Assembly (NCBI GenBank): GCA_015065615.1
Contig: SVPY01000007.1
Span: 1 to 64,000 of the forward strand
Reading direction: 5' to 3'
From: Oscillospiraceae bacterium
GTDB lineage: Bacteria > Bacillota > Clostridia > Oscillospirales > Acutalibacteraceae
Length of the DNA stretch: 64,000 bases
Of the stretch, positions 1 to 64,000 are shown one piece after another. How positions within the stretch are numbered: the stretch's first letter is position 1; each line of letters begins with the position of its first letter. Both the position numbers and the translations under genes were made by a program. The notes under the pieces were generated by a model. The model saw nothing but the letters and a program-made list of their open reading frames with translations, had not been told where the DNA came from and did not search any database.

Positions 1-13
1 TGTATTTTTCCAT
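1..13 (-). CDS. 5' end of a minus-strand CDS running off the left edge (MEKY...)
   Basis: Reverse complement of 1-26 reads GGAGGA-N7-ATGGAAAAATACA, a strong RBS and start codon; only 4 codons are visible so the product cannot be named. Confidence 0.5.
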
Positions 14-32
14 TGTTGTGTCCTCCAGTAGT

Positions 33-156
33 GTATTTGAGTTTGAGGTGATTCAAATACAGCTTCTTGATTACTTGTTGTCTTGGGCAGTCCTGGGATG
101 CTGTCCACAAGGAACAAGTAGGATACAAATACTGTTTTTGTGGTCTATCGCACCAC
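33..156 (-). promoter_or_regulatory. structured leader upstream of the left-edge minus-strand CDS
   Basis: Inverted repeats gtatttga/tcaaatac (33-60), an imperfect long stem acttgtt..cttg..gg..cag/ctg..cc..caag..aacaagt (73-119) and gtggt/accac (140-156), stacked before the RBS. Confidence 0.4.
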
Positions 157-334
157 ATTGATTCTTTGAGTAAATACATCTGAAAACCGCTTATTTCGGC
201 TGTTTTTGGGCGCAAAACGAAGAAAAGTCCCAAACAGCACATTGATACTTTCCAGGCTCCGGAGTTATGCAAGCGCTAATCGAAATTATCCAAGAGATAA
301 TTATCTCAAAGGAATTTGCCGTATACGACCTACA

Positions 335-375
335 CCTTGCTTATTTACACCCGAAGGTTTACGCTTTCGGGTGTT
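335..375 (+). repeat. 41-bp direct repeat copy 1, contains a terminator hairpin
   Basis: ccttgcttatttacacccgaaggtttacgctttcgggtgtt is identical to 6139-6179; acacccgaa/ttcgggtgt stem followed by T7. Confidence 0.85.
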
Positions 376-465
376 TTTTTATCGATGTAAACATTTACAA
401 AATGATTACATAAACGCGAAGCAAAGCAGGGGTGCATATGCTATAATAATATCGGAGGTGAGTGT

Positions 466-1125
466 ATGGCTCGAATTCTAATCGTTGAGGATGATGATTC
501 CATACGTGAGTTGGTAGAAATGAATCTGAATATAGCCGGGCATAAATGTGAGACGGCGGCGGATGGGAGAGAAGCGCTTAGTAAAATTGCATTGCATACG
601 TTTGATCTTGCGGTGCTTGATATTATGTTGCCCGAAGCAGATGGTTATGAATTGTTACCGCATATGCAAAAAGCAGACATTCCGGTTATCTTTGTCTCTG
701 CCAAAGGACAAGAAATGGATAGAGTAAAAGGTTTGCGGCTTGGCGCAGAGGATTATCTTGTGAAGCCTTTCAGCGTACTTGAGCTTTTGGTTCGAATCGA
801 AAAGATTATTGGGAGAAGAATGTTGAAGTCGGACGATATTGAAATACTTGGTGTACGTCTTTGTCCAAAGGAGCGACAAGTATGGTCAGACGGATTGCAG
901 ATTGATTTGAAGCCTATGGAATATGAGTTGCTTCATATGCTTATGAAGCACCCGAATATTGTCTTCACACGCGAACAACTCCTTCGTGAAGTGTGGGGCG
1001 ACTTATATTTCGGTGAAACACGTACGGTAGATAATCATATTGCTATTCTGCGCAGAAAGCTGAACTGGTCAGAGCGCATTGTTACTGTGCACCGTGTCGG
1101 GTACAAACTGGAGGTGAAAGCGTGA
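466..1125 (+). CDS. OmpR/PhoB-family response regulator
   Basis: Receiver domain (VEDDDSIRELVEMNL, LDIMLPEADGYELL, KPFSVLELLVRI) plus winged-helix (TREQLLREVWG..TVDNHIAILRRKL). Confidence 0.95.
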   Translation: MARILIVEDDDSIRELVEMNLNIAGHKCETAADGREALSKIALHTFDLAVLDIMLPEADGYELLPHMQKADIPVIFVSAKGQEMDRVKGLRLGAEDYLVKPFSVLELLVRIEKIIGRRMLKSDDIEILGVRLCPKERQVWSDGLQIDLKPMEYELLHMLMKHPNIVFTREQLLREVWGDLYFGETRTVDNHIAILRRKLNWSERIVTVHRVGYKLEVKA

Positions 1126-2540
1126 AGCTGTGGCAGAAGATAGCGGCACTACTTTTAGCGGTGATGCTCCCGATTATGAGTATAAGTATGTTTTTCCTTG
1201 TGGGCATACAGGCGAAATCTATGCGGCAGATTGACGAAGAAAACACAAGATATGCCTTAACTGCCTGTAGAACGAGTGTGAGTTCCGCCGTAAAACAGCA
1301 CATAGGATTTGTGCAGGATACCACACAGCGAAGTGTTGTTCAGTATTTTTTCTCAGAGTATGCGGGTATTGTACGAAACGAGAATACTTATTTTTCCCTG
1401 ACTTCGGACGGCAACTACCTTTTTAATAACAGTCCCTATGACCCAAAGGCTGTGCTACCGTCAGATAGACTCTGCGGGATATCGGATGAACCGTATTCGA
1501 TAATCACACAGAGATTGACTGCTAAGAACGGAGAGCAGGTATGGATTGGCGGATGCTGTTTTTCGGCGGGTTCACAGGAATATACAGTCTATATCAGTAT
1601 GAATGTATCTCAAACAGAAAAAAGAATTGCACAGATGTACGGAATAAGCATTTGTATGATTTTGCTTTCTTGTTTTCTGACAGCTCTCATCTCAATTTTA
1701 CTTTTGCGTTATATCACAAAACCAATCACAAAGTTGACGCAGACCGCCGATTCAATTGCCAAAGGCGAATATCATCTTAGAAGCAAATATGTCTCCGGTG
1801 ATGAGGTGGGTACGTTATCAATGGCGTTTGACCAAATGGCGGAGGCTGTAGAAGAAAAGATCCATGCGCTGGATACAGAAAATGAACGCAAACAGTTTTT
1901 ACTCGGTGCACTTTCCCATGAGCTGCGTACGCCGATGACCTCAATTATCGGTTATGGTGAATCTTTATTGCATATGCCGCTGACAGAAGAGCAAAAGCGT
2001 GCCTGTGCATATAGGATTATCGATTCCGGCAGACGTGCGGAACAGCTTTCGCAAAAAATGATGGAGCTTGTCAGCTTATCTGTGGAACAGGAGATAAATA
2101 AAACAGTCTTTGATACTGAGCATTTACTTGAAGCTGTTAAGGATATATTTGGCGAGAAAGTGGTGGTTTCCTGCGATGTAAAAGAAATTTTCGGTGACGA
2201 AACGCTGCTATGTAGCTTGATATCTAATTTAGTGCAAAATGCATTATGTGCTTCTGATAAAGGCAAAACTGTAAATGTATCGGTACAGCTGCTTGAGCCG
2301 AGCTCTATAAGGATTTCCGTGCAGGATCGCGGTTGTGGTATTCCTGATTCGCATATTACACGTTTGACAGATCCGTTTTATAGAGTGGATAAGGCCAGGT
2401 CTCGCAAAGCAGGTGGAGCAGGTTTAGGCTTATCTATCTGTAAATTAATAGCAGAAAAGCATGGCGGTACACTACATATCGAAAGTGAAGTTGGCGTTGG
2501 TACAACAATTTCAGTAATTATCCCGATGCATACAGTTTGA
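1122..2540 (+). CDS. sensor histidine kinase (HAMP, HisKA, HATPase)
   Basis: Two TM segments, HAMP, LGALSHELRTPMTSIIGYGESL, N-box, DRGCGIP and GAGLGLSI; overlaps the regulator stop by 4 nt. Confidence 0.95.
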   Translation: MKLWQKIAALLLAVMLPIMSISMFFLVGIQAKSMRQIDEENTRYALTACRTSVSSAVKQHIGFVQDTTQRSVVQYFFSEYAGIVRNENTYFSLTSDGNYLFNNSPYDPKAVLPSDRLCGISDEPYSIITQRLTAKNGEQVWIGGCCFSAGSQEYTVYISMNVSQTEKRIAQMYGISICMILLSCFLTALISILLLRYITKPITKLTQTADSIAKGEYHLRSKYVSGDEVGTLSMAFDQMAEAVEEKIHALDTENERKQFLLGALSHELRTPMTSIIGYGESLLHMPLTEEQKRACAYRIIDSGRRAEQLSQKMMELVSLSVEQEINKTVFDTEHLLEAVKDIFGEKVVVSCDVKEIFGDETLLCSLISNLVQNALCASDKGKTVNVSVQLLEPSSIRISVQDRGCGIPDSHITRLTDPFYRVDKARSRKAGGAGLGLSICKLIAEKHGGTLHIESEVGVGTTISVIIPMHTV

Positions 2541-2615
2541 TGACAAATTGTGTGCAAGCAACGGAAGACTTTTTGCGGTGTTCCCTTTTATACTAAGGGT
2601 GGAGGTGAAAAAGCA

Positions 2616-3905
2616 ATGATAAAACGCTTAATAAGTCTTTTTTTAGCCGTTATATTATTGGTATCGGTGTTAGTCGGCTGTACAGAAAATGAGCCTGAAG
2701 CAACCGATGAACATAGATTTGATGCAGATTATACAAGCGGAGTTTTGCTGAAAGAAAAACTTAACGTTCCTGAACATGTGAATGGGGAATTTCTGTCAGA
2801 ATCCGGGAAAAGCCGTGTGGTTGTGAATGCTTCGGTAAAAATACCTGAAGTTTCACGAGTAGATATTGTAGAGGCGTTGCCGAGAATATACAGTGAAGAA
2901 GAGATATCGGGGTTTATAAAAAGGCATAATGATGAAATCGGATGGTATACAATGCAAGCAGTAGAGCCTTATTCAGGGCAAATGCCGTCGATTGATGAAA
3001 AAATTGAAAACTATGAGGGTTATCAGCTGTGGCTAAGTAATATTCCCTTTGAGATGCGCTACTCTCATAACTTGAATGCTATTACAGCTATTAAGGAGAA
3101 GCTTCCTGAGGAAGTAAGAGATAATTACGTAAGAATGTCACTGATTATTTCCTACGGATTATCCAAACAATCCGGGGAAATAATGTTTCCCCCAGGCTTT
3201 AAGTTTGTGCGAAGTAATGAATTGGCTGACTGTGATGAAGTGATTCCTCTCACAGAAGAAAAAGCAAATGACTGCACGATCTCTATGGAAAAAGCGATTG
3301 AAATTGCGGATGACGAAGTAAAAGCTTTGGCTTCGGATTATGTATTGAGTGAATTCGGTCAGAACAGAAAATATGAGGAATTTAATAATCCGCAGTATTA
3401 TCTTTTTAGATATACACAGCAGATCGGCGGCGTTTCCGTAAATAATTCCTATGGTATGGAGCAGTGCGATATAGAGTACGGCTATACTTCAGGTCAGAGC
3501 GTTGTTACCGTTACAGTAAATGACGACGGTGTTTGCGCTTTGGAGTACGAAGCTCCCACTGATGTAGGCGAAGTTGTGCAGAAGGATGTGGAACTGCTCT
3601 CATTTAATGATATCTGGGAGATTTTTAAGAAGATCTCGGTTTTATCCATTCAAAGTTACGAAATGTATGAAGAAATTACGCAAAATGAGCTTGAAGTTTA
3701 CGACATAAGATTTGGCTATATGTCCGTTTTGCAGGGGGACGGGACATATCAGTATACACCGGTGTGGGATTTCTATGCTCGACGCATCTTGAAAGGCTCC
3801 GGTGCCTATGAAGGTAGCAACAATATTCCGCCAATTGAAGGAAAATCCTGCTTGACCATCAATGCTGTTAACGGAACGATCATTGACCGTGATTTAGGAT
3901 ATTGA
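2616..3905 (+). CDS. lipoprotein of unknown function in the TCS/ABC operon
   Basis: ORF 2550-3905; better start at 2616 after ggaggtgaaaaagca; lipobox LVSVLVGC. Confidence 0.75.
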   Translation: MIKRLISLFLAVILLVSVLVGCTENEPEATDEHRFDADYTSGVLLKEKLNVPEHVNGEFLSESGKSRVVVNASVKIPEVSRVDIVEALPRIYSEEEISGFIKRHNDEIGWYTMQAVEPYSGQMPSIDEKIENYEGYQLWLSNIPFEMRYSHNLNAITAIKEKLPEEVRDNYVRMSLIISYGLSKQSGEIMFPPGFKFVRSNELADCDEVIPLTEEKANDCTISMEKAIEIADDEVKALASDYVLSEFGQNRKYEEFNNPQYYLFRYTQQIGGVSVNNSYGMEQCDIEYGYTSGQSVVTVTVNDDGVCALEYEAPTDVGEVVQKDVELLSFNDIWEIFKKISVLSIQSYEMYEEITQNELEVYDIRFGYMSVLQGDGTYQYTPVWDFYARRILKGSGAYEGSNNIPPIEGKSCLTINAVNGTIIDRDLGY

Positions 3906-3906
3906 T

Positions 3907-4596
3907 ATGACAGTTATTATGATAGAGGTGTTTAGAATCCTTAAGGGCAAATGGTTTTGGTTATCTGCCTTATTTACGGTTGTTACATTGTGGGCAGGAA
4001 TAGGTCCGGACAGTTATTGGCTTTTGCAGGGTTCGCAGATGGAGTCAGCGTGGCTGTTTCAAAATGCATTTACAAGCAGTGTGAATGCAATCTCGCTGCC
4101 GTTGTTGGCTGCATTGCCCGGTGCGGCATTAACACGTAAGGAATTAGGCAGCGGTAGCCTAAGGGGTATTCTTTTTCGGATTAATATGCGAAAATATCTT
4201 TTCAGCCGCGTTATTTCTTTGCTTTTCTCCTCTATGGCTGCACAGTGTATAGGCGCGGGTGGATTTATTTTAGCTATTTCTTTTTTAGCTGCAGAATTCT
4301 ATTTTCCGCTTAACTTTCTAATTGCCAGAGTGATTTGTGCAGCGGTGTTTGCGGTTGTCGGCAGTTTCGGGGCTTTGCTGACAAGGGACACGACCTGTGC
4401 TTATGCTATTCCGATTGCTTTATGCTTTGCACTAACAATGCTGCGTGCGAGATTTATGATTGATGCTGAGTTTATAGACCCGCTGTGCTGGCTGTCAGGT
4501 GCACCGGATAAACTGTTGTTTATGGGCGCAGTATTGGTATTGCTTATAACGGGATACATAATATTTTTGTGTCAGGAGGTGAGGCGAAATGTTTAG
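3907..4596 (+). CDS. ABC-2-type membrane protein (transporter permease subunit)
   Basis: About six hydrophobic segments; operon position directly upstream of a second membrane protein and an ABC ATPase. Confidence 0.65.
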   Translation: MTVIMIEVFRILKGKWFWLSALFTVVTLWAGIGPDSYWLLQGSQMESAWLFQNAFTSSVNAISLPLLAALPGAALTRKELGSGSLRGILFRINMRKYLFSRVISLLFSSMAAQCIGAGGFILAISFLAAEFYFPLNFLIARVICAAVFAVVGSFGALLTRDTTCAYAIPIALCFALTMLRARFMIDAEFIDPLCWLSGAPDKLLFMGAVLVLLITGYIIFLCQEVRRNV

Positions 4597-5491
4597 CATG
4601 AAAAGTGCAGCGCTTTGCTTTTTATGGAATTTGCGTATGCTTGGTAAAAATTTGCGATTCTATTTAGGATTGCTGCTTGGTTTTCTTATTTGCTTTTTTC
4701 TGACGGAGAAAACAATAAGTTTAGCTCAGGCTTTCCGTACAGATATTCAATTTTTTGAGCCATTTATTTGGTGTTTTGCGGACGGTAACAGCGTTTTGTT
4801 TGCTTCATTAGCGCTACTGCTGCCGCTTTCGCAGATTCCGAGATTGGATGCGCCGACATCGTACCTAATCCTGCGATCAGGGCGCAAGAGTTGGTTTTTG
4901 GGACAAATTATAACTATTTTGAGCATCAGTATGCTATATACGGTATTTCTGCTGTTATGTACAAGCTTGATGACTGTTGGCAATGTGTTTTTTGATAACT
5001 GCTGGAGCGATACAGCTACGGTGATGAGCTTTGCTCCGCAACAATTTGATGTGGCGTTAACGGTTGTACGCCGTACGGTGAAACAGACAGACCCTTATAG
5101 TTGTGCGGCATCCATATTCTTTTTGATGGCACAATATATGTTGTTTCTTTCTCTTGTGAGTTTAGTTGTCTCTTTGCAATTCGGAAAGCAAGCAGGAATC
5201 AGTGCGGTGATCGGCATCAGCCTTTATTCTTATTTGCTTACGCCGAGTAGATTTGAAACGTGGCTTGGTTTGGATGAACAAATTAAATATATTGCAAATT
5301 TGCTTGCGGCGTGGATGTCTCCGCTGCAACACGCTACTTACACGATGCACAGCTTTGGCTATGATTCTTTGCCGACCTTTGTACAGACGCATATATTGAT
5401 GGGTTCCGTCAATCTTATATTGATCTTACTGTCTATGTGGTCAGTACATAGAATGCAGTTCAGTTTTGGAAAAGGAGAGCAATATGTCTGA
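4589..5491 (+). CDS. multi-spanning membrane protein (transporter permease subunit)
   Basis: Hydrophobic multi-TM protein, overlaps the preceding and following genes. Confidence 0.65.
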   Translation: MFSMKSAALCFLWNLRMLGKNLRFYLGLLLGFLICFFLTEKTISLAQAFRTDIQFFEPFIWCFADGNSVLFASLALLLPLSQIPRLDAPTSYLILRSGRKSWFLGQIITILSISMLYTVFLLLCTSLMTVGNVFFDNCWSDTATVMSFAPQQFDVALTVVRRTVKQTDPYSCAASIFFLMAQYMLFLSLVSLVVSLQFGKQAGISAVIGISLYSYLLTPSRFETWLGLDEQIKYIANLLAAWMSPLQHATYTMHSFGYDSLPTFVQTHILMGSVNLILILLSMWSVHRMQFSFGKGEQYV

Positions 5492-6122
5492 TGTAGTAAG
5501 CATTTCCGGACTTTCAAAAAGTTTCGGAAAAGAAAAAGTGCTTAAAGAGATCAATCTATCACTACAAGCGGGGAAAATATATGGCATTATAGGACGCAAC
5601 GGTTCCGGCAAAACAGTGCTGATGAAATGTATACTTGGTTTTATGAAGCCAACAAAAGGAAAAGTGACAGTGTTTGATAAGGAGATAGGAAAAGACTGCG
5701 ATTTTGCACCTGACACGGGAATGATTATTGAAACACCGGGGTTTATTGACACGGAAAGCGGAGTTTCAAATCTCAAATATCTTGCCGGGCTTAGCAGAAA
5801 AAAGTGCATACCTGCTGAACAGCTTATGCAGATTGTTGGCTTAGACCCTAAAAATAAAAAATCGGTGAGCAAATACTCACTCGGTATGCGTCAGCGTTTG
5901 GGACTTGCACAAGCCATTATGGATCAGCCCTCCTTACTTATTTTGGATGAACCGATGAACGGACTCGATAATCGTGGCGTAGAGGATATTCGAAAATTAC
6001 TCCTCCAACTGAAAGAGCAGGGTGTGACAATTTTGTTGGCATCTCACAATCCGCTGGATATTTCTGTTCTTTGCGATAAAGTGTTTGAGATGGATAGCGG
6101 AGAACTCAGGCAGGTTAAGTGA
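5484..6122 (+). CDS. ABC transporter ATP-binding protein (BcrA/lantibiotic-immunity-like)
   Basis: GRNGSGKT, YSLGMRQRLGLAQAI, LLILDEPMNGLD; RBS aaaggag before ATG 5484. Confidence 0.92.
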   Translation: MSDVVSISGLSKSFGKEKVLKEINLSLQAGKIYGIIGRNGSGKTVLMKCILGFMKPTKGKVTVFDKEIGKDCDFAPDTGMIIETPGFIDTESGVSNLKYLAGLSRKKCIPAEQLMQIVGLDPKNKKSVSKYSLGMRQRLGLAQAIMDQPSLLILDEPMNGLDNRGVEDIRKLLLQLKEQGVTILLASHNPLDISVLCDKVFEMDSGELRQVK

Positions 6123-6138
6123 ATATATTTGTTTATGT

Positions 6139-6179
6139 CCTTGCTTATTTACACCCGAAGGTTTACGCTTTCGGGTGTT
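6139..6179 (+). repeat. 41-bp direct repeat copy 2, contains a terminator hairpin
   Basis: Identical to 335-375; followed by attttttt. Confidence 0.85.
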
Positions 6180-6346
6180 ATTTTTTTGCCGAAACTTTAA
6201 ATCATAAAAGGCTTACTTTGAAATGAAGTTTATTCTGCAAATAAATTTACGGCGCATTTATGCTTGTCAATAATTTAAGTTTATTCTATAATTAATATCA
6301 GAATTAAATTTTTTTAAGCAGATACACGAAGAAAGGAGCCTTTAAA

Positions 6347-7507
6347 ATGACCGCACAGTTAAATCTTTATGGTGACGGTATACATGATGATACCGCTGCT
6401 TTGCAGGAGCTTATTGATTGCTCCGGTGGCGATGTTTTTATTCCCGGAGGAACTTACCTGATTTCCGATACCTTGTTTATTCACAGTAACACAAGCCTTA
6501 AACTTGCCCACACGGCAATTATTCGTCTTGCTGATGACGCTTGCTGTATTATGCTGGCAAATGATAAGTGGATGCGTCCCGGCAGAAATAAGAATATTGT
6601 TGTAGAAGGAGGTACCTGGGACGGAAATAACGAGCATCAGCGCAGAGGAAAAGTGTTTGAAAATAAGCCTTATTTTTGCGGAACTGTGATGCGCTTTGAA
6701 GGTATAGAAGACCTTTATATTCATAACGTAACTTTCAAAGATCCCGAAGCGTATGCGTGCCAGATATTGGATGCAGATCGTTTTACCGTTGAAAATATAA
6801 ATTTTGACTTTAATATGTATCGCCCCAATATGGATGGAATTCATATTCAAGGGCCTGCCCGCAACGGATACGTCCGTAATATTAAAGGAGCAACAAATGA
6901 TGATTTGGTTGCTTTGAATTGCGATGACAGCTATCACGATTGGAATAACACCTACATAACCCAGGGTGATATTGAAAATATTACTGTAGATGGACTTTAT
7001 GCAGATAACGGCTATACAGGAGTAAGATTGCTTTCCTGCGGCAGTAAACTGCGCAACGTTACAATACGAAATATTTTTGGCACCTACCGTTTGTTCGGTG
7101 TATCGTTTACACACCACAATATAATACCGGGAGCTCCCGTTTGGTTTGATAATATTAATATTGATGGTATATATTGCTCCAAGCAGCCGCAGGATCCTCC
7201 TGTTGACCGCCGCTTTATTGACGGGTTAGATAAATTCTACGGTGAGGGATGTCATGATTGGCAAATTCGCCATGCCGATATCATTTATTTTGAATCGGGC
7301 GTACAGTGCGGAAACGTTACTTTAAGCAATATTTTCCGTTACGAAAAAGCGGTTACAGAAGCATACACAATCCACCTTACTCCTGATTCTTCCGTGCGCC
7401 GTTTAGTTATTAACAATGTTACTCAGCAGTTTGTGAATTGTCCCGAACAGCCTTTATTTATGAATGAAGGCACAGTTGAAAATCTGTTGGTTACGGCAGG
7501 TGGCTGA
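6347..7507 (+). CDS. right-handed beta-helix / pectate-lyase-superfamily (GH28-like) protein
   Basis: Opening YGDGIHDDTAALQELIDCSGGDVFIPGGTYLI is typical of pectate-lyase-3/GH28 N-termini; repetitive beta-helix rungs. Confidence 0.75.
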   Translation: MTAQLNLYGDGIHDDTAALQELIDCSGGDVFIPGGTYLISDTLFIHSNTSLKLAHTAIIRLADDACCIMLANDKWMRPGRNKNIVVEGGTWDGNNEHQRRGKVFENKPYFCGTVMRFEGIEDLYIHNVTFKDPEAYACQILDADRFTVENINFDFNMYRPNMDGIHIQGPARNGYVRNIKGATNDDLVALNCDDSYHDWNNTYITQGDIENITVDGLYADNGYTGVRLLSCGSKLRNVTIRNIFGTYRLFGVSFTHHNIIPGAPVWFDNINIDGIYCSKQPQDPPVDRRFIDGLDKFYGEGCHDWQIRHADIIYFESGVQCGNVTLSNIFRYEKAVTEAYTIHLTPDSSVRRLVINNVTQQFVNCPEQPLFMNEGTVENLLVTAGG

Positions 7508-7564
7508 ATAATAAAAAAAACAAAAGGCTAAGCCAACCGATATATTGTTGTAATGAGGATTATT

Positions 7565-8014
7565 ATGGGAAAATATATTAGAAAAGCTGAAAAAAGAGAT
7601 TTAATAAGAATAGCAGAGATTTATATATTTAATTACCGACTTAATTTCTATCCCATATTTAAAAACGACGCTTACTATTTCATAGAGCTTCAATCAGATA
7701 TATTGGCGAAAAGTTTTGAAGAAAAACTAAGCAACCTTTTTGTATACGATGACGGCGCGGTAAAAGGTTTTATTGAAACAGAAAAAGGCGAAATTAAAAA
7801 GCTTTTTGTGGAGCCTGTGCTGCAAGGAAATTCAATTGGTACGGTTCTTTTAAATTTTGCGCTAGGTAATTTAAAGGTAAATTTTCTGTGGGCGCTTGAG
7901 AAAAATACCCGCGCAATCGATTTTTACAAATGCCATGGTTTCACTTTGACTGAAGAGAAAATACCTGAAGAAGATACCGATGAGTATCTTGTAAAACTTA
8001 TTTATAAACTATAA
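7565..8014 (+). CDS. GNAT-family N-acetyltransferase
   Basis: IRKAEKRDLIRIAEIY.. KKLFVEPVLQGNSIGTVLLNFAL ..NTRAIDFYKCHGF; ORF opens at 7553 but ATG 7565 has better RBS spacing. Confidence 0.85.
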   Translation: MGKYIRKAEKRDLIRIAEIYIFNYRLNFYPIFKNDAYYFIELQSDILAKSFEEKLSNLFVYDDGAVKGFIETEKGEIKKLFVEPVLQGNSIGTVLLNFALGNLKVNFLWALEKNTRAIDFYKCHGFTLTEEKIPEEDTDEYLVKLIYKL

Positions 8015-8015
8015 T

Positions 8016-8052
8016 AAAAAGCAAGGGCGCTTGTTACGCTCTTGCCTTTTTT
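8016..8052 (+). terminator. Rho-independent terminator
   Basis: aaagcaagggcg cttgtta cgctcttgccttttttattt. Confidence 0.85.
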
Positions 8053-8107
8053 ATTTACATTTAAAATTTATTGTGATAGTATTTAGTTAAGAGAGGGTGG
8101 AAATTTT

Positions 8108-8851
8108 ATGGATTTTTATAATGAGATTTTTAAGCGCAAGTCATTTCACATTTTTAAGGAAACAGAGAAGATAAGCGGCGAAGAAATAAATGAACTGGAA
8201 GATTTTATCACTACTCTTACGCCCTTATGCCCCGAGATCAGGACAGAGATTAAAATAGTAAAGGAAGAAGAAACCACCTGCAAGCGCGGCGGTGAGTACT
8301 GCGTTTTGTTTTATAGCGAGATAAAGGAAAAATATTTAAGGAATATAGGGTATATAGGTGAGCAGATAGATTTATACCTTGCTTCAAAAAATATAGGAGC
8401 CTTGTGGTACGGCGTTGGAAAGACTGAGATTAAAAGCGAATTCGGTTTGGAATTTATAATAATGATAAATATTTCCAAAATGCCTGAGAATAAGTTCAGA
8501 ACAGATATGTTTAAAGCCAAAAGGAAGACTTTGAGTGAAGTGTGGAGCGGCGACACTTTGAATATTGCAGACGTTCTGCGTTTTGCTCCCTCTGCCTGCA
8601 ATACTCAGCCATGGATAACCGAAAACCGCGGTGGAAAACTTGCGGTATTCAGGTATAAAAAAACCGGCAAGAGGGGAATTATGCCTGCCGATAAAGTTAT
8701 CTATTATAATAGAATAGATATGGGTATTTACCTTTATTTCCTTGAAACCCTTTTAAAGCATGAGAAATTAAGCTTTGAGAGAACGCTTTTTCCCGATAAC
8801 AGTACGGATGATACGGAAAAGACTCTTGTTGCGGAGTATTTGCTTAAATAA
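8108..8851 (+). CDS. nitroreductase-family protein
   Basis: FKRKSFHIFKETEKIS..ELEDFI.. and RFAPSACNTQPW motif. Confidence 0.8.
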   Translation: MDFYNEIFKRKSFHIFKETEKISGEEINELEDFITTLTPLCPEIRTEIKIVKEEETTCKRGGEYCVLFYSEIKEKYLRNIGYIGEQIDLYLASKNIGALWYGVGKTEIKSEFGLEFIIMINISKMPENKFRTDMFKAKRKTLSEVWSGDTLNIADVLRFAPSACNTQPWITENRGGKLAVFRYKKTGKRGIMPADKVIYYNRIDMGIYLYFLETLLKHEKLSFERTLFPDNSTDDTEKTLVAEYLLK

Positions 8852-8939
8852 ATAGCACTTTTAAGTTTACTTACTGCAACTGCAAGTGGCTTTATTTTTC
8901 TTTTAATTTCCTTATAATTGTAATAAAGAGGTGTGTAAA

Positions 8940-9536
8940 ATGACTACGGGTGAAAAATTAGCTATGCTCAGAAAAAAGAAAGGTATCACACAGGAGGAGC
9001 TTTCCGAAATATTGGGTGTCTCCCGTCAGTCGGTTTCAAGATGGGAGATGGACGTAAGTTTTCCTGAAACGGAGAAGCTTATTAAACTCAGCAGGCTTTT
9101 TGATTGCAGTATAGATTTCCTTTTAAATTCGGGTTTCAGCGAGAAAAATGAAAATACCGGGATTTCATTTGATGAATGCAGAAAGTTTATAAAAGAGTGC
9201 GGTTATTTTTTTATTGCTACGGTTAAAGAAAATAAACCCCGTTTGAGACCTTTCGGAATGATATATTCAAATGAAAAGGGGCTTTATATTGCGACGGATA
9301 AACAAAAGAATGCGTACAAAGAGATAAAAGAAAATCCCTTTGTGGAAGTAGGCAGTTACAATTTAGCCACGCGAAAGTGGATAAGAATAAGCGCTGAAGC
9401 CGAAGAGGAAAATTCAATTGCCGTCCATGAAGAAATGATAAACGCATACTCCGTGATAAAAGCAAAATATATAGGCGAAAGGCAGGCTGATTTTGTTATT
9501 TTCAGACTCAGTATACAAGATGCCTATATAGAATAA
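8940..9536 (+). CDS. XRE HTH regulator fused to a pyridoxamine 5'-phosphate oxidase-like (PPOX) domain
   Basis: N-term LRKKKGITQEELSEILGVSRQSVSRWEMD; C-term FFIATVKENKPRLRPFGMIYSNEKGLYIATDKQKNAYKEIKENP is PPOX-like; ATG 8940 follows aaagaggtg. Confidence 0.82.
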   Translation: MTTGEKLAMLRKKKGITQEELSEILGVSRQSVSRWEMDVSFPETEKLIKLSRLFDCSIDFLLNSGFSEKNENTGISFDECRKFIKECGYFFIATVKENKPRLRPFGMIYSNEKGLYIATDKQKNAYKEIKENPFVEVGSYNLATRKWIRISAEAEEENSIAVHEEMINAYSVIKAKYIGERQADFVIFRLSIQDAYIE

Positions 9537-9555
9537 AGTTTAAGGAGAATAAAAA

Positions 9556-9981
9556 ATGGAAAAATTAAATGAAGTTACGGCTAAAATAATGGATGAGCGC
9601 TTTGGCAAAGATAACGTTATTGCTCTTGCCACCGTAAAGGAAAATAAGCCTTACGTAAGGTACGTAGACGCTTACTATGAAAAGGGCGCGTTTTACGTGA
9701 TAACCTACGCTCTTTCAAATAAAATGCAGCATATAAAAGAAACTCCTGCCGTTTCAATAGCGGGAGACTGGTTTCAGGCTGAAGGTGAGGGTGAGAATTT
9801 AGGCTATTTCTGCAAAGAGGAAAATAAAGAAATTGCAGAGAAGTTAAAGTCCGCTTTTTCTGAGTGGATAGATAACGGTCATAATAATTTTGACGATGAA
9901 AATACGGTTATACTTAAAATCAAATTAAAGGAAGGCGTACTTTTCAGCCACGGCACAAGATATCATATAGATTTTATCTGA
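9556..9981 (+). CDS. PPOX-family flavin-binding protein
   Basis: VIALATVKENKPYVRYVDAYYEKGAFYVITYALSNKMQHIKETP. Confidence 0.8.
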   Translation: MEKLNEVTAKIMDERFGKDNVIALATVKENKPYVRYVDAYYEKGAFYVITYALSNKMQHIKETPAVSIAGDWFQAEGEGENLGYFCKEENKEIAEKLKSAFSEWIDNGHNNFDDENTVILKIKLKEGVLFSHGTRYHIDFI

Positions 9982-10063
9982 TTGTTAATTTTTATTCTAT
10001 CTCCTTTACATTTTCTTCAGTTTGTAGTAATATATTGCTCTAAGACTTTTTTGGAGATATGTA

Positions 10064-10576
10064 ATGAGAATAGATTCAAGCTTTATTGCGGATTTCGTTG
10101 TTGCTGCTTTAGTGTATCTGACTTTGCTTTTTACCCTTTGGAGGAAAAAAGGCGCAAAGAGAATTTTACTTAACAGCATCGCGTATTTTTACATAGTGGC
10201 AGTTTTAACGGTAACTATAATGCCCGTTATCGAAAATATAAAATACATAGGCTCTTTTCCTTACCGTTATATGCGCCTGATACCCTTTGACGATTATAAC
10301 TGCGGCAGAGTGGCGGCTTTCAAGCAGATAGTTTTAAATACGGTTATGTTTATACCCTTCGGCTTTTTACTGCCGCTTATAAGGAAGCATAATTTACTTA
10401 CCGTTACACTTTTAAGCGCGGCTTTCAGCGTTTTTATAGAGGTTTTCCAGCCTTTTATAAGCGCCGTAAGATACAGCGATATTACCGACGTTATCACGAA
10501 TACATTGGGCGGAATTATAGGATATCTGCTTTATTTATTAATTAAAAAGCTCTTTAAAAAAGAAGAATTGGTTTGA
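10064..10576 (+). CDS. VanZ-family membrane protein
   Basis: MRLIPFDDYN...VLNTVMFIPFGFLLPLI...EVFQPFI..RYSDITDVITNTLGGIIGYLLY. Confidence 0.88.
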   Translation: MRIDSSFIADFVVAALVYLTLLFTLWRKKGAKRILLNSIAYFYIVAVLTVTIMPVIENIKYIGSFPYRYMRLIPFDDYNCGRVAAFKQIVLNTVMFIPFGFLLPLIRKHNLLTVTLLSAAFSVFIEVFQPFISAVRYSDITDVITNTLGGIIGYLLYLLIKKLFKKEELV

Positions 10577-10662
10577 CAAGCTGATTTGATTGCTCTATAC
10601 TTATAATATATACAGAGAGTTCGTGTAATAAACTTAAATAAGTATAGAAAGAGGATGGAATT

Positions 10663-11016
10663 ATGGCAAAAGCGGATATTATGTTTGACAAAACAGAGAT
10701 AGTTCTGAGAATGGCGGATAAAAAGCCTGTTTCTTATAATATAAGAGCAGAGCAGATCACGGCAGTTACTTTCAGACCTACCGTAGTTAAGAAGTTCTTT
10801 AAGACCGAAGCAAGTGAAGTGATGCTTATCAATTTCCGCGGCGGTCCCGAAGGCGGCGCACCCGTTACCAAGGATGCCGTAGAGACGATGAAAAAGGGCT
10901 CATGGGACTTCGCTAAAAAGCAGATGGAAGAATTCTGTAAATACAATAAGCTTACTTTAAGATACGAAGAGACAGAGTGGAAGCCCGTTTCTTTCGCTAA
11001 GAGCAAAGCAGGCTGA
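10663..11016 (+). CDS. hypothetical protein
   Basis: Open frame with RBS (agaaagagg); no family recognised. Confidence 0.6.
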   Translation: MAKADIMFDKTEIVLRMADKKPVSYNIRAEQITAVTFRPTVVKKFFKTEASEVMLINFRGGPEGGAPVTKDAVETMKKGSWDFAKKQMEEFCKYNKLTLRYEETEWKPVSFAKSKAG

Positions 11017-11167
11017 TAAATATCCCGAGGGCAGTTTGCAGTTTAATTTTAATTGCAATAATTAAATGCCTTCGGTTTTTTATTTTTACTTGACTTAAAC
11101 GGCTTTTTGAAATATAGTTAACTGTAGAAACGAAGAAGCAAATTTTACGGATACGGAGTAATATAAA

Positions 11168-12055
11168 ATGTACAAAAAAAGTTTGGCTTTACTGCTTGGC
11201 GCAGCGCTTACGATAAGCATATTTTCAGGCTGTATGAATAAAAATAAAGAAGCGGAGAGTAACGACGGCTACAGAGTAAACTCTGCAATTTTAGAGGAAA
11301 GCAGCGGTGAAGGCGCTATAGTGGAAAGCAGTACAGAGGATTTTACAGATAATAACAAAGAGGAAGAGAAATTTTCTGAGGATGCGCAAGCCAATGCAGA
11401 TATAACTGCAGGTGAAAGTGAAAACGTAAATTCAAATTCAAACTCAAACTCACATATATCCACAGGTATTACCTCTCACGAAAGTGAAATATTCCTTGAA
11501 GAAAACGTAAAAAATCCCGTTATTACGGTTGAAAACGGCATTACCTACGTTGACGGAATTTTAATAGCAAATAAAACCTATCCCCTTCCTGCAAATTACG
11601 ATCCCGGTGATTTGCTCCCTGAGGTTTACGAAGCTTTCTATAAGCTGCAGGCAGGCGCAAGAAGCGACGGCCTGAGTATTTATATAAGCTCAGGTTACCG
11701 CGATTATAATCTGCAGAGCAGTTTATATGAGAGATATTGCGCCCGTGACGGTCAGGAGGCGGCTGACAGATATTCCGCCCGCCCCGGTCACAGCGAACAT
11801 CAGTCGGGTCTCGGTTTGGACGTTAACGAGATAAGCGACAGATTTATCGGTACTCCCGAAGCTATATGGCTTAGTGAACACTCCCACGAATACGGATTTA
11901 TTATCCGCTACCCCAAGGGCAAAGAGGATATAACGGGCTATAAATACGAGCCCTGGCATTTAAGATATCTGGGTGAAGAGTTGGCAAAAGACGTTTATGA
12001 AAGCGGACTTTGCCTTGAAGAATACTTAGGAATAGATTCGGAATATAAAGATTGA
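11168..12055 (+). CDS. VanY-type D-Ala-D-Ala carboxypeptidase lipoprotein
   Basis: Lipobox IFSGC; SSGYRDYNLQSSLYERY..ARPGHSEHQSGLGLDV..WLSEHSHEYGFIIRYP..YEPWHLRYLG. Confidence 0.92.
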   Translation: MYKKSLALLLGAALTISIFSGCMNKNKEAESNDGYRVNSAILEESSGEGAIVESSTEDFTDNNKEEEKFSEDAQANADITAGESENVNSNSNSNSHISTGITSHESEIFLEENVKNPVITVENGITYVDGILIANKTYPLPANYDPGDLLPEVYEAFYKLQAGARSDGLSIYISSGYRDYNLQSSLYERYCARDGQEAADRYSARPGHSEHQSGLGLDVNEISDRFIGTPEAIWLSEHSHEYGFIIRYPKGKEDITGYKYEPWHLRYLGEELAKDVYESGLCLEEYLGIDSEYKD

Positions 12056-13440
12056 TTATGAGAAAAAGAAAGGAAATTACCAGAGATCTTACCGAAGGCT
12101 CTCCGATAAAGCTTTTACTGGCATTTATAATACCTACTCTTGGCGGGTATCTTTTTCAGCAGTTTTATAATATAGCAGACAGCGTAGTGGTGGGCAGGGT
12201 GCTCGGCGCTGAAGCGTTGGCAGGAGTGGGCTCTACAAGCTCAGTTACCTTTTGTGTGTTAGGCTTCAGTATAGGTATATGCAACGGTTTTGCAATTCCG
12301 ATTTCTCAAAGCTTCGGCAAAAAGGATTTTTCCTTACTTAAAAGGTATGTAGGTAATATAATTATACTTATTTCTGTTTTAGCCGCTTTTATTACGACAC
12401 TGGCGGCTATACTTTGCGACGATATCCTTAACTTTATGCGTAATCCCGATGAAACTTTCGGTTATGCGTACGTCTATCTGTTTATATGCTTTTTGGGCAT
12501 ACCTGCTACCATGGCGTACAATTTGGCGGCAAGTATAATGCGTGCTTTGGGAGATTCAAAAACGCCTTTATATTTTCTCATACTTTCAAGCGCTTTGAAT
12601 ATTCTTTTGGATATCGTACTTATTAAGTACACTCCTTTAGACGTAGCAGGCGCAGCTTTGGCTACGGTTATTTCTCAGCTTATTTCTGCCGTATTGGCAA
12701 TAGCTTATATGGCGAGAAATTTCCCGATACTGAAAATAAAGAGGGCGGATTTGAAATTAAGAAAAAAAGAAGCCGTCGCGCTGCTTTCCTCAGGTATACC
12801 TATGGGACTTCAGACTTCGGTTACTGCTTTGGGCGCAATACTGCTTCAGGGCAGTATAAACGATTTGGGACCGGATTTTATGGCGGCTTTCACCACGGGC
12901 GACAAAGTGATGCTTTTTATGATTTGCCCTATGGATGCTATAGGTACTGCTATGGCATCTTACGTCGGTCAAAACGTTGGCGCAGGAAAAATTAAAAGAG
13001 TACAGAAAGGCGTAAAAGCCGCGTCTGTGTTAGGTATATGCTACTGTGTGTTCAGTATATTTTTTGCCATATTTGCAGGATATTCCGTTGTTTCTTTGTT
13101 TCTGGATGCCAAGGAAGGGGCGAATATAGCGAAAATTCTCAGTTTGAGCCATTTTTACCTTGTTACCGACGTGGCATTCTTCCTGCCGCTTTTATACATA
13201 CATATATTAAGGAATTCCATTCAGGCTATGGGATATTCAAATTTTGCCGTATTCGGCGGAGCTATGGAACTTATCGGAAGAGGGGCGATGGCGCTTTTCG
13301 TTATACCGATTTTCGGGTTTACGGCAGTGGGCTTTGCGGCGCCTGCAGCTTGGATATTTGCAGATTTATTGTTTTTCCCCGTATATTTTGCACTTTATAA
13401 AAAATTATATAAAAATAATTTAAAAAAGGAACGGATTTGA
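12052..13440 (+). CDS. MATE-family efflux transporter
   Basis: IPTLGGYLFQQFYNIADSVVVGRVLGAEALAGVG and ~12 TM segments. Confidence 0.95.
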   Translation: MIMRKRKEITRDLTEGSPIKLLLAFIIPTLGGYLFQQFYNIADSVVVGRVLGAEALAGVGSTSSVTFCVLGFSIGICNGFAIPISQSFGKKDFSLLKRYVGNIIILISVLAAFITTLAAILCDDILNFMRNPDETFGYAYVYLFICFLGIPATMAYNLAASIMRALGDSKTPLYFLILSSALNILLDIVLIKYTPLDVAGAALATVISQLISAVLAIAYMARNFPILKIKRADLKLRKKEAVALLSSGIPMGLQTSVTALGAILLQGSINDLGPDFMAAFTTGDKVMLFMICPMDAIGTAMASYVGQNVGAGKIKRVQKGVKAASVLGICYCVFSIFFAIFAGYSVVSLFLDAKEGANIAKILSLSHFYLVTDVAFFLPLLYIHILRNSIQAMGYSNFAVFGGAMELIGRGAMALFVIPIFGFTAVGFAAPAAWIFADLLFFPVYFALYKKLYKNNLKKERI

Positions 13441-13456
13441 ATTCGTTCCTTTTTCT
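13422..13456 (+). terminator. Rho-independent terminator after the MATE gene
   Basis: aaaaaggaacg gatttgaatt cgttcctttttct. Confidence 0.8.
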
Positions 13457-13457
13457 G

Positions 13458-13514
13458 TTGACAAAACTTATAGGACGGATTATAATATGAATAGTTGAAC
13501 GATTATTCAACTAT
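13458..13514 (+). promoter_or_regulatory. sigma-A promoter with ArsR/SmtB-type operator
   Basis: TTGACA (13458-13463), 17-bp spacer, TATAAT (13481-13486), then ATAGTTGAA-N6-TTCAACTAT (13491-13514) over the start site. Confidence 0.8.
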
Positions 13515-13536
13515 TGAACCGTAAGGAGGCTTTATT

Positions 13537-13902
13537 ATGGAGAATGGGCATAATCACGAAAACCACGGCTATACCTGCGAGATACATAAAGAAGCGGTTA
13601 AGGAACTGAGTAAAAATATGCCGGAGGGTGAATTCTTTTTAAGAGTTGCGGATTTCTTTAAAATATTCGGTGACCCCACAAGAGCGAAAATAATTTATAC
13701 CCTTGAAGGCAGGGAGCTTTGCGTGTGCGACATAAGCGCGGTGCTGGGTATGACCAAGTCGGCTGTTTCCCATCAGCTCAGCATTTTAAGGCAGGCAAAT
13801 TTAGTGAAATTCCGCCGCGACGGTAAAAACATCTACTACAGCCTTTCGGATGACCACATAAAGAACGTATTTATTGCAGGCAGCGAACATATAAAGGAAT
13901 AA
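13537..13902 (+). CDS. ArsR/SmtB-family metalloregulator (CadC/CzrA-like)
   Basis: FKIFGDPTRAKIIYTLEGRELCVCDISAVLGMTKSAVSHQLSILRQANLVKFRRDGKNIYYSL. Confidence 0.93.
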   Translation: MENGHNHENHGYTCEIHKEAVKELSKNMPEGEFFLRVADFFKIFGDPTRAKIIYTLEGRELCVCDISAVLGMTKSAVSHQLSILRQANLVKFRRDGKNIYYSLSDDHIKNVFIAGSEHIKE

Positions 13903-13936
13903 ATTAAATATATTCAAAGTGTAAGGGAGAAAAATT

Positions 13937-14161
13937 ATGATATTGAAGTATAAAGTTACTAATCTTTGCTGTGCCAACTGCGCCGCAAAAATAGAAAGAA
14001 GTATAAATAAATTAAAGGGAGTAAAGGAAGCAAATTTAAGCTTTATGAGCCTTAAATTAACAGTTGATGCTGAGGAAGATGTAAACGCGGAGGATTTAGA
14101 GAGGCAGATAAGCAAGATAGTTACAAAAATTGAGAAAAATAGTACCGTAGAAAAGATATAA
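13937..14161 (+). CDS. heavy-metal-associated (HMA) domain protein
   Basis: YKVTNLCCANCAAKIERSINKLKGVKEANL, 75 aa, followed directly by the P-type ATPase. Confidence 0.9.
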   Translation: MILKYKVTNLCCANCAAKIERSINKLKGVKEANLSFMSLKLTVDAEEDVNAEDLERQISKIVTKIEKNSTVEKI

Positions 14162-14172
14162 AGTAAAATAAA

Positions 14173-16029
14173 ATGAAAAAAGATATAATTAAGTGCAGTT
14201 TATCTGCTTTGTTTTTACTTGCCGGATTTATAGGCAAATTGTTTTTCCCTTTTGTGCCCTATCTTTCGGAGACTCTTTTCCTTGTTTCATATCTTATAGT
14301 AGGTATTGAGGTACTTATAAATGCGTTTTCCGGTTTATTTCGCGGTAATTTACTGGACGAGACCTTTTTAATGACCGTTGCCACGGTAGGCGCCCTTATT
14401 ATAGGCGAGTTTGCTGAGGCTGTGGGCGTTATGCTTTTTTATAACGTCGGCGAGATGTTTCAGGAATATTCCGTTAATAAGTCGAGGAAGTCCATTCAGG
14501 CTTTAATGGAGATATGCCCCGATAAGGCTAATCTGTTTATAAACGGTGAAGTAAAGGAAATTTATGCCGAAGAAGTTAAAATAAACGATATACTTCTTGT
14601 GCGCCCGGGCGAGAGATTCCCGGTAGACTGCGTTATAATAAAGGGCGAAACGAGCATAAATAAAAGCGCCTTAACGGGCGAATCTCTCCCTTACGAAGCG
14701 GGGGAAGGTGCCGAAATATTAAGCGGTGAAATTAATTTAAGCGGTGCGGTGCAGGTAAAAGCAATAAAAGAAGCGAAAGAATCCGCCGCCGCTAAAATTC
14801 TGGAGCTTACCGAAAACGCCGCCGAGAGAAAATCTAAGTCCGAAAAATTTATCACCAGATTTTCTGCGGTTTACACCCCTTTGGTAGTTATACTGGCGCT
14901 TTTGCTGGCAGTTGTGCCGCCGCTTCTTATTCAGGGAGAAACTTATGAAACCTGGATATACAGAGCTCTTTCTTTTCTTGTTGTTTCCTGCCCCTGTGCG
15001 CTGGTTATCAGCGTACCCCTTTCCTTCTTTGCTTCAATAGGCAGGGCAAGCAGCGAGGGTATTTTGGTTAAGGGCGGTACCTCTCTTGAAAGCTTAAGCA
15101 AGGTAACAAAGGTTGTTTTCGATAAAACGGGCACTTTAACCAAAGGTCAGTTTGAAGTTACGGGCATACATCCTGTAGAGGGGGTAAGCGAAAAGGAACT
15201 CCTCTTTAAGGCGGCTCTTTGCGAATGTAATTCCAACCATCCCATAGCCCTTTCAATAATGAAGGCATACGGAAATAAAATTGATAATTCCGAAAATTTA
15301 AGTATCAAAGAGGTTCCGGGTAAAGGCGTAGTTGCAGCTTTAGGCGAAAATGAAATTTTGGCGGGTAACCTGAAACTTTTAAAGGATAATGGAGTGGCCG
15401 TTCCTTCTGAAATTAATAAAGAAATTACGGGCGCAGCGGTGTATATTGCGGAAAACGAAAAGTTTATAGGCTTTATTGAAGCTTGCGATACTTTAAAAGA
15501 GGATGCAAAGGATGCTGTAACCGCTCTTGAAAGGGAAAATATCCGCACCTTTATGCTTACGGGCGACAGTAAAATAAACGCCGAGAAAATAGCTTCGAGT
15601 TTAAATATAAGCTCTGTGAAGTACGAGCTTTTACCCGAGGATAAGCTTACTTCCCTTGAAAATATTATGAAAGGAAGCAAAGGAAACACGGCGTTTATCG
15701 GCGACGGTATTAACGACGCTCCCTCCATAGCTCTTTCGGACGTAGGCGTTGCCATGGGTGCTTTGGGCAGTGATGCCGCCGTAGAAGCCGCCGATATAGT
15801 GCTTGTGGACGATAAACCGTCAAAAATTATCACCGCGGTGAAAATAGCGAAAAAAACTATGAAAATAGTTAAAGAAAATATTGCTTTTGCTTTGGGAGTT
15901 AAATTTTTGGTGCTGCTGCTTATAGCTTTGGGTTTCGGCAATATGTGGTTTGCAATATTTGCCGACGTAGGCGTAAGTGTTTTAGCAATTTTAAATTCAA
16001 TGCGAATGATCATTTATAAAAGTAAATAG
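14173..16029 (+). CDS. cadA: P1B-type heavy-metal (Cd/Zn/Pb-like) translocating ATPase
   Basis: CPC in VVSCPCALVISVPLSFF, DKTGTLTKG, GDGINDAPSIALSDVGVAMG; partner ArsR regulator. Confidence 0.92.
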   Translation: MKKDIIKCSLSALFLLAGFIGKLFFPFVPYLSETLFLVSYLIVGIEVLINAFSGLFRGNLLDETFLMTVATVGALIIGEFAEAVGVMLFYNVGEMFQEYSVNKSRKSIQALMEICPDKANLFINGEVKEIYAEEVKINDILLVRPGERFPVDCVIIKGETSINKSALTGESLPYEAGEGAEILSGEINLSGAVQVKAIKEAKESAAAKILELTENAAERKSKSEKFITRFSAVYTPLVVILALLLAVVPPLLIQGETYETWIYRALSFLVVSCPCALVISVPLSFFASIGRASSEGILVKGGTSLESLSKVTKVVFDKTGTLTKGQFEVTGIHPVEGVSEKELLFKAALCECNSNHPIALSIMKAYGNKIDNSENLSIKEVPGKGVVAALGENEILAGNLKLLKDNGVAVPSEINKEITGAAVYIAENEKFIGFIEACDTLKEDAKDAVTALERENIRTFMLTGDSKINAEKIASSLNISSVKYELLPEDKLTSLENIMKGSKGNTAFIGDGINDAPSIALSDVGVAMGALGSDAAVEAADIVLVDDKPSKIITAVKIAKKTMKIVKENIAFALGVKFLVLLLIALGFGNMWFAIFADVGVSVLAILNSMRMIIYKSK

Positions 16030-16037
16030 ATTAACGT

Positions 16038-16074
16038 AAAAGGAGATGTTTCCAAAGGAAATATACTCCTTTTG
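16038..16074 (+). terminator. terminator-like nested hairpin
   Basis: aaaaggag atg tttcc aaa ggaaa tata ctccttttgctttt. Confidence 0.75.
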
Positions 16075-16119
16075 CTTTTATGTAATAGTATAAAGGTTGA
16101 ATTTTCAAACGGCATTTCA

Positions 16120-16335
16120 ATGGAAGGATACAAAGACGAGCCTTATCCGAGTGTTGATCCTGATGATTTCTGGGAGGATTGCCCCCACTGTACCTTTGGC
16201 AACTGCAGTAATTGCGGCGGCTCAGGCAAGGATTCAAAATTCCAGGCGGGTATTGGCTGGGTAGAGCAGGATTGCTTAAGCTGTATCGGCGGTGATTGCA
16301 AGTATTGTGATGGCGACGGATATCTTGGACATTAA
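16120..16335 (+). CDS. small Cys-rich protein with two CxxCx(4)CxxCxGxG-like zinc-finger repeats
   Basis: EDCPHCTFGNCSNCGGSGKD and QDCLSCIGGDCKYCDGDGYLGH; ORF opens with TTG 16072 but ATG 16120 is more plausible. Confidence 0.55.
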   Translation: MEGYKDEPYPSVDPDDFWEDCPHCTFGNCSNCGGSGKDSKFQAGIGWVEQDCLSCIGGDCKYCDGDGYLGH

Positions 16336-16425
16336 GAGTGTTATAAAAAATTATGAGAGCTTGGGTTTTGCCTTAGCTCTCTTATTTAACGCTTTAAAGT
16401 GATTGAAATTTTTCAGAAAAAAGTA

Positions 16426-16454
16426 TTGACATCTAATGTGAATAGTGGTATTAT
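16426..16454 (+). promoter_or_regulatory. sigma-A promoter of the T-box leader
   Basis: TTGACA (16426-16431), 17-bp spacer, TATTAT (16449-16454). Confidence 0.65.
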
Positions 16455-16459
16455 TTCTT

Positions 16460-16722
16460 GCATAAGCTATGACGAAGACGGCGCTGCGATGCCTTCACAG
16501 AGAGCTGACGTTTGGTGGAAGTCAGTAATGATAAGCAGCAAAAGCCTATCCCTTCTGAGCTTAAGGTTCGAAATCTTTTGAGAGTAGCGCCTTACGCGGA
16601 ATGCTGCGTTAGTGCATAGGGTTTGATAGAACCTGTAAAGCGGCACTTTTATTTAAGTGCAATTTGAGTGGTACCGCGGTTAATCCCGTCTCAAAGTTTT
16701 TACTTTGAGGCGTTTTTTTATT
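16460..16722 (+). ncRNA. T-box leader riboswitch with terminator
   Basis: AGAGA and GGTGGAAGTCAG Stem I elements, CCTTCTGAGC after the specifier region, T-box GAGTGGTACCGCGG (16666-16679), terminator ctcaaagtttttactttgaggcgttttttta. Confidence 0.92.
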
Positions 16723-16776
16723 TTAAAAATAATATAATAAATTAAATTACAATTATGAAAACGGAGGTAAATCATT

Positions 16777-19098
16777 ATGGAAAAAATGGATCTTAAAAGC
16801 AAGCTTCACGAGGTCTCACAGCGAATTCGTACTATGCGTGAGATTATGAACCTTACAGAAGAGGAGATGGCAGATAAGACCGGCGTTTCCCTTGAGGATT
16901 ACAAAGCCTATGAATCAGGCGAAAAGGACTTCAGTTTCACATTTATATATAAGTGCGCAAACCGTTTCGGTATAGATTCAACCGATCTTATCAAAGGTGA
17001 AAGCCCCACTCTTTCTTCCTATACAGTTACAAGAAAGGGCGAGGGTCTGCCCATTACACGCCGTCAGGGCTTTACTTATTTAAATAAGGCTCCTTTATTC
17101 AAGAATAAAACAGCCGAGCCTTTCTACGTAAAGATTCCCTACAGCGAAGCCGAGGAGAATGCTCCCATTAAGCTTTCCACTCACGTAGGCCAGGAGCTTG
17201 ATATAGTTATTTCAGGTAAAATGAAAATGCAGGTAGGCTCCCACGTGGAAGTTCTTGAAGCAGGCGATACTATTTATTATAACAGCGGTACGCCTCACGG
17301 TATGGTTGCCGCCGACGGCGAGGACTGCGAGATTTACGCTATAGTTCTCCGCGAATTCGTTGAGGATGCAGCTACCATAAATAAGGACAGCCGCTTTGAC
17401 CGTCTCGTTCACGGTAAGCAGGTTCGCGCCGAAAAGAAAACCGTTGCCGATAATTTCATTACCTGCACAATGGGTGAGAACGGCGTTTTAAGTAAGATTG
17501 AATATACTAACGAAGATAAATTCAATTTCGGTTTCGACTGTGTTGACGCTATTGCGGAAAAAGAGCCCGATAAGCTTGCGATGCTCCACATAAGCAACAA
17601 TTTAACCGAGAGAAGATTCACATTCGGCGATATAAAGAGACTTTCCAACAAAGCCGCCAACTACTTCCAAAGCCTCGGCATCAAAAAGGGCGACAGAGTT
17701 ATGCTTGTTTTAAAGCGCCACTACCAGTTCTGGGTTGCTGTAACAGCTCTTCATAAATTAGGCGCAGTTTCAATTCCTGCTACCAACCAGCTTATGGCTC
17801 ACGACTTTGAGTACAGATTCAACGCTGCAGGCGTAAAGGCTATTGTATGTACAGGCGACGGCATTGTTGCTGACGAAGCTATGAAGGGCGCTATGACAGC
17901 TGACGAGAAGCCCTTACTCATTATGGCAAAGGGCGAAAGAGAAGGCTGGCTCAACTTTGACGAAGGCATTGAAAACGCAAGCGACGTATACGAAAGACGT
18001 GAGGATACATCCTGCGGCAGTGAGCCCATACTTATGTTCTTCACATCAGGTACTACGGGCTATCCCAAAATTGCAGAGCACAGCCATAAGTATGCTTTGG
18101 GTCACTATATTACTGCTAAATATTGGCATAACGTAAATCCCGAGGGCTTACACTTCACAATTTCCGATACAGGCTGGGGCAAAGCTTTATGGGGTAAATA
18201 TTACGGTCAGTGGCTCTGCGAGGCTGCAATCTTTACTTACGACTTTGACAGATTCGACGCAAACAAGATTCTTCCTATGTTTGCTAAATATAACATCACC
18301 ACCTTCTGCGCACCTCCCACAATGTACCGCTTCTTTATTAAGGAAGATTTAAGTAAGTTCGACCTTTCTTCCATAGAACATTCAACAACTGCAGGCGAGG
18401 CTCTTAACCCCGAGGTTTACGAGCAGTGGAAGCGCGCAACAGGCTTAAGCTTAATGGAAGGCTTCGGTCAGACGGAAACTACCCTCGTAGTTTACACTCC
18501 CGCAGGTACAATTCCCAAGCCCGGTTCAATGGGTGTGCCAAGCCCCAACTACGACGTTCACATTCTTCTTCCCGACGGCACTGAGGCACCAAGAGGTGAG
18601 ACCGGTGAAATCTGCATAAGAACTGCCGAAAAAACACCTTGCGGCCTCTATAACGGCTACTTCAGAAACGAAGAAAAAACAAAAGAAGCATGGTACGACG
18701 GCTTCTACCATACCGGTGACACCGCATGGAAAGATGAGGACGGTTACCTCTGGTACGTGGGCAGAACCGACGACCTTATCAAGTCCTCCGGTTACAGAAT
18801 CGGACCCTTCGAGATCGAAAACGTTATTATGGAGCTTCCCTACGTTCTTGAGTGCGCCGTTACTCCCGCTCCCGACCCGATAAGAGGTCAGGTAGTTAAG
18901 GCTACTATAGTTTTAACTAAGGGAACCGAAGGTACCGATGAATTAAAGAAAGAAATACAGAACTACGTTAAAACAAATACGGCACCTTATAAATATCCCA
19001 GAATCGTTGAGTTTGTAACCGAGCTTCCCAAAACCATCAGCGGTAAGATAAGAAGAGTGGAAATCAAGGCTAACGATGCAAAGAAAATCGGAAAATAA
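16777..19098 (+). CDS. XRE HTH - cupin - AMP-dependent acyl-CoA synthetase fusion protein
   Basis: N-term IRTMREIMNLTEEEMADKTGVSLEDYKAYESGE; cupin VISGKMKMQVGSHVEVLEAGDTIYYNSGTPHGM; AMP-binding MFFTSGTTGYPKIAEHSH, GFGQTE, HTGDTAWKDEDGYLWYVGRTDDLIKSSGYRIGPFEIE. Confidence 0.93.
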   Translation: MEKMDLKSKLHEVSQRIRTMREIMNLTEEEMADKTGVSLEDYKAYESGEKDFSFTFIYKCANRFGIDSTDLIKGESPTLSSYTVTRKGEGLPITRRQGFTYLNKAPLFKNKTAEPFYVKIPYSEAEENAPIKLSTHVGQELDIVISGKMKMQVGSHVEVLEAGDTIYYNSGTPHGMVAADGEDCEIYAIVLREFVEDAATINKDSRFDRLVHGKQVRAEKKTVADNFITCTMGENGVLSKIEYTNEDKFNFGFDCVDAIAEKEPDKLAMLHISNNLTERRFTFGDIKRLSNKAANYFQSLGIKKGDRVMLVLKRHYQFWVAVTALHKLGAVSIPATNQLMAHDFEYRFNAAGVKAIVCTGDGIVADEAMKGAMTADEKPLLIMAKGEREGWLNFDEGIENASDVYERREDTSCGSEPILMFFTSGTTGYPKIAEHSHKYALGHYITAKYWHNVNPEGLHFTISDTGWGKALWGKYYGQWLCEAAIFTYDFDRFDANKILPMFAKYNITTFCAPPTMYRFFIKEDLSKFDLSSIEHSTTAGEALNPEVYEQWKRATGLSLMEGFGQTETTLVVYTPAGTIPKPGSMGVPSPNYDVHILLPDGTEAPRGETGEICIRTAEKTPCGLYNGYFRNEEKTKEAWYDGFYHTGDTAWKDEDGYLWYVGRTDDLIKSSGYRIGPFEIENVIMELPYVLECAVTPAPDPIRGQVVKATIVLTKGTEGTDELKKEIQNYVKTNTAPYKYPRIVEFVTELPKTISGKIRRVEIKANDAKKIGK

Positions 19099-19211
19099 AT
19101 AAATTTTCTTGATAAAAATCAGGCTGTATATTATAATTTAAATAACTTTACCGAAAGGAAAGGGAGAAAATTCTTCCTTTCCTATGAGTTATTATAAAGG
19201 AGGAAACGGAA

Positions 19212-20915
19212 ATGAAATTTTCAGAAATCAAGTACGAGCGCCCCGACGTTGAAGCTTATAAAAAAGGTATGCTTGACCTTATAAAGAGACTTCAGGATGC
19301 TGAGAGTTTTGAGGAAGCTGATAAGGTTTTCTTGGAGGCTGACGAATTCGGCAAACATTTTGAATCCATGGTTACCGTTTGCAGCATACGTCATTCTATT
19401 GACACAAGAGATAAGTTCTACGACGAGGAAATGAAATATTGGGATTCAATTCTCCCCGAGCTTGAGGAATACGGCCAGCAGTGGACTATGGCACTTCTTG
19501 GTAGCCCCTTTAAGAAGGAATTTTCCGAAAAGTACGGCGATTTAATGTTTGTAGACGCTGAAATGGCGCTTAAGAGCTTTTCACCCGAAATTATCGGCGA
19601 GATGCAGAAGGAAAACGATCTGGTTACAGCTTACGGCAAGCTTATTGCTTCCGCTCAGATTCCTTTTGAAGACGGCACTTATACACTCAGCCAGCTTTCT
19701 CCCTTCAAAACAGATGCAAACGACGAGCGCCGTTTAGCTGCCTGGAAGGCAGAGGGTAAGTGGTATAAGGAAAATCAGGCTGAACTTGACAGAATTTACG
19801 ATGAGCTCACTCATCTTCGTGATGAAATGGGTAAGAAGATGAACTACGGCGGCTACACAACTCTGGGTTACTACAGAATGGGCAGAAACTGCTACACTAA
19901 GGAAGACGTAGAGAAGTTCAGAAGCGCGGTTGTTAAGTACCTCGTACCCGTTGCCGACAGCATCTACAGAGAGCAGGCAAAGCGTCTTGGTAAATCTTAT
20001 CCTCTTTCTTTTGCCGATGCAGCTTTGGAATTCAGAAGCGGCAATCCCCGCCCTCAGGGCAGACCTGACGAGATTCTTGCAGAAGGTAAGAAATTCTACG
20101 ATGATCTCTCACCCGAAACCAGCGAATTTTTCAACACTATGCTTGAGTGCGAGCTTTTAGACGTGCTCTCCACAGAGGGTAAAGAAGCAGGCGGCTACTG
20201 CACAGGTATCACAGAGTTTAAAATCCCCTTTATTTTCGCTAACTTTAACGGCACTCAGCACGACGTTGAGGTTGTTACCCACGAAGCAGGCCACGCTTTT
20301 GCTTACTGGATGAACAGAGACCGCGTACCTCAGGGCTACACATGGCCCGGTATGGAAGCCTGCGAGGTTCACTCAATGTCTATGGAATTCTTTGCAGAGC
20401 CTTATGCAGATGGCTTCTTTGGTAAAGATGCCAAGAAGTTCCTCTATAGCCACCTTTCCGGCGCTTTAACTTTCATTCCTTACGGTACAATGGTTGACCA
20501 CTTCCAGCACGTTGTTTACGAGAAGCCTGATATGACTCCCCGTGAGCGCCACAACGTATGGAAGGAGCTTTTAGGCGTTTATATGCCCTGGCTTAACATC
20601 GATGGCGATATCCCCTTCTACGGTGAGGGCGAAGGCTGGCAGCGTCAGGCTCATATTTACCAGAGACCTTTCTATTATATTGACTACTGCTTAGCACAGA
20701 CAGTTGCACTTCAGTTCTGGGCAAGAATCCAGAAGGATAAAGAGGATGCATGGAAGCACTATATGGCTTACACCGTTCAGGGCGGCAGCTGCACCTTTAC
20801 TGATCTTCTTAAGAACGCAGAGCTCGACAGCCCCTTCGAGGAAGTTTGCCTGAAGACTGTTTGCGAAACTGCAAAATCATGGCTTGAAAACTTCGACCTT
20901 GAGGGTATAAACTAA
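19212..20915 (+). CDS. M3-family oligoendopeptidase (PepF/thimet-like)
   Basis: VVTHEAGHAFAYWMN zinc motif; EACEVHSMSMEFFAEP downstream motif. Confidence 0.93.
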   Translation: MKFSEIKYERPDVEAYKKGMLDLIKRLQDAESFEEADKVFLEADEFGKHFESMVTVCSIRHSIDTRDKFYDEEMKYWDSILPELEEYGQQWTMALLGSPFKKEFSEKYGDLMFVDAEMALKSFSPEIIGEMQKENDLVTAYGKLIASAQIPFEDGTYTLSQLSPFKTDANDERRLAAWKAEGKWYKENQAELDRIYDELTHLRDEMGKKMNYGGYTTLGYYRMGRNCYTKEDVEKFRSAVVKYLVPVADSIYREQAKRLGKSYPLSFADAALEFRSGNPRPQGRPDEILAEGKKFYDDLSPETSEFFNTMLECELLDVLSTEGKEAGGYCTGITEFKIPFIFANFNGTQHDVEVVTHEAGHAFAYWMNRDRVPQGYTWPGMEACEVHSMSMEFFAEPYADGFFGKDAKKFLYSHLSGALTFIPYGTMVDHFQHVVYEKPDMTPRERHNVWKELLGVYMPWLNIDGDIPFYGEGEGWQRQAHIYQRPFYYIDYCLAQTVALQFWARIQKDKEDAWKHYMAYTVQGGSCTFTDLLKNAELDSPFEEVCLKTVCETAKSWLENFDLEGIN

Positions 20916-21005
20916 ACTGATAAGTCTGAAAAATGTCTTTCTTCTGAAAGATTCAAGGATGATTCCGGCAGAAGTGAAGGAAAAGAAAAAGGGGGGTGAA
21001 ACAGC

Positions 21006-22529
21006 ATGAGTTATAAACCAAATTCTGAAGAATATAAGATAGGAGATACCTGGCAGTTTTCTGATGGAGAAAAAGTTCACAGCTTTTATTTGCAGGGTAT
21101 AAAAAACGATTATTTGGATGATGATGTAAGCGGTTCACTCGGTCATGCTGTAAGCGACGACCTCCTCCATTGGGTGGAATTGCCTCCTGCTTTAAAACGC
21201 GGCAAAAAAGGCAGCTATGATGAAATAGATATGTGGACAGGATGTACTGTTGAACACGAGGGTAAGTATTATCTCTATTATTCATCAAGAAAAGATACGA
21301 ATTATCTGGGAAATACCATAAGCGTGGCTATTTCGGATGATTGCCTTAATTGGGAGAAATATGAAAATAATCCCGTTATAGTGCCTGATAAGAGGTTTTA
21401 TTCCCAGGAAAATATAAAAACAATACTTACTATAGAAGAACATCCCCGGATAAACAATGCAGAATGCAGAGATTTATGCGTTGTAAGGGATGAAGAGAAC
21501 GGGGTATGGTGGGGATTTTTCGCCGCCAGAAAACCTGCCGATGAGTGCAATAACACTTGCTGCATAGGACTTGCCAAATCCTACGATTTGCTGCATTGGG
21601 AGCAGTTACCTCCTTGTTTTTGTCCCGATAAATACGATTGTGTTGAAACACCCGACGTATTTAAGATAGGTGACAAGTGGTATATGCTGTGCCTTACAGG
21701 AAATCAGTATGGCCAAAGAAATCCCACGTATGATCCCAATCTTTTCGGCAATATTACTCTTTATGCTATGGCAGAAAGAGTTGAAGGCCCGTATACCGAG
21801 TGCTTTGAGGATAATGTTGCTATAGGTTCCATGTATATGAGCGGTGCTTGCGCCAAAACGGTACTGCATAAAGGTAAAAGATATGTCTTTTACACACAAT
21901 CTATGTGGAGTGGCGACAGAAACCTTGAAAATACAATGTCCTATCCTAAAGAGATAGATGCAGACGAAAACGGCAAGCTGCGCGTTAATTGGTTCAAGGG
22001 TTTTGAATCCCTCTATACTGAAGACGTTTTTCTTCGTGAAGAAAATGCATATACTCAGGGCAAATGGGGTTCCCTTTATAAATGGTGTTTTGAAGATAAT
22101 ACTGTATCCGTCAATGCCAAATCAGATATGGCGATAAAAATTTTTGACGTAAAAGCTAAAAACTTCGTTATTGAAACTACTGTTAAACGTAAAGACGCCG
22201 TAAGCACCGGTGTGATTTTCGACGTTCTCGGTGATAATCTTTACTGGGAAAACAGGGTCGTGCTTCTTGATTATTTAAAAAACGAGGTTTGGCTTACACG
22301 TGCAAGGAATTATCCCAAAATCAACGCAAGAAAGTATGATTTTGAAAAAGACAGCTATAATTTGAAGGTACTTGTTATAGGAAAAACTATAGAAGTATAC
22401 GTGGACAACGTGCTTACAGTACACTACATCACGGAACGAAACCATGGTAAAATAGGACTTTTTGCCGAAAGAGGCGAAGCTTGCTTTACAGATTCCGTAG
22501 TCCATAAAATTGCTGACGATGAATCTTAA
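21006..22529 (+). CDS. GH32-like (beta-fructosidase superfamily) glycosidase
   Basis: SLGHAVSDDLLHWVELPPALKRG, EIDMWTGCTVEHEGKYYLYYSS, ECRDLCVVRDEENGVWWGFF(R-D-like), CVETPDVF and a C-terminal beta-sandwich-like segment. Confidence 0.78.
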   Translation: MSYKPNSEEYKIGDTWQFSDGEKVHSFYLQGIKNDYLDDDVSGSLGHAVSDDLLHWVELPPALKRGKKGSYDEIDMWTGCTVEHEGKYYLYYSSRKDTNYLGNTISVAISDDCLNWEKYENNPVIVPDKRFYSQENIKTILTIEEHPRINNAECRDLCVVRDEENGVWWGFFAARKPADECNNTCCIGLAKSYDLLHWEQLPPCFCPDKYDCVETPDVFKIGDKWYMLCLTGNQYGQRNPTYDPNLFGNITLYAMAERVEGPYTECFEDNVAIGSMYMSGACAKTVLHKGKRYVFYTQSMWSGDRNLENTMSYPKEIDADENGKLRVNWFKGFESLYTEDVFLREENAYTQGKWGSLYKWCFEDNTVSVNAKSDMAIKIFDVKAKNFVIETTVKRKDAVSTGVIFDVLGDNLYWENRVVLLDYLKNEVWLTRARNYPKINARKYDFEKDSYNLKVLVIGKTIEVYVDNVLTVHYITERNHGKIGLFAERGEACFTDSVVHKIADDES

Positions 22530-22856
22530 AGATTGTTTATAAAGCTTTAAAAACATGGACTGAAACTTTTACCTTGCAGGTATTGAATAAGCTTGTATAT
22601 ATAGGAAAATCAGCTGTGTTTGAAGTAAATACAGTAAAGCTTTGAGCCGATTTTCAGAGCTCCTGCAATTTTGTGCAATTTGCAGGAAAAGAACGTAGTA
22701 AAATGCGATAAATTTCCATAAATTGACGAAATAATTTTTAGTGATTTTTTGGGGTTTATGTGCTATACTTATTCTACGTTAAAAATGATAAAATGATTGA
22801 ATCAGGCGTAAATCCTGCATAATTTATCTTTTTACCGTTTTTGAAATATAAAAAAT

Positions 22857-22901
22857 GCAAAAAGGAACGTTCCTTTTTGCAGCTTACCTTTTGGTAAGCT
22901 G
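22857..22901. promoter_or_regulatory. two adjacent perfect inverted repeats upstream of the opp operon
   Basis: GCAAAAAGGAAC/GTTCCTTTTTGC (22857-22880) and CAGCTTACC-TTTT-GGTAAGCTG (22880-22901). Confidence 0.65.
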
Positions 22902-22977
22902 ATGCTACGCTGTGTACTTAGGGAAAATCAACCCTTAATAATATAAAGTACAAAAAATATATATAGGAGAAATTACT

Positions 22978-25461
22978 ATGAACATGAAGAAGATTGTTGC
23001 TATGCTTCTTGCTCTTTGCATGATCGTATCCGTATTCGCAGCTTGCGGCGGTAACGAGACATCTACAAGCACAAGCACTTCAACAAGCACAAGCACAAGT
23101 ACTTCTGAGTCCGCTCCCGCTGATGATGAAAGCGAGGAGAAGGTTGTTGATACATACACATACAACAGCTATTCTGAGGCTCTCGGTACAAACTGGAACC
23201 CCCATACATGGGAAATGAACGCTGACTCCGCTATCAGCGGTTACGTTCTTGCTCCTTTAGCTGACCTCACAATTAAGGACAGCGAAGCAGGCGAATATCA
23301 GTGGATTTTCGTTGCTGCTGAGGACATTAAGGACGTTACAGCTGAAAATCAGGCTGACCTCACAAAGTACAACGTAGTACTTCCCGAAGGTGTAACAGCT
23401 GATCAGGTAACAGAGTCTTACGTTTACGAAATCAAGCTCCGTCCCGAAATGCAGTGGGAAGATGGCACACCCATCAACGCTGATTCTTACATCTACTCCA
23501 TGCAGCAGATGCTCGCACCCGAGATGAAGAACTACAGAGCTAACAACTACTACTCCGGCGAATCTGCTCTTGCAGGCGCTTACAACTACTTCTTCTCTGA
23601 TGCAGAGACAATTATGAAGACTCCCGCTGACCTCGGTTATGCAAGCGTACAGGCTGCTATCGACGACGGCAAGACAGTTCTTCTTAACATGTGGAGCTTC
23701 TGGGGTATGGAAGGCGCAGTTGACGCAGACGGCAACGAGTGCCCCGAGTACGTTGACGTTACAGATACACACATCTACATCGACCCCGCTGACAACAGCG
23801 AAGTTAGTGCAGCTGACATTTTTGCAGCATACGGCCCCGGTTACCTCGAGGTTGGCGGTAGCTACCATGCAGAACTCGCTATCGAGCTTGTTAACGAAGC
23901 TTTCGGTACAACATGGGATGCAGTTGGTCTTTACAAGGTTGACGACTACACAATCCGTTACGTTTGCGAAGTTGCATACGCATACGACTACTTCCTCACT
24001 TCTATGACATCCAACTGGCTCGTTCACGAGGAACTCTATGAGAAGTGCAAGGATACATCCGGTTCTTTAGTAACAAGCACATACAACACATCCGCTGAAA
24101 CAACTCTCTCCTGTTATGCTTACAGAATTGAATCCATGCAGGATGAAAAGCAGATCGTTTACGTTCAGAACGAAAACTACTGGGAGTATGAGAAGGATGA
24201 AGACGGTAACCTCACATCTACAACATTCTTTGAGGTTGACGGCGAACTCCAGCCCCAGTTCCAGACACAGAAGATCGTTGTTGACGTTATGACAAGTGAC
24301 GCTGCTAAGCTCGCTTTCCTTTCCGGTAAACTCGACGACTGGACACCCGCAGCTGACGAAGTTGTAGAATACACAACATCCGACCAGCTCTATCAGGTTG
24401 ATGAGACTTACACAATGAGACTCTTCTTCCACACAAACCTCGATTCTCTTAAGAAGATGGACGAATCCGGCAACCAGAACTCTGTTGTTCTTTCCAACCT
24501 CAAGTTCCGCCAGGCTATGTCTCAGGCTATTAACCGTGCTGAGTTCGTAACAGCTACAGCTGGTTACAAGCAGTCCTTCTCTATGCTTTCTTCTCTCTAC
24601 TTCTATAACGTATATGAAGATCCCACATCTATCTATAGAGATACAGAATATGCTAAGCAGGCTATCGTAGACCTCTACGGCGTTAAGTATGGCGACGGCG
24701 AGCTCTATGCAACACTTGACGAAGCTCACGATTCTATCACAGGTTACAACGTAACAGAAGCTAAGAGACTCTTCACAGAAGCTTGCGCAGAGCTCGTAGA
24801 AGCAGGTCTTTACACAGCCGGTGAGGATATCGTTATCAACATGGGTTGGATGGCAGGTGCTATGGACTCCTCCAACAGCCAGCAGATTACACTCCTCAAC
24901 AAGTACATGAACGAAGCTCTTGAGGGCACAGGCTTTGGTAAGATCGAGCTCATTGGTCTTGATAACCTCGCTGACAGATATAAGGACGTTGCTAGCGGTA
25001 CTTATGCTATCGGTTTTGGCGCATGGGGCGGCGCTGCATTCTATCCCTTCACAATGTTCCAGGTATATTGCGACGATGAGTACGTAACATACATCCACGA
25101 AGAAGGTTGTTGGGATCCCGCTGTTGAAACATTAACAATGGATGTAAACGGCGAAGAAGTAACAATGACATGGAAAGAATGGTCTCGTTGCATGGCTGGT
25201 ACAGGCGCATACGCTACAGCTGACTTCGATACAAAGCTTGCTATCCTCGCTAACATGGAAAGAGAGATGCTCGCTAAGTACAACTTCATCCCGATTTGTA
25301 CAACAACAGCTTGCTCTATGCTTTCTTACAAGCTCAGCTACTTCACAGAAGACTACAACATTATGTATGGCTTCGGTGGTATCAGACTTATGTCCTTCAA
25401 CTACACAGATGCTGAGTGGGCAGAGTACGTTGCAGAGCAGAACGGCGAAATCGCTTACTAA
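22978..25461 (+). CDS. oppA: oligopeptide ABC transporter substrate-binding lipoprotein
   Basis: Lipobox VFAACGG, Ser/Thr linker, YVYEIKLRPEMQWEDGTPINADSYIYSMQQM and FRQAMSQAINRAEF (SBP family 5). Confidence 0.9.
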   Translation: MNMKKIVAMLLALCMIVSVFAACGGNETSTSTSTSTSTSTSTSESAPADDESEEKVVDTYTYNSYSEALGTNWNPHTWEMNADSAISGYVLAPLADLTIKDSEAGEYQWIFVAAEDIKDVTAENQADLTKYNVVLPEGVTADQVTESYVYEIKLRPEMQWEDGTPINADSYIYSMQQMLAPEMKNYRANNYYSGESALAGAYNYFFSDAETIMKTPADLGYASVQAAIDDGKTVLLNMWSFWGMEGAVDADGNECPEYVDVTDTHIYIDPADNSEVSAADIFAAYGPGYLEVGGSYHAELAIELVNEAFGTTWDAVGLYKVDDYTIRYVCEVAYAYDYFLTSMTSNWLVHEELYEKCKDTSGSLVTSTYNTSAETTLSCYAYRIESMQDEKQIVYVQNENYWEYEKDEDGNLTSTTFFEVDGELQPQFQTQKIVVDVMTSDAAKLAFLSGKLDDWTPAADEVVEYTTSDQLYQVDETYTMRLFFHTNLDSLKKMDESGNQNSVVLSNLKFRQAMSQAINRAEFVTATAGYKQSFSMLSSLYFYNVYEDPTSIYRDTEYAKQAIVDLYGVKYGDGELYATLDEAHDSITGYNVTEAKRLFTEACAELVEAGLYTAGEDIVINMGWMAGAMDSSNSQQITLLNKYMNEALEGTGFGKIELIGLDNLADRYKDVASGTYAIGFGAWGGAAFYPFTMFQVYCDDEYVTYIHEEGCWDPAVETLTMDVNGEEVTMTWKEWSRCMAGTGAYATADFDTKLAILANMEREMLAKYNFIPICTTTACSMLSYKLSYFTEDYNIMYGFGGIRLMSFNYTDAEWAEYVAEQNGEIAY

Positions 25462-25510
25462 TATTTAGTTTTGCTTAATTAAACTAAATTCTAAATTATA
25501 AAACCGATTA

Positions 25511-25670
25511 GTCAGGTGGGGAAACTCTATTTTCCCTCCCTGACTTGATTGGTATTATGGTATAGCCCCACAAAACAGGTGGGGCAATAGCCATTATTAA
25601 GGATTAATTGTAAAAGCTACTGTTTTTCGCTCTGGACTGAAGCGGACAAACAGTCCGCAGCGAAGAACAG
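25511..25670 (+). other. cluster of three stem-loops between oppA and oppB
   Basis: gtcaggtggggaaa/tttccctccctgac (25511-25544), gccccac/gtggggc (25565-25585), ctgtttttcgct../agcgaagaacag (25620-25670). Confidence 0.65.
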
Positions 25671-25709
25671 CAGTTTTCATAAACTCGCTGAATTTTAAGT
25701 AAAGGAGTT

Positions 25710-26684
25710 ATGCTTATGAAAATGGCGAAATACATCCTCAAACGTTTCCTTTTGATGTTTTTTGTCCTCTTCGTTATCGTATCAATCGCATTTATCTTAG
25801 TAAGAATGCTTGAGCGTCCCCTGCCCGACGGCAACGCAGCTCAGCAGGAAATTGTTAAAATCCGCTGGACGGAGCTTGGTTATTTTGAGCCTATTTTAGT
25901 TCAGTACGGTATTTACTTCAAAAACATTTTCACTAACTGGGACTTCGGTACTTCCTGGACAATTAAGTATATGGAGCCTGCCTGGGACCTTCTCGTTGGC
26001 AGACTTCTCCCCACAGTTTTAGTTAACTTATATTCTCTTATTTTCTCTATTCCCGCAGGTATTGCTCTCGGTATTTATGCAGCTATTAAGAAGAACCGCT
26101 GGCAGGATACATTTATCAGTACTGCCGTTATGATTTTCGTTTCGGTTCCTTCTTACGTTTACGCTTTCCTTGTTCAGTTTATATTCTACTTTAAGCTGGG
26201 CTGGCTTCCCTTAACAGTTTACTCACTGGCAGATGCAGGCGGCAGCTGGTTTACATGGCCTATGTTCTATTCTATGATAGCACCTATATTGGCCCTCTCC
26301 TTCGGTACTATTGCAGGTCTTGCACGTTTCACAAGAGCTGAGCTTACCGAAACTCTTACATCCGACTATATGCTTCTTGCACGTACAAAGGGTTTAACAA
26401 GAAGCCAGGCAACTTCACGCCATGCTTTAAAGAATGCTATGGTTCCCATTCTTCCTATGATTATTTCTTCCTTCGTAGGTATTTTGGGTGGTTCCTTTGT
26501 TATTGAGAAAATCTTCTCAATTCCCGGCGTTGGTAACCTTTACGTTAACTCAATTTTCCAGAGAGACTACGATGTATTTATGATCGACAGTATTTTCTAT
26601 ACTTTAATCGGTCTTTTAGCAAATATCCTTGTTGATATCAGCTATGGCTTCATCGATCCTCGAATCAGAATGGGGGAGAAATAA
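25710..26684 (+). CDS. oppB: oligopeptide ABC transporter permease
   Basis: Six TM segments; TRAELTETLTSDYMLLARTKGLTRSQATSRHALKNAMVPILP EAA loop. Confidence 0.92.
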   Translation: MLMKMAKYILKRFLLMFFVLFVIVSIAFILVRMLERPLPDGNAAQQEIVKIRWTELGYFEPILVQYGIYFKNIFTNWDFGTSWTIKYMEPAWDLLVGRLLPTVLVNLYSLIFSIPAGIALGIYAAIKKNRWQDTFISTAVMIFVSVPSYVYAFLVQFIFYFKLGWLPLTVYSLADAGGSWFTWPMFYSMIAPILALSFGTIAGLARFTRAELTETLTSDYMLLARTKGLTRSQATSRHALKNAMVPILPMIISSFVGILGGSFVIEKIFSIPGVGNLYVNSIFQRDYDVFMIDSIFYTLIGLLANILVDISYGFIDPRIRMGEK

Positions 26685-26685
26685 T

Positions 26686-28263
26686 ATGGCAGAAAATATT
26701 AATATGAATATCCCCAAGGAGAAATTCCGCTTCGTTCAGGAGAACGAAAAGATTAAGGATAAAAAGTTTGACGATAAGCCTATAGGCTACTTTAAGGATG
26801 CATGGATTCGCTTTAAGAAGAACCGCGCTTCCGTTGTTGCAGCTGTTATTATTATTCTTATTCTTCTTTTCTCTATTTTAACTCCCATGTTCATTACAAC
26901 TCACGACAACAGCTTTATGGTACCTCAGTACCAGAGAAAGCCTGCAAGAGTTACAGCTCTTCGTGATTCTATCGGTCTTCTTGACGGCGGTGTAGACAGA
27001 ACTGTTACAGAGCCCGAGCTTATAAGACTTGCATCTATGGGTGTTGCTGCAGCTAACTACGACGGCAGCGGCGCTACAATGCAGGAAGGTTATGATAATT
27101 ATCATTCACCCCTTATCAGCGTAAGTGAACCTACAGTTGTATTAAATGCTAAGAAGAAGGAAGTTAATCAGTACGATATCCGTGTTGATACTTACCTTGA
27201 AGTTGGTTTCCTTTATGATTCCATTAAGCAGGAAGATCTTCAGAAGATTCTTGACTTCGAAAAGGAAAGCGGCTTAAAAGTTCTTTATCCTTTAGTAGAG
27301 GCTAATGAATTTAACCCTGATCCTACAGATGCAAACAACTGGTACAAGGCTAAGAAGATTGGTAACCCTGTTTATATAAACGAAAAGGGTAAGGCAAAAA
27401 CTCTCGATTACAGCCTTGATATGGTGCTTGAAGATAACTACAAGCGCGATGAAAACGGCAATCCCATTTATTACGAGTACACAGGCGGTGGCGATATTAA
27501 CACTGCTCAGTATAAAGTAAGAGTTCTTTACTACAACTACTATCAGTACCTTTACGGTTTTGAGCCCAACTACATTATGGGTACAGAATCTCAGGGTTAT
27601 GATATGGCGCTTCGTATAGCAGGCGGTATTCAGACCTCTCTCTTAATTGCTATTTTCGTTTGTGTAGTTAACTTCATTTTAGGTGCTATGTACGGTGCAG
27701 TAGAAGGCTACTACGGCGGCACATTAGACCTTGTTCTTGAAAGAATTTCCGACATCTTAAACGGTGTTCCCTTTATTATTGTTGCATCACTTTTCCAGAT
27801 TCACTTAGCTGCTAAAGTGGGCGCACTTCCCTCACTTTTATTCGCATACGTATTAACAGGTTGGATCGGTACTGCTTACAGAGTAAGAACTCAGTTCTAC
27901 CGCTTCAAGAACCAGGAATACGTTATGGCAGCAAGAACTCTTGGTGCACGTGACTCCAGAATTATCTGGAAGCATATTTTCCCCAATACTTTAGGTACAA
28001 TCATTACTTCATCTGCTCTTGCTATTCCCAGCACAATCATGAGTGAAAGTATGCTTTCTTACCTCGGTATTGTTAAGCTTGGCGGTGCAACCGGTACATC
28101 CCTCGGTACACTTCTTGCAGATGCAGAGAGCCGCTGGATTCAGTTCCCTCACTTAATGCTTTATCCCGCAATCATTATTTCACTTCTTATGATTTGCTTC
28201 AACTTGTTCGGTAACGGTTTACGTGACGCATTCAACCCGTCACTTCGTGGTGTGGAGGATTAA
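26686..28263 (+). CDS. oppC: oligopeptide ABC transporter permease with enlarged extracytoplasmic insertion
   Basis: OppC core: YVMAARTLGARDSRIIWKHIFPNTLGTIITSSALAIPSTIMSESMLSYLG; extra segment after TM1; ATG 26686 after gggggagaaat. Confidence 0.9.
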   Translation: MAENINMNIPKEKFRFVQENEKIKDKKFDDKPIGYFKDAWIRFKKNRASVVAAVIIILILLFSILTPMFITTHDNSFMVPQYQRKPARVTALRDSIGLLDGGVDRTVTEPELIRLASMGVAAANYDGSGATMQEGYDNYHSPLISVSEPTVVLNAKKKEVNQYDIRVDTYLEVGFLYDSIKQEDLQKILDFEKESGLKVLYPLVEANEFNPDPTDANNWYKAKKIGNPVYINEKGKAKTLDYSLDMVLEDNYKRDENGNPIYYEYTGGGDINTAQYKVRVLYYNYYQYLYGFEPNYIMGTESQGYDMALRIAGGIQTSLLIAIFVCVVNFILGAMYGAVEGYYGGTLDLVLERISDILNGVPFIIVASLFQIHLAAKVGALPSLLFAYVLTGWIGTAYRVRTQFYRFKNQEYVMAARTLGARDSRIIWKHIFPNTLGTIITSSALAIPSTIMSESMLSYLGIVKLGGATGTSLGTLLADAESRWIQFPHLMLYPAIIISLLMICFNLFGNGLRDAFNPSLRGVED

Positions 28264-28266
28264 ACT

Positions 28267-30441
28267 ATGGATAAAATTCTTGAAGTTAAGAACCTTAAAA
28301 TATCCTTCCGTACACAGGGCGGTACTGTGAAGGCAGTTCGTGATATTTCATTTGACTTAGAGCGCGGCAAAACTCTTGCTATCGTTGGTGAGTCCGGTTC
28401 CGGTAAGTCAGTTACTTCTAAGGCGGTTCTCGGTATCTTAGCCGGTAACTCCATTACAGAAGGCGGCGAGATCATTTACGATGGCCGCGACCTTCTTAAA
28501 ATTGATGAGGAAGAAATGTGCACAATCCGTGGTAACAGAATATCTATGATATTCCAGGATCCCCTTTCTTCCCTTAACCCCATTGTAAAAATCGGTCAGC
28601 AGATTACAGAAGCTATGCTTCTTAAGAATCGCGGTAACCGTAAGAGCGCAAGAAAGGCATTTAACTCCACACTTGCACTTTTAAAGAATAATATGATTGA
28701 AGCTATCGGTGCAGATAAAAAGTCTGAAATCGATGCAATGTGCCAGACATTCGATAAGTTCAATATCGAAGGCATCAAGCTTGAAAACAGCTACAACAAC
28801 TCCGTAAGCGAGGCAGAAGGCCTTGTTTCTGAGATCGAAGACCTCATCTTTATGACAAGCAAAAAGCAGAAGGTAGACGTTAAGGCAAGACTTGGCGAAA
28901 TCTATGCAGGCGTAAAGATGGTTAAGGATCCCTTTATGCTTCGCGGCTTTGCTGAAAAATTCAGCACTGCTGCAAATGAAGTGAAGGCTAAGGCTGCTCT
29001 TTACACACCCGCAAAGAAGAACGAGCCTGCTAAGGAGCTTCCTTTGGAACTCGTTACAGCTCTTGAAAGCTTAAAGGCTGTTACAAACGAGATGCTTGCA
29101 GCTACTAAGCCCAACTTCTTCAGAATCGGTTACTATAAGCTTAAAAATCCCTCCTTCGACCTTACAAGTAAGTCTGTAGAAGAGCTTAACGCTATGACTC
29201 TTGATTATCTTAACGAGGACTTTATGTTTAAGTTTATCGATATGGAGAAAAAGGGTATTAAAAATAGTTTTGATAAAGCTCTTGAAAAGAAAAAGGCACT
29301 TATGCCTAAGCTCTATGAAGCTGCAGAATTCTACAAGAAGGGCGAGTTTGATAAAACCAGCGCTGATAAGGTTGCTACAGAAACAGCTTCACTTGTTGAG
29401 GCTTCTATTGACAGACTTGAGCTTAATAAGGATAGTGTTGCTTACACATTCCGTACAACACTTTTAACAGCTATCGAAAAATACTTCGTTGCTATTAAGA
29501 AGAATCCCCAGGAAGAAGCTCGTTTTGAGCGCCAGACCAAAAAACGTGATGCTTTAATCGCAAGAGGCAAGCACGTTGAGTGGAAGGTTGTTCCCAAGTC
29601 TATTTATGACCTCGACGAACTCAAGAAAGAAATCGCAAACGTAGCAGACAGAATGATAAGCCGCTATGAAGCATATATTGCTGCTGCTGAGTCCGTTGAT
29701 TTCGAAAATAGAGGCATTGAGATGATCGATTACTTCAAGGCTAAGGCTTCTGAAGTAGTTTATAAAATCACAAAGCGTATGGCTAAAGAAAAGGCCATTA
29801 ATCTTATGGAAGAGGTTGGTATTCCCGACCCCAGAATCCGTTACTATCAGTATCCCTTCGAGTTTTCAGGCGGTATGCGCCAGAGAATTGTTATTGCTAT
29901 TGCTCTTGCTGCTGACCCCGATATCCTTATTTGTGACGAGCCTACAACAGCTCTTGACGTTACAATTCAGGCTCAGATCCTCGAACTTATCAACAACTTA
30001 AAGCGTGAGAGAAATCTCTCCGTTATCTTCATCACACACGACCTCGGTGTTGTTGCTAATATGGCAGACGATATCGCAGTTATGTATGCAGGTAAAATCG
30101 TTGAGTACGGCAGCGCAGACGACGTATTCTATGACCCCCGTCACCCCTATACATGGGCGCTCCTTGCTTCTATGCCTGACCTTGATACAAAGGAAAAGCT
30201 GGATGCTATTCCCGGTACTCCTCCCAATATGATTTATCCTCCCGTTGGTGATGCTTTTGCAGACCGTAACAAATACGCTATGCAGATAGATTTCGAGCAG
30301 CAGCCTCCCAAGTTTAAGATAAGCGATACTCACTGGGCAGCTACATGGCTTCTCCATCCCGATGCACCTAAGGTTGAGCCTCCCAGAATAGTAACAGACA
30401 GAATTGAAAGAATGACCAAAAAGGCAGGAGGAGAAAACTAA
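28267..30441 (+). CDS. oppD: oligopeptide ABC transporter ATPase with ~380-aa insertion
   Basis: GESGSGKS, MIFQDPLSSLNP, FEFSGGMRQRIVIAIALAADPDILICDEPTTALDV; 724 aa instead of ~330-350. Confidence 0.92.
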   Translation: MDKILEVKNLKISFRTQGGTVKAVRDISFDLERGKTLAIVGESGSGKSVTSKAVLGILAGNSITEGGEIIYDGRDLLKIDEEEMCTIRGNRISMIFQDPLSSLNPIVKIGQQITEAMLLKNRGNRKSARKAFNSTLALLKNNMIEAIGADKKSEIDAMCQTFDKFNIEGIKLENSYNNSVSEAEGLVSEIEDLIFMTSKKQKVDVKARLGEIYAGVKMVKDPFMLRGFAEKFSTAANEVKAKAALYTPAKKNEPAKELPLELVTALESLKAVTNEMLAATKPNFFRIGYYKLKNPSFDLTSKSVEELNAMTLDYLNEDFMFKFIDMEKKGIKNSFDKALEKKKALMPKLYEAAEFYKKGEFDKTSADKVATETASLVEASIDRLELNKDSVAYTFRTTLLTAIEKYFVAIKKNPQEEARFERQTKKRDALIARGKHVEWKVVPKSIYDLDELKKEIANVADRMISRYEAYIAAAESVDFENRGIEMIDYFKAKASEVVYKITKRMAKEKAINLMEEVGIPDPRIRYYQYPFEFSGGMRQRIVIAIALAADPDILICDEPTTALDVTIQAQILELINNLKRERNLSVIFITHDLGVVANMADDIAVMYAGKIVEYGSADDVFYDPRHPYTWALLASMPDLDTKEKLDAIPGTPPNMIYPPVGDAFADRNKYAMQIDFEQQPPKFKISDTHWAATWLLHPDAPKVEPPRIVTDRIERMTKKAGGEN

Positions 30442-31649
30442 TGAGCAATGTAAATAACAAAGAAGTTCTCTTAAGAGTTGAAGACCTCTGCCAGTACTTC
30501 AAATCCGGTTCTTATGAAAATAAGGCGGTTGATAAAGTAAGCTTTGATATCAAAAAGGGCGAGGTTTTCGGTCTTGTTGGTGAATCCGGCTGCGGTAAAA
30601 CAACTACAGGTCGTTCTATTATTAAGATTTACGATATCACTTCCGGCAGCATCTACTTTAAAAACCAGCGTATCTGCGCAGGCACAAGAAGCTATAGGGA
30701 TGCTATAAAGGCACTTAAGGCTGAGGAGAAAAAAGCTGAAACAACTGCCGAGAGAAAAGCAGAAATTCAGAACGAAATTCGCAAGAATTACGAAGAAATC
30801 AAAAAGGCTAAGTTCGATCACCTTAATTCCGACAAAGAGTATGCAAAAACTCTTATGCAGGAGGTTATCGACGAATATAAGCCCAAGCTTGAAGCTGCGG
30901 CAAACGATTCCGAAAAGCTTGCTGCACTCAAGAAGGAATATAAGGATAAGTTAAGAGTAGCCAAGAACACAAAGCTTGTTACAAAGATTCAGATGATTTT
31001 CCAGGATCCTATTGCTTCTCTTAACCCCCGTATGACAGTTCGCGAAATTATTTCCGAGGGCCTTGTTATCAACGGTATCAAGGACCAGAAGTATATTGAC
31101 GAAAAGGTTTATGAGATTCTTGAGATGGTTGGTCTTGTACGTGAGCACGCAGGCCGTTATCCTCACGAGTTCTCCGGTGGTCAGCGCCAGAGAATCGGTA
31201 TTGCAAGAGCTGTTATTATGAATCCCGAGCTTTTAATTGCCGACGAACCTATCTCTGCTCTTGACGTTTCCATTCAGGCTCAGGTTATTAACCTCCTTAA
31301 CGAGCTTCGCGATAAATTAGGTCTTACTATTATGTTTATCGCTCACGACCTTTCTGTTGTTAAGTATTTCTCCGACAGAATCGGTGTTATGTACTTTGGT
31401 AAGCTTGTTGAGCTTGCTGATTCCGACGAGCTTTTTGCTCATCCTTTACACCCCTACACACGTTCACTTCTTTCTGCAATTCCTCTTCCCGACCCCAAGA
31501 GCGAGAAGAAGAGAACAAGAATTACTTACAATTCTTTAGCAGCTCACGACTACAGTGTGGATAAACCCTCACTTCGTGAAATCTCTCCCGGCCATTTCGT
31601 TTACTGTAACGATGCCGAAGAGCAGAAGTACAAGAAGGAAGTAGAATAA
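30441..31649 (+). CDS. oppF: oligopeptide ABC transporter ATPase with ~100-aa charged insertion
   Basis: GESGCGKTTTGRSII, QMIFQDPIASLNPRMTV, HEFSGGQRQRIGIARAV, C-terminal HPYTRSLLSAIP. Confidence 0.92.
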   Translation: MSNVNNKEVLLRVEDLCQYFKSGSYENKAVDKVSFDIKKGEVFGLVGESGCGKTTTGRSIIKIYDITSGSIYFKNQRICAGTRSYRDAIKALKAEEKKAETTAERKAEIQNEIRKNYEEIKKAKFDHLNSDKEYAKTLMQEVIDEYKPKLEAAANDSEKLAALKKEYKDKLRVAKNTKLVTKIQMIFQDPIASLNPRMTVREIISEGLVINGIKDQKYIDEKVYEILEMVGLVREHAGRYPHEFSGGQRQRIGIARAVIMNPELLIADEPISALDVSIQAQVINLLNELRDKLGLTIMFIAHDLSVVKYFSDRIGVMYFGKLVELADSDELFAHPLHPYTRSLLSAIPLPDPKSEKKRTRITYNSLAAHDYSVDKPSLREISPGHFVYCNDAEEQKYKKEVE

Positions 31650-31651
31650 TA

Positions 31652-32068
31652 GTGAGTGACGAACTTAAGAAAAAGCTTTTAAAATACGGTATTACCGCAG
31701 GCTTAGGCGCATTAATGGCTTTTATTACCATGAATAACTACGGTATTTTTGCCGCAACCGAGTGGAAAGCTATCAGCAGAATATTGGCGGATGCTTTCAC
31801 AATTCCCGGAATGTTATTTATATTGGTTGGTTGCCTTGTTTGGGTTTCGGGCGACGGCTTTTTCGACGGTATCAGCTATGCTTTAAGTTATACTGTTAAG
31901 CTGCTTGTTCCCGGCACAGAGAAAAAAATGCCCAAGTATGCAGATTACGTTGAATTGAAAAGAGACAGAAGAGAGAAGAATAAATTCAGCTTCGCTTTCC
32001 TTTTCATCGTTGGCGGTATTTACCTTTTAATTGCAATAATTTTTATAATTTTATACTACGCAGCATAA
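31652..32068 (+). CDS. small membrane protein (DUF3899-like)
   Basis: GTG start directly after oppF; three TM segments; IPGMLFILVGCLVWVSGDGFFDGISY. Confidence 0.6.
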   Translation: MSDELKKKLLKYGITAGLGALMAFITMNNYGIFAATEWKAISRILADAFTIPGMLFILVGCLVWVSGDGFFDGISYALSYTVKLLVPGTEKKMPKYADYVELKRDRREKNKFSFAFLFIVGGIYLLIAIIFIILYYAA

Positions 32069-32071
32069 AAA

Positions 32072-32108
32072 GAAAGAGCAATGGGATAAAAAGTCCCGTT
32101 GCTCTTTT
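32072..32108 (+). terminator. Rho-independent terminator
   Basis: aaagagcaatgggataaaaagtcccgttgctctttt. Confidence 0.85.
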
Positions 32109-32248
32109 AAAATTCCGAAATTAACCCACGGTTGATTGAAAAATATCAATTTGGTTGAGTAAAATGGGCTGAAATCAACCGATAAGCCATTCAATGTTTT
32201 TAGTTTTACTGTTATATTTATGACATAAAACAAAGGAGGTTTCTGAAA

Positions 32249-32749
32249 ATGGAAACAATAGGAAAAAGAATTTCAATGCTCAGAAAAGAAAAAGAATTAA
32301 AGCAGGATGAACTTGCCGAAATTTTAGGCGTAAGTCCTCAGGCGGTAAGCAAATGGGAAAACGACGTAACCTGCCCCGATATCAGTTTGCTGCCTAAAAT
32401 TGCCGATACCTTTGGCGTTAGCATCGATTCACTATTCAGAGAAGAAAAACCTGCAGTTACTTTACTTCCGAAAGAAAAGCGCAAGGATATAAACGATATG
32501 GTTTTAAGAGTAGTTTGCGATTCTGCGGAAGGTGATAAGGTAAGAGTGAACTTACCGATGATATTGGTTGTTGGCTGCTTGGAAGCCGGAATTGAACTTC
32601 CCGATATGATAAAAACCGAGGGCACAGGGTTTTCGCTTAAAAATATAGATCTTAATAAAATAGTAGAACTTGTAAATAAGGGTGTAGTGGGTAACTTCGT
32701 GGAGTGTGAATCTGCCGAAGGCGACAGCGTGAAAGTTTTTGTGGAGTAA
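32249..32749 (+). CDS. XRE-family regulator with C-terminal beta-rich domain
   Basis: ISMLRKEKELKQDELAEILGVSPQAVSKWEND. Confidence 0.88.
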   Translation: METIGKRISMLRKEKELKQDELAEILGVSPQAVSKWENDVTCPDISLLPKIADTFGVSIDSLFREEKPAVTLLPKEKRKDINDMVLRVVCDSAEGDKVRVNLPMILVVGCLEAGIELPDMIKTEGTGFSLKNIDLNKIVELVNKGVVGNFVECESAEGDSVKVFVE

Positions 32750-32752
32750 GAA

Positions 32753-33004
32753 ATGAACGTATTTTTGAAAGCAGGCGGCGAAAAGCCTAAAAGATTCAGA
32801 ATAATTTTTCCTACTTCCCTGGTATTCAACCGCTTCACTGCAGGAATAGCAGTTAAAGAGGCGGAAAAATACGGCGTGAAAATTACGAAGGAACAGTTAC
32901 TGCATATAATAAAATCGGTGAAAGAATATAAAAAGCGCCACAGAGATTGGGTGCTTGTGGAGGCGGTAAGCTCAGAGGGTGAAGAAGTAAGGGTAAAACT
33001 TTGA
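32753..33004 (+). CDS. small protein sharing the S-x-EG-x-x-V-[RK]-V motif with the upstream regulator
   Basis: Starts 3 nt after the preceding stop; VEAVSSEGEEVRVKL. Confidence 0.65.
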   Translation: MNVFLKAGGEKPKRFRIIFPTSLVFNRFTAGIAVKEAEKYGVKITKEQLLHIIKSVKEYKKRHRDWVLVEAVSSEGEEVRVKL

Positions 33005-33042
33005 TGGGTTTACGTTGGCTTATATAATTATTTAAACATAAA

Positions 33043-33083
33043 AGGAAAGAGCAACGGGTTATTTACCTCGCTGCTCTTTTTGT
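33043..33083. terminator. convergent terminator
   Basis: aaagagcaacgggttatttacctcgctgctctttttg. Confidence 0.75.
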
Positions 33084-34489
33084 TATTCAATAATGTAAAC
33101 CGTCATATTTCTTCTGCCAAACTCATAACATTCGTCCAAGGATTCCATATAAAGGTCGGTTAAAACTCTGCCTGAAAGCATGGCGCCGCCTGTGTCGCCT
33201 GCAATTGCATAGCCGTAGCAGTAACTGCCGCTTGTTATATAGAGCTTACTGCCGTAAGGAATTACCTTGGGGTCAACTGCTACTACGCCTCTTGCTACGG
33301 GAAGACCTACCGAGGTTATGCCGCCGGGGATATAATAAGCGGTTGCTTCGCCGTAAAGCTGACGCTTGTAATAGACCTTGTTGCCGTTGTGGTCAATAAA
33401 GAAATTATCGCCGCTTCCTGTGTTGCCAAGTACAGCTGCCTCAACTTCTTCCTGATAATTACCCTTTGAACCCTCCAATATAACTTCGGTAACGGGCTCT
33501 TTCAGGGTTTTGCGGCTTATTTCTGTTTTTGATACAAGTTCGCCGTTTTCGTAAATGCAGGTATAGCTCACTTCATCAATACCCTCTTCACCGGGAGTTT
33601 TTACTTTTGTACCGCCGCGGTAGAGGTCGATGCTTGTCTCGTATTCGGTTTCGTAGGGGGTGGATTCTTTGAAGGTCTCGTTGCGCGAATATACTCTTGT
33701 GATAATAATCTCGGTGCCGTCGGTTATTTTTGCGATTTTTGAAGGGGAAAGGCGGTCGTCGGAATCTAAGGTGATTTCTCTTTCCTTTAAAAATTCCTCA
33801 ACGGTTGTGGCAAATGTGGAAGTCTCAGCGGTAAAACTGCCGTTTGAGACCTTTATTTTATATCCTTTAACGTAGCTTATCTCCATTCCCGGGTAAAGCT
33901 TTTCGCTTAAATCGGGGGAAAATCCGTCGTTATCGTCATAGTTGATGTTTGCTTCCTTTAATGCTGCCGCTACGGTATCGTTTTCACTACTGATTTCATA
34001 TTCAGTGCCGTTGACATATACTATGTAGCCGTGGTTGAGCCTTACCTGTGTATCGGAAGTAATTACCGTATCGCCTGAAGGGAGCAGGTTGTAGGCGCCG
34101 TCGGAATTAATATTTGCTTCTTTAAGCGCGCTTTCAACGGTTTGTCCCACATTTGCGTGTATCGTGCTTTTTTCGCCTTCAATATTAAGGGTGAGGTCAA
34201 CTGCGCGATAGATGGTAAGAGTGGAGTTGGTTTCATCCAACACAGCGTCGTCAAGCTCAGTAAATTCTTTCATTCCCTCGTTTTTGGCCTTTTCAATAAG
34301 AGCCTTTTCATCGGGGAAAATAATGCTTACATCGTATTTGTTATCGCCGTCAATTACGGTATAAGGTACTGTGTTTGCGGTAACTGCAATAACCGAAAGA
34401 AGAATGATGGAAATTAAAACTGAAAGTGGAATTATGATTTTGGAGTTTATGCCTTTTAAACTGAATGATTTTTTGTTTTCTTTTTTCAT
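33083..34489 (-). CDS. DUF348/G5/3D-domain cell-wall protein (YabE/RpfB-like)
   Basis: Tandem VTTVEEFLKE/TVAAALKEANI repeats, G5-like segment, C-terminal ATAYYIPGGITSVGLPVARGVVAVDPKVIPYGSKLYITS..YAIAGDTGG..DLYMESLDE (3D). Confidence 0.9.
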   Translation of the reverse strand: MKKENKKSFSLKGINSKIIIPLSVLISIILLSVIAVTANTVPYTVIDGDNKYDVSIIFPDEKALIEKAKNEGMKEFTELDDAVLDETNSTLTIYRAVDLTLNIEGEKSTIHANVGQTVESALKEANINSDGAYNLLPSGDTVITSDTQVRLNHGYIVYVNGTEYEISSENDTVAAALKEANINYDDNDGFSPDLSEKLYPGMEISYVKGYKIKVSNGSFTAETSTFATTVEEFLKEREITLDSDDRLSPSKIAKITDGTEIIITRVYSRNETFKESTPYETEYETSIDLYRGGTKVKTPGEEGIDEVSYTCIYENGELVSKTEISRKTLKEPVTEVILEGSKGNYQEEVEAAVLGNTGSGDNFFIDHNGNKVYYKRQLYGEATAYYIPGGITSVGLPVARGVVAVDPKVIPYGSKLYITSGSYCYGYAIAGDTGGAMLSGRVLTDLYMESLDECYEFGRRNMTVYIIE

Positions 34490-34871
34490 AAATACTACCT
34501 TTACTTTAAAGTTTTGTTATGAAATTAGTTAGTTTTAGTTTAGGTTTAAGCTTAAATTTTAATTTTGTTGCACCCGAGGGTAAATTATAATAAATTTTTT
34601 ACGGTTTGTCAAATTATTAACACAGAACCTCCTTTTTTGTGTATTTAAGCGCGGCTGAGTAAAGAAAAACGCTAATTTTACCCATGAATTTTCCTGCACG
34701 TTTATATATATGCTGTTTGATTTCAGATTATTACCAAAGATGTTCACAAAAATCACACATAAAATTCACCTGAATTTCGGAATATCTTCACAGAAAAAAC
34801 AGCGGATGTTCACAAAAGGAATATAAACTTAAGCTTAAGTTAAATCGAAATAAAAACAAAAGTAAGATGAT

Positions 34872-35000
34872 ATGAAAAGGTTGGCTGCATACAAAGAATG
34901 ATGAACTCTGTATGATGACGTTCAGCTATACATGGTAAGAGCATGGAACGGTAAAGCAGACGCCGACGATACTTGGTATGACAACGACATCGCTTGGTAA
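34872..35000 (+). pseudogene. possible decayed ORF tail
   Basis: One frame reads MKRLAAYKE**TLYDDVQLYMVRAWNGKADADDTWYDNDIAW* with two consecutive in-frame stops. Confidence 0.35.
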
Positions 35001-35055
35001 TTTGTTACTAATCGAAAAAATTAATCAAAGACCTAATCAACCTTTGATTCCGGAA

Positions 35056-35212
35056 GGTGTGGCACCCGCCACACCTTCTTTTTTTGCGCCTTTTTCCCAA
35101 AACCCCGCCGTAGGTGGCGCGCATCGCGCGTCCGCGAGATTCGACGTGATTCAACGGACCGCCAATGGCGGCCCCTACAAGGTATGGTTTAAAATTCATA
35201 CCCTTGTAGGGG
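35056..35212. repeat. palindrome-rich intergenic element
   Basis: aaggtgtggc-acc-cgccacacctt stem, then cccctacaaggtatg-N10-catacccttgtagggg (35172-35212). Confidence 0.55.
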
Positions 35213-35368
35213 AGAACTGCGTTCTGACGTGGGAACGGGTAAAGATTAAAAATAAATTGTAGACAAAACATATAGAAAATATGGACAAAAATTAGCATTT
35301 GCATCAGTAGTATTGAATTCCTTTTTTGCCTGTGATATTATGATTTAAAATCAGGAGGCGAAAATACT

Positions 35369-37369
35369 ATGAATAAATTCTACGTAAGTATAAACGGTAA
35401 CGATAATAATACGGGCAGCGTAAATAACCCTTTCAGAACCATAGAAAAAGCGCAGGAAAAAGCAAGAGAATGCTCAAATGCCACAGTGTACGTGCTTGAA
35501 GGTGTGTATAACAGCTTCCCCGTACTCAGTGAAAAGGATAATGGCACCTCATATATAGGTGTAAACGCCACTTTATCAGGCGGCATGGAAATTGATTACG
35601 AAAACACTTTGGAAGTACCCGAGAAAATTAAAGATAGACTTAAAGCAGAAGTAAAAAATAAAGTAAGGGCAATTGGTATTGATGCTCTTGGTATTGATAT
35701 AGATGCTTTCGGGGAAATTTATCCTATAGGCGCCTATCACACCGCGCAAAAATACGATAATGCTAAGCTTGGCACCAACTTTGAAGTTTTCAGCGGCGGC
35801 AGAAGAATGCGTATTGCCCGCTACCCTGACGAGGGCTTTTTGAAAATTGACGAGGTTTTTGATGTTGGCGACGTGGCGGAATTCCCCGACCAGAATTATT
35901 GGCACGGCTGGGCAGAAAGGCGCAACCACCGCGGCGGCTGTTATATAATAGACAGGGAGACTAATTATAGGGTACAGACCTGGAAAAATCTTGAAAATAT
36001 TTGGATTTTCGGTTACTTTAAGCACGATTGGGCGGATTCCTCCGCTCCGGTTAAGTTTGATACGAAAAACCGCGCTGTCTACCCCGAGCACGTGGCAAGG
36101 TTTGGCTGTAAGAAGGGCGCCGACTACTATTTTTATAATATTCTTGAGGAGCTGGATGCACCGGGGGAATATTTTCTTGATAAGGAAAATAAGATGCTCT
36201 ATATTTACCCCTACAGTGAGGGCGATAAAATTGAGTTTTCACTGAATGAAAATCCCATTGTTGAAATTTTGGGCGGCGAAAACATCACTATTGAGGGATT
36301 TACAATTAAATGTGCACGAAACAGCGGTATAAAAGTAAGGGGTAACGGCTGTACTATAAAAAATAACCTTGTTAAAAACGTTTCCGACCACGGTATCGTA
36401 ATTGACGGATACAGAAATACCGTAGAAAATAACGAAGTTACACGCACGGGCAAGGGTGGTATATATTTATACGGCGGCGACAGAATTACTTTAACTCCTT
36501 CCGAAAATAAGGCTGTAAACAATTATATTCACCATTATTCCGAGGTCTACAAAACTTATCAGCCTGGCGTGCAGATGTCGGGTGTAGGCAGTATTTGCAC
36601 TCATAACGAAATTTGCTTCTGCCCCCACGAAGCAATTCAGTACGACGGCAACGACCATCTGATCGAATATAACAATATTCACGATGCGGTTTTATATTCA
36701 GCCGATGCAGGCGCAATTTACACAGGCCGCGACTGGGCAGGCTACGGCACAGTTATCAGATATAATATAATAAGGGATATCGGTAACGAGGAGCTTCGCC
36801 CCGACGCTATTTATTGGGACGATGCCCACTCAGGTCAGACAGCTTACGGAAATATAATAATCAACGCCAAGAAGTATGGCTTCCAGATTGGCGGCGGCAG
36901 GGATAATACTGCTATCAATAATATAATTATAGGTGAAACGGATGTACCCTTAAGGTTTGACTGCCGCGCTTACGAAGGCTTCTTTGAGGATGGATGGTAC
37001 CGTGAGGCAGTAAATACACCTGACGGTGAGCAGTGGAGAATTTTAAACAGAGTGCCCTACAGAAGCGAAATATGGGCAAAAAAATACCCCTCTCTTGCAG
37101 CACTTAGCGATGATTTTAATAACACCGATGATATTAATTTCCCTGTTTACCCTGCAGGCAACGTGGTGGAGAATAATATAGTTGTTAACAGCCGCGCCTT
37201 TTTAGGTGAAATTATGGAGGCTTCAATGAAATATTCCTCCGTAAAGAATAATAAAGCCTATAAATCCGTGGAGGATATCGGGTTTGATATGAATACTTTG
37301 AAATTCGAAGTTCAGCCTGAAGATTTCCCCGAAATTCCTGTGGATAAAATAGGAAGAATAGAGGAATAA
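35369..37369 (+). CDS. right-handed parallel beta-helix protein (putative polysaccharide-active)
   Basis: Begins FYVSINGNDNNTGSVNNPFRTIEKAQEKAR; repetitive rungs ENITIEGFTIKCARNSGIKVRGNGCTIKNNLVKNVSDHGIVI. Confidence 0.82.
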   Translation: MNKFYVSINGNDNNTGSVNNPFRTIEKAQEKARECSNATVYVLEGVYNSFPVLSEKDNGTSYIGVNATLSGGMEIDYENTLEVPEKIKDRLKAEVKNKVRAIGIDALGIDIDAFGEIYPIGAYHTAQKYDNAKLGTNFEVFSGGRRMRIARYPDEGFLKIDEVFDVGDVAEFPDQNYWHGWAERRNHRGGCYIIDRETNYRVQTWKNLENIWIFGYFKHDWADSSAPVKFDTKNRAVYPEHVARFGCKKGADYYFYNILEELDAPGEYFLDKENKMLYIYPYSEGDKIEFSLNENPIVEILGGENITIEGFTIKCARNSGIKVRGNGCTIKNNLVKNVSDHGIVIDGYRNTVENNEVTRTGKGGIYLYGGDRITLTPSENKAVNNYIHHYSEVYKTYQPGVQMSGVGSICTHNEICFCPHEAIQYDGNDHLIEYNNIHDAVLYSADAGAIYTGRDWAGYGTVIRYNIIRDIGNEELRPDAIYWDDAHSGQTAYGNIIINAKKYGFQIGGGRDNTAINNIIIGETDVPLRFDCRAYEGFFEDGWYREAVNTPDGEQWRILNRVPYRSEIWAKKYPSLAALSDDFNNTDDINFPVYPAGNVVENNIVVNSRAFLGEIMEASMKYSSVKNNKAYKSVEDIGFDMNTLKFEVQPEDFPEIPVDKIGRIEE

Positions 37370-37370
37370 A

Positions 37371-39491
37371 ATGGAAAAGCATCTTGACTTTCAACAAAAA
37401 CTCAAAGAAGTCCATAAGCCGATGCGCTTGAATAAAGATATTTACGATAATTTTGATGGACTGAAAATTACACCCGAGTGGAAAATTTTAGTTAAAGAAG
37501 ATTCCGCAGAGTTAATTAATCACGCAGCAAATGACCTAACAGATTATTTTAAAGTTTCTATGGGTATTGAAATTAATATAGGCTTTTCGGATATTTCTCT
37601 TGAAAAAAGCATTTTTATCGGAACTGATGAAAGCTTAGAAGAAAGAAGCTTTAAAATTGAAGCTGCCGATAGAATTTTAATTTTGGGAAAGGACGAAAAA
37701 TACGCTGCCCAAGGTTCATATTATCTTGAAGATATAATGAATTTAAACGAGGCTCCCGTTATAGAAAAATGCTGTGAAGTTAAAAAGATGCGCTTTGAAA
37801 CAAGGACCATAACCTCAGGCGCGGAGGAGGGATTTTCTGAGGGCGAGCTTAATATGATAGCTCACGCAGGTATGACTGCGGTGGATGTTTTCGTTACTGA
37901 TATTCTTGAAAATGAAAATACCGAAAAAAGAGTTAATGATTTAATAAAGCGCGCTTCAAAATATGGGCTCGAAGTATATATTTACCCACACGTGATAAAT
38001 GAGCTTCACCCTGAGGATGAGGGAGCTTATGAATTTTACGAAAATATTTACGGCAGAATAATGGAGAAAATAAAGGGTGTTAAGGGTTTGATTCTTGTGG
38101 GGGAATCCTGTGAATTTCCTTCAAAAGATAATCGCACCACGGGTAAACCCTGGCACAAAAGTTTGAATGATGAAAAGCCAAGCCCCGGGTGGTTTCCTTG
38201 CTCGGATTACCCGAAGTTTATTGGTATGCTGAATAAAATAGTAAAGTCTCATGATGAAAAGGCAGAACTTGTTTTCTGGACTTATAACTGGGGCTATGAA
38301 GAAGAAAATTTAAGGGTGGAGCTTATAAAAAATATTCCCGAAGGTGTTACTATGATGGCGACCTTCGAGATGTTTGATGAAATTAAAATAAGCGAAAATA
38401 TAATAGAAAACCTTACGGATTATTCAATCTGGAAGATTGGCCCGGGTAAATATTTTACTGCCGAATCAAAGGCGGCAAAAGAGCAGGGAATTAAGATGTA
38501 TAGTATGACTAACACTTGCGGCAACACCTGGGATTTTGGCGTGGTGCCCTTTTTGCCCGTTCCTCAAAGGTGGATAGAGCGATATAAGGCCGTTACAGAT
38601 GCTCAGGATAATTTAAGGCTGGACGGTGTAAGGGAATCCCATAGTTATGGCTACTGGCCTTCCTTTATTTCAGAAATGACTAAGTTTGCCTATATGCTAC
38701 CTTCCTTTAATATGAATGAAGTTTTAAATAAGTTTATATCAAGAGATTACGGCAAAGAGAATTTAAAGGAAGCTTTAAAAGCGTTTAAATTTTTCTCTGA
38801 GGGTATGGCGCACTGCGTGTCAACTAATTCTGACCAATGGGGTCCTGCAAGAATAGGTCCTGCTTACCCCTTGTTTTTCGAAAGGTGGGAGCTTATACCA
38901 AATTGCTCCGTTACGGGCAAATCTGCTAATTTTACGGGCTTCCCGCTATATTTTTATAATCTTGATAAAGAAGAAAAGCTTTTTTATGAAATTAATGAAT
39001 ACAAAGAAATGGAAAGGCTTTTTACAAAAGGCTTGGAGATTTTAGAGAAAATAACAGCTGTTTTGCCCGAAAATAAGAAAAAAGATGCATTATTTACTTT
39101 GCAGGTAGCAAAATTTATCCGTAACAGCGCAAGGACTATCCATAGAGTAAAGCGCTATCATTATCTTAAAGCTAAGCTTAACGTTCATATTGATTTTGAT
39201 GCCAAGTGGGTGGGTGGCAGGAAAAATATGGAGGATGCAAAGAAAGCCCAAAAGCCTTTAGCACCTGCAGAAGATAAGCAGCCTGTCATTAACGAGCTTA
39301 TTGAAATTTTAAAGGCGGAAATCGAAAACGCTGAGGAGACTAAATTATTGGTAAGGGAAAATTCAAGACTTGGTTACACAAAAGAACTTGGCTATGCTTG
39401 CGGCGAAGAGCAGCTTGACTGGAAGATAAATATGGCAAAGTGCACTTTAAACGAAGAATTACTCCCTTTACTTACAAAAAATAGCTTATAA
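37371..39491 (+). CDS. GH20/GH67-like glycoside hydrolase-related protein
   Basis: N-terminal SIFIGTDESLEERSFKIEAADRILILGKDEKYAAQGSYYLEDIM resembles the GH20b/GH67 N-domain fold; TIM-barrel-like centre. Confidence 0.55.
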   Translation: MEKHLDFQQKLKEVHKPMRLNKDIYDNFDGLKITPEWKILVKEDSAELINHAANDLTDYFKVSMGIEINIGFSDISLEKSIFIGTDESLEERSFKIEAADRILILGKDEKYAAQGSYYLEDIMNLNEAPVIEKCCEVKKMRFETRTITSGAEEGFSEGELNMIAHAGMTAVDVFVTDILENENTEKRVNDLIKRASKYGLEVYIYPHVINELHPEDEGAYEFYENIYGRIMEKIKGVKGLILVGESCEFPSKDNRTTGKPWHKSLNDEKPSPGWFPCSDYPKFIGMLNKIVKSHDEKAELVFWTYNWGYEEENLRVELIKNIPEGVTMMATFEMFDEIKISENIIENLTDYSIWKIGPGKYFTAESKAAKEQGIKMYSMTNTCGNTWDFGVVPFLPVPQRWIERYKAVTDAQDNLRLDGVRESHSYGYWPSFISEMTKFAYMLPSFNMNEVLNKFISRDYGKENLKEALKAFKFFSEGMAHCVSTNSDQWGPARIGPAYPLFFERWELIPNCSVTGKSANFTGFPLYFYNLDKEEKLFYEINEYKEMERLFTKGLEILEKITAVLPENKKKDALFTLQVAKFIRNSARTIHRVKRYHYLKAKLNVHIDFDAKWVGGRKNMEDAKKAQKPLAPAEDKQPVINELIEILKAEIENAEETKLLVRENSRLGYTKELGYACGEEQLDWKINMAKCTLNEELLPLLTKNSL

Positions 39492-39564
39492 ATTCAAAAA
39501 AATATTTTCAATGGGCTAAAAATGTGATATACTAATTAGCGGAAAATTATTTCATTAAAAAGGA

Positions 39565-40566
39565 TTGATGGAAATGGCAGATAAAATTCGCATCGGTATA
39601 TTAGGTTACGGTAATTTAGGCAGAGGCGTGGAGCTTTCACTCAGGCAGAATAAGGATATGGAGCTTGTGGCTTTCTTTACTCGCCGCGACCCCAAAACTT
39701 TAAAAACACTCAGTCCCGAGGTGCCCGTTTATCACGTAGATGATGCCGTAAAAATGAAGGACGAAATTGACGTAATGATTCTTTGCGGCGGCAGTGCTAC
39801 CGATTTACCCAAGCAGAGCCCCGAATATGCTAAATATTTTAATATCGTAGATTCTTTCGACACACACGCAAAAATTCCCGAGCATTTCGCTTCTTGCGAT
39901 GCATCCAGCAAAGAAAGCGGCAAGATATCTCTTATTTCCGTTGGCTGGGACCCCGGTATGTTCAGCTTGCAGAGACTTCTCGGCAACTGCATTCTTCCCG
40001 ACGGCAAGGATTATACCTTCTGGGGCAAGGGCGTAAGCCAAGGCCACAGCGACGCTATAAGAAGAATTGAGGGTGTTTTAGATGCTAAGCAGTATACAGT
40101 ACCCGTTGAAGATGCTCTTAAGAAAGTTCGCGCAGGTGAAAATCCCGAGCTTACCACACGGGAAAAGCACACAAGAGAGTGTTACGTGGTAGCAAAGGAG
40201 GGCGCCGACCTTGAAAAAATCAGGGAAGAGATAGTAACGATGCCCAACTACTTCGCTGATTACGATACAACGGTTAATTTTATCACAAAAGAGGAGCTTG
40301 ACCGCGACCACAAGGGTATTCCTCACGGCGGTTTTGTAATGAGGAGCGGTGTAACGGGCGTAAACGGCGAGACAAAGGAAATGATCGAGTATTCTTTGAA
40401 GCTGGGTTCCAATCCCGAATTTACCGCCAGCGTTATAGTTTGCTATGCAAGAGCCGCTTACAAGATGAACAAAGAGGGTATGAAGGGCTGTAAAACAGTT
40501 TTCGACGTGCCTCCCGTTTATCTCTCACCCAAAACCCACGGCGAATTAATTGCTTCGCTTTTATAA
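39565..40566 (+). CDS. ddh: meso-diaminopimelate D-dehydrogenase
   Basis: IRIGILGYGNLGRGVELSLRQNKDMELVAFFTRRDP, SVGWDPGMFSLQRLLGNCILPDGKDYTFWGKGVSQGHSDAIRRIEGV. Confidence 0.95.
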   Translation: MMEMADKIRIGILGYGNLGRGVELSLRQNKDMELVAFFTRRDPKTLKTLSPEVPVYHVDDAVKMKDEIDVMILCGGSATDLPKQSPEYAKYFNIVDSFDTHAKIPEHFASCDASSKESGKISLISVGWDPGMFSLQRLLGNCILPDGKDYTFWGKGVSQGHSDAIRRIEGVLDAKQYTVPVEDALKKVRAGENPELTTREKHTRECYVVAKEGADLEKIREEIVTMPNYFADYDTTVNFITKEELDRDHKGIPHGGFVMRSGVTGVNGETKEMIEYSLKLGSNPEFTASVIVCYARAAYKMNKEGMKGCKTVFDVPPVYLSPKTHGELIASLL

Positions 40567-40582
40567 ACCGAATTTAAAAAAT

Positions 40583-40613
40583 TAAGGACAGAGTTTTTTG
40601 CTCTGTCCTTTTT
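40583..40613. terminator. convergent terminator
   Basis: aaggacagag ttttttg ctctgtccttttt. Confidence 0.88.
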
Positions 40614-40627
40614 GTTTCTCATTAACT

Positions 40628-41617
40628 TTATAATTTTATTACTTCGCCTGAATCCATGGATTTATTCACGGCTAAGGTAAGCTTTAAGCTTTCGAAGGCA
40701 TCGAAGTAATTGGATCGGATCTGGAATCTGTCCCCTGTTTTTACGGCGTCGATAAAGGTCTTGATTTCTGCCATATAGCTATCGTGGTGAATGTCAAGCT
40801 CCTCCTGCTTGCCGCTGGAGATAATTTTAAGGCTCTTGTTCCAGCTGTATTCAATTCTGTGATTTGTAGTGATAATTTCGAAGCCCACCTTGGGTTCAGC
40901 ACCTGTATAACAGCCGGAAAGAAGGTTTAAGGCTATGCCGCTACGCATTTTAATTAAAGCGGAGGAATAATCCTCAACGTCGTGCTCTGCGCCGAGGAAG
41001 TTTTCGTTTCGCTTGCCGTAAGCGTAAACGCTTTCTGCTTCACCGAAAATATAGCGCATCATATCGGCTAAGTGTGTGGTCTGCTCAACAGCCTGACCGC
41101 CTGAGCTTGCTTTTTTTCTCCACCATTCGGGGGAGGGCATAGAGCCTATCCAGTAGGCGTTTACAAGACCTGCAGGCTCGCGCTTAACCATTTCTTTCAC
41201 TAAATCCAAAACGGGATTATATCTTTCCTGATAGGCAACGGATGTGATTACGTTATTTTTATTAATTTCGTTTGCTATATCGCCGCAAATCTTCTCGGAA
41301 AGGCCGATTGGCTTTTCGATAAACATAGCTACCTTGTTTTTAGCAAGTGCGAGCTCCAATTCGCCGTGGCAATCGGGAGTTAAGCTGATAATTGCGGCGT
41401 CCATTTTTTCTTTTGCTACCATACTGAGTGCATCCTGATAAAGTCTTGCGCGGGGTACTTTTTTACCCATTCTTTCAAGCCTTTCACGGCCGCGGTTATA
41501 GAGGGCTACTATCTGAACCCCTTCAATTTTTAAAAGATTATCTACGTGCAGGTTTGCAATACCGCCGCATCCAAAAATACCAACTCTTATTTTGCTTTTA
41601 ATTTTTTTGTTTGCCAT
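40628..41617 (-). CDS. Gfo/Idh/MocA-family oxidoreductase
   Basis: KIRVGIFGCGGIANLHVDNLLKIEGVQIVALYNR; FIEKPIGLSEKICGDI; SVAYQERYNPVLDLVKEMV. Confidence 0.92.
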   Translation of the reverse strand: MANKKIKSKIRVGIFGCGGIANLHVDNLLKIEGVQIVALYNRGRERLERMGKKVPRARLYQDALSMVAKEKMDAAIISLTPDCHGELELALAKNKVAMFIEKPIGLSEKICGDIANEINKNNVITSVAYQERYNPVLDLVKEMVKREPAGLVNAYWIGSMPSPEWWRKKASSGGQAVEQTTHLADMMRYIFGEAESVYAYGKRNENFLGAEHDVEDYSSALIKMRSGIALNLLSGCYTGAEPKVGFEIITTNHRIEYSWNKSLKIISSGKQEELDIHHDSYMAEIKTFIDAVKTGDRFQIRSNYFDAFESLKLTLAVNKSMDSGEVIKL

Positions 41618-41623
41618 AATTTT

Positions 41624-42475
41624 TTACCTTTCTGATTTATATAATTTTCTGTACTTGTGTGGGGTTACTCCGAAACGCTTTTTAAAAAGGGAAATAAAGT
41701 GGGAGTAATCGGGAAAGCCGCACTTTGAGGCGGTTTCCAAAACCTGACTTCCTTTTTCCAGCATATCTTTAGCGGCGGCAAGGCGCCTTGTTTCCACGTA
41801 TTTATGGGGTGTGGTGCCCAAATACTGCTTGAAGTAGCGGTTTAAGCTACTGCGGCTTATGAAATATTTTTCGCTGATTTCCGTTACACTGAAGTCTTCG
41901 GAGTAGTTTTTGTCTATGTGTTTTACTATTTTTGTAAAGTTTTCGGGCATTAAGCTGGCTTCTTCAAAGGAAGAGCTGTTTTTATCCACTATGCTGAGTA
42001 TGGAAAAAAGAGCAGAAAGACTTTCGGAATCTGTAAATTTACCGTAGCCCTTATTATCGATAAGTACGTTAAGATTTTTCTTAAAAAGTTCAGCATCATC
42101 GCTATTGAGTTTAATATGGTTTCTTTCGCCGTTTTTTCTTTTATAAAAGCTTTTTAAATAGGGCAGAAAACTTTCCTCTGCGCTTATCCAGAAGCAGTAG
42201 TGCTCGTGCCTGCAATCATTTTTATAAATACAGCGGTGGAATTCATTGGGCTTTGTGATAATAATATCGCCGCTTTCCACCATATAAAGATTATTTTCTA
42301 CAGCAAAAGCAATATCTCCGCTTATATTGAAATATATTTCACAGAAGGAATGGATGTGGGCGTCCCTGCCGTTTTCGTTTTCGGCTGTATAGTTTAAATT
42401 GGAGTAATCGGCATCGGCAAAAAGTCCGCTTCCGCCCAAAATGCCTTTTAAATCGGGGGTGTATATAGGTATCAT
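41624..42475 (-). CDS. AraC-family transcriptional regulator
   Basis: N-term cupin (HIHSFCEIYFNISGDIAFAVENNLYMVESGDIIITKPNEFH); HTH ISEKYFISRSSLNRYFKQYLGTTPHKYVETRRLAAAKDML..CGFPDYSHFISLFKKRFGVTPHKYRK. Confidence 0.95.
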   Translation of the reverse strand: MIPIYTPDLKGILGGSGLFADADYSNLNYTAENENGRDAHIHSFCEIYFNISGDIAFAVENNLYMVESGDIIITKPNEFHRCIYKNDCRHEHYCFWISAEESFLPYLKSFYKRKNGERNHIKLNSDDAELFKKNLNVLIDNKGYGKFTDSESLSALFSILSIVDKNSSSFEEASLMPENFTKIVKHIDKNYSEDFSVTEISEKYFISRSSLNRYFKQYLGTTPHKYVETRRLAAAKDMLEKGSQVLETASKCGFPDYSHFISLFKKRFGVTPHKYRKLYKSER

Positions 42476-42608
42476 AAATTTGACTCAATTCTCATATTTT
42501 TTGGGTAAAATATCATAGATTTTTGCTTTTGTTTATGGTATAACTTTATCATAATAAATTAAACTTGTAAAGATTAATTTTGATATATAAAAGAAAAGGG
42601 GTTAAATT

Positions 42609-44822
42609 ATGCATAAGGATCTTTTTAATAATAATTATAAGGATATTTATCTTACGGAAGGCAGAAACGGTCAGCCTGTATTCTGCTACAGAACGGGTAT
42701 GACTGTTTACGAGGAGATTTTCGATAATCACAGATTAGTTTCAGCCGGCTGGAATAACTCCGGCACACCTTTAAACGTACTTGAAGGTATGCCTTTCAGA
42801 CTTCATTTCGATGCATTTACTGAGCCTTGGGTTTTTGAGGTGGAAGTAAACGGCGAATGCCTTGACTATGATTGGGAGTACCTTGGCTTTGAGAAAAGAG
42901 AAGAGTACATTGAAACAACGGATACAAAAGTTTTACACGGTATAATAACTTTAACAAACAGAATTTATCCCTTGGAAGTAGAAGTACACACGGTTCTTTC
43001 CGGTAGTGCTGTGTTTACAAGATATATCACTTTAAAAAATAATTCTTCTGAAAAAATGAAGATAAATAAGCTTGTTCCTATGTCCGGCGGTATGGAGATA
43101 ACCTACGACTGGGATCAGTTTGTTGATAGTGAGAATGATAAGAGCAAAGTATATTCCATAGGATACATGGATACCGACAAGCAGTGCGCCGAGGGTGCTT
43201 TCCGCTGGCATGATATGCCTTCAGCAGGTACTAACCTTTACGGCAGATACCGCGGAAACAGGTTCCTTTACCCGATGTTTATGATAAGAAATAACGTATT
43301 AGGCCATATTTATTTTGCTCAGATGGCTTTTACAGGCGGATTTGAGTTTAATCTGAATTTGAATGCAGGCCAGGAAACTAACGGCATTGATATAAGAGGC
43401 GACAGAGCAGATGCTAAGCTTGATTTCAAAATGGCTGTGGCAGGCCCTGCACCCTTGCTTGTGCTTGAAGCAGGTGAAAAATTTAAGTCTCCCGAAATTT
43501 ACATAGGCAGAGTTCAGGGTGACCTTGACGATGCTGTTAATATGATGCATAAGCACGTAAGAAAGTGTGTATTCACACTTCCTGAGCCTAAAGAAAATAT
43601 TGCTACTGTAGGCGCAGGTATAGGCCCCGAAAGAGCTATGACTCCCGAAGCTATTTTCCACACAATGGACACAGCTATAATGGTTGGTGCCGAGAGCTGC
43701 ATTATTGATGCAGGCTGGAATTGCAAGGCTGGCAAGGAATGCGACTGGTATAAAAAGGCAGGCGACTGGACACCCGACCCAATTAAACACGGCGACAACT
43801 TTAAGTCTATTCGTGAAAGATGCCATAAAAATGGCCTTAAATTCGGTATGTGGATGGAGGTCGAAAGAATATCAGGCGGTGCTGAAGTTGGTGCAAATCA
43901 TCCTGAATGGTTCCAGAGTAAATACTTAGGCGATGAAAAGAGCGAAGTTATAGATATGACTAATCCCGAAGCTGCTGCATGGGTGGAGTCACAAATAGAA
44001 AAACTTATTAATGAATACGGTATAGACCTTTTCCGACTTGATTTTAATGTAGATTACAGAGCTTCCATTTGCAAAAATGACCGCGGCGGTATAAAAGAAT
44101 GTAATTACCTGCGCTATTATAAGGCTCTTTACGGGATGTTTGAGAATTTAAGAAAGAAGTACCCAAGCGTTATTTTCGAAAACTGTGCATCGGGCGGCGG
44201 CAGATGCGACCTTGGTATGGTAAGAAACTTCACTCACACCTGGGTTTCCGATTATCAGATAATGCCTAAGGGCTATATGATAACAAACGGTATGACTATG
44301 GTTATACCTCCCGAGCGAGTGGATAGACTTGTAGCAGGTATGAACGGCCATTTAAGAGGCTCACTTGATATGACTGTAAGGCAGACCTTAATGGCAAAGC
44401 CTACTACAAATACCTATAATCCTATGGGCAGCAATATGAACCCTCAGGAAATTGAGTTCGTTCGCCACAGCTTTGATATTTACAAAAGCTTTATAAGACC
44501 TTATATGACTGACGGACTTATCTTCCACCACACGCCTGAGTGTTTTGGACATCAGCCTAAAGGCGTTGGCATAATTGAAAGAAGCAGTAATGACGGCACT
44601 AAGGGTGTTATAGGTGTATTTAACTTAGCAAGCGTTAAGGATGAATACGTTGTGGTATATCCTAAGGGTCTTGATGAAGGCAAAACTTATGAAGTTACTT
44701 TTGATAACAAGAGAACTACTGCAAAAGTAAGCGGATTTACACTTGTTAACGATGGTATAAGAGTGAGAAACAGTGTTTCTTTTTCTAGTGAACTTATCCT
44801 TTATAAAGCGATTGAAGAATAA
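42609..44822 (+). CDS. GH36-like alpha-galactosidase
   Basis: ESCIIDAGWN, LKFGMWMEVERIS, LFRLDFNVDYR, FENCASGGGRCDLGMV, SDYQ. Confidence 0.9.
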   Translation: MHKDLFNNNYKDIYLTEGRNGQPVFCYRTGMTVYEEIFDNHRLVSAGWNNSGTPLNVLEGMPFRLHFDAFTEPWVFEVEVNGECLDYDWEYLGFEKREEYIETTDTKVLHGIITLTNRIYPLEVEVHTVLSGSAVFTRYITLKNNSSEKMKINKLVPMSGGMEITYDWDQFVDSENDKSKVYSIGYMDTDKQCAEGAFRWHDMPSAGTNLYGRYRGNRFLYPMFMIRNNVLGHIYFAQMAFTGGFEFNLNLNAGQETNGIDIRGDRADAKLDFKMAVAGPAPLLVLEAGEKFKSPEIYIGRVQGDLDDAVNMMHKHVRKCVFTLPEPKENIATVGAGIGPERAMTPEAIFHTMDTAIMVGAESCIIDAGWNCKAGKECDWYKKAGDWTPDPIKHGDNFKSIRERCHKNGLKFGMWMEVERISGGAEVGANHPEWFQSKYLGDEKSEVIDMTNPEAAAWVESQIEKLINEYGIDLFRLDFNVDYRASICKNDRGGIKECNYLRYYKALYGMFENLRKKYPSVIFENCASGGGRCDLGMVRNFTHTWVSDYQIMPKGYMITNGMTMVIPPERVDRLVAGMNGHLRGSLDMTVRQTLMAKPTTNTYNPMGSNMNPQEIEFVRHSFDIYKSFIRPYMTDGLIFHHTPECFGHQPKGVGIIERSSNDGTKGVIGVFNLASVKDEYVVVYPKGLDEGKTYEVTFDNKRTTAKVSGFTLVNDGIRVRNSVSFSSELILYKAIEE

Positions 44823-44825
44823 AAT

Positions 44826-44862
44826 AAATCCGCAGGCTCAAAAATGAGTCTGCGGAATTTTT
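44826..44862. terminator. convergent terminator
   Basis: aatccgcaggctcaaaaatgagtctgcggaatttttt. Confidence 0.88.
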
Positions 44863-46046
44863 TAGTCGGGTAAAACCTCAAGGGCTTGACTTAAATCATT
44901 TATAAGGGTGTCGATGTCCTCTAAGCCGACGTGTATTCTGACAAGCCTTTCAGGCTGACCGTATTCCTTTTGGATGGGGTTAGCACCTGATAAAGCGACC
45001 AAGCTTTCAAAACCGCCCCAGCTGACGCCGTTCTGGAAATAATGAAGCTTATTTACGAAATTGCGGGCATCCTGCCAGGTGCCCTTGGGCTCGAAGCTGA
45101 GTAAGCCGTTGGTGCCTGATAAATATTTTGCGAACATCTCTTTTTGCTCGAAGGTATCGCTGCCGGGGTAGAAGACCTTTTTGACCTTTGGGTGGTTTTC
45201 AAGGAATTTTGCAACCTTCATACCGTTTTCGCCGTGCTGCTTAAGGCGCATGGGAAGAGTTCTTATGCCTCTTATAAGAAGCCAGGCGGCGTGAGGGTCC
45301 ATACAACCGCCAAACCAGGTTCTTTCTCTGTCCTGAATGCTCTGGATTATTTCCTTTCTTGCAGCAATAGCACCTGCAACAATGTCGCTGTGACCGCCAA
45401 GATACTTTGAGCAGGTGTGGCAGCTGATGTCAATACCGTATTTCAAAGGCTGCTGGTGAAGGGGTGTGGCGTAGGTATTGTCTATAATGGTGCCGATTCC
45501 CTTTTCTTTAGCTATTTTTGCCACGGCTTCAAGGTCTTGTATTTTAAATACCATGGTTGAAGGACTTTCAAGATATATAAGTGTTGTGTTTTCCTTTATT
45601 GCGTTTTCGATTTCCTTGGGGTCATCACCGCCCACAAAGGTATACTCAACACCGAATTTATCAGGTAGATAATCCCTTACTATGCTTAAAACGTTACTGT
45701 ATGATGAGGCTGCCAGAATAATATGGCAGTCTTTTTTTACAAAGTACATTATAGCGGCGCTTATGGCAGCCATACCAGAGGAGAAGCAGAGGGCGCCGTC
45801 AGCTCCTTCCAAAGCAGCTATTTTTCTTTCGGCGATGTCTACTGTAGGGTTGGAGGTTCTTGAGTAGCCGTAGCCATGTGCTGTAACACCGTTACACTCT
45901 GTGGGACTTACAAAAAGTGAATTCTGAAATATGGGCGGAACAATAGCTCCGCTGAATTTTCCGTACTCGTCACCTAAGTGAGTACAAATGTCAAGGACAT
46001 TTGCGTATTTTTTATCTTCTTCAGTTAAGAAAGCCATATTAATCAC
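44862..46046 (-). CDS. PLP-dependent trans-sulfuration enzyme (Cys/Met metabolism family)
   Basis: ALCFSSGMAAISAAI; TTLIYLESPSTM; IGTIIDNTYATPLHQQPLKYGIDISCHTCSKYLGGHSDIVAGAI. Confidence 0.93.
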   Translation of the reverse strand: MINMAFLTEEDKKYANVLDICTHLGDEYGKFSGAIVPPIFQNSLFVSPTECNGVTAHGYGYSRTSNPTVDIAERKIAALEGADGALCFSSGMAAISAAIMYFVKKDCHIILAASSYSNVLSIVRDYLPDKFGVEYTFVGGDDPKEIENAIKENTTLIYLESPSTMVFKIQDLEAVAKIAKEKGIGTIIDNTYATPLHQQPLKYGIDISCHTCSKYLGGHSDIVAGAIAARKEIIQSIQDRERTWFGGCMDPHAAWLLIRGIRTLPMRLKQHGENGMKVAKFLENHPKVKKVFYPGSDTFEQKEMFAKYLSGTNGLLSFEPKGTWQDARNFVNKLHYFQNGVSWGGFESLVALSGANPIQKEYGQPERLVRIHVGLEDIDTLINDLSQALEVLPD

Positions 46047-46138
46047 CTGACTTAATTGTTTTTCGGCATTATTCTGCCGTTTTCTTTATACTACCACTTT
46101 GATTTTTAAAAGTAAATGAACTTTTTTAAGCTGTTTTA

Positions 46139-46194
46139 TTGACAGCGAGATTAAAATAGTATATAATCAGAACAAAAGTTCGGAACATTTGTTC
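46139..46194 (+). promoter_or_regulatory. sigma-A promoter with two tandem LexA/DinR (Cheo-box-type) operators
   Basis: TTGACA (46139-46144), 17-bp spacer, TATAAT (46162-46167); GAACAAAAGTTC (46170-46181) and GAACATTTGTTC (46183-46194), both GAAC-N4-GTTC. Confidence 0.85.
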
Positions 46195-46218
46195 GATATA
46201 ATTTAGAGAGGTGAGCCC

Positions 46219-47406
46219 GTGTACAGACAAGGAAGAGTGATACTTCACTGCGATATGAATAATTACTTTGCTACGGTAGAGGAAAAGTACGAACCGAAGC
46301 TTAAAAATATTCCCTTTGCCGTATGCGGCGACCCGCAGATGCGCCACAGCATAGTGATGGCTAAAAATTCCCTTGCAAAAAAGTACGGGGTCATTTCGGG
46401 TATAAGCTTCAGTCAGGCAAAAAAGCTGTGCCCGAATTTACAGTATATAAAGGCGGATTACGGTAAATATTTATCGGAGACCAAGGCGGCAAGAGAAATT
46501 TATAAAAAGTATACCGATAAAATTATCCCTTACGGACTTGACGAAGCGTGGCTTGATATGACGGATACGGGCGCGGATATAGATGAAGCAAAGCAGATAG
46601 CGGATATAATCAGGTATGAAATCTACTACAGCCGTGAGCTTTCGGCTTCGGTGGGAATAGGAGATAATTTGATATTTGCAAAGCTCGGCAGCGACTATAA
46701 AAAGCCCAACGCCACCACTCTTATTACAAGGAATAATTATAAGGAGCTGGTGTGGCCTTTGCCTGCCAAGGATTTATTGTTTGTGGGCGAGAGAAGAAAC
46801 AAGCTGCTTGCGGGATTCGGCATAAATACAATAGGCGATATCGCTTTAGCTGAGGAAAAAATGCTTAAAAGGCTGCTGGGCAAGGTGGGCGGTGATTTAA
46901 AATCCTTTGCAAACGGGGACGACAGAAGTTTTCACCCCGAAAACGATACAGTTAAAAGTGTGGGAAATACCATCACTGCGCCTAAGGATATAGAAAATAC
47001 TGCCGATGCGCTGGCTTTAATTTATCTGCTTTCAAATGCCGTGGCAATCAGGCTTAAAAAACACGCTCTTGCCGCCTTGACGGTAAGCGTGATTTTTAAA
47101 GATAATAAGTTTATAGGTTTTACAAGAAGCTTTACTTCGAAAATACCCGTGAGCAGCGGCGAAGAGATTTTTATAACAGCAAAAGAACTGCTTTTAAAGC
47201 ATTATAAATGGGAATGCTCTTTAAGGTCGCTGGGTATAAGGGCGGAAAATTTGATAGATAATAAATTTACTCAGCTTTCATTTTTTGCTAACGACAGCGA
47301 GAGTGAAATATACCTTTCAAAGGAGATGGAGCTTGCGGTAAATCAGCTTAAATACAGGGTAGGGGAATTAAGTTTGGAAAAAACATCGATGATAGGAGAA
47401 TACTGA
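46219..47406 (+). CDS. dinB: Y-family DNA polymerase (Pol IV-like)
   Basis: RVILHCDMNNYFATVEEKYEPKLKNIPFAVCGDP; YGLDEAWLDMT; SASVGIGDNLIFAKLGSDYKKP. Confidence 0.93.
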   Translation: MYRQGRVILHCDMNNYFATVEEKYEPKLKNIPFAVCGDPQMRHSIVMAKNSLAKKYGVISGISFSQAKKLCPNLQYIKADYGKYLSETKAAREIYKKYTDKIIPYGLDEAWLDMTDTGADIDEAKQIADIIRYEIYYSRELSASVGIGDNLIFAKLGSDYKKPNATTLITRNNYKELVWPLPAKDLLFVGERRNKLLAGFGINTIGDIALAEEKMLKRLLGKVGGDLKSFANGDDRSFHPENDTVKSVGNTITAPKDIENTADALALIYLLSNAVAIRLKKHALAALTVSVIFKDNKFIGFTRSFTSKIPVSSGEEIFITAKELLLKHYKWECSLRSLGIRAENLIDNKFTQLSFFANDSESEIYLSKEMELAVNQLKYRVGELSLEKTSMIGEY

Positions 47407-47408
47407 TT

Positions 47409-48041
47409 ATGTGCGGAAGATATACGGTACTTACGGAAGATGAAATTATAAAGATACGGCAGATTTTAAGGGATATTTCCCTTGGGTTGGTTCGCGACGA
47501 AATAGGAAAAAATGCTGTAGATGAGGGCGGCAAAAAAGAGGTGTTCCCCACAAATACCGCTCCCGTAATTACGAGAGACAAATTAGGTGTGAATTTTGAG
47601 AATATAAAATGGGGCTTCAAAAAATGGCAGGACGGCGGTGTCATTATAAACGCAAGGGCAGAGACCTTAAAAGAAAAAGTTATGTTTGCAAAGCACCTTT
47701 TTACGGGCAGGTGCGTTGTGCCTGCAGGTGAATTTTTCGAGTGGGAAAGGATTGGCGGAAAAAAGAAAAAGTACTACGCAAAGGATAGGGGCGGAAACCT
47801 TCTTTTTATGGCAGGCTTATACAGAAACGTCAGGGATAATGAGTCAGTAAGCGGCTATAGCCGTGAATTTGTTATAATTACAAAGAATTCAGTAACCGAA
47901 ATAAACAAGATTCACAGCCGTATGCCTGTTCTTTTGCGAGTGGATCAGATTGAACCGTGGCTTAACGGAAAAATGAGTCCCGAGGAACTGGTGAGTTCTT
48001 ACTATGAAGTAGAAATAGCTCCCTGTGAGGATGAAAAGTAA
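47409..48041 (+). CDS. SOS response-associated peptidase (SRAP/YedK/HMCES family)
   Basis: MCGRYTVLTE with catalytic Cys2; INARAETLKEKVMFAKHLFTGRCVVPAGEFFEW; SRMPVLL. Confidence 0.95.
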   Translation: MCGRYTVLTEDEIIKIRQILRDISLGLVRDEIGKNAVDEGGKKEVFPTNTAPVITRDKLGVNFENIKWGFKKWQDGGVIINARAETLKEKVMFAKHLFTGRCVVPAGEFFEWERIGGKKKKYYAKDRGGNLLFMAGLYRNVRDNESVSGYSREFVIITKNSVTEINKIHSRMPVLLRVDQIEPWLNGKMSPEELVSSYYEVEIAPCEDEK

Positions 48042-48133
48042 GATATTTTATTGCTAACGATTTCTCCTTATGCTATAATGAAAATATCTGATAAATTACT
48101 TTGTTAACTAATTAAGTAAGAAAAGGTGATATT

Positions 48134-49645
48134 ATGGCTAAGTTGTTTGCAAATATCGATACTAACGATTACGGTGACAGATTTTTAAATGACCTGACTG
48201 ATAAGAAAAATAACCTTATAAAAGAGGACCTTTATCCTTTTGTGGATCAGTACGCAGGTAAAAGCGTAACGGATTTGCTTATTTGCTTAACCTGCCAGTA
48301 TTCAATTCCTGAAAGCAAGGTTTTAAGTGACTCAATATATAAATATAAAGAGGAAATTGAGAACGGTATTCCAGTAAATTATAAAGAACGTTTCCGCGGA
48401 ATTTATAAAATGTATAAAGAGTATGGTATTGATCCCATTGAGGTGTGGCTTGAAAGATGCAGGGATGTTAATTTAACTCCTTGGGTAACACTTCGAATGA
48501 ACGACTGCCACTGCCCTGAGCTTGACACTTGCTTCTTGCGCCCCGAATTTTTCTATGAAGCTAAGAAAAACGGATGGATGATAGGCGAAAAATACGGATA
48601 TTTCAGAAACTGCCTTGATTATGCGGCGGAAGAAGTAAGAAATTTGTGGCTTAATTACATTGACGAGCAGCTTTATAAATATGACGTGGATGGCTTAGAG
48701 CTTGACTTCCAGCGCGAAATTCACTGCTTTGACTATATAAATCAGCCTGAGTGCTATAAGATAATGAATGATTTTATAAGAAAAGTAAAGGGGATAGTTA
48801 CAAAGCACGAAGAAATTAAAGGTCATAAAATTATGCTGGGCGTAAGGCTTATGCGCGATATTGAGCAGAATAAAGCTTACGGCTTCGATGCAGTTACATG
48901 GGATAAAGAAAAGTTAGTGGATATGATAGTTGTTACTCCCCGATGGGAAACTAACGACAGCGATATGCCCATTAAAGCTTGGAAAGAAACCTTAAAAAAT
49001 ACCGAAATTTATGCAGGTATGGAAACTTTAATAAAAAGTTGCGATAAACGAGGCCATGCAACAGCGGACTCTATAAGGGGATACTCTAACCGTTATCTTT
49101 CCGACGGTGCCGACGGAATGTATTTATTTAACTATTATCCGCTTCCCGACAGCGATTCAGAGGGCGAGAAGATTAGAAAAGCAAGAAGTATGGATATTTT
49201 TGCTACCTGCGGTAATTTAGATGACGTACGCTCAAAAGCGATGCGTTATATCGTAACAAAGCAGGATATGGTGCCGGAAGGTTATAAAGGGTATAAGCCT
49301 TTGCCCATTTTATTAAATGGTGAAGAACAGAATATTAGAGTAAACGTAGGCGAATTGCCTGCCGAAAAGAAAGTTAAGTTATTTATAGGTATCGAGGGAA
49401 CAGAAGCTTTTGAGACGGAAGTTAAAGTTTTTGGCAATAAACTGAATTTAACCCGTGAAAACCCGAAGCCTGCCGATATGCAGGAAATTGTTACTGAAGG
49501 GGAAATCGTTTGCGAATGCGGATATATTTCAAACGGCACTCTTACTTACTCTGCTATGGTGGAAACCTTAACAAGCGGCGAATACGAAATAAGTTTTTCA
49601 GGCAATAAAGGTAAAATTACCTATATCGAATTTTATATAGAATAA
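48134..49645 (+). CDS. GH10-like TIM-barrel glycosidase-related protein
   Basis: DVNLTPWVTLRMNDCHCPE, YDVDGLELDFQREIHCF; barrel-type motifs only, no exact family recognised. Confidence 0.5.
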   Translation: MAKLFANIDTNDYGDRFLNDLTDKKNNLIKEDLYPFVDQYAGKSVTDLLICLTCQYSIPESKVLSDSIYKYKEEIENGIPVNYKERFRGIYKMYKEYGIDPIEVWLERCRDVNLTPWVTLRMNDCHCPELDTCFLRPEFFYEAKKNGWMIGEKYGYFRNCLDYAAEEVRNLWLNYIDEQLYKYDVDGLELDFQREIHCFDYINQPECYKIMNDFIRKVKGIVTKHEEIKGHKIMLGVRLMRDIEQNKAYGFDAVTWDKEKLVDMIVVTPRWETNDSDMPIKAWKETLKNTEIYAGMETLIKSCDKRGHATADSIRGYSNRYLSDGADGMYLFNYYPLPDSDSEGEKIRKARSMDIFATCGNLDDVRSKAMRYIVTKQDMVPEGYKGYKPLPILLNGEEQNIRVNVGELPAEKKVKLFIGIEGTEAFETEVKVFGNKLNLTRENPKPADMQEIVTEGEIVCECGYISNGTLTYSAMVETLTSGEYEISFSGNKGKITYIEFYIE

Positions 49646-49647
49646 TT

Positions 49648-51669
49648 ATGAGAAATTTTGAAAGTAAATTTAAATTTGAAAGTAAATACGGCATTATAAA
49701 GCCGCAGCATTTGGGAATTTCCGGTAACAGATGCCTTGTAACAACTCCTTTTAATTACGTTACCGACCTTGAAAGTTTGCAGGCTCCCCCTTATGCCAAC
49801 ACAGGCTTTAGAAGTGAAGTTAAAATAGGCGGCGAAAGTGTAAAGTGCAATGAATATACCTGGAGAATAAACCTGATAGAGCGAAAGGGTGCTACCAGAG
49901 ATTTTGAAGTTTCTTCCCTTTCTGTTATTCCTCCTTATAAAAATGCAGTTTTGCAAGCCGTAAAAGTAAAAAACACTTCTGGAAGGGATATAGATATCCC
50001 GTTGGAGCTTTGGTATAAGGGAAACAGTGAATATTTAAACGACTGGATATTCCTGATTCCAAAAGTGACAAAGCCTGAGGCTGATGAGGTTGTGCTTGAA
50101 AATAAAGCTCTTTTGCTAAAAAACAGAGACGGCGCCGCATTTGCCATAACAAGCTCCTTAGAGTTTGAACATTTTGCTCTTGCTAAAATACTTAAAACAA
50201 GGGTTAGTTTTAAACCCGATGAAGAAAAGGTGTTTTATTTTTCTTTCCATTCAGGCCATATCGATACTCTAGAGGCTGAATATCTTCAGGTTATGGCGGA
50301 TTATGAAAGATACGTGGATGAAGCGTTTTTATTCGCAGAAAACGAGGAAAAAAGGCTTCTTTCGGCACTTCCTGAATTTAAAAGCGATAACGAAGCATAT
50401 GAAAAATTTTACTACCGTTCCTTGGCTACCTTGCTTTTGAACCGATGGGAGATACCGCTTTTTAAACTTAACCCCTACTATAGCACAGGCGGAACTACCG
50501 GCGGATGTATGTGTTCTTATCTTTGGGATTACGCCGGCCCATGGAATATACACCCTCTTGTGGATAAAGACGTGACAAAAGAGGAGATAAAAGCCTTTCT
50601 TGCGGTTGACCTTAGCTCTTCATATGCTATTATGCCTGTGGACGGCAAGAAAAACGGCCCGTGGTACCAGATAAATCAGGAGAAAATAATTGCGCTTATT
50701 TACCACTACCTTACAAATACGGGTGATTTTGCTTTTCTTAATGAGCAGGCAGGAGAGAAGACTGTAATAGAATGGGTTAAATTCCACGCATATTTTGGAG
50801 ATAATCTTGAAAAAGAAGCTAACTTAATTGATTACGGGGTAAAAGGCGAAGATCATCTGGAACTCAGGCGAGGCATACCTTACCATGGAATTATGCCCGA
50901 CCTTAATATGAGAAGGTACAAAACTTACGAGAGAGCAAGTGAGATATTATCCCTTTACGGTACGCCTGACGATAATTTGATGCAAAGAGCGAAGCTTGTG
51001 GCAGCTCTTGCCAAAGAAAAGCTTTGGGATAAGGACAAAAAATGGTTCAAATTCATTATCGACGGCAAGGAAGACTATCGTTATACCGTGCAGATGTTTA
51101 AGTTTTTAGATAGCGGCGCGGCGGATAAGGAGATAGTGGAGGGGCTTGTTTCCCATTTGAACGATAAAGAGTTCCTTTCTGATTTCGGTTTGCACAGTAT
51201 GAGCAAATTGGACGAAGCTTATGATCAGGTGGATATTGATAACGGTGGCGGCGGAATTTGCTCGCTGTTTGTTCCTGTTATATTGGAGCAGTTATATAAA
51301 ATTGGTAAATGTGAAATTGCAAACGATATACTGAATAGAGTTCTTTGGTGGGGCGAAAGAATGCCTTATTGGGGAGATTCATTAACTGCCAACGCCATTG
51401 CTTACAGAGAAGATACTCCCTTGCAGGCTACAATCGGTTCATCCGCAGCGGCGCAGATGATAATTTTCGGTATATTCGGGGTGAAATCGGATTTTTACGG
51501 AAATATAACTATCAATCCTGTAAAAAATCCTCCCGATAAGAATATGCGCCTTATAAATATGAAACTGAGAGGCAAAATTTTCAGTATTTATTTAAATGAG
51601 CAGGATTATACTGTAGAAACAGAGAACGTTAAAATTACAAAGCAGTATGGCGAAAAAACGGTAATATAA
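49648..51669 (+). CDS. six-hairpin glycosidase-like protein
   Basis: Follows the previous gene by 2 nt; SYLWDYAGPWNIHPLVD..ALIYHYLTNTGDFAFLNEQ.. DVDNGGGGICSLFVPVILEQLYKIGKCEIANDIL alpha-toroid-like repeats. Confidence 0.6.
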   Translation: MRNFESKFKFESKYGIIKPQHLGISGNRCLVTTPFNYVTDLESLQAPPYANTGFRSEVKIGGESVKCNEYTWRINLIERKGATRDFEVSSLSVIPPYKNAVLQAVKVKNTSGRDIDIPLELWYKGNSEYLNDWIFLIPKVTKPEADEVVLENKALLLKNRDGAAFAITSSLEFEHFALAKILKTRVSFKPDEEKVFYFSFHSGHIDTLEAEYLQVMADYERYVDEAFLFAENEEKRLLSALPEFKSDNEAYEKFYYRSLATLLLNRWEIPLFKLNPYYSTGGTTGGCMCSYLWDYAGPWNIHPLVDKDVTKEEIKAFLAVDLSSSYAIMPVDGKKNGPWYQINQEKIIALIYHYLTNTGDFAFLNEQAGEKTVIEWVKFHAYFGDNLEKEANLIDYGVKGEDHLELRRGIPYHGIMPDLNMRRYKTYERASEILSLYGTPDDNLMQRAKLVAALAKEKLWDKDKKWFKFIIDGKEDYRYTVQMFKFLDSGAADKEIVEGLVSHLNDKEFLSDFGLHSMSKLDEAYDQVDIDNGGGGICSLFVPVILEQLYKIGKCEIANDILNRVLWWGERMPYWGDSLTANAIAYREDTPLQATIGSSAAAQMIIFGIFGVKSDFYGNITINPVKNPPDKNMRLINMKLRGKIFSIYLNEQDYTVETENVKITKQYGEKTVI

Positions 51670-51673
51670 ATAA

Positions 51674-51716
51674 AAAAGAGAAGGGTTCATTTTAAAGCTT
51701 GAATCCTTCTCTTTTA
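51674..51716. terminator. convergent terminator
   Basis: aaaagagaagggttcattttaaagcttgaatccttctctttt. Confidence 0.88.
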
Positions 51717-51737
51717 ATTTTGATAGTTGGTATTTAA

Positions 51738-53177
51738 TTATTTAACAGACCACTTTGTGCCTTCTTTTGTATCGAGAATCTGGACGTTCATTGCGCTGAG
51801 CTCTTCGCGGATGCTATCTGCCAAAGCGAAATCGCGGTTCTTTTTAGCTTCAAGGCGCTTTGCAATAAGCTCCTCGATTTTAGCTACGTCTACACCCTCG
51901 GGAATTTCAGCGGGTGTTAATTCTTCTGTTGCCTTGGGCTTTACTTTTTCTGTGGGTTTGTTTGTTAAAAGGTCAAGGGAGAGAACCTTATCGTATTCCT
52001 TTAAGATGGCAAGCTTTGTAGCGCCGTTTGTTTTAAGCTTTAAAATATCGTAAACTGCTGTTAAGCCTAATGATGTGTTCAAATCGTTACCAACGAGGTT
52101 AATGAATTTCTCTTTTGCTTCTGCTACTACGGCTTCGTCGATTTCGCCTTCGTTCTGAATGGAAGCAATTCTTGTTAAAAGCTTATTGTATGCGCCTGCT
52201 GTGTTATCAAGGCTTTCAAAAGTAAATACTAAAGGCTTGCGGTAATGGGACTGTAAGCAGAACATACGGTAAACGAGGGGGTCGTAACCCTTTTCTTCAA
52301 GAAGAGAAACTGTTAAGAAGTCTCCCTTACTTTTACTCATCTTACCTCTTGCATCGTTTAAATGAAGAACGTGGAACCAGTTATTGCACCACTTTTTACC
52401 TGTGTAAGCTTCGCTCTGTGCGATTTCGTTTGTGTGGTGGGGGAAGGCGTTATCAATACCACCGCAGTGAATGTCGAGTGTTTCGCCTAAATACTTAAGG
52501 CTGATGCCGGAGCACTCAATGTGCCAGCCGGGGTAACCGTTGCCCCAGGGGCTATCCCACTTTAATTCCTGATCGTCAAACTTACTCTTTGTAAACCAGA
52601 GAACGAAGTCTGCTTTATTTCTCTTGTTTTCGTCCTCTTCAACGCTGTCGCGTACGCCTACTGCAAGGTCTTCTTCCTTGAAGTTCTGGAAAACGTAGTA
52701 GGTAGAAAGTTTACTTGTATCGAAATATACGTTGCCGCCTGCGATGTAAGCGTAGCCTTTTTCTAAAAGTGTTTCAATAAGGTGAATGTAATCATCTACG
52801 CAGCTTGTGGCGGGAACAACTATCTCGGGTTTTTTGATGTTTAATTTCTTGCAATCGGAGAAGAATGCGTCAGTATAGAACTGAGCAATTTCCATAACGG
52901 TTTTCTTCTCTCTTTTTGCGCCCTTGAGCATCTTATCTTCGCCCGTGTCGCCGTCGCTTGAGAGGTGGCCAACGTCTGTGATGTTCATAGCTCTGGTAAC
53001 TTCGTAGCCTGCGAAATTTAAGAACTTTTCTAAAACGTCCTCCATTATATAGGTTCTGAGGTTACCGATGTGAGCAAAATGATAAACAGTAGGGCCGCAG
53101 GTATACATTTTTACCTTGCCTTCTTCGTTGGGGATGAATTCATCTTTGCTTCTTGTAAGTGTGTTATAAAGTTTCAT
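51738..53177 (-). CDS. cysS: cysteinyl-tRNA synthetase
   Basis: KMYTCGPTVYHFAHIGNLRTYIMEDVLEKFL; KMSKSKGDF. Confidence 0.98.
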   Translation of the reverse strand: MKLYNTLTRSKDEFIPNEEGKVKMYTCGPTVYHFAHIGNLRTYIMEDVLEKFLNFAGYEVTRAMNITDVGHLSSDGDTGEDKMLKGAKREKKTVMEIAQFYTDAFFSDCKKLNIKKPEIVVPATSCVDDYIHLIETLLEKGYAYIAGGNVYFDTSKLSTYYVFQNFKEEDLAVGVRDSVEEDENKRNKADFVLWFTKSKFDDQELKWDSPWGNGYPGWHIECSGISLKYLGETLDIHCGGIDNAFPHHTNEIAQSEAYTGKKWCNNWFHVLHLNDARGKMSKSKGDFLTVSLLEEKGYDPLVYRMFCLQSHYRKPLVFTFESLDNTAGAYNKLLTRIASIQNEGEIDEAVVAEAKEKFINLVGNDLNTSLGLTAVYDILKLKTNGATKLAILKEYDKVLSLDLLTNKPTEKVKPKATEELTPAEIPEGVDVAKIEELIAKRLEAKKNRDFALADSIREELSAMNVQILDTKEGTKWSVK

Positions 53178-53204
53178 ATTAATAATCCTTTCGATTCTTT
53201 TTTA

Positions 53205-53882
53205 TTATTGACCGCAGGGCGGGATGATATTATCGGTGGGCTCTTCTGTGCTTGTAAGCTTTGCCATTTGCTTTTGGAGTTTTTCAATTTCCATACGCAT
53301 ACGGCAGAGTTCCTGAGAGACGGGGTCGGCTACGTGTATCTGGTCGAGACATTCGTTTACCTTTATGCCGTTTATTCTTACCACTCTTGCAGGTACGCCT
53401 ACGGCTGTGGCGTTATCGGGTACGGTGTCCAGCACCACGGCGCCTGCGGCTATGCGGACGTTATTTCCTATAGTGAAGGGGCCTAAAACCTTTGCGCCTG
53501 CGCCAACCAAAACGTTATCGCCTAAGGTGGGGTGGCGCTTGCCCGTATCTTTACCCGTACCGCCTAAGGTTACGTTCTGGTAAAGCGTGCAGTTATCACC
53601 GATTACGGCGGTCTCACCTATTACCACACCCATACCGTGGTCAATAAAGAGGTTTTTGCCTATTGTTGCGCCCGGGTGAATCTCGATGCCCGTTCTTCTT
53701 CTTGATATCTGCGAGATCATTCTGGCGATAAATTTCATATTGTGGGTATGAAACCAATGGGCTTTGCGGTAACTTCTTATGGCTTTGAAGCCGGAATAGA
53801 GAAAGTAAACTTCAAGGCGGCTTTTGGCGGCAGGGTCGCGCGCCATTACGGCGTCTAATTCTTCTCGTAATTTTTTGAACAT
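53205..53882 (-). CDS. cysE: serine O-acetyltransferase
   Basis: [95 protein letters not shown]; start 53882 chosen because it has an RBS and the longer ORF runs into the T-box. Confidence 0.97.
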
Positions 53883-53934
53883 AAAATCGCTCCTTTTTAT
53901 TAATATAAAAGGAAAAGTGATTTTAATGGAAAAT

Positions 53935-54190
53935 AAAAAAGCCTCCTGCAAGGGTACAAAACTACCCTGCACGAAGGCGATAATTCGCGGTTCCACTTCG
54001 TATTTATCACTTACGCTTCCTTTTAAAGCGTTTGCCTTAACGGGGCATGGCGTACATACCTACTGAAACTGAAAATAAATTTTTTCGGAATGTCTACTCG
54101 CGGGTGCATTTCGCTTTTTTATTAAACAAAGGAAGCTTACAGCCTGCGGCTTCCTATCTCTGGTGTTTTTATGAAAGCTACTTCTCCCGG
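53935..54190 (-). ncRNA. T-box leader riboswitch, predicted Cys (specifier TGC)
   Basis: Minus strand reads gcgaaaTGCacccgcgagtag (specifier at 54106-54108), T-box gaagTGGAaccgcg, terminator gccttcgtgcagggtagttttgtacccttgcaggaggctttttta. UGGA would pair with a U discriminator base as in tRNA-Cys. Confidence 0.93.
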
Positions 54191-54322
54191 TCACGGTATT
54201 TGAAGATATTATACTATTTATTTTATGATTTGTAAAGATTAAGGTTAAAACAAAATTTAAATTTATTGACCTAAAAGGATTTATGAGATAAAATAATTAC
54301 ATAAAAGATAAAAGGTGATTAA

Positions 54323-54733
54323 ATGAAGCATAAAGACCACATGGTTACAAGCTGGGGAACTAACAGGCGTGATATAGACCACGATGAATTTTACGAACAG
54401 TTTGAAAAAAATTACGAGAGGCGCGGCGAGGGCACCGTACTTTTAAACGGCAGAAGGGTAATTGTTTTCGAGCCTTTTTTGGAAGAAGACGGCAAAACAT
54501 ATTTAAATTTATTCGGAGAATTCAAATTGGAGCTTAATAAAAACGAGCTTGAAGGAATCCGAATAGCTCACGAGGGTTTGAATTTCGGGCAAAGCGAGAA
54601 AATTGCTTTTATTTTGGATGGCCCGGATATTATCGGCAGCGTAACCTACCTTGACGAAGAAGGTATGAAAATATACGAAGAAAAAAGAAAAAATAAACCT
54701 AAGAAAATTATATTCGAACCCACTGAAGAATAA
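54323..54733 (+). CDS. hypothetical protein
   Basis: Open frame with RBS (aaaggtgatta); no family recognised. Confidence 0.6.
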   Translation: MKHKDHMVTSWGTNRRDIDHDEFYEQFEKNYERRGEGTVLLNGRRVIVFEPFLEEDGKTYLNLFGEFKLELNKNELEGIRIAHEGLNFGQSEKIAFILDGPDIIGSVTYLDEEGMKIYEEKRKNKPKKIIFEPTEE

Positions 54734-54804
54734 TCGGTGGGTTATGTTTTTGGAGTTGTTTCAAAATAAAAAAGAAAAGGCGGAGGGGGTTCCGCCTTAT
54801 TTGG

Positions 54805-55533
54805 TTATTTAATTGCTGCTTTAAGTTCTTCGAGAGTCATGCCGGTGACAGTGTCTTTTATACTTACAGCACCGATTTTCACTTCAATCAAATCGCCGTT
54901 ACGTGCCTTTACAGATGAAGAAAAGTCACCTTTTTTATCAATCAGATTGCTTTGAAGTATAGCCTTGTCATTTTCAATTTTGACCATAAAAGGCTCTGTT
55001 GCGCCGTAGTAATTACCGAAATTGCTGTCTTTAGATAAGAACAGCATATAAGTTCCGCCGATCTCAGGTTCAATATAGAGGGAGTCCTGAATGTTCAAAG
55101 TAATGATTTCTGTTTTTGTAGCAGGCTTTACAATTATGCCTGTTTCATCAATAACGGCATCAGATTTTTCGAGGTTAATTCTTTCAATGTAACGATGGTT
55201 TACAAGGATGCTGCTTTCCGTAAAATCGCCCTTTACAACTTCACTTACAGTAAATCTGTAAAGTCTGCCTTCTACGTAATCGGTTTCGGATTCTTTTGTT
55301 ACATCGTTAATATCACGGCGCATATTCCAAGTTTTTTCAAGCTTTTCATACTTGCCGATAACAACGAAATCAGCCATTTCAGCCATTTCTTCTGCACCTA
55401 ATGAAACAGGGTAATCGTAATGAATTTGTATGGAATTATTATTAGGTGTTGTACATCCTGTGAAAAACAAAGCTGAAATCATCAAGACTATTGCAAGAAC
55501 TGAAGATATTTTTAAAATTTTAGTTGTTTTCAT
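54805..55533 (-). CDS. lipoprotein sharing an extracytoplasmic domain with 56096-56947
   Basis: Lipobox ISALFFTGC; EMADFVVIGKYEKL..LYRFTVSEVVKGD..GGTYMLFLSKDSNFGNYYGATEP. Confidence 0.75.
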   Translation of the reverse strand: MKTTKILKISSVLAIVLMISALFFTGCTTPNNNSIQIHYDYPVSLGAEEMAEMADFVVIGKYEKLEKTWNMRRDINDVTKESETDYVEGRLYRFTVSEVVKGDFTESSILVNHRYIERINLEKSDAVIDETGIIVKPATKTEIITLNIQDSLYIEPEIGGTYMLFLSKDSNFGNYYGATEPFMVKIENDKAILQSNLIDKKGDFSSSVKARNGDLIEVKIGAVSIKDTVTGMTLEELKAAIK

Positions 55534-55545
55534 CGTTCTATCTCC

Positions 55546-56088
55546 TTAATTGTATGCATCGGTAACACCTTCTATATCATCAGCTTGAGGTGTGTATATA
55601 GTATTTCTGTTTCGATTGTATCCCATGACTGCATTAGGATTATTAGTATCATCAAGTCCTAATGTATGACCTAATTCGTGACAAGCAACACTTTTAAATA
55701 CGTTTTCGTTTGTTCCTGTATGTGCTATATTAACGTATGCGGTAAATGAAGTAAGAACATAATTAGGTGTTGAATGAGGTTGCATATAACCGTAATAAGT
55801 CGATGATGACTCATTTACAATTGTAATAGTATTAGAGGAAGAACTGGAGTAACTTATATTATATCCAACAGCTGAAGTCCAACTTGACATCGCTGTTCTC
55901 CAAAATGTTTTGTAAGTTGATGATGAAGTTGAAGTATTAATTGCTCCTCCCCAGGTGTATGTTGCCCTTTTATCTGCTACTTTATAACATAACAGATCGT
56001 AAGCAAAAATTTGAATTGTTAGAGAAAATACAAGCATAACCGCAATTAATAGTGCAACCATCCTCTTTAAAACATTGTGTTTATTCAT
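55546..56088 (-). CDS. secreted matrixin-like (M10/metzincin) metalloprotease
   Basis: N-terminal signal peptide; HELGHTLGLDDTNNPNAVMGYNRN (HExxHxxGxxD/H plus Met-turn). Confidence 0.88.
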   Translation of the reverse strand: MNKHNVLKRMVALLIAVMLVFSLTIQIFAYDLLCYKVADKRATYTWGGAINTSTSSSTYKTFWRTAMSSWTSAVGYNISYSSSSSNTITIVNESSSTYYGYMQPHSTPNYVLTSFTAYVNIAHTGTNENVFKSVACHELGHTLGLDDTNNPNAVMGYNRNRNTIYTPQADDIEGVTDAYN

Positions 56089-56095
56089 AGTAAGC

Positions 56096-56947
56096 TCACC
56101 TTTCTTTTATATAATTAATAAGTGTATCTAAATCTGTTTTTGATATTGTATCATTCATAACCGGATACAGAACATTAATCTTGATTATAAAACCCGTAGT
56201 ATATCTATTGCTATCAATCATTTTACTATACTGAACTTTTAAAGAGTCACTTTTTAATTTGCTATTTAAATTAGGTACATCGCTAATTATGCTTATTGCA
56301 CCGGGTTGAGTAGCAAGTTTATAGTATCCTGTTGCTTCATCTTTTTTTAAAAACAAAATGTATTCATTACTTGAGGATTCATGATAAAAGTGAAACGGAT
56401 TTTGAAAATTAAATTCGTATTCCCAATACTTGTATATATCGTAATCATCAGTATATACTTCGATTTTGTCAAGTGTTTCACCTTTTAAAACATCATCAAT
56501 TCTAAAAGTGTACAGTGTTGACGAAGTATTTATATACTCTACACCATCAGATGCATTTATAGGTTCATATCTTGAAAATGAATCAGATTGAACAAAGTCA
56601 AAACGATTTTCATTGGCGTATGTTTTATTATAATACAATTTGCCTCTGGCAATCAAATCCGATTTTTCTATCATTTCATCTAAAGTGTATGATACATCAC
56701 CACTAAGTTCGATATATACTTCGAAGTCAGGATTATCGGTAGCGTAATCGATTGAATCGCTATCTCCCGAGCCTTCAATTTCAGGTGTTTGGGTGGTTGG
56801 GTTGATGTTAAAGAGGAATACTGCAATGATTGCAACAAGAAAAACTGAAATAATGGATGTGTATTTAATTAGCTGTTTTTTCCTCATTGCTTTGTAATCT
56901 GCCATTTTTTGGAAAACAATTTTCGTAATCTCATCAGAGGTTTTCAT
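56096..56947 (-). CDS. single-pass membrane protein, candidate anti-sigma factor with extracytoplasmic domain
   Basis: Short cytoplasmic N-term (MKTSDEITKIVFQKMADYKAMRKKQLIKY), one TM, large ectodomain; start overlaps the end of the ECF sigma gene. Confidence 0.7.
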   Translation of the reverse strand: MKTSDEITKIVFQKMADYKAMRKKQLIKYTSIISVFLVAIIAVFLFNINPTTQTPEIEGSGDSDSIDYATDNPDFEVYIELSGDVSYTLDEMIEKSDLIARGKLYYNKTYANENRFDFVQSDSFSRYEPINASDGVEYINTSSTLYTFRIDDVLKGETLDKIEVYTDDYDIYKYWEYEFNFQNPFHFYHESSSNEYILFLKKDEATGYYKLATQPGAISIISDVPNLNSKLKSDSLKVQYSKMIDSNRYTTGFIIKINVLYPVMNDTISKTDLDTLINYIKER

Positions 56948-57500
56948 AAGTAAATCCCTCCTTTGTAAGCTCAGATTTCAGAGAATTGCGGGCGCGGTAA
57001 ACAAGGGTTTCGATATTATGGACTGATTTTTTTAACACGGATGCAACTTCTTTACAGCTTAAATCCTCAAAATAAATAAGCCACAATACCTCCTTATACT
57101 CAGGCTTTAATTTTCGCATTGCTTTGTGCAGCGCTATTTTCTCTTCTTTTCTGATATAGGATATTTCCAGGGAATTTTCGTCCTTAATTATATCCTTAAT
57201 ATCATCAAGAGAAACTTCATTAGCTTTTTGTCTTTTCTGTTTTCTAAGGTAATCAAGCGCCTGATTTCTTGCAATGGTGTAAAGCCAGGTTTTGAAAGAG
57301 CCTTTGCCATTATCTTTCGGTTTCTTTGTGCCCAAAAGCACGAAAGTGTTGATAGCAAGCTCTTCGGCTGTATGTACGTTATTTACAAAGCTGTTAAGAT
57401 AAAAAATCATACCGTCTTTATAGTCTTTTATTATTTCGGCAAGACCCTCGTTATCACCTTTTTCCCGAAAACGGCGGTAGCTACTTGCACCGTTATCCAT
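56934..57500 (-). CDS. ECF-type sigma-70 family factor
   Basis: Region 2 GSFKTWLYTIARNQALDYLRKQKR; region 4 LKPEYKEVLWLIYFEDLSCKEVASVLKKSVHNIETLVYRARNSLKSEL. Confidence 0.93.
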   Translation of the reverse strand: MDNGASSYRRFREKGDNEGLAEIIKDYKDGMIFYLNSFVNNVHTAEELAINTFVLLGTKKPKDNGKGSFKTWLYTIARNQALDYLRKQKRQKANEVSLDDIKDIIKDENSLEISYIRKEEKIALHKAMRKLKPEYKEVLWLIYFEDLSCKEVASVLKKSVHNIETLVYRARNSLKSELTKEGFTYENL

Positions 57501-57831
57501 GGCCGGCTCCTTTCTTTATTATTTTTTACGCTTTGGGAAAGTATCGCGATTTCTTTCCCTTTTCACCTATTACACGTATATTATAGCATAAACCTCACAG
57601 TATTTTTTATTATTTTTTTTGCACTGTAAATAATTTCTCCGTCAAAATATGCAAAGTTCAGCTAAAATAAGGGCAAACTATGAGCAATAAAGAGAATTTA
57701 AAAATATTAATTATTTTGTGGAATTTTATAGAATTTTGTGGTATAATTACGGAGTGTAACAGTAATTTATCGGCAGGAGCGCCGATTTAAATAAATGAAT
57801 ATACTGGGTTTTGTTAAAAGGAGAGTAAATA

Positions 57832-59016
57832 ATGGAACAGATTAAGGTACGAAGTAATTTTGACCCCAACAACCGAGTTGCACCTCTTGGTATTGTGCCC
57901 CTTGCAGGCGCAAGAGAGCTTGCTGAAAAAATTGACAAGCACATCGTAAAGTGGGCAAACGAAGCAGGTATTGACTGCAAATCTTTTATTATCGAAAATA
58001 AATGCCCCAGATTCCAGAGCGGTGACGGTAAGGGTGTTATTGAATCTACAATTCGAGGATACGATCTCTATTTTATTTGCGATCCCGGTAACTACAGCAT
58101 TACTTACAATTATTTCGGCTATCAGAACAGAATGTCTCCCGATGACCATTATCAGGATTTAAAGAGACTTATTCAGGCAGTAAGCGGTAAGGCTCACAGA
58201 ATCAACGTGGTTATGCCTATGATCTACGGCGGCAGACAGCACAGAAGAAGCTACCGTGAATCTCTGGACTGCGCTTTTGCTTTACAGGAATTACAGAGCA
58301 TGGGTGTTTATAACGTAGTTACTTTCGACGCTCACGACCCCAGAGTTATGAACGCTGTACCCTTAATGGGCTTAGATAACCTTATGCCTCATTATCAGGT
58401 ACTTAAGAAGATGTTTAAGGATTTCCCCGATCTTTCTACAGATAAGGAAGATTTTATGATAGTCAGCCCCGACGAAGGCGCTCTTGACAGAAATATGTAC
58501 TACGCTTCCGTTTTAGGCGTTGAGCTGGGTATGTATTACAAGCGCCGCGACTATTCAAAGGTTGTTAACGGCAGAAACCCCATTGTTGCTCACGAATATA
58601 TGGGTGAAAGCGTAAAGGGTAAGACAGTTTTCGTTGCCGACGATATTATCTCATCCGGTGAAAGTATGCTGGATATCGCTTACAAGGTAAAGGAGAAGGG
58701 TGCTTCCAAGTTCTTCTGCTATGCTACATACTCCATTTTCACAGCAGGTCTTGAAAAGTTTGACAAAGCTTATGAGGATGGCGTACTTGACGGCGTATTC
58801 GGCAGTAACTTAACTTATCTTAACCCCGAGCTTAAAAATAAGGCATGGTTCCATGAGGTTGACGTAAGTAAGTATGCAGCTTACTTTATTTCCGCATTAA
58901 ACCACGACGTTTCCATCAGCTCTCTTATCGATCCCCACCAGAAAATAGACGCTCTTCTTGCTAAAAGAAAGGCAGAGAAAGAAGCTAACGGCGAAATTCA
59001 GTTAAAGCTTGAATAA
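57832..59016 (+). CDS. prs: ribose-phosphate pyrophosphokinase
   Basis: VVMPMIYGGRQHRRSYRESLDCAFALQELQSMGVYNVVTFDAHD; GKTVFVADDIISSGESMLDIA PRPP-binding motif. Confidence 0.93.
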   Translation: MEQIKVRSNFDPNNRVAPLGIVPLAGARELAEKIDKHIVKWANEAGIDCKSFIIENKCPRFQSGDGKGVIESTIRGYDLYFICDPGNYSITYNYFGYQNRMSPDDHYQDLKRLIQAVSGKAHRINVVMPMIYGGRQHRRSYRESLDCAFALQELQSMGVYNVVTFDAHDPRVMNAVPLMGLDNLMPHYQVLKKMFKDFPDLSTDKEDFMIVSPDEGALDRNMYYASVLGVELGMYYKRRDYSKVVNGRNPIVAHEYMGESVKGKTVFVADDIISSGESMLDIAYKVKEKGASKFFCYATYSIFTAGLEKFDKAYEDGVLDGVFGSNLTYLNPELKNKAWFHEVDVSKYAAYFISALNHDVSISSLIDPHQKIDALLAKRKAEKEANGEIQLKLE

Positions 59017-59024
59017 TTAATTTT

Positions 59025-59055
59025 CGACCCTCTGTAAAATGAGGGTCTTTTGTTT
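59025..59055 (+). terminator. Rho-independent terminator after prs
   Basis: cgaccctctgtaaaatgagggtcttttgttt. Confidence 0.8.
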
Positions 59056-59063
59056 GTGTATAA

Positions 59064-59110
59064 ATGTATAAAAATATGTATATTATACATAAATGCGAAT
59101 AATATTCATC
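59064..59110. promoter_or_regulatory. two candidate ARG-box-like sites upstream of argG
   Basis: atgtataaaaatatgtata and atgcgaataatattcatc, resembling the AhrC/ArgR consensus imperfectly. Confidence 0.3.
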
Positions 59111-59353
59111 CCGAAGGGGCGGATACAATTATATTAGCGCATTAAAGCGGCGGAAATCTGTTGTTAAAATATCTATATAAATCTATAAAAATACAGAAAA
59201 ATTGTGCAATAAGTAAAAAATAATAAATATTTGCAAAGGGGTTGATTTTTCGGAATATATGTGTATAATTATACTTACGCGATTCGAAAACGCATAAATA
59301 AAATTATTATTTACTTATCATATTTTTTATTAAACTAAAAGAGGTAATTTAAA

Positions 59354-60583
59354 ATGGCTAAGAAAAAAGAAGATATTAAGAAAGTAGTTCTCGCTTACTC
59401 CGGCGGTCTTGATACATCTATCATCATTCCCTGGCTTAAGGAAAATTATAACAACTGCGAAGTTATCGCTGTATCCGGCGACGTTGGTCAGGGCACAGAG
59501 CTTGACGGCCTTGAGGAAAAGGCTATCAAAACAGGCGCAAGCAAGCTTTACATTGCAGACCTTAAGGAAGAGTTCATTCAGGATTACGTTTACCCCACAC
59601 TTAAGGCTGGCGCTGTTTACGAGAATAAGTATCTTTTAGGTACATCTTTCGCCCGTCCTATCATCGCTAAGAGAATTGTTGAAATTGCTTTGGAAGAAGG
59701 CGCTGATGCTATCTGCCACGGCTGCACAGGTAAGGGTAACGACCAGGTTCGTTTCGAGCTTACAATCAAGGCTTTCGCACCTGATATGACAATTATCGCT
59801 CCCTGGCGTGAATGGAGCATCAAGTCCCGTGAAGAAGAAATTGACTATGCAGAGGCACACAACATTCCTCTTAAGATAAACCGTGAGACAAACTACTCAA
59901 AAGATAAGAACCTCTGGCACCTTTCTCACGAAGGTCTTGACCTTGAAAATCCCGCTAACGAGCCTTTATACAACAAGGAAGGCTTCCTTGAGATGGGCGT
60001 TTCCCCCGAAATGGCTCCCGATAAGGCTACATATATAACAATCCACTTCGAAAAGGGTGTTCCCACAGCACTTAACGGCGAAGAGCTCACAGGTGTTGAG
60101 ATGGTAGCTAAGCTTAACGAGCTTGGCGGTCAGAACGGTATAGGTCTTGCTGATATCGTTGAAAACCGTCTCGTCGGTATGAAGTCCCGCGGCGTTTACG
60201 AGACTCCCGGCGGTACAATTCTCTACCACGCACACAACAAGCTTGAGGAAATCTGCCTCGACAGAGACACATATCACTACAAGCAGCAGGTTGGTATCAG
60301 ATTTGCTGAGCTTGTATACTTCGGTCAGTGGTTCACTCCTTTAAGAGCTGCTCTCTCCGCTTTTGTTGATTCCACACAGGAAACAGTAACAGGTGACGTT
60401 AAGCTCAAGCTCTACAAGGGCAACATCATTGATGCAGGCGTTACATCTCCCTATTCACTTTATGATGAGGATATCGCTACATTTGATGAGGACGAAGTTT
60501 ACGACCAGACAGACAGCGCAGGTTTCATCAACCTCTTCGGTCTTCCCATTAAGGTTCAGGCTAAGAAGAAGCTTATCAAGTAA
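59354..60583 (+). CDS. argG: argininosuccinate synthase
   Basis: [38 protein letters not shown]. Confidence 0.98.
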
Positions 60584-60600
60584 TTTTTGAAATTAAATAG

Positions 60601-60628
60601 ATAGGGCGGGCTTTAGGGTTCGCCCTAT
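60601..60628 (+). terminator. hairpin between argG and argH (possible attenuator)
   Basis: atagggcgggctttagggttcgccctat. Confidence 0.6.
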
Positions 60629-60657
60629 TAGTAATTTAAAATAAAGGAAATATATAT

Positions 60658-62037
60658 ATGAAACTCTGGAAAGGACGCTTCGAAAAGGAAGCAGACCCCA
60701 AAACAAACGATTTTAACTCCTCCATATCATTCGACAGCCGTATGTATAAAGAGGATATTGAAGGCAGTATTGCTCACGCTACTATGCTTGGCGCACAGGG
60801 TATTATCCCTGCAGAAGACTGCGAAATGCTTATAAACGAGCTTAAAAAGGTAAGAGAGGATATTGAAAGCGGCGCTTTATTAATTGACCCCGATGCCGAG
60901 GATATACACACATTCGTTGAAGGCGAGCTTACAAAGCGACTTGGCTCTGCAGGTAAGAGAATTCATACCGCAAGAAGCCGTAACGACCAGGTAGCTCTTG
61001 ATATACGCCTTACACTTCGTAAGGAATGCGACGGTCTGGTTTCTCAGCTTAAGGAGCTTATTGCCGTGCTTTGCAAGAAAGCAAAAGAACACTACGACAC
61101 GGTAATGCCCGGTTACACACATCTTCAGCGTGCGCAGCCCATTACTTTCGGTCACCACCTTTTAGCTTACGGCGAGATGCTTCTGCGTGATGTTGAGAGA
61201 ATTATTGATGCTAAGAAGAGAATGAACTACTGCCCCTTAGGTTCAGGCGCTCTTGCAGGCACAACCTATCCTCTGGATAGAAATATGACCGCGTCTCTTT
61301 TAGGCTTTACTGCTCCTACAGCTAACAGCCTCGACGGCGTAGCGGACAGAGATTTCTGCGCTGAAATTGCTTTTGCTGTTTCACTTTGTATGGTTCATCT
61401 CTCCCGACTCAGCGAGGAGATTATCCTCTGGAGTTCATGGGAATATAAATTCGTTGAGCTTGACGATGCTTTCTCTACAGGCTCCAGCATTATGCCCCAG
61501 AAAAAAAATCCCGATTTAGCTGAGCTTGTAAGAGGTAAGAGTGGCAGAGTATTCGGTGATTTGATGGGTCTTTTAACAATGATGAAGGGTCTGCCCCTTG
61601 CATATAATAAGGATATGCAGGAGGATAAGGAAGCTGTTTTCGATGCTGTGGATACACTCAAAATGTGCTTAACTCCCTTTGTTCCCATGATAGATACAAT
61701 GAAAGTTATTAAGGAAAATATGAGAAACGCCGCAGCTAAAGGCTTTATTAACGCTACTGACTGCGCCGATTACCTTGTTTCCCATAAAGGTCTTCCTTTC
61801 CGTGATGCTTATAAGATTACAGGCGAGCTGGTTGCTCTGTGCATCAATAAGGGCATTACTCTTGAAACTTTACCTATTGAAGAATATAAAAACGTATGTG
61901 AAGATTTCGATGAGGGCGTTTACGAGGCTATAAATCTTGAAAAGTGCGTAAGAGACAGGCTTGTTTACGGCGGCCCCGCACCCCAGAACGTACTTAAAGA
62001 AGCTGCCGCTATAGAAGAAAAGGCAGCAGCCATATAA
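60658..62037 (+). CDS. argH: argininosuccinate lyase
   Basis: KLWKGRFEKEADPKTNDFNSSISFDSRMYKEDIEGSIAHATML; GSSIMPQKKNPDLAELVRGKSGRV. Confidence 0.98.
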   Translation: MKLWKGRFEKEADPKTNDFNSSISFDSRMYKEDIEGSIAHATMLGAQGIIPAEDCEMLINELKKVREDIESGALLIDPDAEDIHTFVEGELTKRLGSAGKRIHTARSRNDQVALDIRLTLRKECDGLVSQLKELIAVLCKKAKEHYDTVMPGYTHLQRAQPITFGHHLLAYGEMLLRDVERIIDAKKRMNYCPLGSGALAGTTYPLDRNMTASLLGFTAPTANSLDGVADRDFCAEIAFAVSLCMVHLSRLSEEIILWSSWEYKFVELDDAFSTGSSIMPQKKNPDLAELVRGKSGRVFGDLMGLLTMMKGLPLAYNKDMQEDKEAVFDAVDTLKMCLTPFVPMIDTMKVIKENMRNAAAKGFINATDCADYLVSHKGLPFRDAYKITGELVALCINKGITLETLPIEEYKNVCEDFDEGVYEAINLEKCVRDRLVYGGPAPQNVLKEAAAIEEKAAAI

Positions 62038-62063
62038 TTTCTGAATTAAGAGGTTACAACATT

Positions 62064-62972
62064 ATGAAACATTTACTTAAGCTTCTTGACTGGAGCAAAG
62101 AAGAGATATTAGAGGTTTTGGACCTTGCCGATAAATTAAAGGACGAGAACAAAAAGGGCATAGAACATCATATTCTTAAAGGCAAGACTTTGGGTATGAT
62201 TTTCTCCAAGTCCTCCACAAGAACAAGAGTTTCCTTCGAAGTTGGTATGCATCAGCTTGGCGGTCACGCTTTATTCCTTTCCTCCCGTGATTTACAGATA
62301 GGCAGAGGCGAGCCTGTTGAGGATACTGCAAGAGTTCTTTCCCGCTATCTCGACGGTATTATGATAAGAACCTTTGAGCAGAAGGAAGTAGAGGACCTTG
62401 CAAAATACGGCTCCATAGCTATTATCAACGGTCTTACCGATTTCTGTCACCCCTGTCAGGTGCTTGCCGATCTTCAGACAATAAGAGAGTATAAAGGCGG
62501 CTTTGAAGGCAAGAAGATGTGCTTTATCGGTGACGGCAACAATATGATGAACTCCCTTATCGTAGGCGGCTTAAAGGTTGGCATGAAGGTTTCGGTTGCT
62601 TGTCCCGAAGGCTACAGACCTCCTGCTGAGATTCTTGATTTTGCTGCATCTTACGGCGATATGTTTGAAATTACCGATGCTCCCTGTGTTGCAATAAAGG
62701 ATGCGGACGTTGTTCTTACCGACGTTTGGACAAGTATGGGGCAGGAAGAAGAAAGATTGGAGCGCGAAAAGGCATTCAAGGGCTACTGTGTTTCCAAAGA
62801 GCTTATGGAAAATGCAAAAAGCGACGCTATTGTGCTTCACTGCTTACCTGCACACCGCGGTGAGGAGATTATGGCGGACGTATTTGAAGCTAATGCAGGT
62901 CCCATTTTCGATGAGGCTGAAAACCGCCTCCACGCACAGAAGGCTGTGCTCGTACACTGTATGAAAGATTAA
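62064..62972 (+). CDS. argF: ornithine carbamoyltransferase
   Basis: FSKSSTRTRVSFEVGMHQLGGHALFL; DFCHPCQVLADLQT; VLHCLPAHRGEEI. Confidence 0.97.
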   Translation: MKHLLKLLDWSKEEILEVLDLADKLKDENKKGIEHHILKGKTLGMIFSKSSTRTRVSFEVGMHQLGGHALFLSSRDLQIGRGEPVEDTARVLSRYLDGIMIRTFEQKEVEDLAKYGSIAIINGLTDFCHPCQVLADLQTIREYKGGFEGKKMCFIGDGNNMMNSLIVGGLKVGMKVSVACPEGYRPPAEILDFAASYGDMFEITDAPCVAIKDADVVLTDVWTSMGQEEERLEREKAFKGYCVSKELMENAKSDAIVLHCLPAHRGEEIMADVFEANAGPIFDEAENRLHAQKAVLVHCMKD

Positions 62973-62983
62973 TTATAAATTGG

Positions 62984-63014
62984 CGGGAAAGGGTTTATAT
63001 CACTTTCCCGTTTT
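62984..63014 (+). terminator. Rho-independent terminator after argF
   Basis: cgggaaagggtttatatcactttcccgtttt. Confidence 0.82.
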
Positions 63015-63167
63015 ATTTACCGGCGGCGAAATTTCCATAAAGCGGTAATAAATTTGCAATAAAGAAAAACTTAATAATTTATTACGAAAACGCAATTATA
63101 CTTGACAGAAACAATTACTTGGTATAGTATAATATTATTACTTTTATTATAAGGAGGGGTGCGGCTG

Positions 63168-63662
63168 ATGAAAGAAGTGAAGTCCGATAAGCTTACTTTT
63201 TGGGAATTTCTTAAAAAGGACTGGGTCGGAGAATATCTCAAAAGAATATTATTCGTAGTTTTATTGATAGTGATATTTAACTACGCTTACAATTATATAA
63301 GAGTCCTTCCCGTTAAAGCAGACCCCTACGACGTAGTTACCATGCGCTGCTTAGTTACCAAGGATGAAATCAAGGTAGATGTAACGGAGTGGGTTGATGA
63401 GAAAAACGAAAGGGAATTTAAGGAATTTACCTATCGTTTCGATGATATCAGCAAGACTCTTTACATCAGTATTATTATCAGTAACGACGGATCCGGTAAG
63501 CCCATAAGCTCGTATTCCATTGAGAACGATTTTAAAGGATTGAAAAAAGTAGCTATCGAGGGCGGTATTCTTAACATCCACCAGAAAACTATATGGTATG
63601 ACGGTGAGGAGACAATTGCCGTGAAACCCAGCCCATCTCCTTCAGGGAATAAGAAAAACTAA
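63168..63662 (+). CDS. membrane-anchored hypothetical protein
   Basis: RBS aaggagggg before ATG 63168; one N-terminal TM (ILFVVLLIVIFNYAYNYI). Confidence 0.65.
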   Translation: MKEVKSDKLTFWEFLKKDWVGEYLKRILFVVLLIVIFNYAYNYIRVLPVKADPYDVVTMRCLVTKDEIKVDVTEWVDEKNEREFKEFTYRFDDISKTLYISIIISNDGSGKPISSYSIENDFKGLKKVAIEGGILNIHQKTIWYDGEETIAVKPSPSPSGNKKN

Positions 63663-63670
63663 GTTTTTAA

Positions 63671-63704
63671 CTGTTATTAACAGTTATCCACAGGGTTATC
63701 AACA
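63671..63704. promoter_or_regulatory. candidate DnaA-box cluster
   Basis: TTATCCACA (63684-63692, perfect), TTATCAACA (63696-63704) and TTATTAACA (63674-63682) in the same orientation. Confidence 0.5.
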
Positions 63705-63716
63705 ATATTTAAATAA

Positions 63717-63751
63717 ATTAAGAGGTAAGATTAATTTCTTACCTCTTTTTG
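63717..63751. terminator. convergent terminator
   Basis: ttaagaggtaagattaatttcttacctctttttg. Confidence 0.82.
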
Positions 63752-63856
63752 TTTGCATAAAATTTAATTTTTATAAAAGAGAACAACCGCCGGAGTAATC
63801 CAGCGGCCGTTCCCATTGAAGGTTTTTTATGAAAAAGATGTTCTTATAATCAAACC

Positions 63857-64000
63857 TTAGTTATTTTTAGCTTCTGCAATAACCTTTTCAGATACGTTGG
63901 AAGGAGCTTCTTCATATCTTACGAATTCGAATGTGAAGTGGCCTCTGCCCTGAGTGATCTGACGGACGTAAGTACAGAAGTCGTGCATTTCAGCTTCGGG
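63857..64000 (-). CDS. elongation factor G-like protein, C-terminal fragment (continues past right edge)
   Basis: Minus strand translates to PEAEMHDFCTYVRQITQGRGHFTFEFVRYEEAPSNVSEKVIAEAKNN*, matching the EF-G C-terminal TQGRG motif. Confidence 0.85.
   Translation of the reverse strand, partial: PEAEMHDFCTYVRQITQGRGHFTFEFVRYEEAPSNVSEKVIAEAKNN

Follow-up and report, generated by a model that had tools for sequence, protein, structure and literature searches.

Within the window (the whole 64,000-nucleotide stretch of DNA that was analysed, from contig SVPY01000007.1 of an Oscillospiraceae bacterium), the region 54805-57500 carries an ECF sigma factor gene, the gene of a predicted anti-sigma, a secreted matrixin gene and a lipoprotein gene, and its features strongly indicate that all four are transcribed together from a single dedicated promoter. 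The ectodomain of the predicted anti-sigma and the lipoprotein both appear, in structure models, to have a TIMP/netrin-like OB fold, i.e. the fold of the metzincin inhibitors. The reading that we prefer, by analogy and with nearly even confidence, is an autoregulated ECF sigma operon around a metzincin/inhibitor-fold pair, in which the anti-sigma would be a protease receptor and the lipoprotein a decoy or immunity copy. Bacteria encode MMP-like proteases, and the control of these is scarcely known. Since the inhibitor-type fold would also form the ectodomain of the sigma regulator, the locus offers a direct, testable link from an extracellular protease to gene expression, and suggests that the cell senses and restrains the protease directly at its own surface.

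The earlier note had described four consecutive minus-strand genes, and each was recovered as an open reading frame with exactly the ends that it gave: the sigma factor at 56934-57500 (188 aa), the membrane protein that is the predicted anti-sigma at 56096-56947 (283 aa), the matrixin at 55546-56088 (180 aa), and the lipoprotein at 54805-55533 (242 aa). The first two genes overlap by 14 nt, the matrixin gene follows the membrane-protein gene after a gap of 7 nt, and the lipoprotein gene follows the matrixin gene after 12 nt. An intrinsic terminator ends the operon on the same strand at 54745-54815, with a GGCGGA hairpin and then a T-rich tract (MFE -13.8 kcal/mol, z -4.1 versus shuffles). The predicted ECF promoter, GTGAGGTTT-N13-CGTGTAAT, lies at 57569-57598 of the minus strand, 69-98 nt 5' of the sigma start. 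The assignment to a single operon follows from these overlapping or nearly touching genes, the terminator 3' of the last gene and the dedicated ECF-type promoter.

The promoter motif was derived by comparing the regions 5' of related sigma genes. The window site is the sole copy with no mismatch in the 2.65 Mb genome, and no further site at one or two mismatches is present in the whole of it; in the window, the mean chance occurrence at up to three mismatches is 0.17. The strict form is found 5' of 8 of the 61 non-redundant related sigma genes, never on the reverse strand, and in none of 20 shuffles (rough counts, as the shuffles preserve 2-mer blocks only). The upstream region of a paralogous module in the same genome, on contig C60, has a more divergent version. 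Because the exact promoter is unique in the genome, the sigma factor would mainly or only drive its own operon, and its outputs would be the matrixin and the lipoprotein.

The sigma factor consists of regions 2 and 4 only and is thus a plain two-region ECF factor (PF04542, E 4e-12; PF08281, E 1e-12; TIGR02937, E 1e-28). The ECF sigma gene with an overlapping membrane-protein gene, as noted earlier, is confirmed. Of the 295 genomes of the order, 83 contain orthologues of the sigma factor (44-67% identity) or remoter relatives. The membrane protein is predicted to comprise a cytoplasmic N-terminus of ~29 aa, a transmembrane segment at ~30-47, a low-confidence linker at ~55-85 and the TIMP/netrin-like ectodomain. 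In almost all of ~60 orthologous or related loci the sigma gene is overlapped by a gene with the same N-terminal ~30 residues (MK[TSN].[DE]E...) and transmembrane segment, while the ectodomain varies. As this N-terminus and membrane segment accompany orthologous sigma factors with differing ectodomains, the single-pass protein, previously called a likely anti-sigma, is very probably one, and would bind the sigma factor. A DUF4179 match in the paralogue is weak and below threshold (E 0.04). In the clostridial SigI/RsgI systems SigI is not an ECF sigma factor, and the RsgI ectodomains are carbohydrate-related. They resemble the window's sigma family in joining one conserved cytoplasmic anti-sigma part to many swapped ectodomains, and differ from it in that the ectodomains here are TIMP-like, serpin, M23 or others without assignment.

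The matrixin (family M10) carries a signal peptide and no apparent prodomain, and scores 39.5 bits against PF00413 (cut-off 24). In the PDB, the sequence closest to it is MMP-8, followed by other MMPs. With the motif HELGHTLGLDD and the Met-turn residue Met155, the protein is the secreted metzincin that it had been taken for. Residues H137, E138, G140, H141, G144 and M155 are invariant in an alignment of ten matrixins. As third zinc ligand, Asp would take the place of the canonical His of the MMPs.

The lipoprotein has the lipobox FTGC, with Cys27 as its sole cysteine. Outside the membrane it is homologous to the membrane protein (BLASTP E 6e-7, 23% identity), and one profile retrieves both proteins, which bears out the shared domain proposed in the earlier note. 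Searches of Pfam and NCBIfam with the two proteins gave no significant match to this domain, and no TIMP was found by sequence-profile searches of the PDB; the likeness to TIMP is therefore a statement at the level of the fold. The AlphaFold2 models were calculated from the window proteins and their relatives in named genomes, with no eukaryotic sequence, TIMP or template in the input. Both models are of moderate quality (mean pLDDT 69 and pTM 0.59 for the lipoprotein, mean pLDDT 59 for the anti-sigma), and they are not fully independent, as they share the same sequence set. In Foldseek searches of the PDB, the best 16 matches of the lipoprotein model are all TIMP-1, TIMP-2, agrin NtA or PCOLCE NTR (probability 0.84-1.00), after which the probability drops to 0.28 or less. 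The best 10 matches of the anti-sigma ectodomain are all TIMP, NTR or NtA structures. The E values of the TIMP/NTR matches range from 2e-3 to 0.23.

Given that this fold is that of metzincin inhibitors, a physical link to the matrixin is the natural hypothesis. The pairing of a matrixin with a TIMP-fold partner is like that of the animal MMP-TIMP system, although the window proteins have no disulfides, no free N-terminal Cys and no detectable sequence homology to animal TIMPs, and inhibition is only putative. They are not placed in the TIMP family proper, as there is no Pfam or PDB sequence match and the ectodomain has no Cys. TIMPs chelate zinc via a free N-terminal Cys. With the ectodomain Cys-free and the only Cys of the lipoprotein presumably lipidated, inhibition would need another contact; the missing TIMP-like N-terminal Cys is the main mechanistic doubt on inhibition, and binding or cleavage would still fit. 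NTR-type domains that are not known as protease inhibitors also occur (agrin NtA, PCOLCE).

Comparison across genomes strongly indicates that the TIMP-like domain and bacterial matrixins are repeatedly paired. In this genome, each of the three matrixins is directly followed by a TIMP-like protein. Such a domain accompanies 31 of the 42 matrixins of the order (29 downstream, 1 upstream, 1 fused) and 14 of 41 in named genomes, counts that are not unbiased estimates, since neighbours of matrixins were part of the set on which the domain profile was iterated. A fairer measure comes from searching whole genomes with a profile built on the sigma-linked family (window, C60 and a sibling species): outside this genome, about 9 of the 21 matches adjoin a matrixin, where the matrixin density gives a chance of ~3e-4 per match. 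In the named genomes a single-sequence scan with the window matrixin found nothing, and an alignment-based scan found 40 loci. The named-genome pairs are from gamma-, alpha- and deltaproteobacterial, planctomycete, acidobacterial and Opitutae MAGs, from Laceyella and from the archaeon Methanimicrococcus; plasmids of Brevibacillus and Paenibacillus also bear a matrixin/TIMP-like pair. As the pairing is found in several phyla, matrixins accompanied by a TIMP-like fold may be common among prokaryotes.

The arrangement of the pair varies. At L030:1495-2547 (G180:C9) a single secreted protein has the TIMP-like domain fused N-terminally to the catalytic domain of the matrixin, much like a prodomain, and at L094, L097, L146 and L167 two or three tandem TIMP-like lipoproteins stand behind one matrixin. 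In loci of the proteobacterial type (L062, L064, L068, L074 and others) the TIMP-like gene is 5' of the matrixin gene, and the conserved region of its product seems to start immediately behind the probable cleavage site of the signal peptide, a feature shared with animal TIMPs. Other TIMP-like proteins stand alone: two tandem surface proteins at L023:394-1900 (G001:C152), with no sigma or matrixin adjoining on the stretch read, and orphan lipoproteins or membrane proteins at L140-L144 (G305, G132 and G312, of another family of the order), which adjoin neither a matrixin nor a sigma. Nothing here supports a phage origin for the pair, as none of the 16 IMG/VR matrixins on viral contigs (L098-L113) has a TIMP-like partner and phage records searched with a TIMP-like query gave no match.

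The interpretation in the earlier note is supported in part only: the four genes, whose co-occurrence was surveyed as it had proposed, do not travel together. The C60 module encodes a TIMP-like membrane protein, a sigma factor (60% identical), an anti-sigma and a lipoprotein, and no matrixin. The sibling species (G001) has a sigma factor (76% identical) and an anti-sigma with a TIMP ectodomain, again with no matrixin, beside genes that flank the C60 module. A conserved four-gene cassette is thus rejected. As neither module has it, the matrixin cannot be a site-1 protease that this sigma family always requires, and the sigma switch in general would not need it. The sigma module is probably older than the matrixin, with the window copy having moved and gained the matrixin gene. 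An independent operon in another family (L093, genome G112) combines a sigma factor that is only 23% identical, an anti-sigma with a TIMP-like ectodomain and a matrixin, and this recurrence favours function rather than accident.

Both halves of the operon resemble known systems. The potempins and karilysin of Tannerella were considered as a precedent and set aside, as none of the papers found concerned a potempin structure by its title. In Listeria the TIMP-like lipoprotein Tim is released through cleavage near residues 49-55 by the metzincin Mtz (Boichis et al. 2021, PMC8235301); the measured outcome is this cleavage and release, not inhibition, and further pairs of this type are known from Bacillus, Brevibacillus, Lysinibacillus and Clostridium (PMC8235301). 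By description, the Listeria pair is like that of the window: a secreted metzincin gene is followed directly by the gene of a lipoprotein that is TIMP-like by predicted structure. Unlike the window, it has a CI/Cro-like switch, no sigma or anti-sigma and no second TIMP-like domain on the regulator. Adjacent genes for a metzincin and a TIMP-like lipoprotein are found in the window, in 29 other downstream pairs of the order and on a Brevibacillus plasmid. For the matrixin/lipoprotein half, the earlier description of the system as undescribed is consequently too strong. In the literature searched, the Listeria pair is the one studied bacterial matrixin/TIMP-like pair, and it is without dedicated sigma signalling.

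The regulatory half may be compared with SigV-RsiV of Bacillus (PMC4183432, PMC5014341), also an ECF sigma factor with a single-pass anti-sigma. RsiV is both a receptor and an inhibitor of lysozyme, the binding of which leads to site-1 cleavage and regulated intramembrane proteolysis (PMC5014341). By analogy, binding of the inducing enzyme, and perhaps its inhibition, would be expected of the window ectodomain. The ectodomain of RsiV is a different domain that binds lysozyme, whereas that of the window has a predicted TIMP/netrin-like fold and its candidate enzyme is encoded in the operon. It is plausible that the locus combines known kinds, an ECF/anti-sigma enzyme receptor and a Mtz-Tim-like pair, and that the broader novelty lies in inhibitor-tipped anti-sigmas.

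In the preferred reading, the TIMP-like ectodomain would be a receptor that engages a metzincin, either the cell's own matrixin or, where the copies are without one, that of another cell. This engagement, or a cut in the 30-residue linker, would expose the anti-sigma to site-1 cleavage; the site-2 protease encoded in the genome (PF02163, E 1e-61) would act next on the anti-sigma, and the sigma factor would be freed. The freed sigma factor would drive essentially its own operon, giving matrixin and more of the TIMP-like lipoprotein, which, anchored at the surface, would cap or compete for the matrixin and so shield the cell and switch off the signal. In this way the anti-sigma would act as a sensor tipped by an inhibitor-type domain, of which the lipoprotein would be a decoy or immunity copy. 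We infer the engagement of the matrixin, the route of sigma release and the buffering by the lipoprotein.

The same four genes could form a self-contained switch, in which the matrixin is the site-1 protease that cuts the anti-sigma linker, the lipoprotein buffers, and the level of secreted protease or the health of secretion is reported instead of an external enzyme. The protease gene is placed between two homologous targets, the anti-sigma model has a long low-confidence linker (55-85), Mtz cuts Tim membrane-proximally at about residues 49-55 (PMC8235301), the genome has no second exact sigma promoter, and a similar arrangement arose independently in L093. Sigma/anti-sigma(TIMP) modules nevertheless exist without any linked matrixin, and a secreted matrixin as site-1 protease is not an established arrangement of regulated intramembrane proteolysis, so that we consider this switch unlikely. 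The C60 module, which still encodes TIMP-like surface proteins without a matrixin, is in keeping with a role in defence: the ectodomain would sense foreign metzincins (host MMPs or those of competitors), the output would be inhibitor lipoproteins, and the matrixin would be a later, optional weapon or processing enzyme. Serpins near related sigma factors, in some cases as part of the anti-sigma, point the same way, as do the characterised gut serpins (siropins), which are reported to act on human proteases (PMC5127057). Exposure to such proteases is hypothetical, however, the TIMP-like fold may not inhibit MMPs, and across the order the TIMP-like domain is tied to self-encoded matrixins; such a module seems quite improbable.

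The sigma and matrixin genes might also be neighbours by accident: a mobile matrixin gene of the Mtz type would have inserted into a sigma operon, and the TIMP-like ectodomain would be an unrelated use, as a sensor, of a common surface fold. The plasmid-borne pairs of Brevibacillus and Paenibacillus, the link of the Listeria mtz-tim genes to phage or mobile elements (PMC8235301) and the TIMP-like orphans without a matrixin would suit such an origin. However, the lipoprotein of the window clusters with that of C60 and with the sigma-linked family rather than with the partners of other matrixins, so that only the matrixin looks acquired. It would have arrived, moreover, next to the very fold with which matrixins are paired elsewhere, and L093 is a second, independent case; a chance landing is therefore judged very improbable.

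Serpins are found in 13 of the 63 related-sigma loci, either within 4 kb downstream or as the anti-sigma ectodomain itself (L252, L287, L250, L253, L265, L267, L268, L270, L273, L275, L281, L286 and L289). In L252 and L287 the serpin is fused and forms the ectodomain. The seven serpins tested, including that of L252, match the Pfam family with E 1e-45 to 1e-92; the call for L287 is based on a local serpin profile. Genomes that were searched for both families contain 10 pairs of a sigma and a serpin gene within 6 kb of each other, all on the same strand with the serpin downstream, versus ~0.14 expected. That serpins were recruited in parallel to this sigma family suggests that protease sensing is a general strategy. 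We tentatively propose, while holding it somewhat doubtful, a class of ECF anti-sigmas with protease-inhibitor ectodomains (TIMP-like here, serpins in relatives) that would serve as bait receptors for extracellular proteases, the response being more inhibitor and, in the window, also the cognate matrixin. No description of serpin- or TIMP-tipped anti-sigmas was found in the open-access literature searched. If the proposal is true, inhibitor-tipped anti-sigmas would do for proteases what RsiV does in the sensing of lysozyme. Two further anti-sigmas of the same family have an M23 peptidase domain as the ectodomain (L237:1874-3154 and L261:4722-6635).
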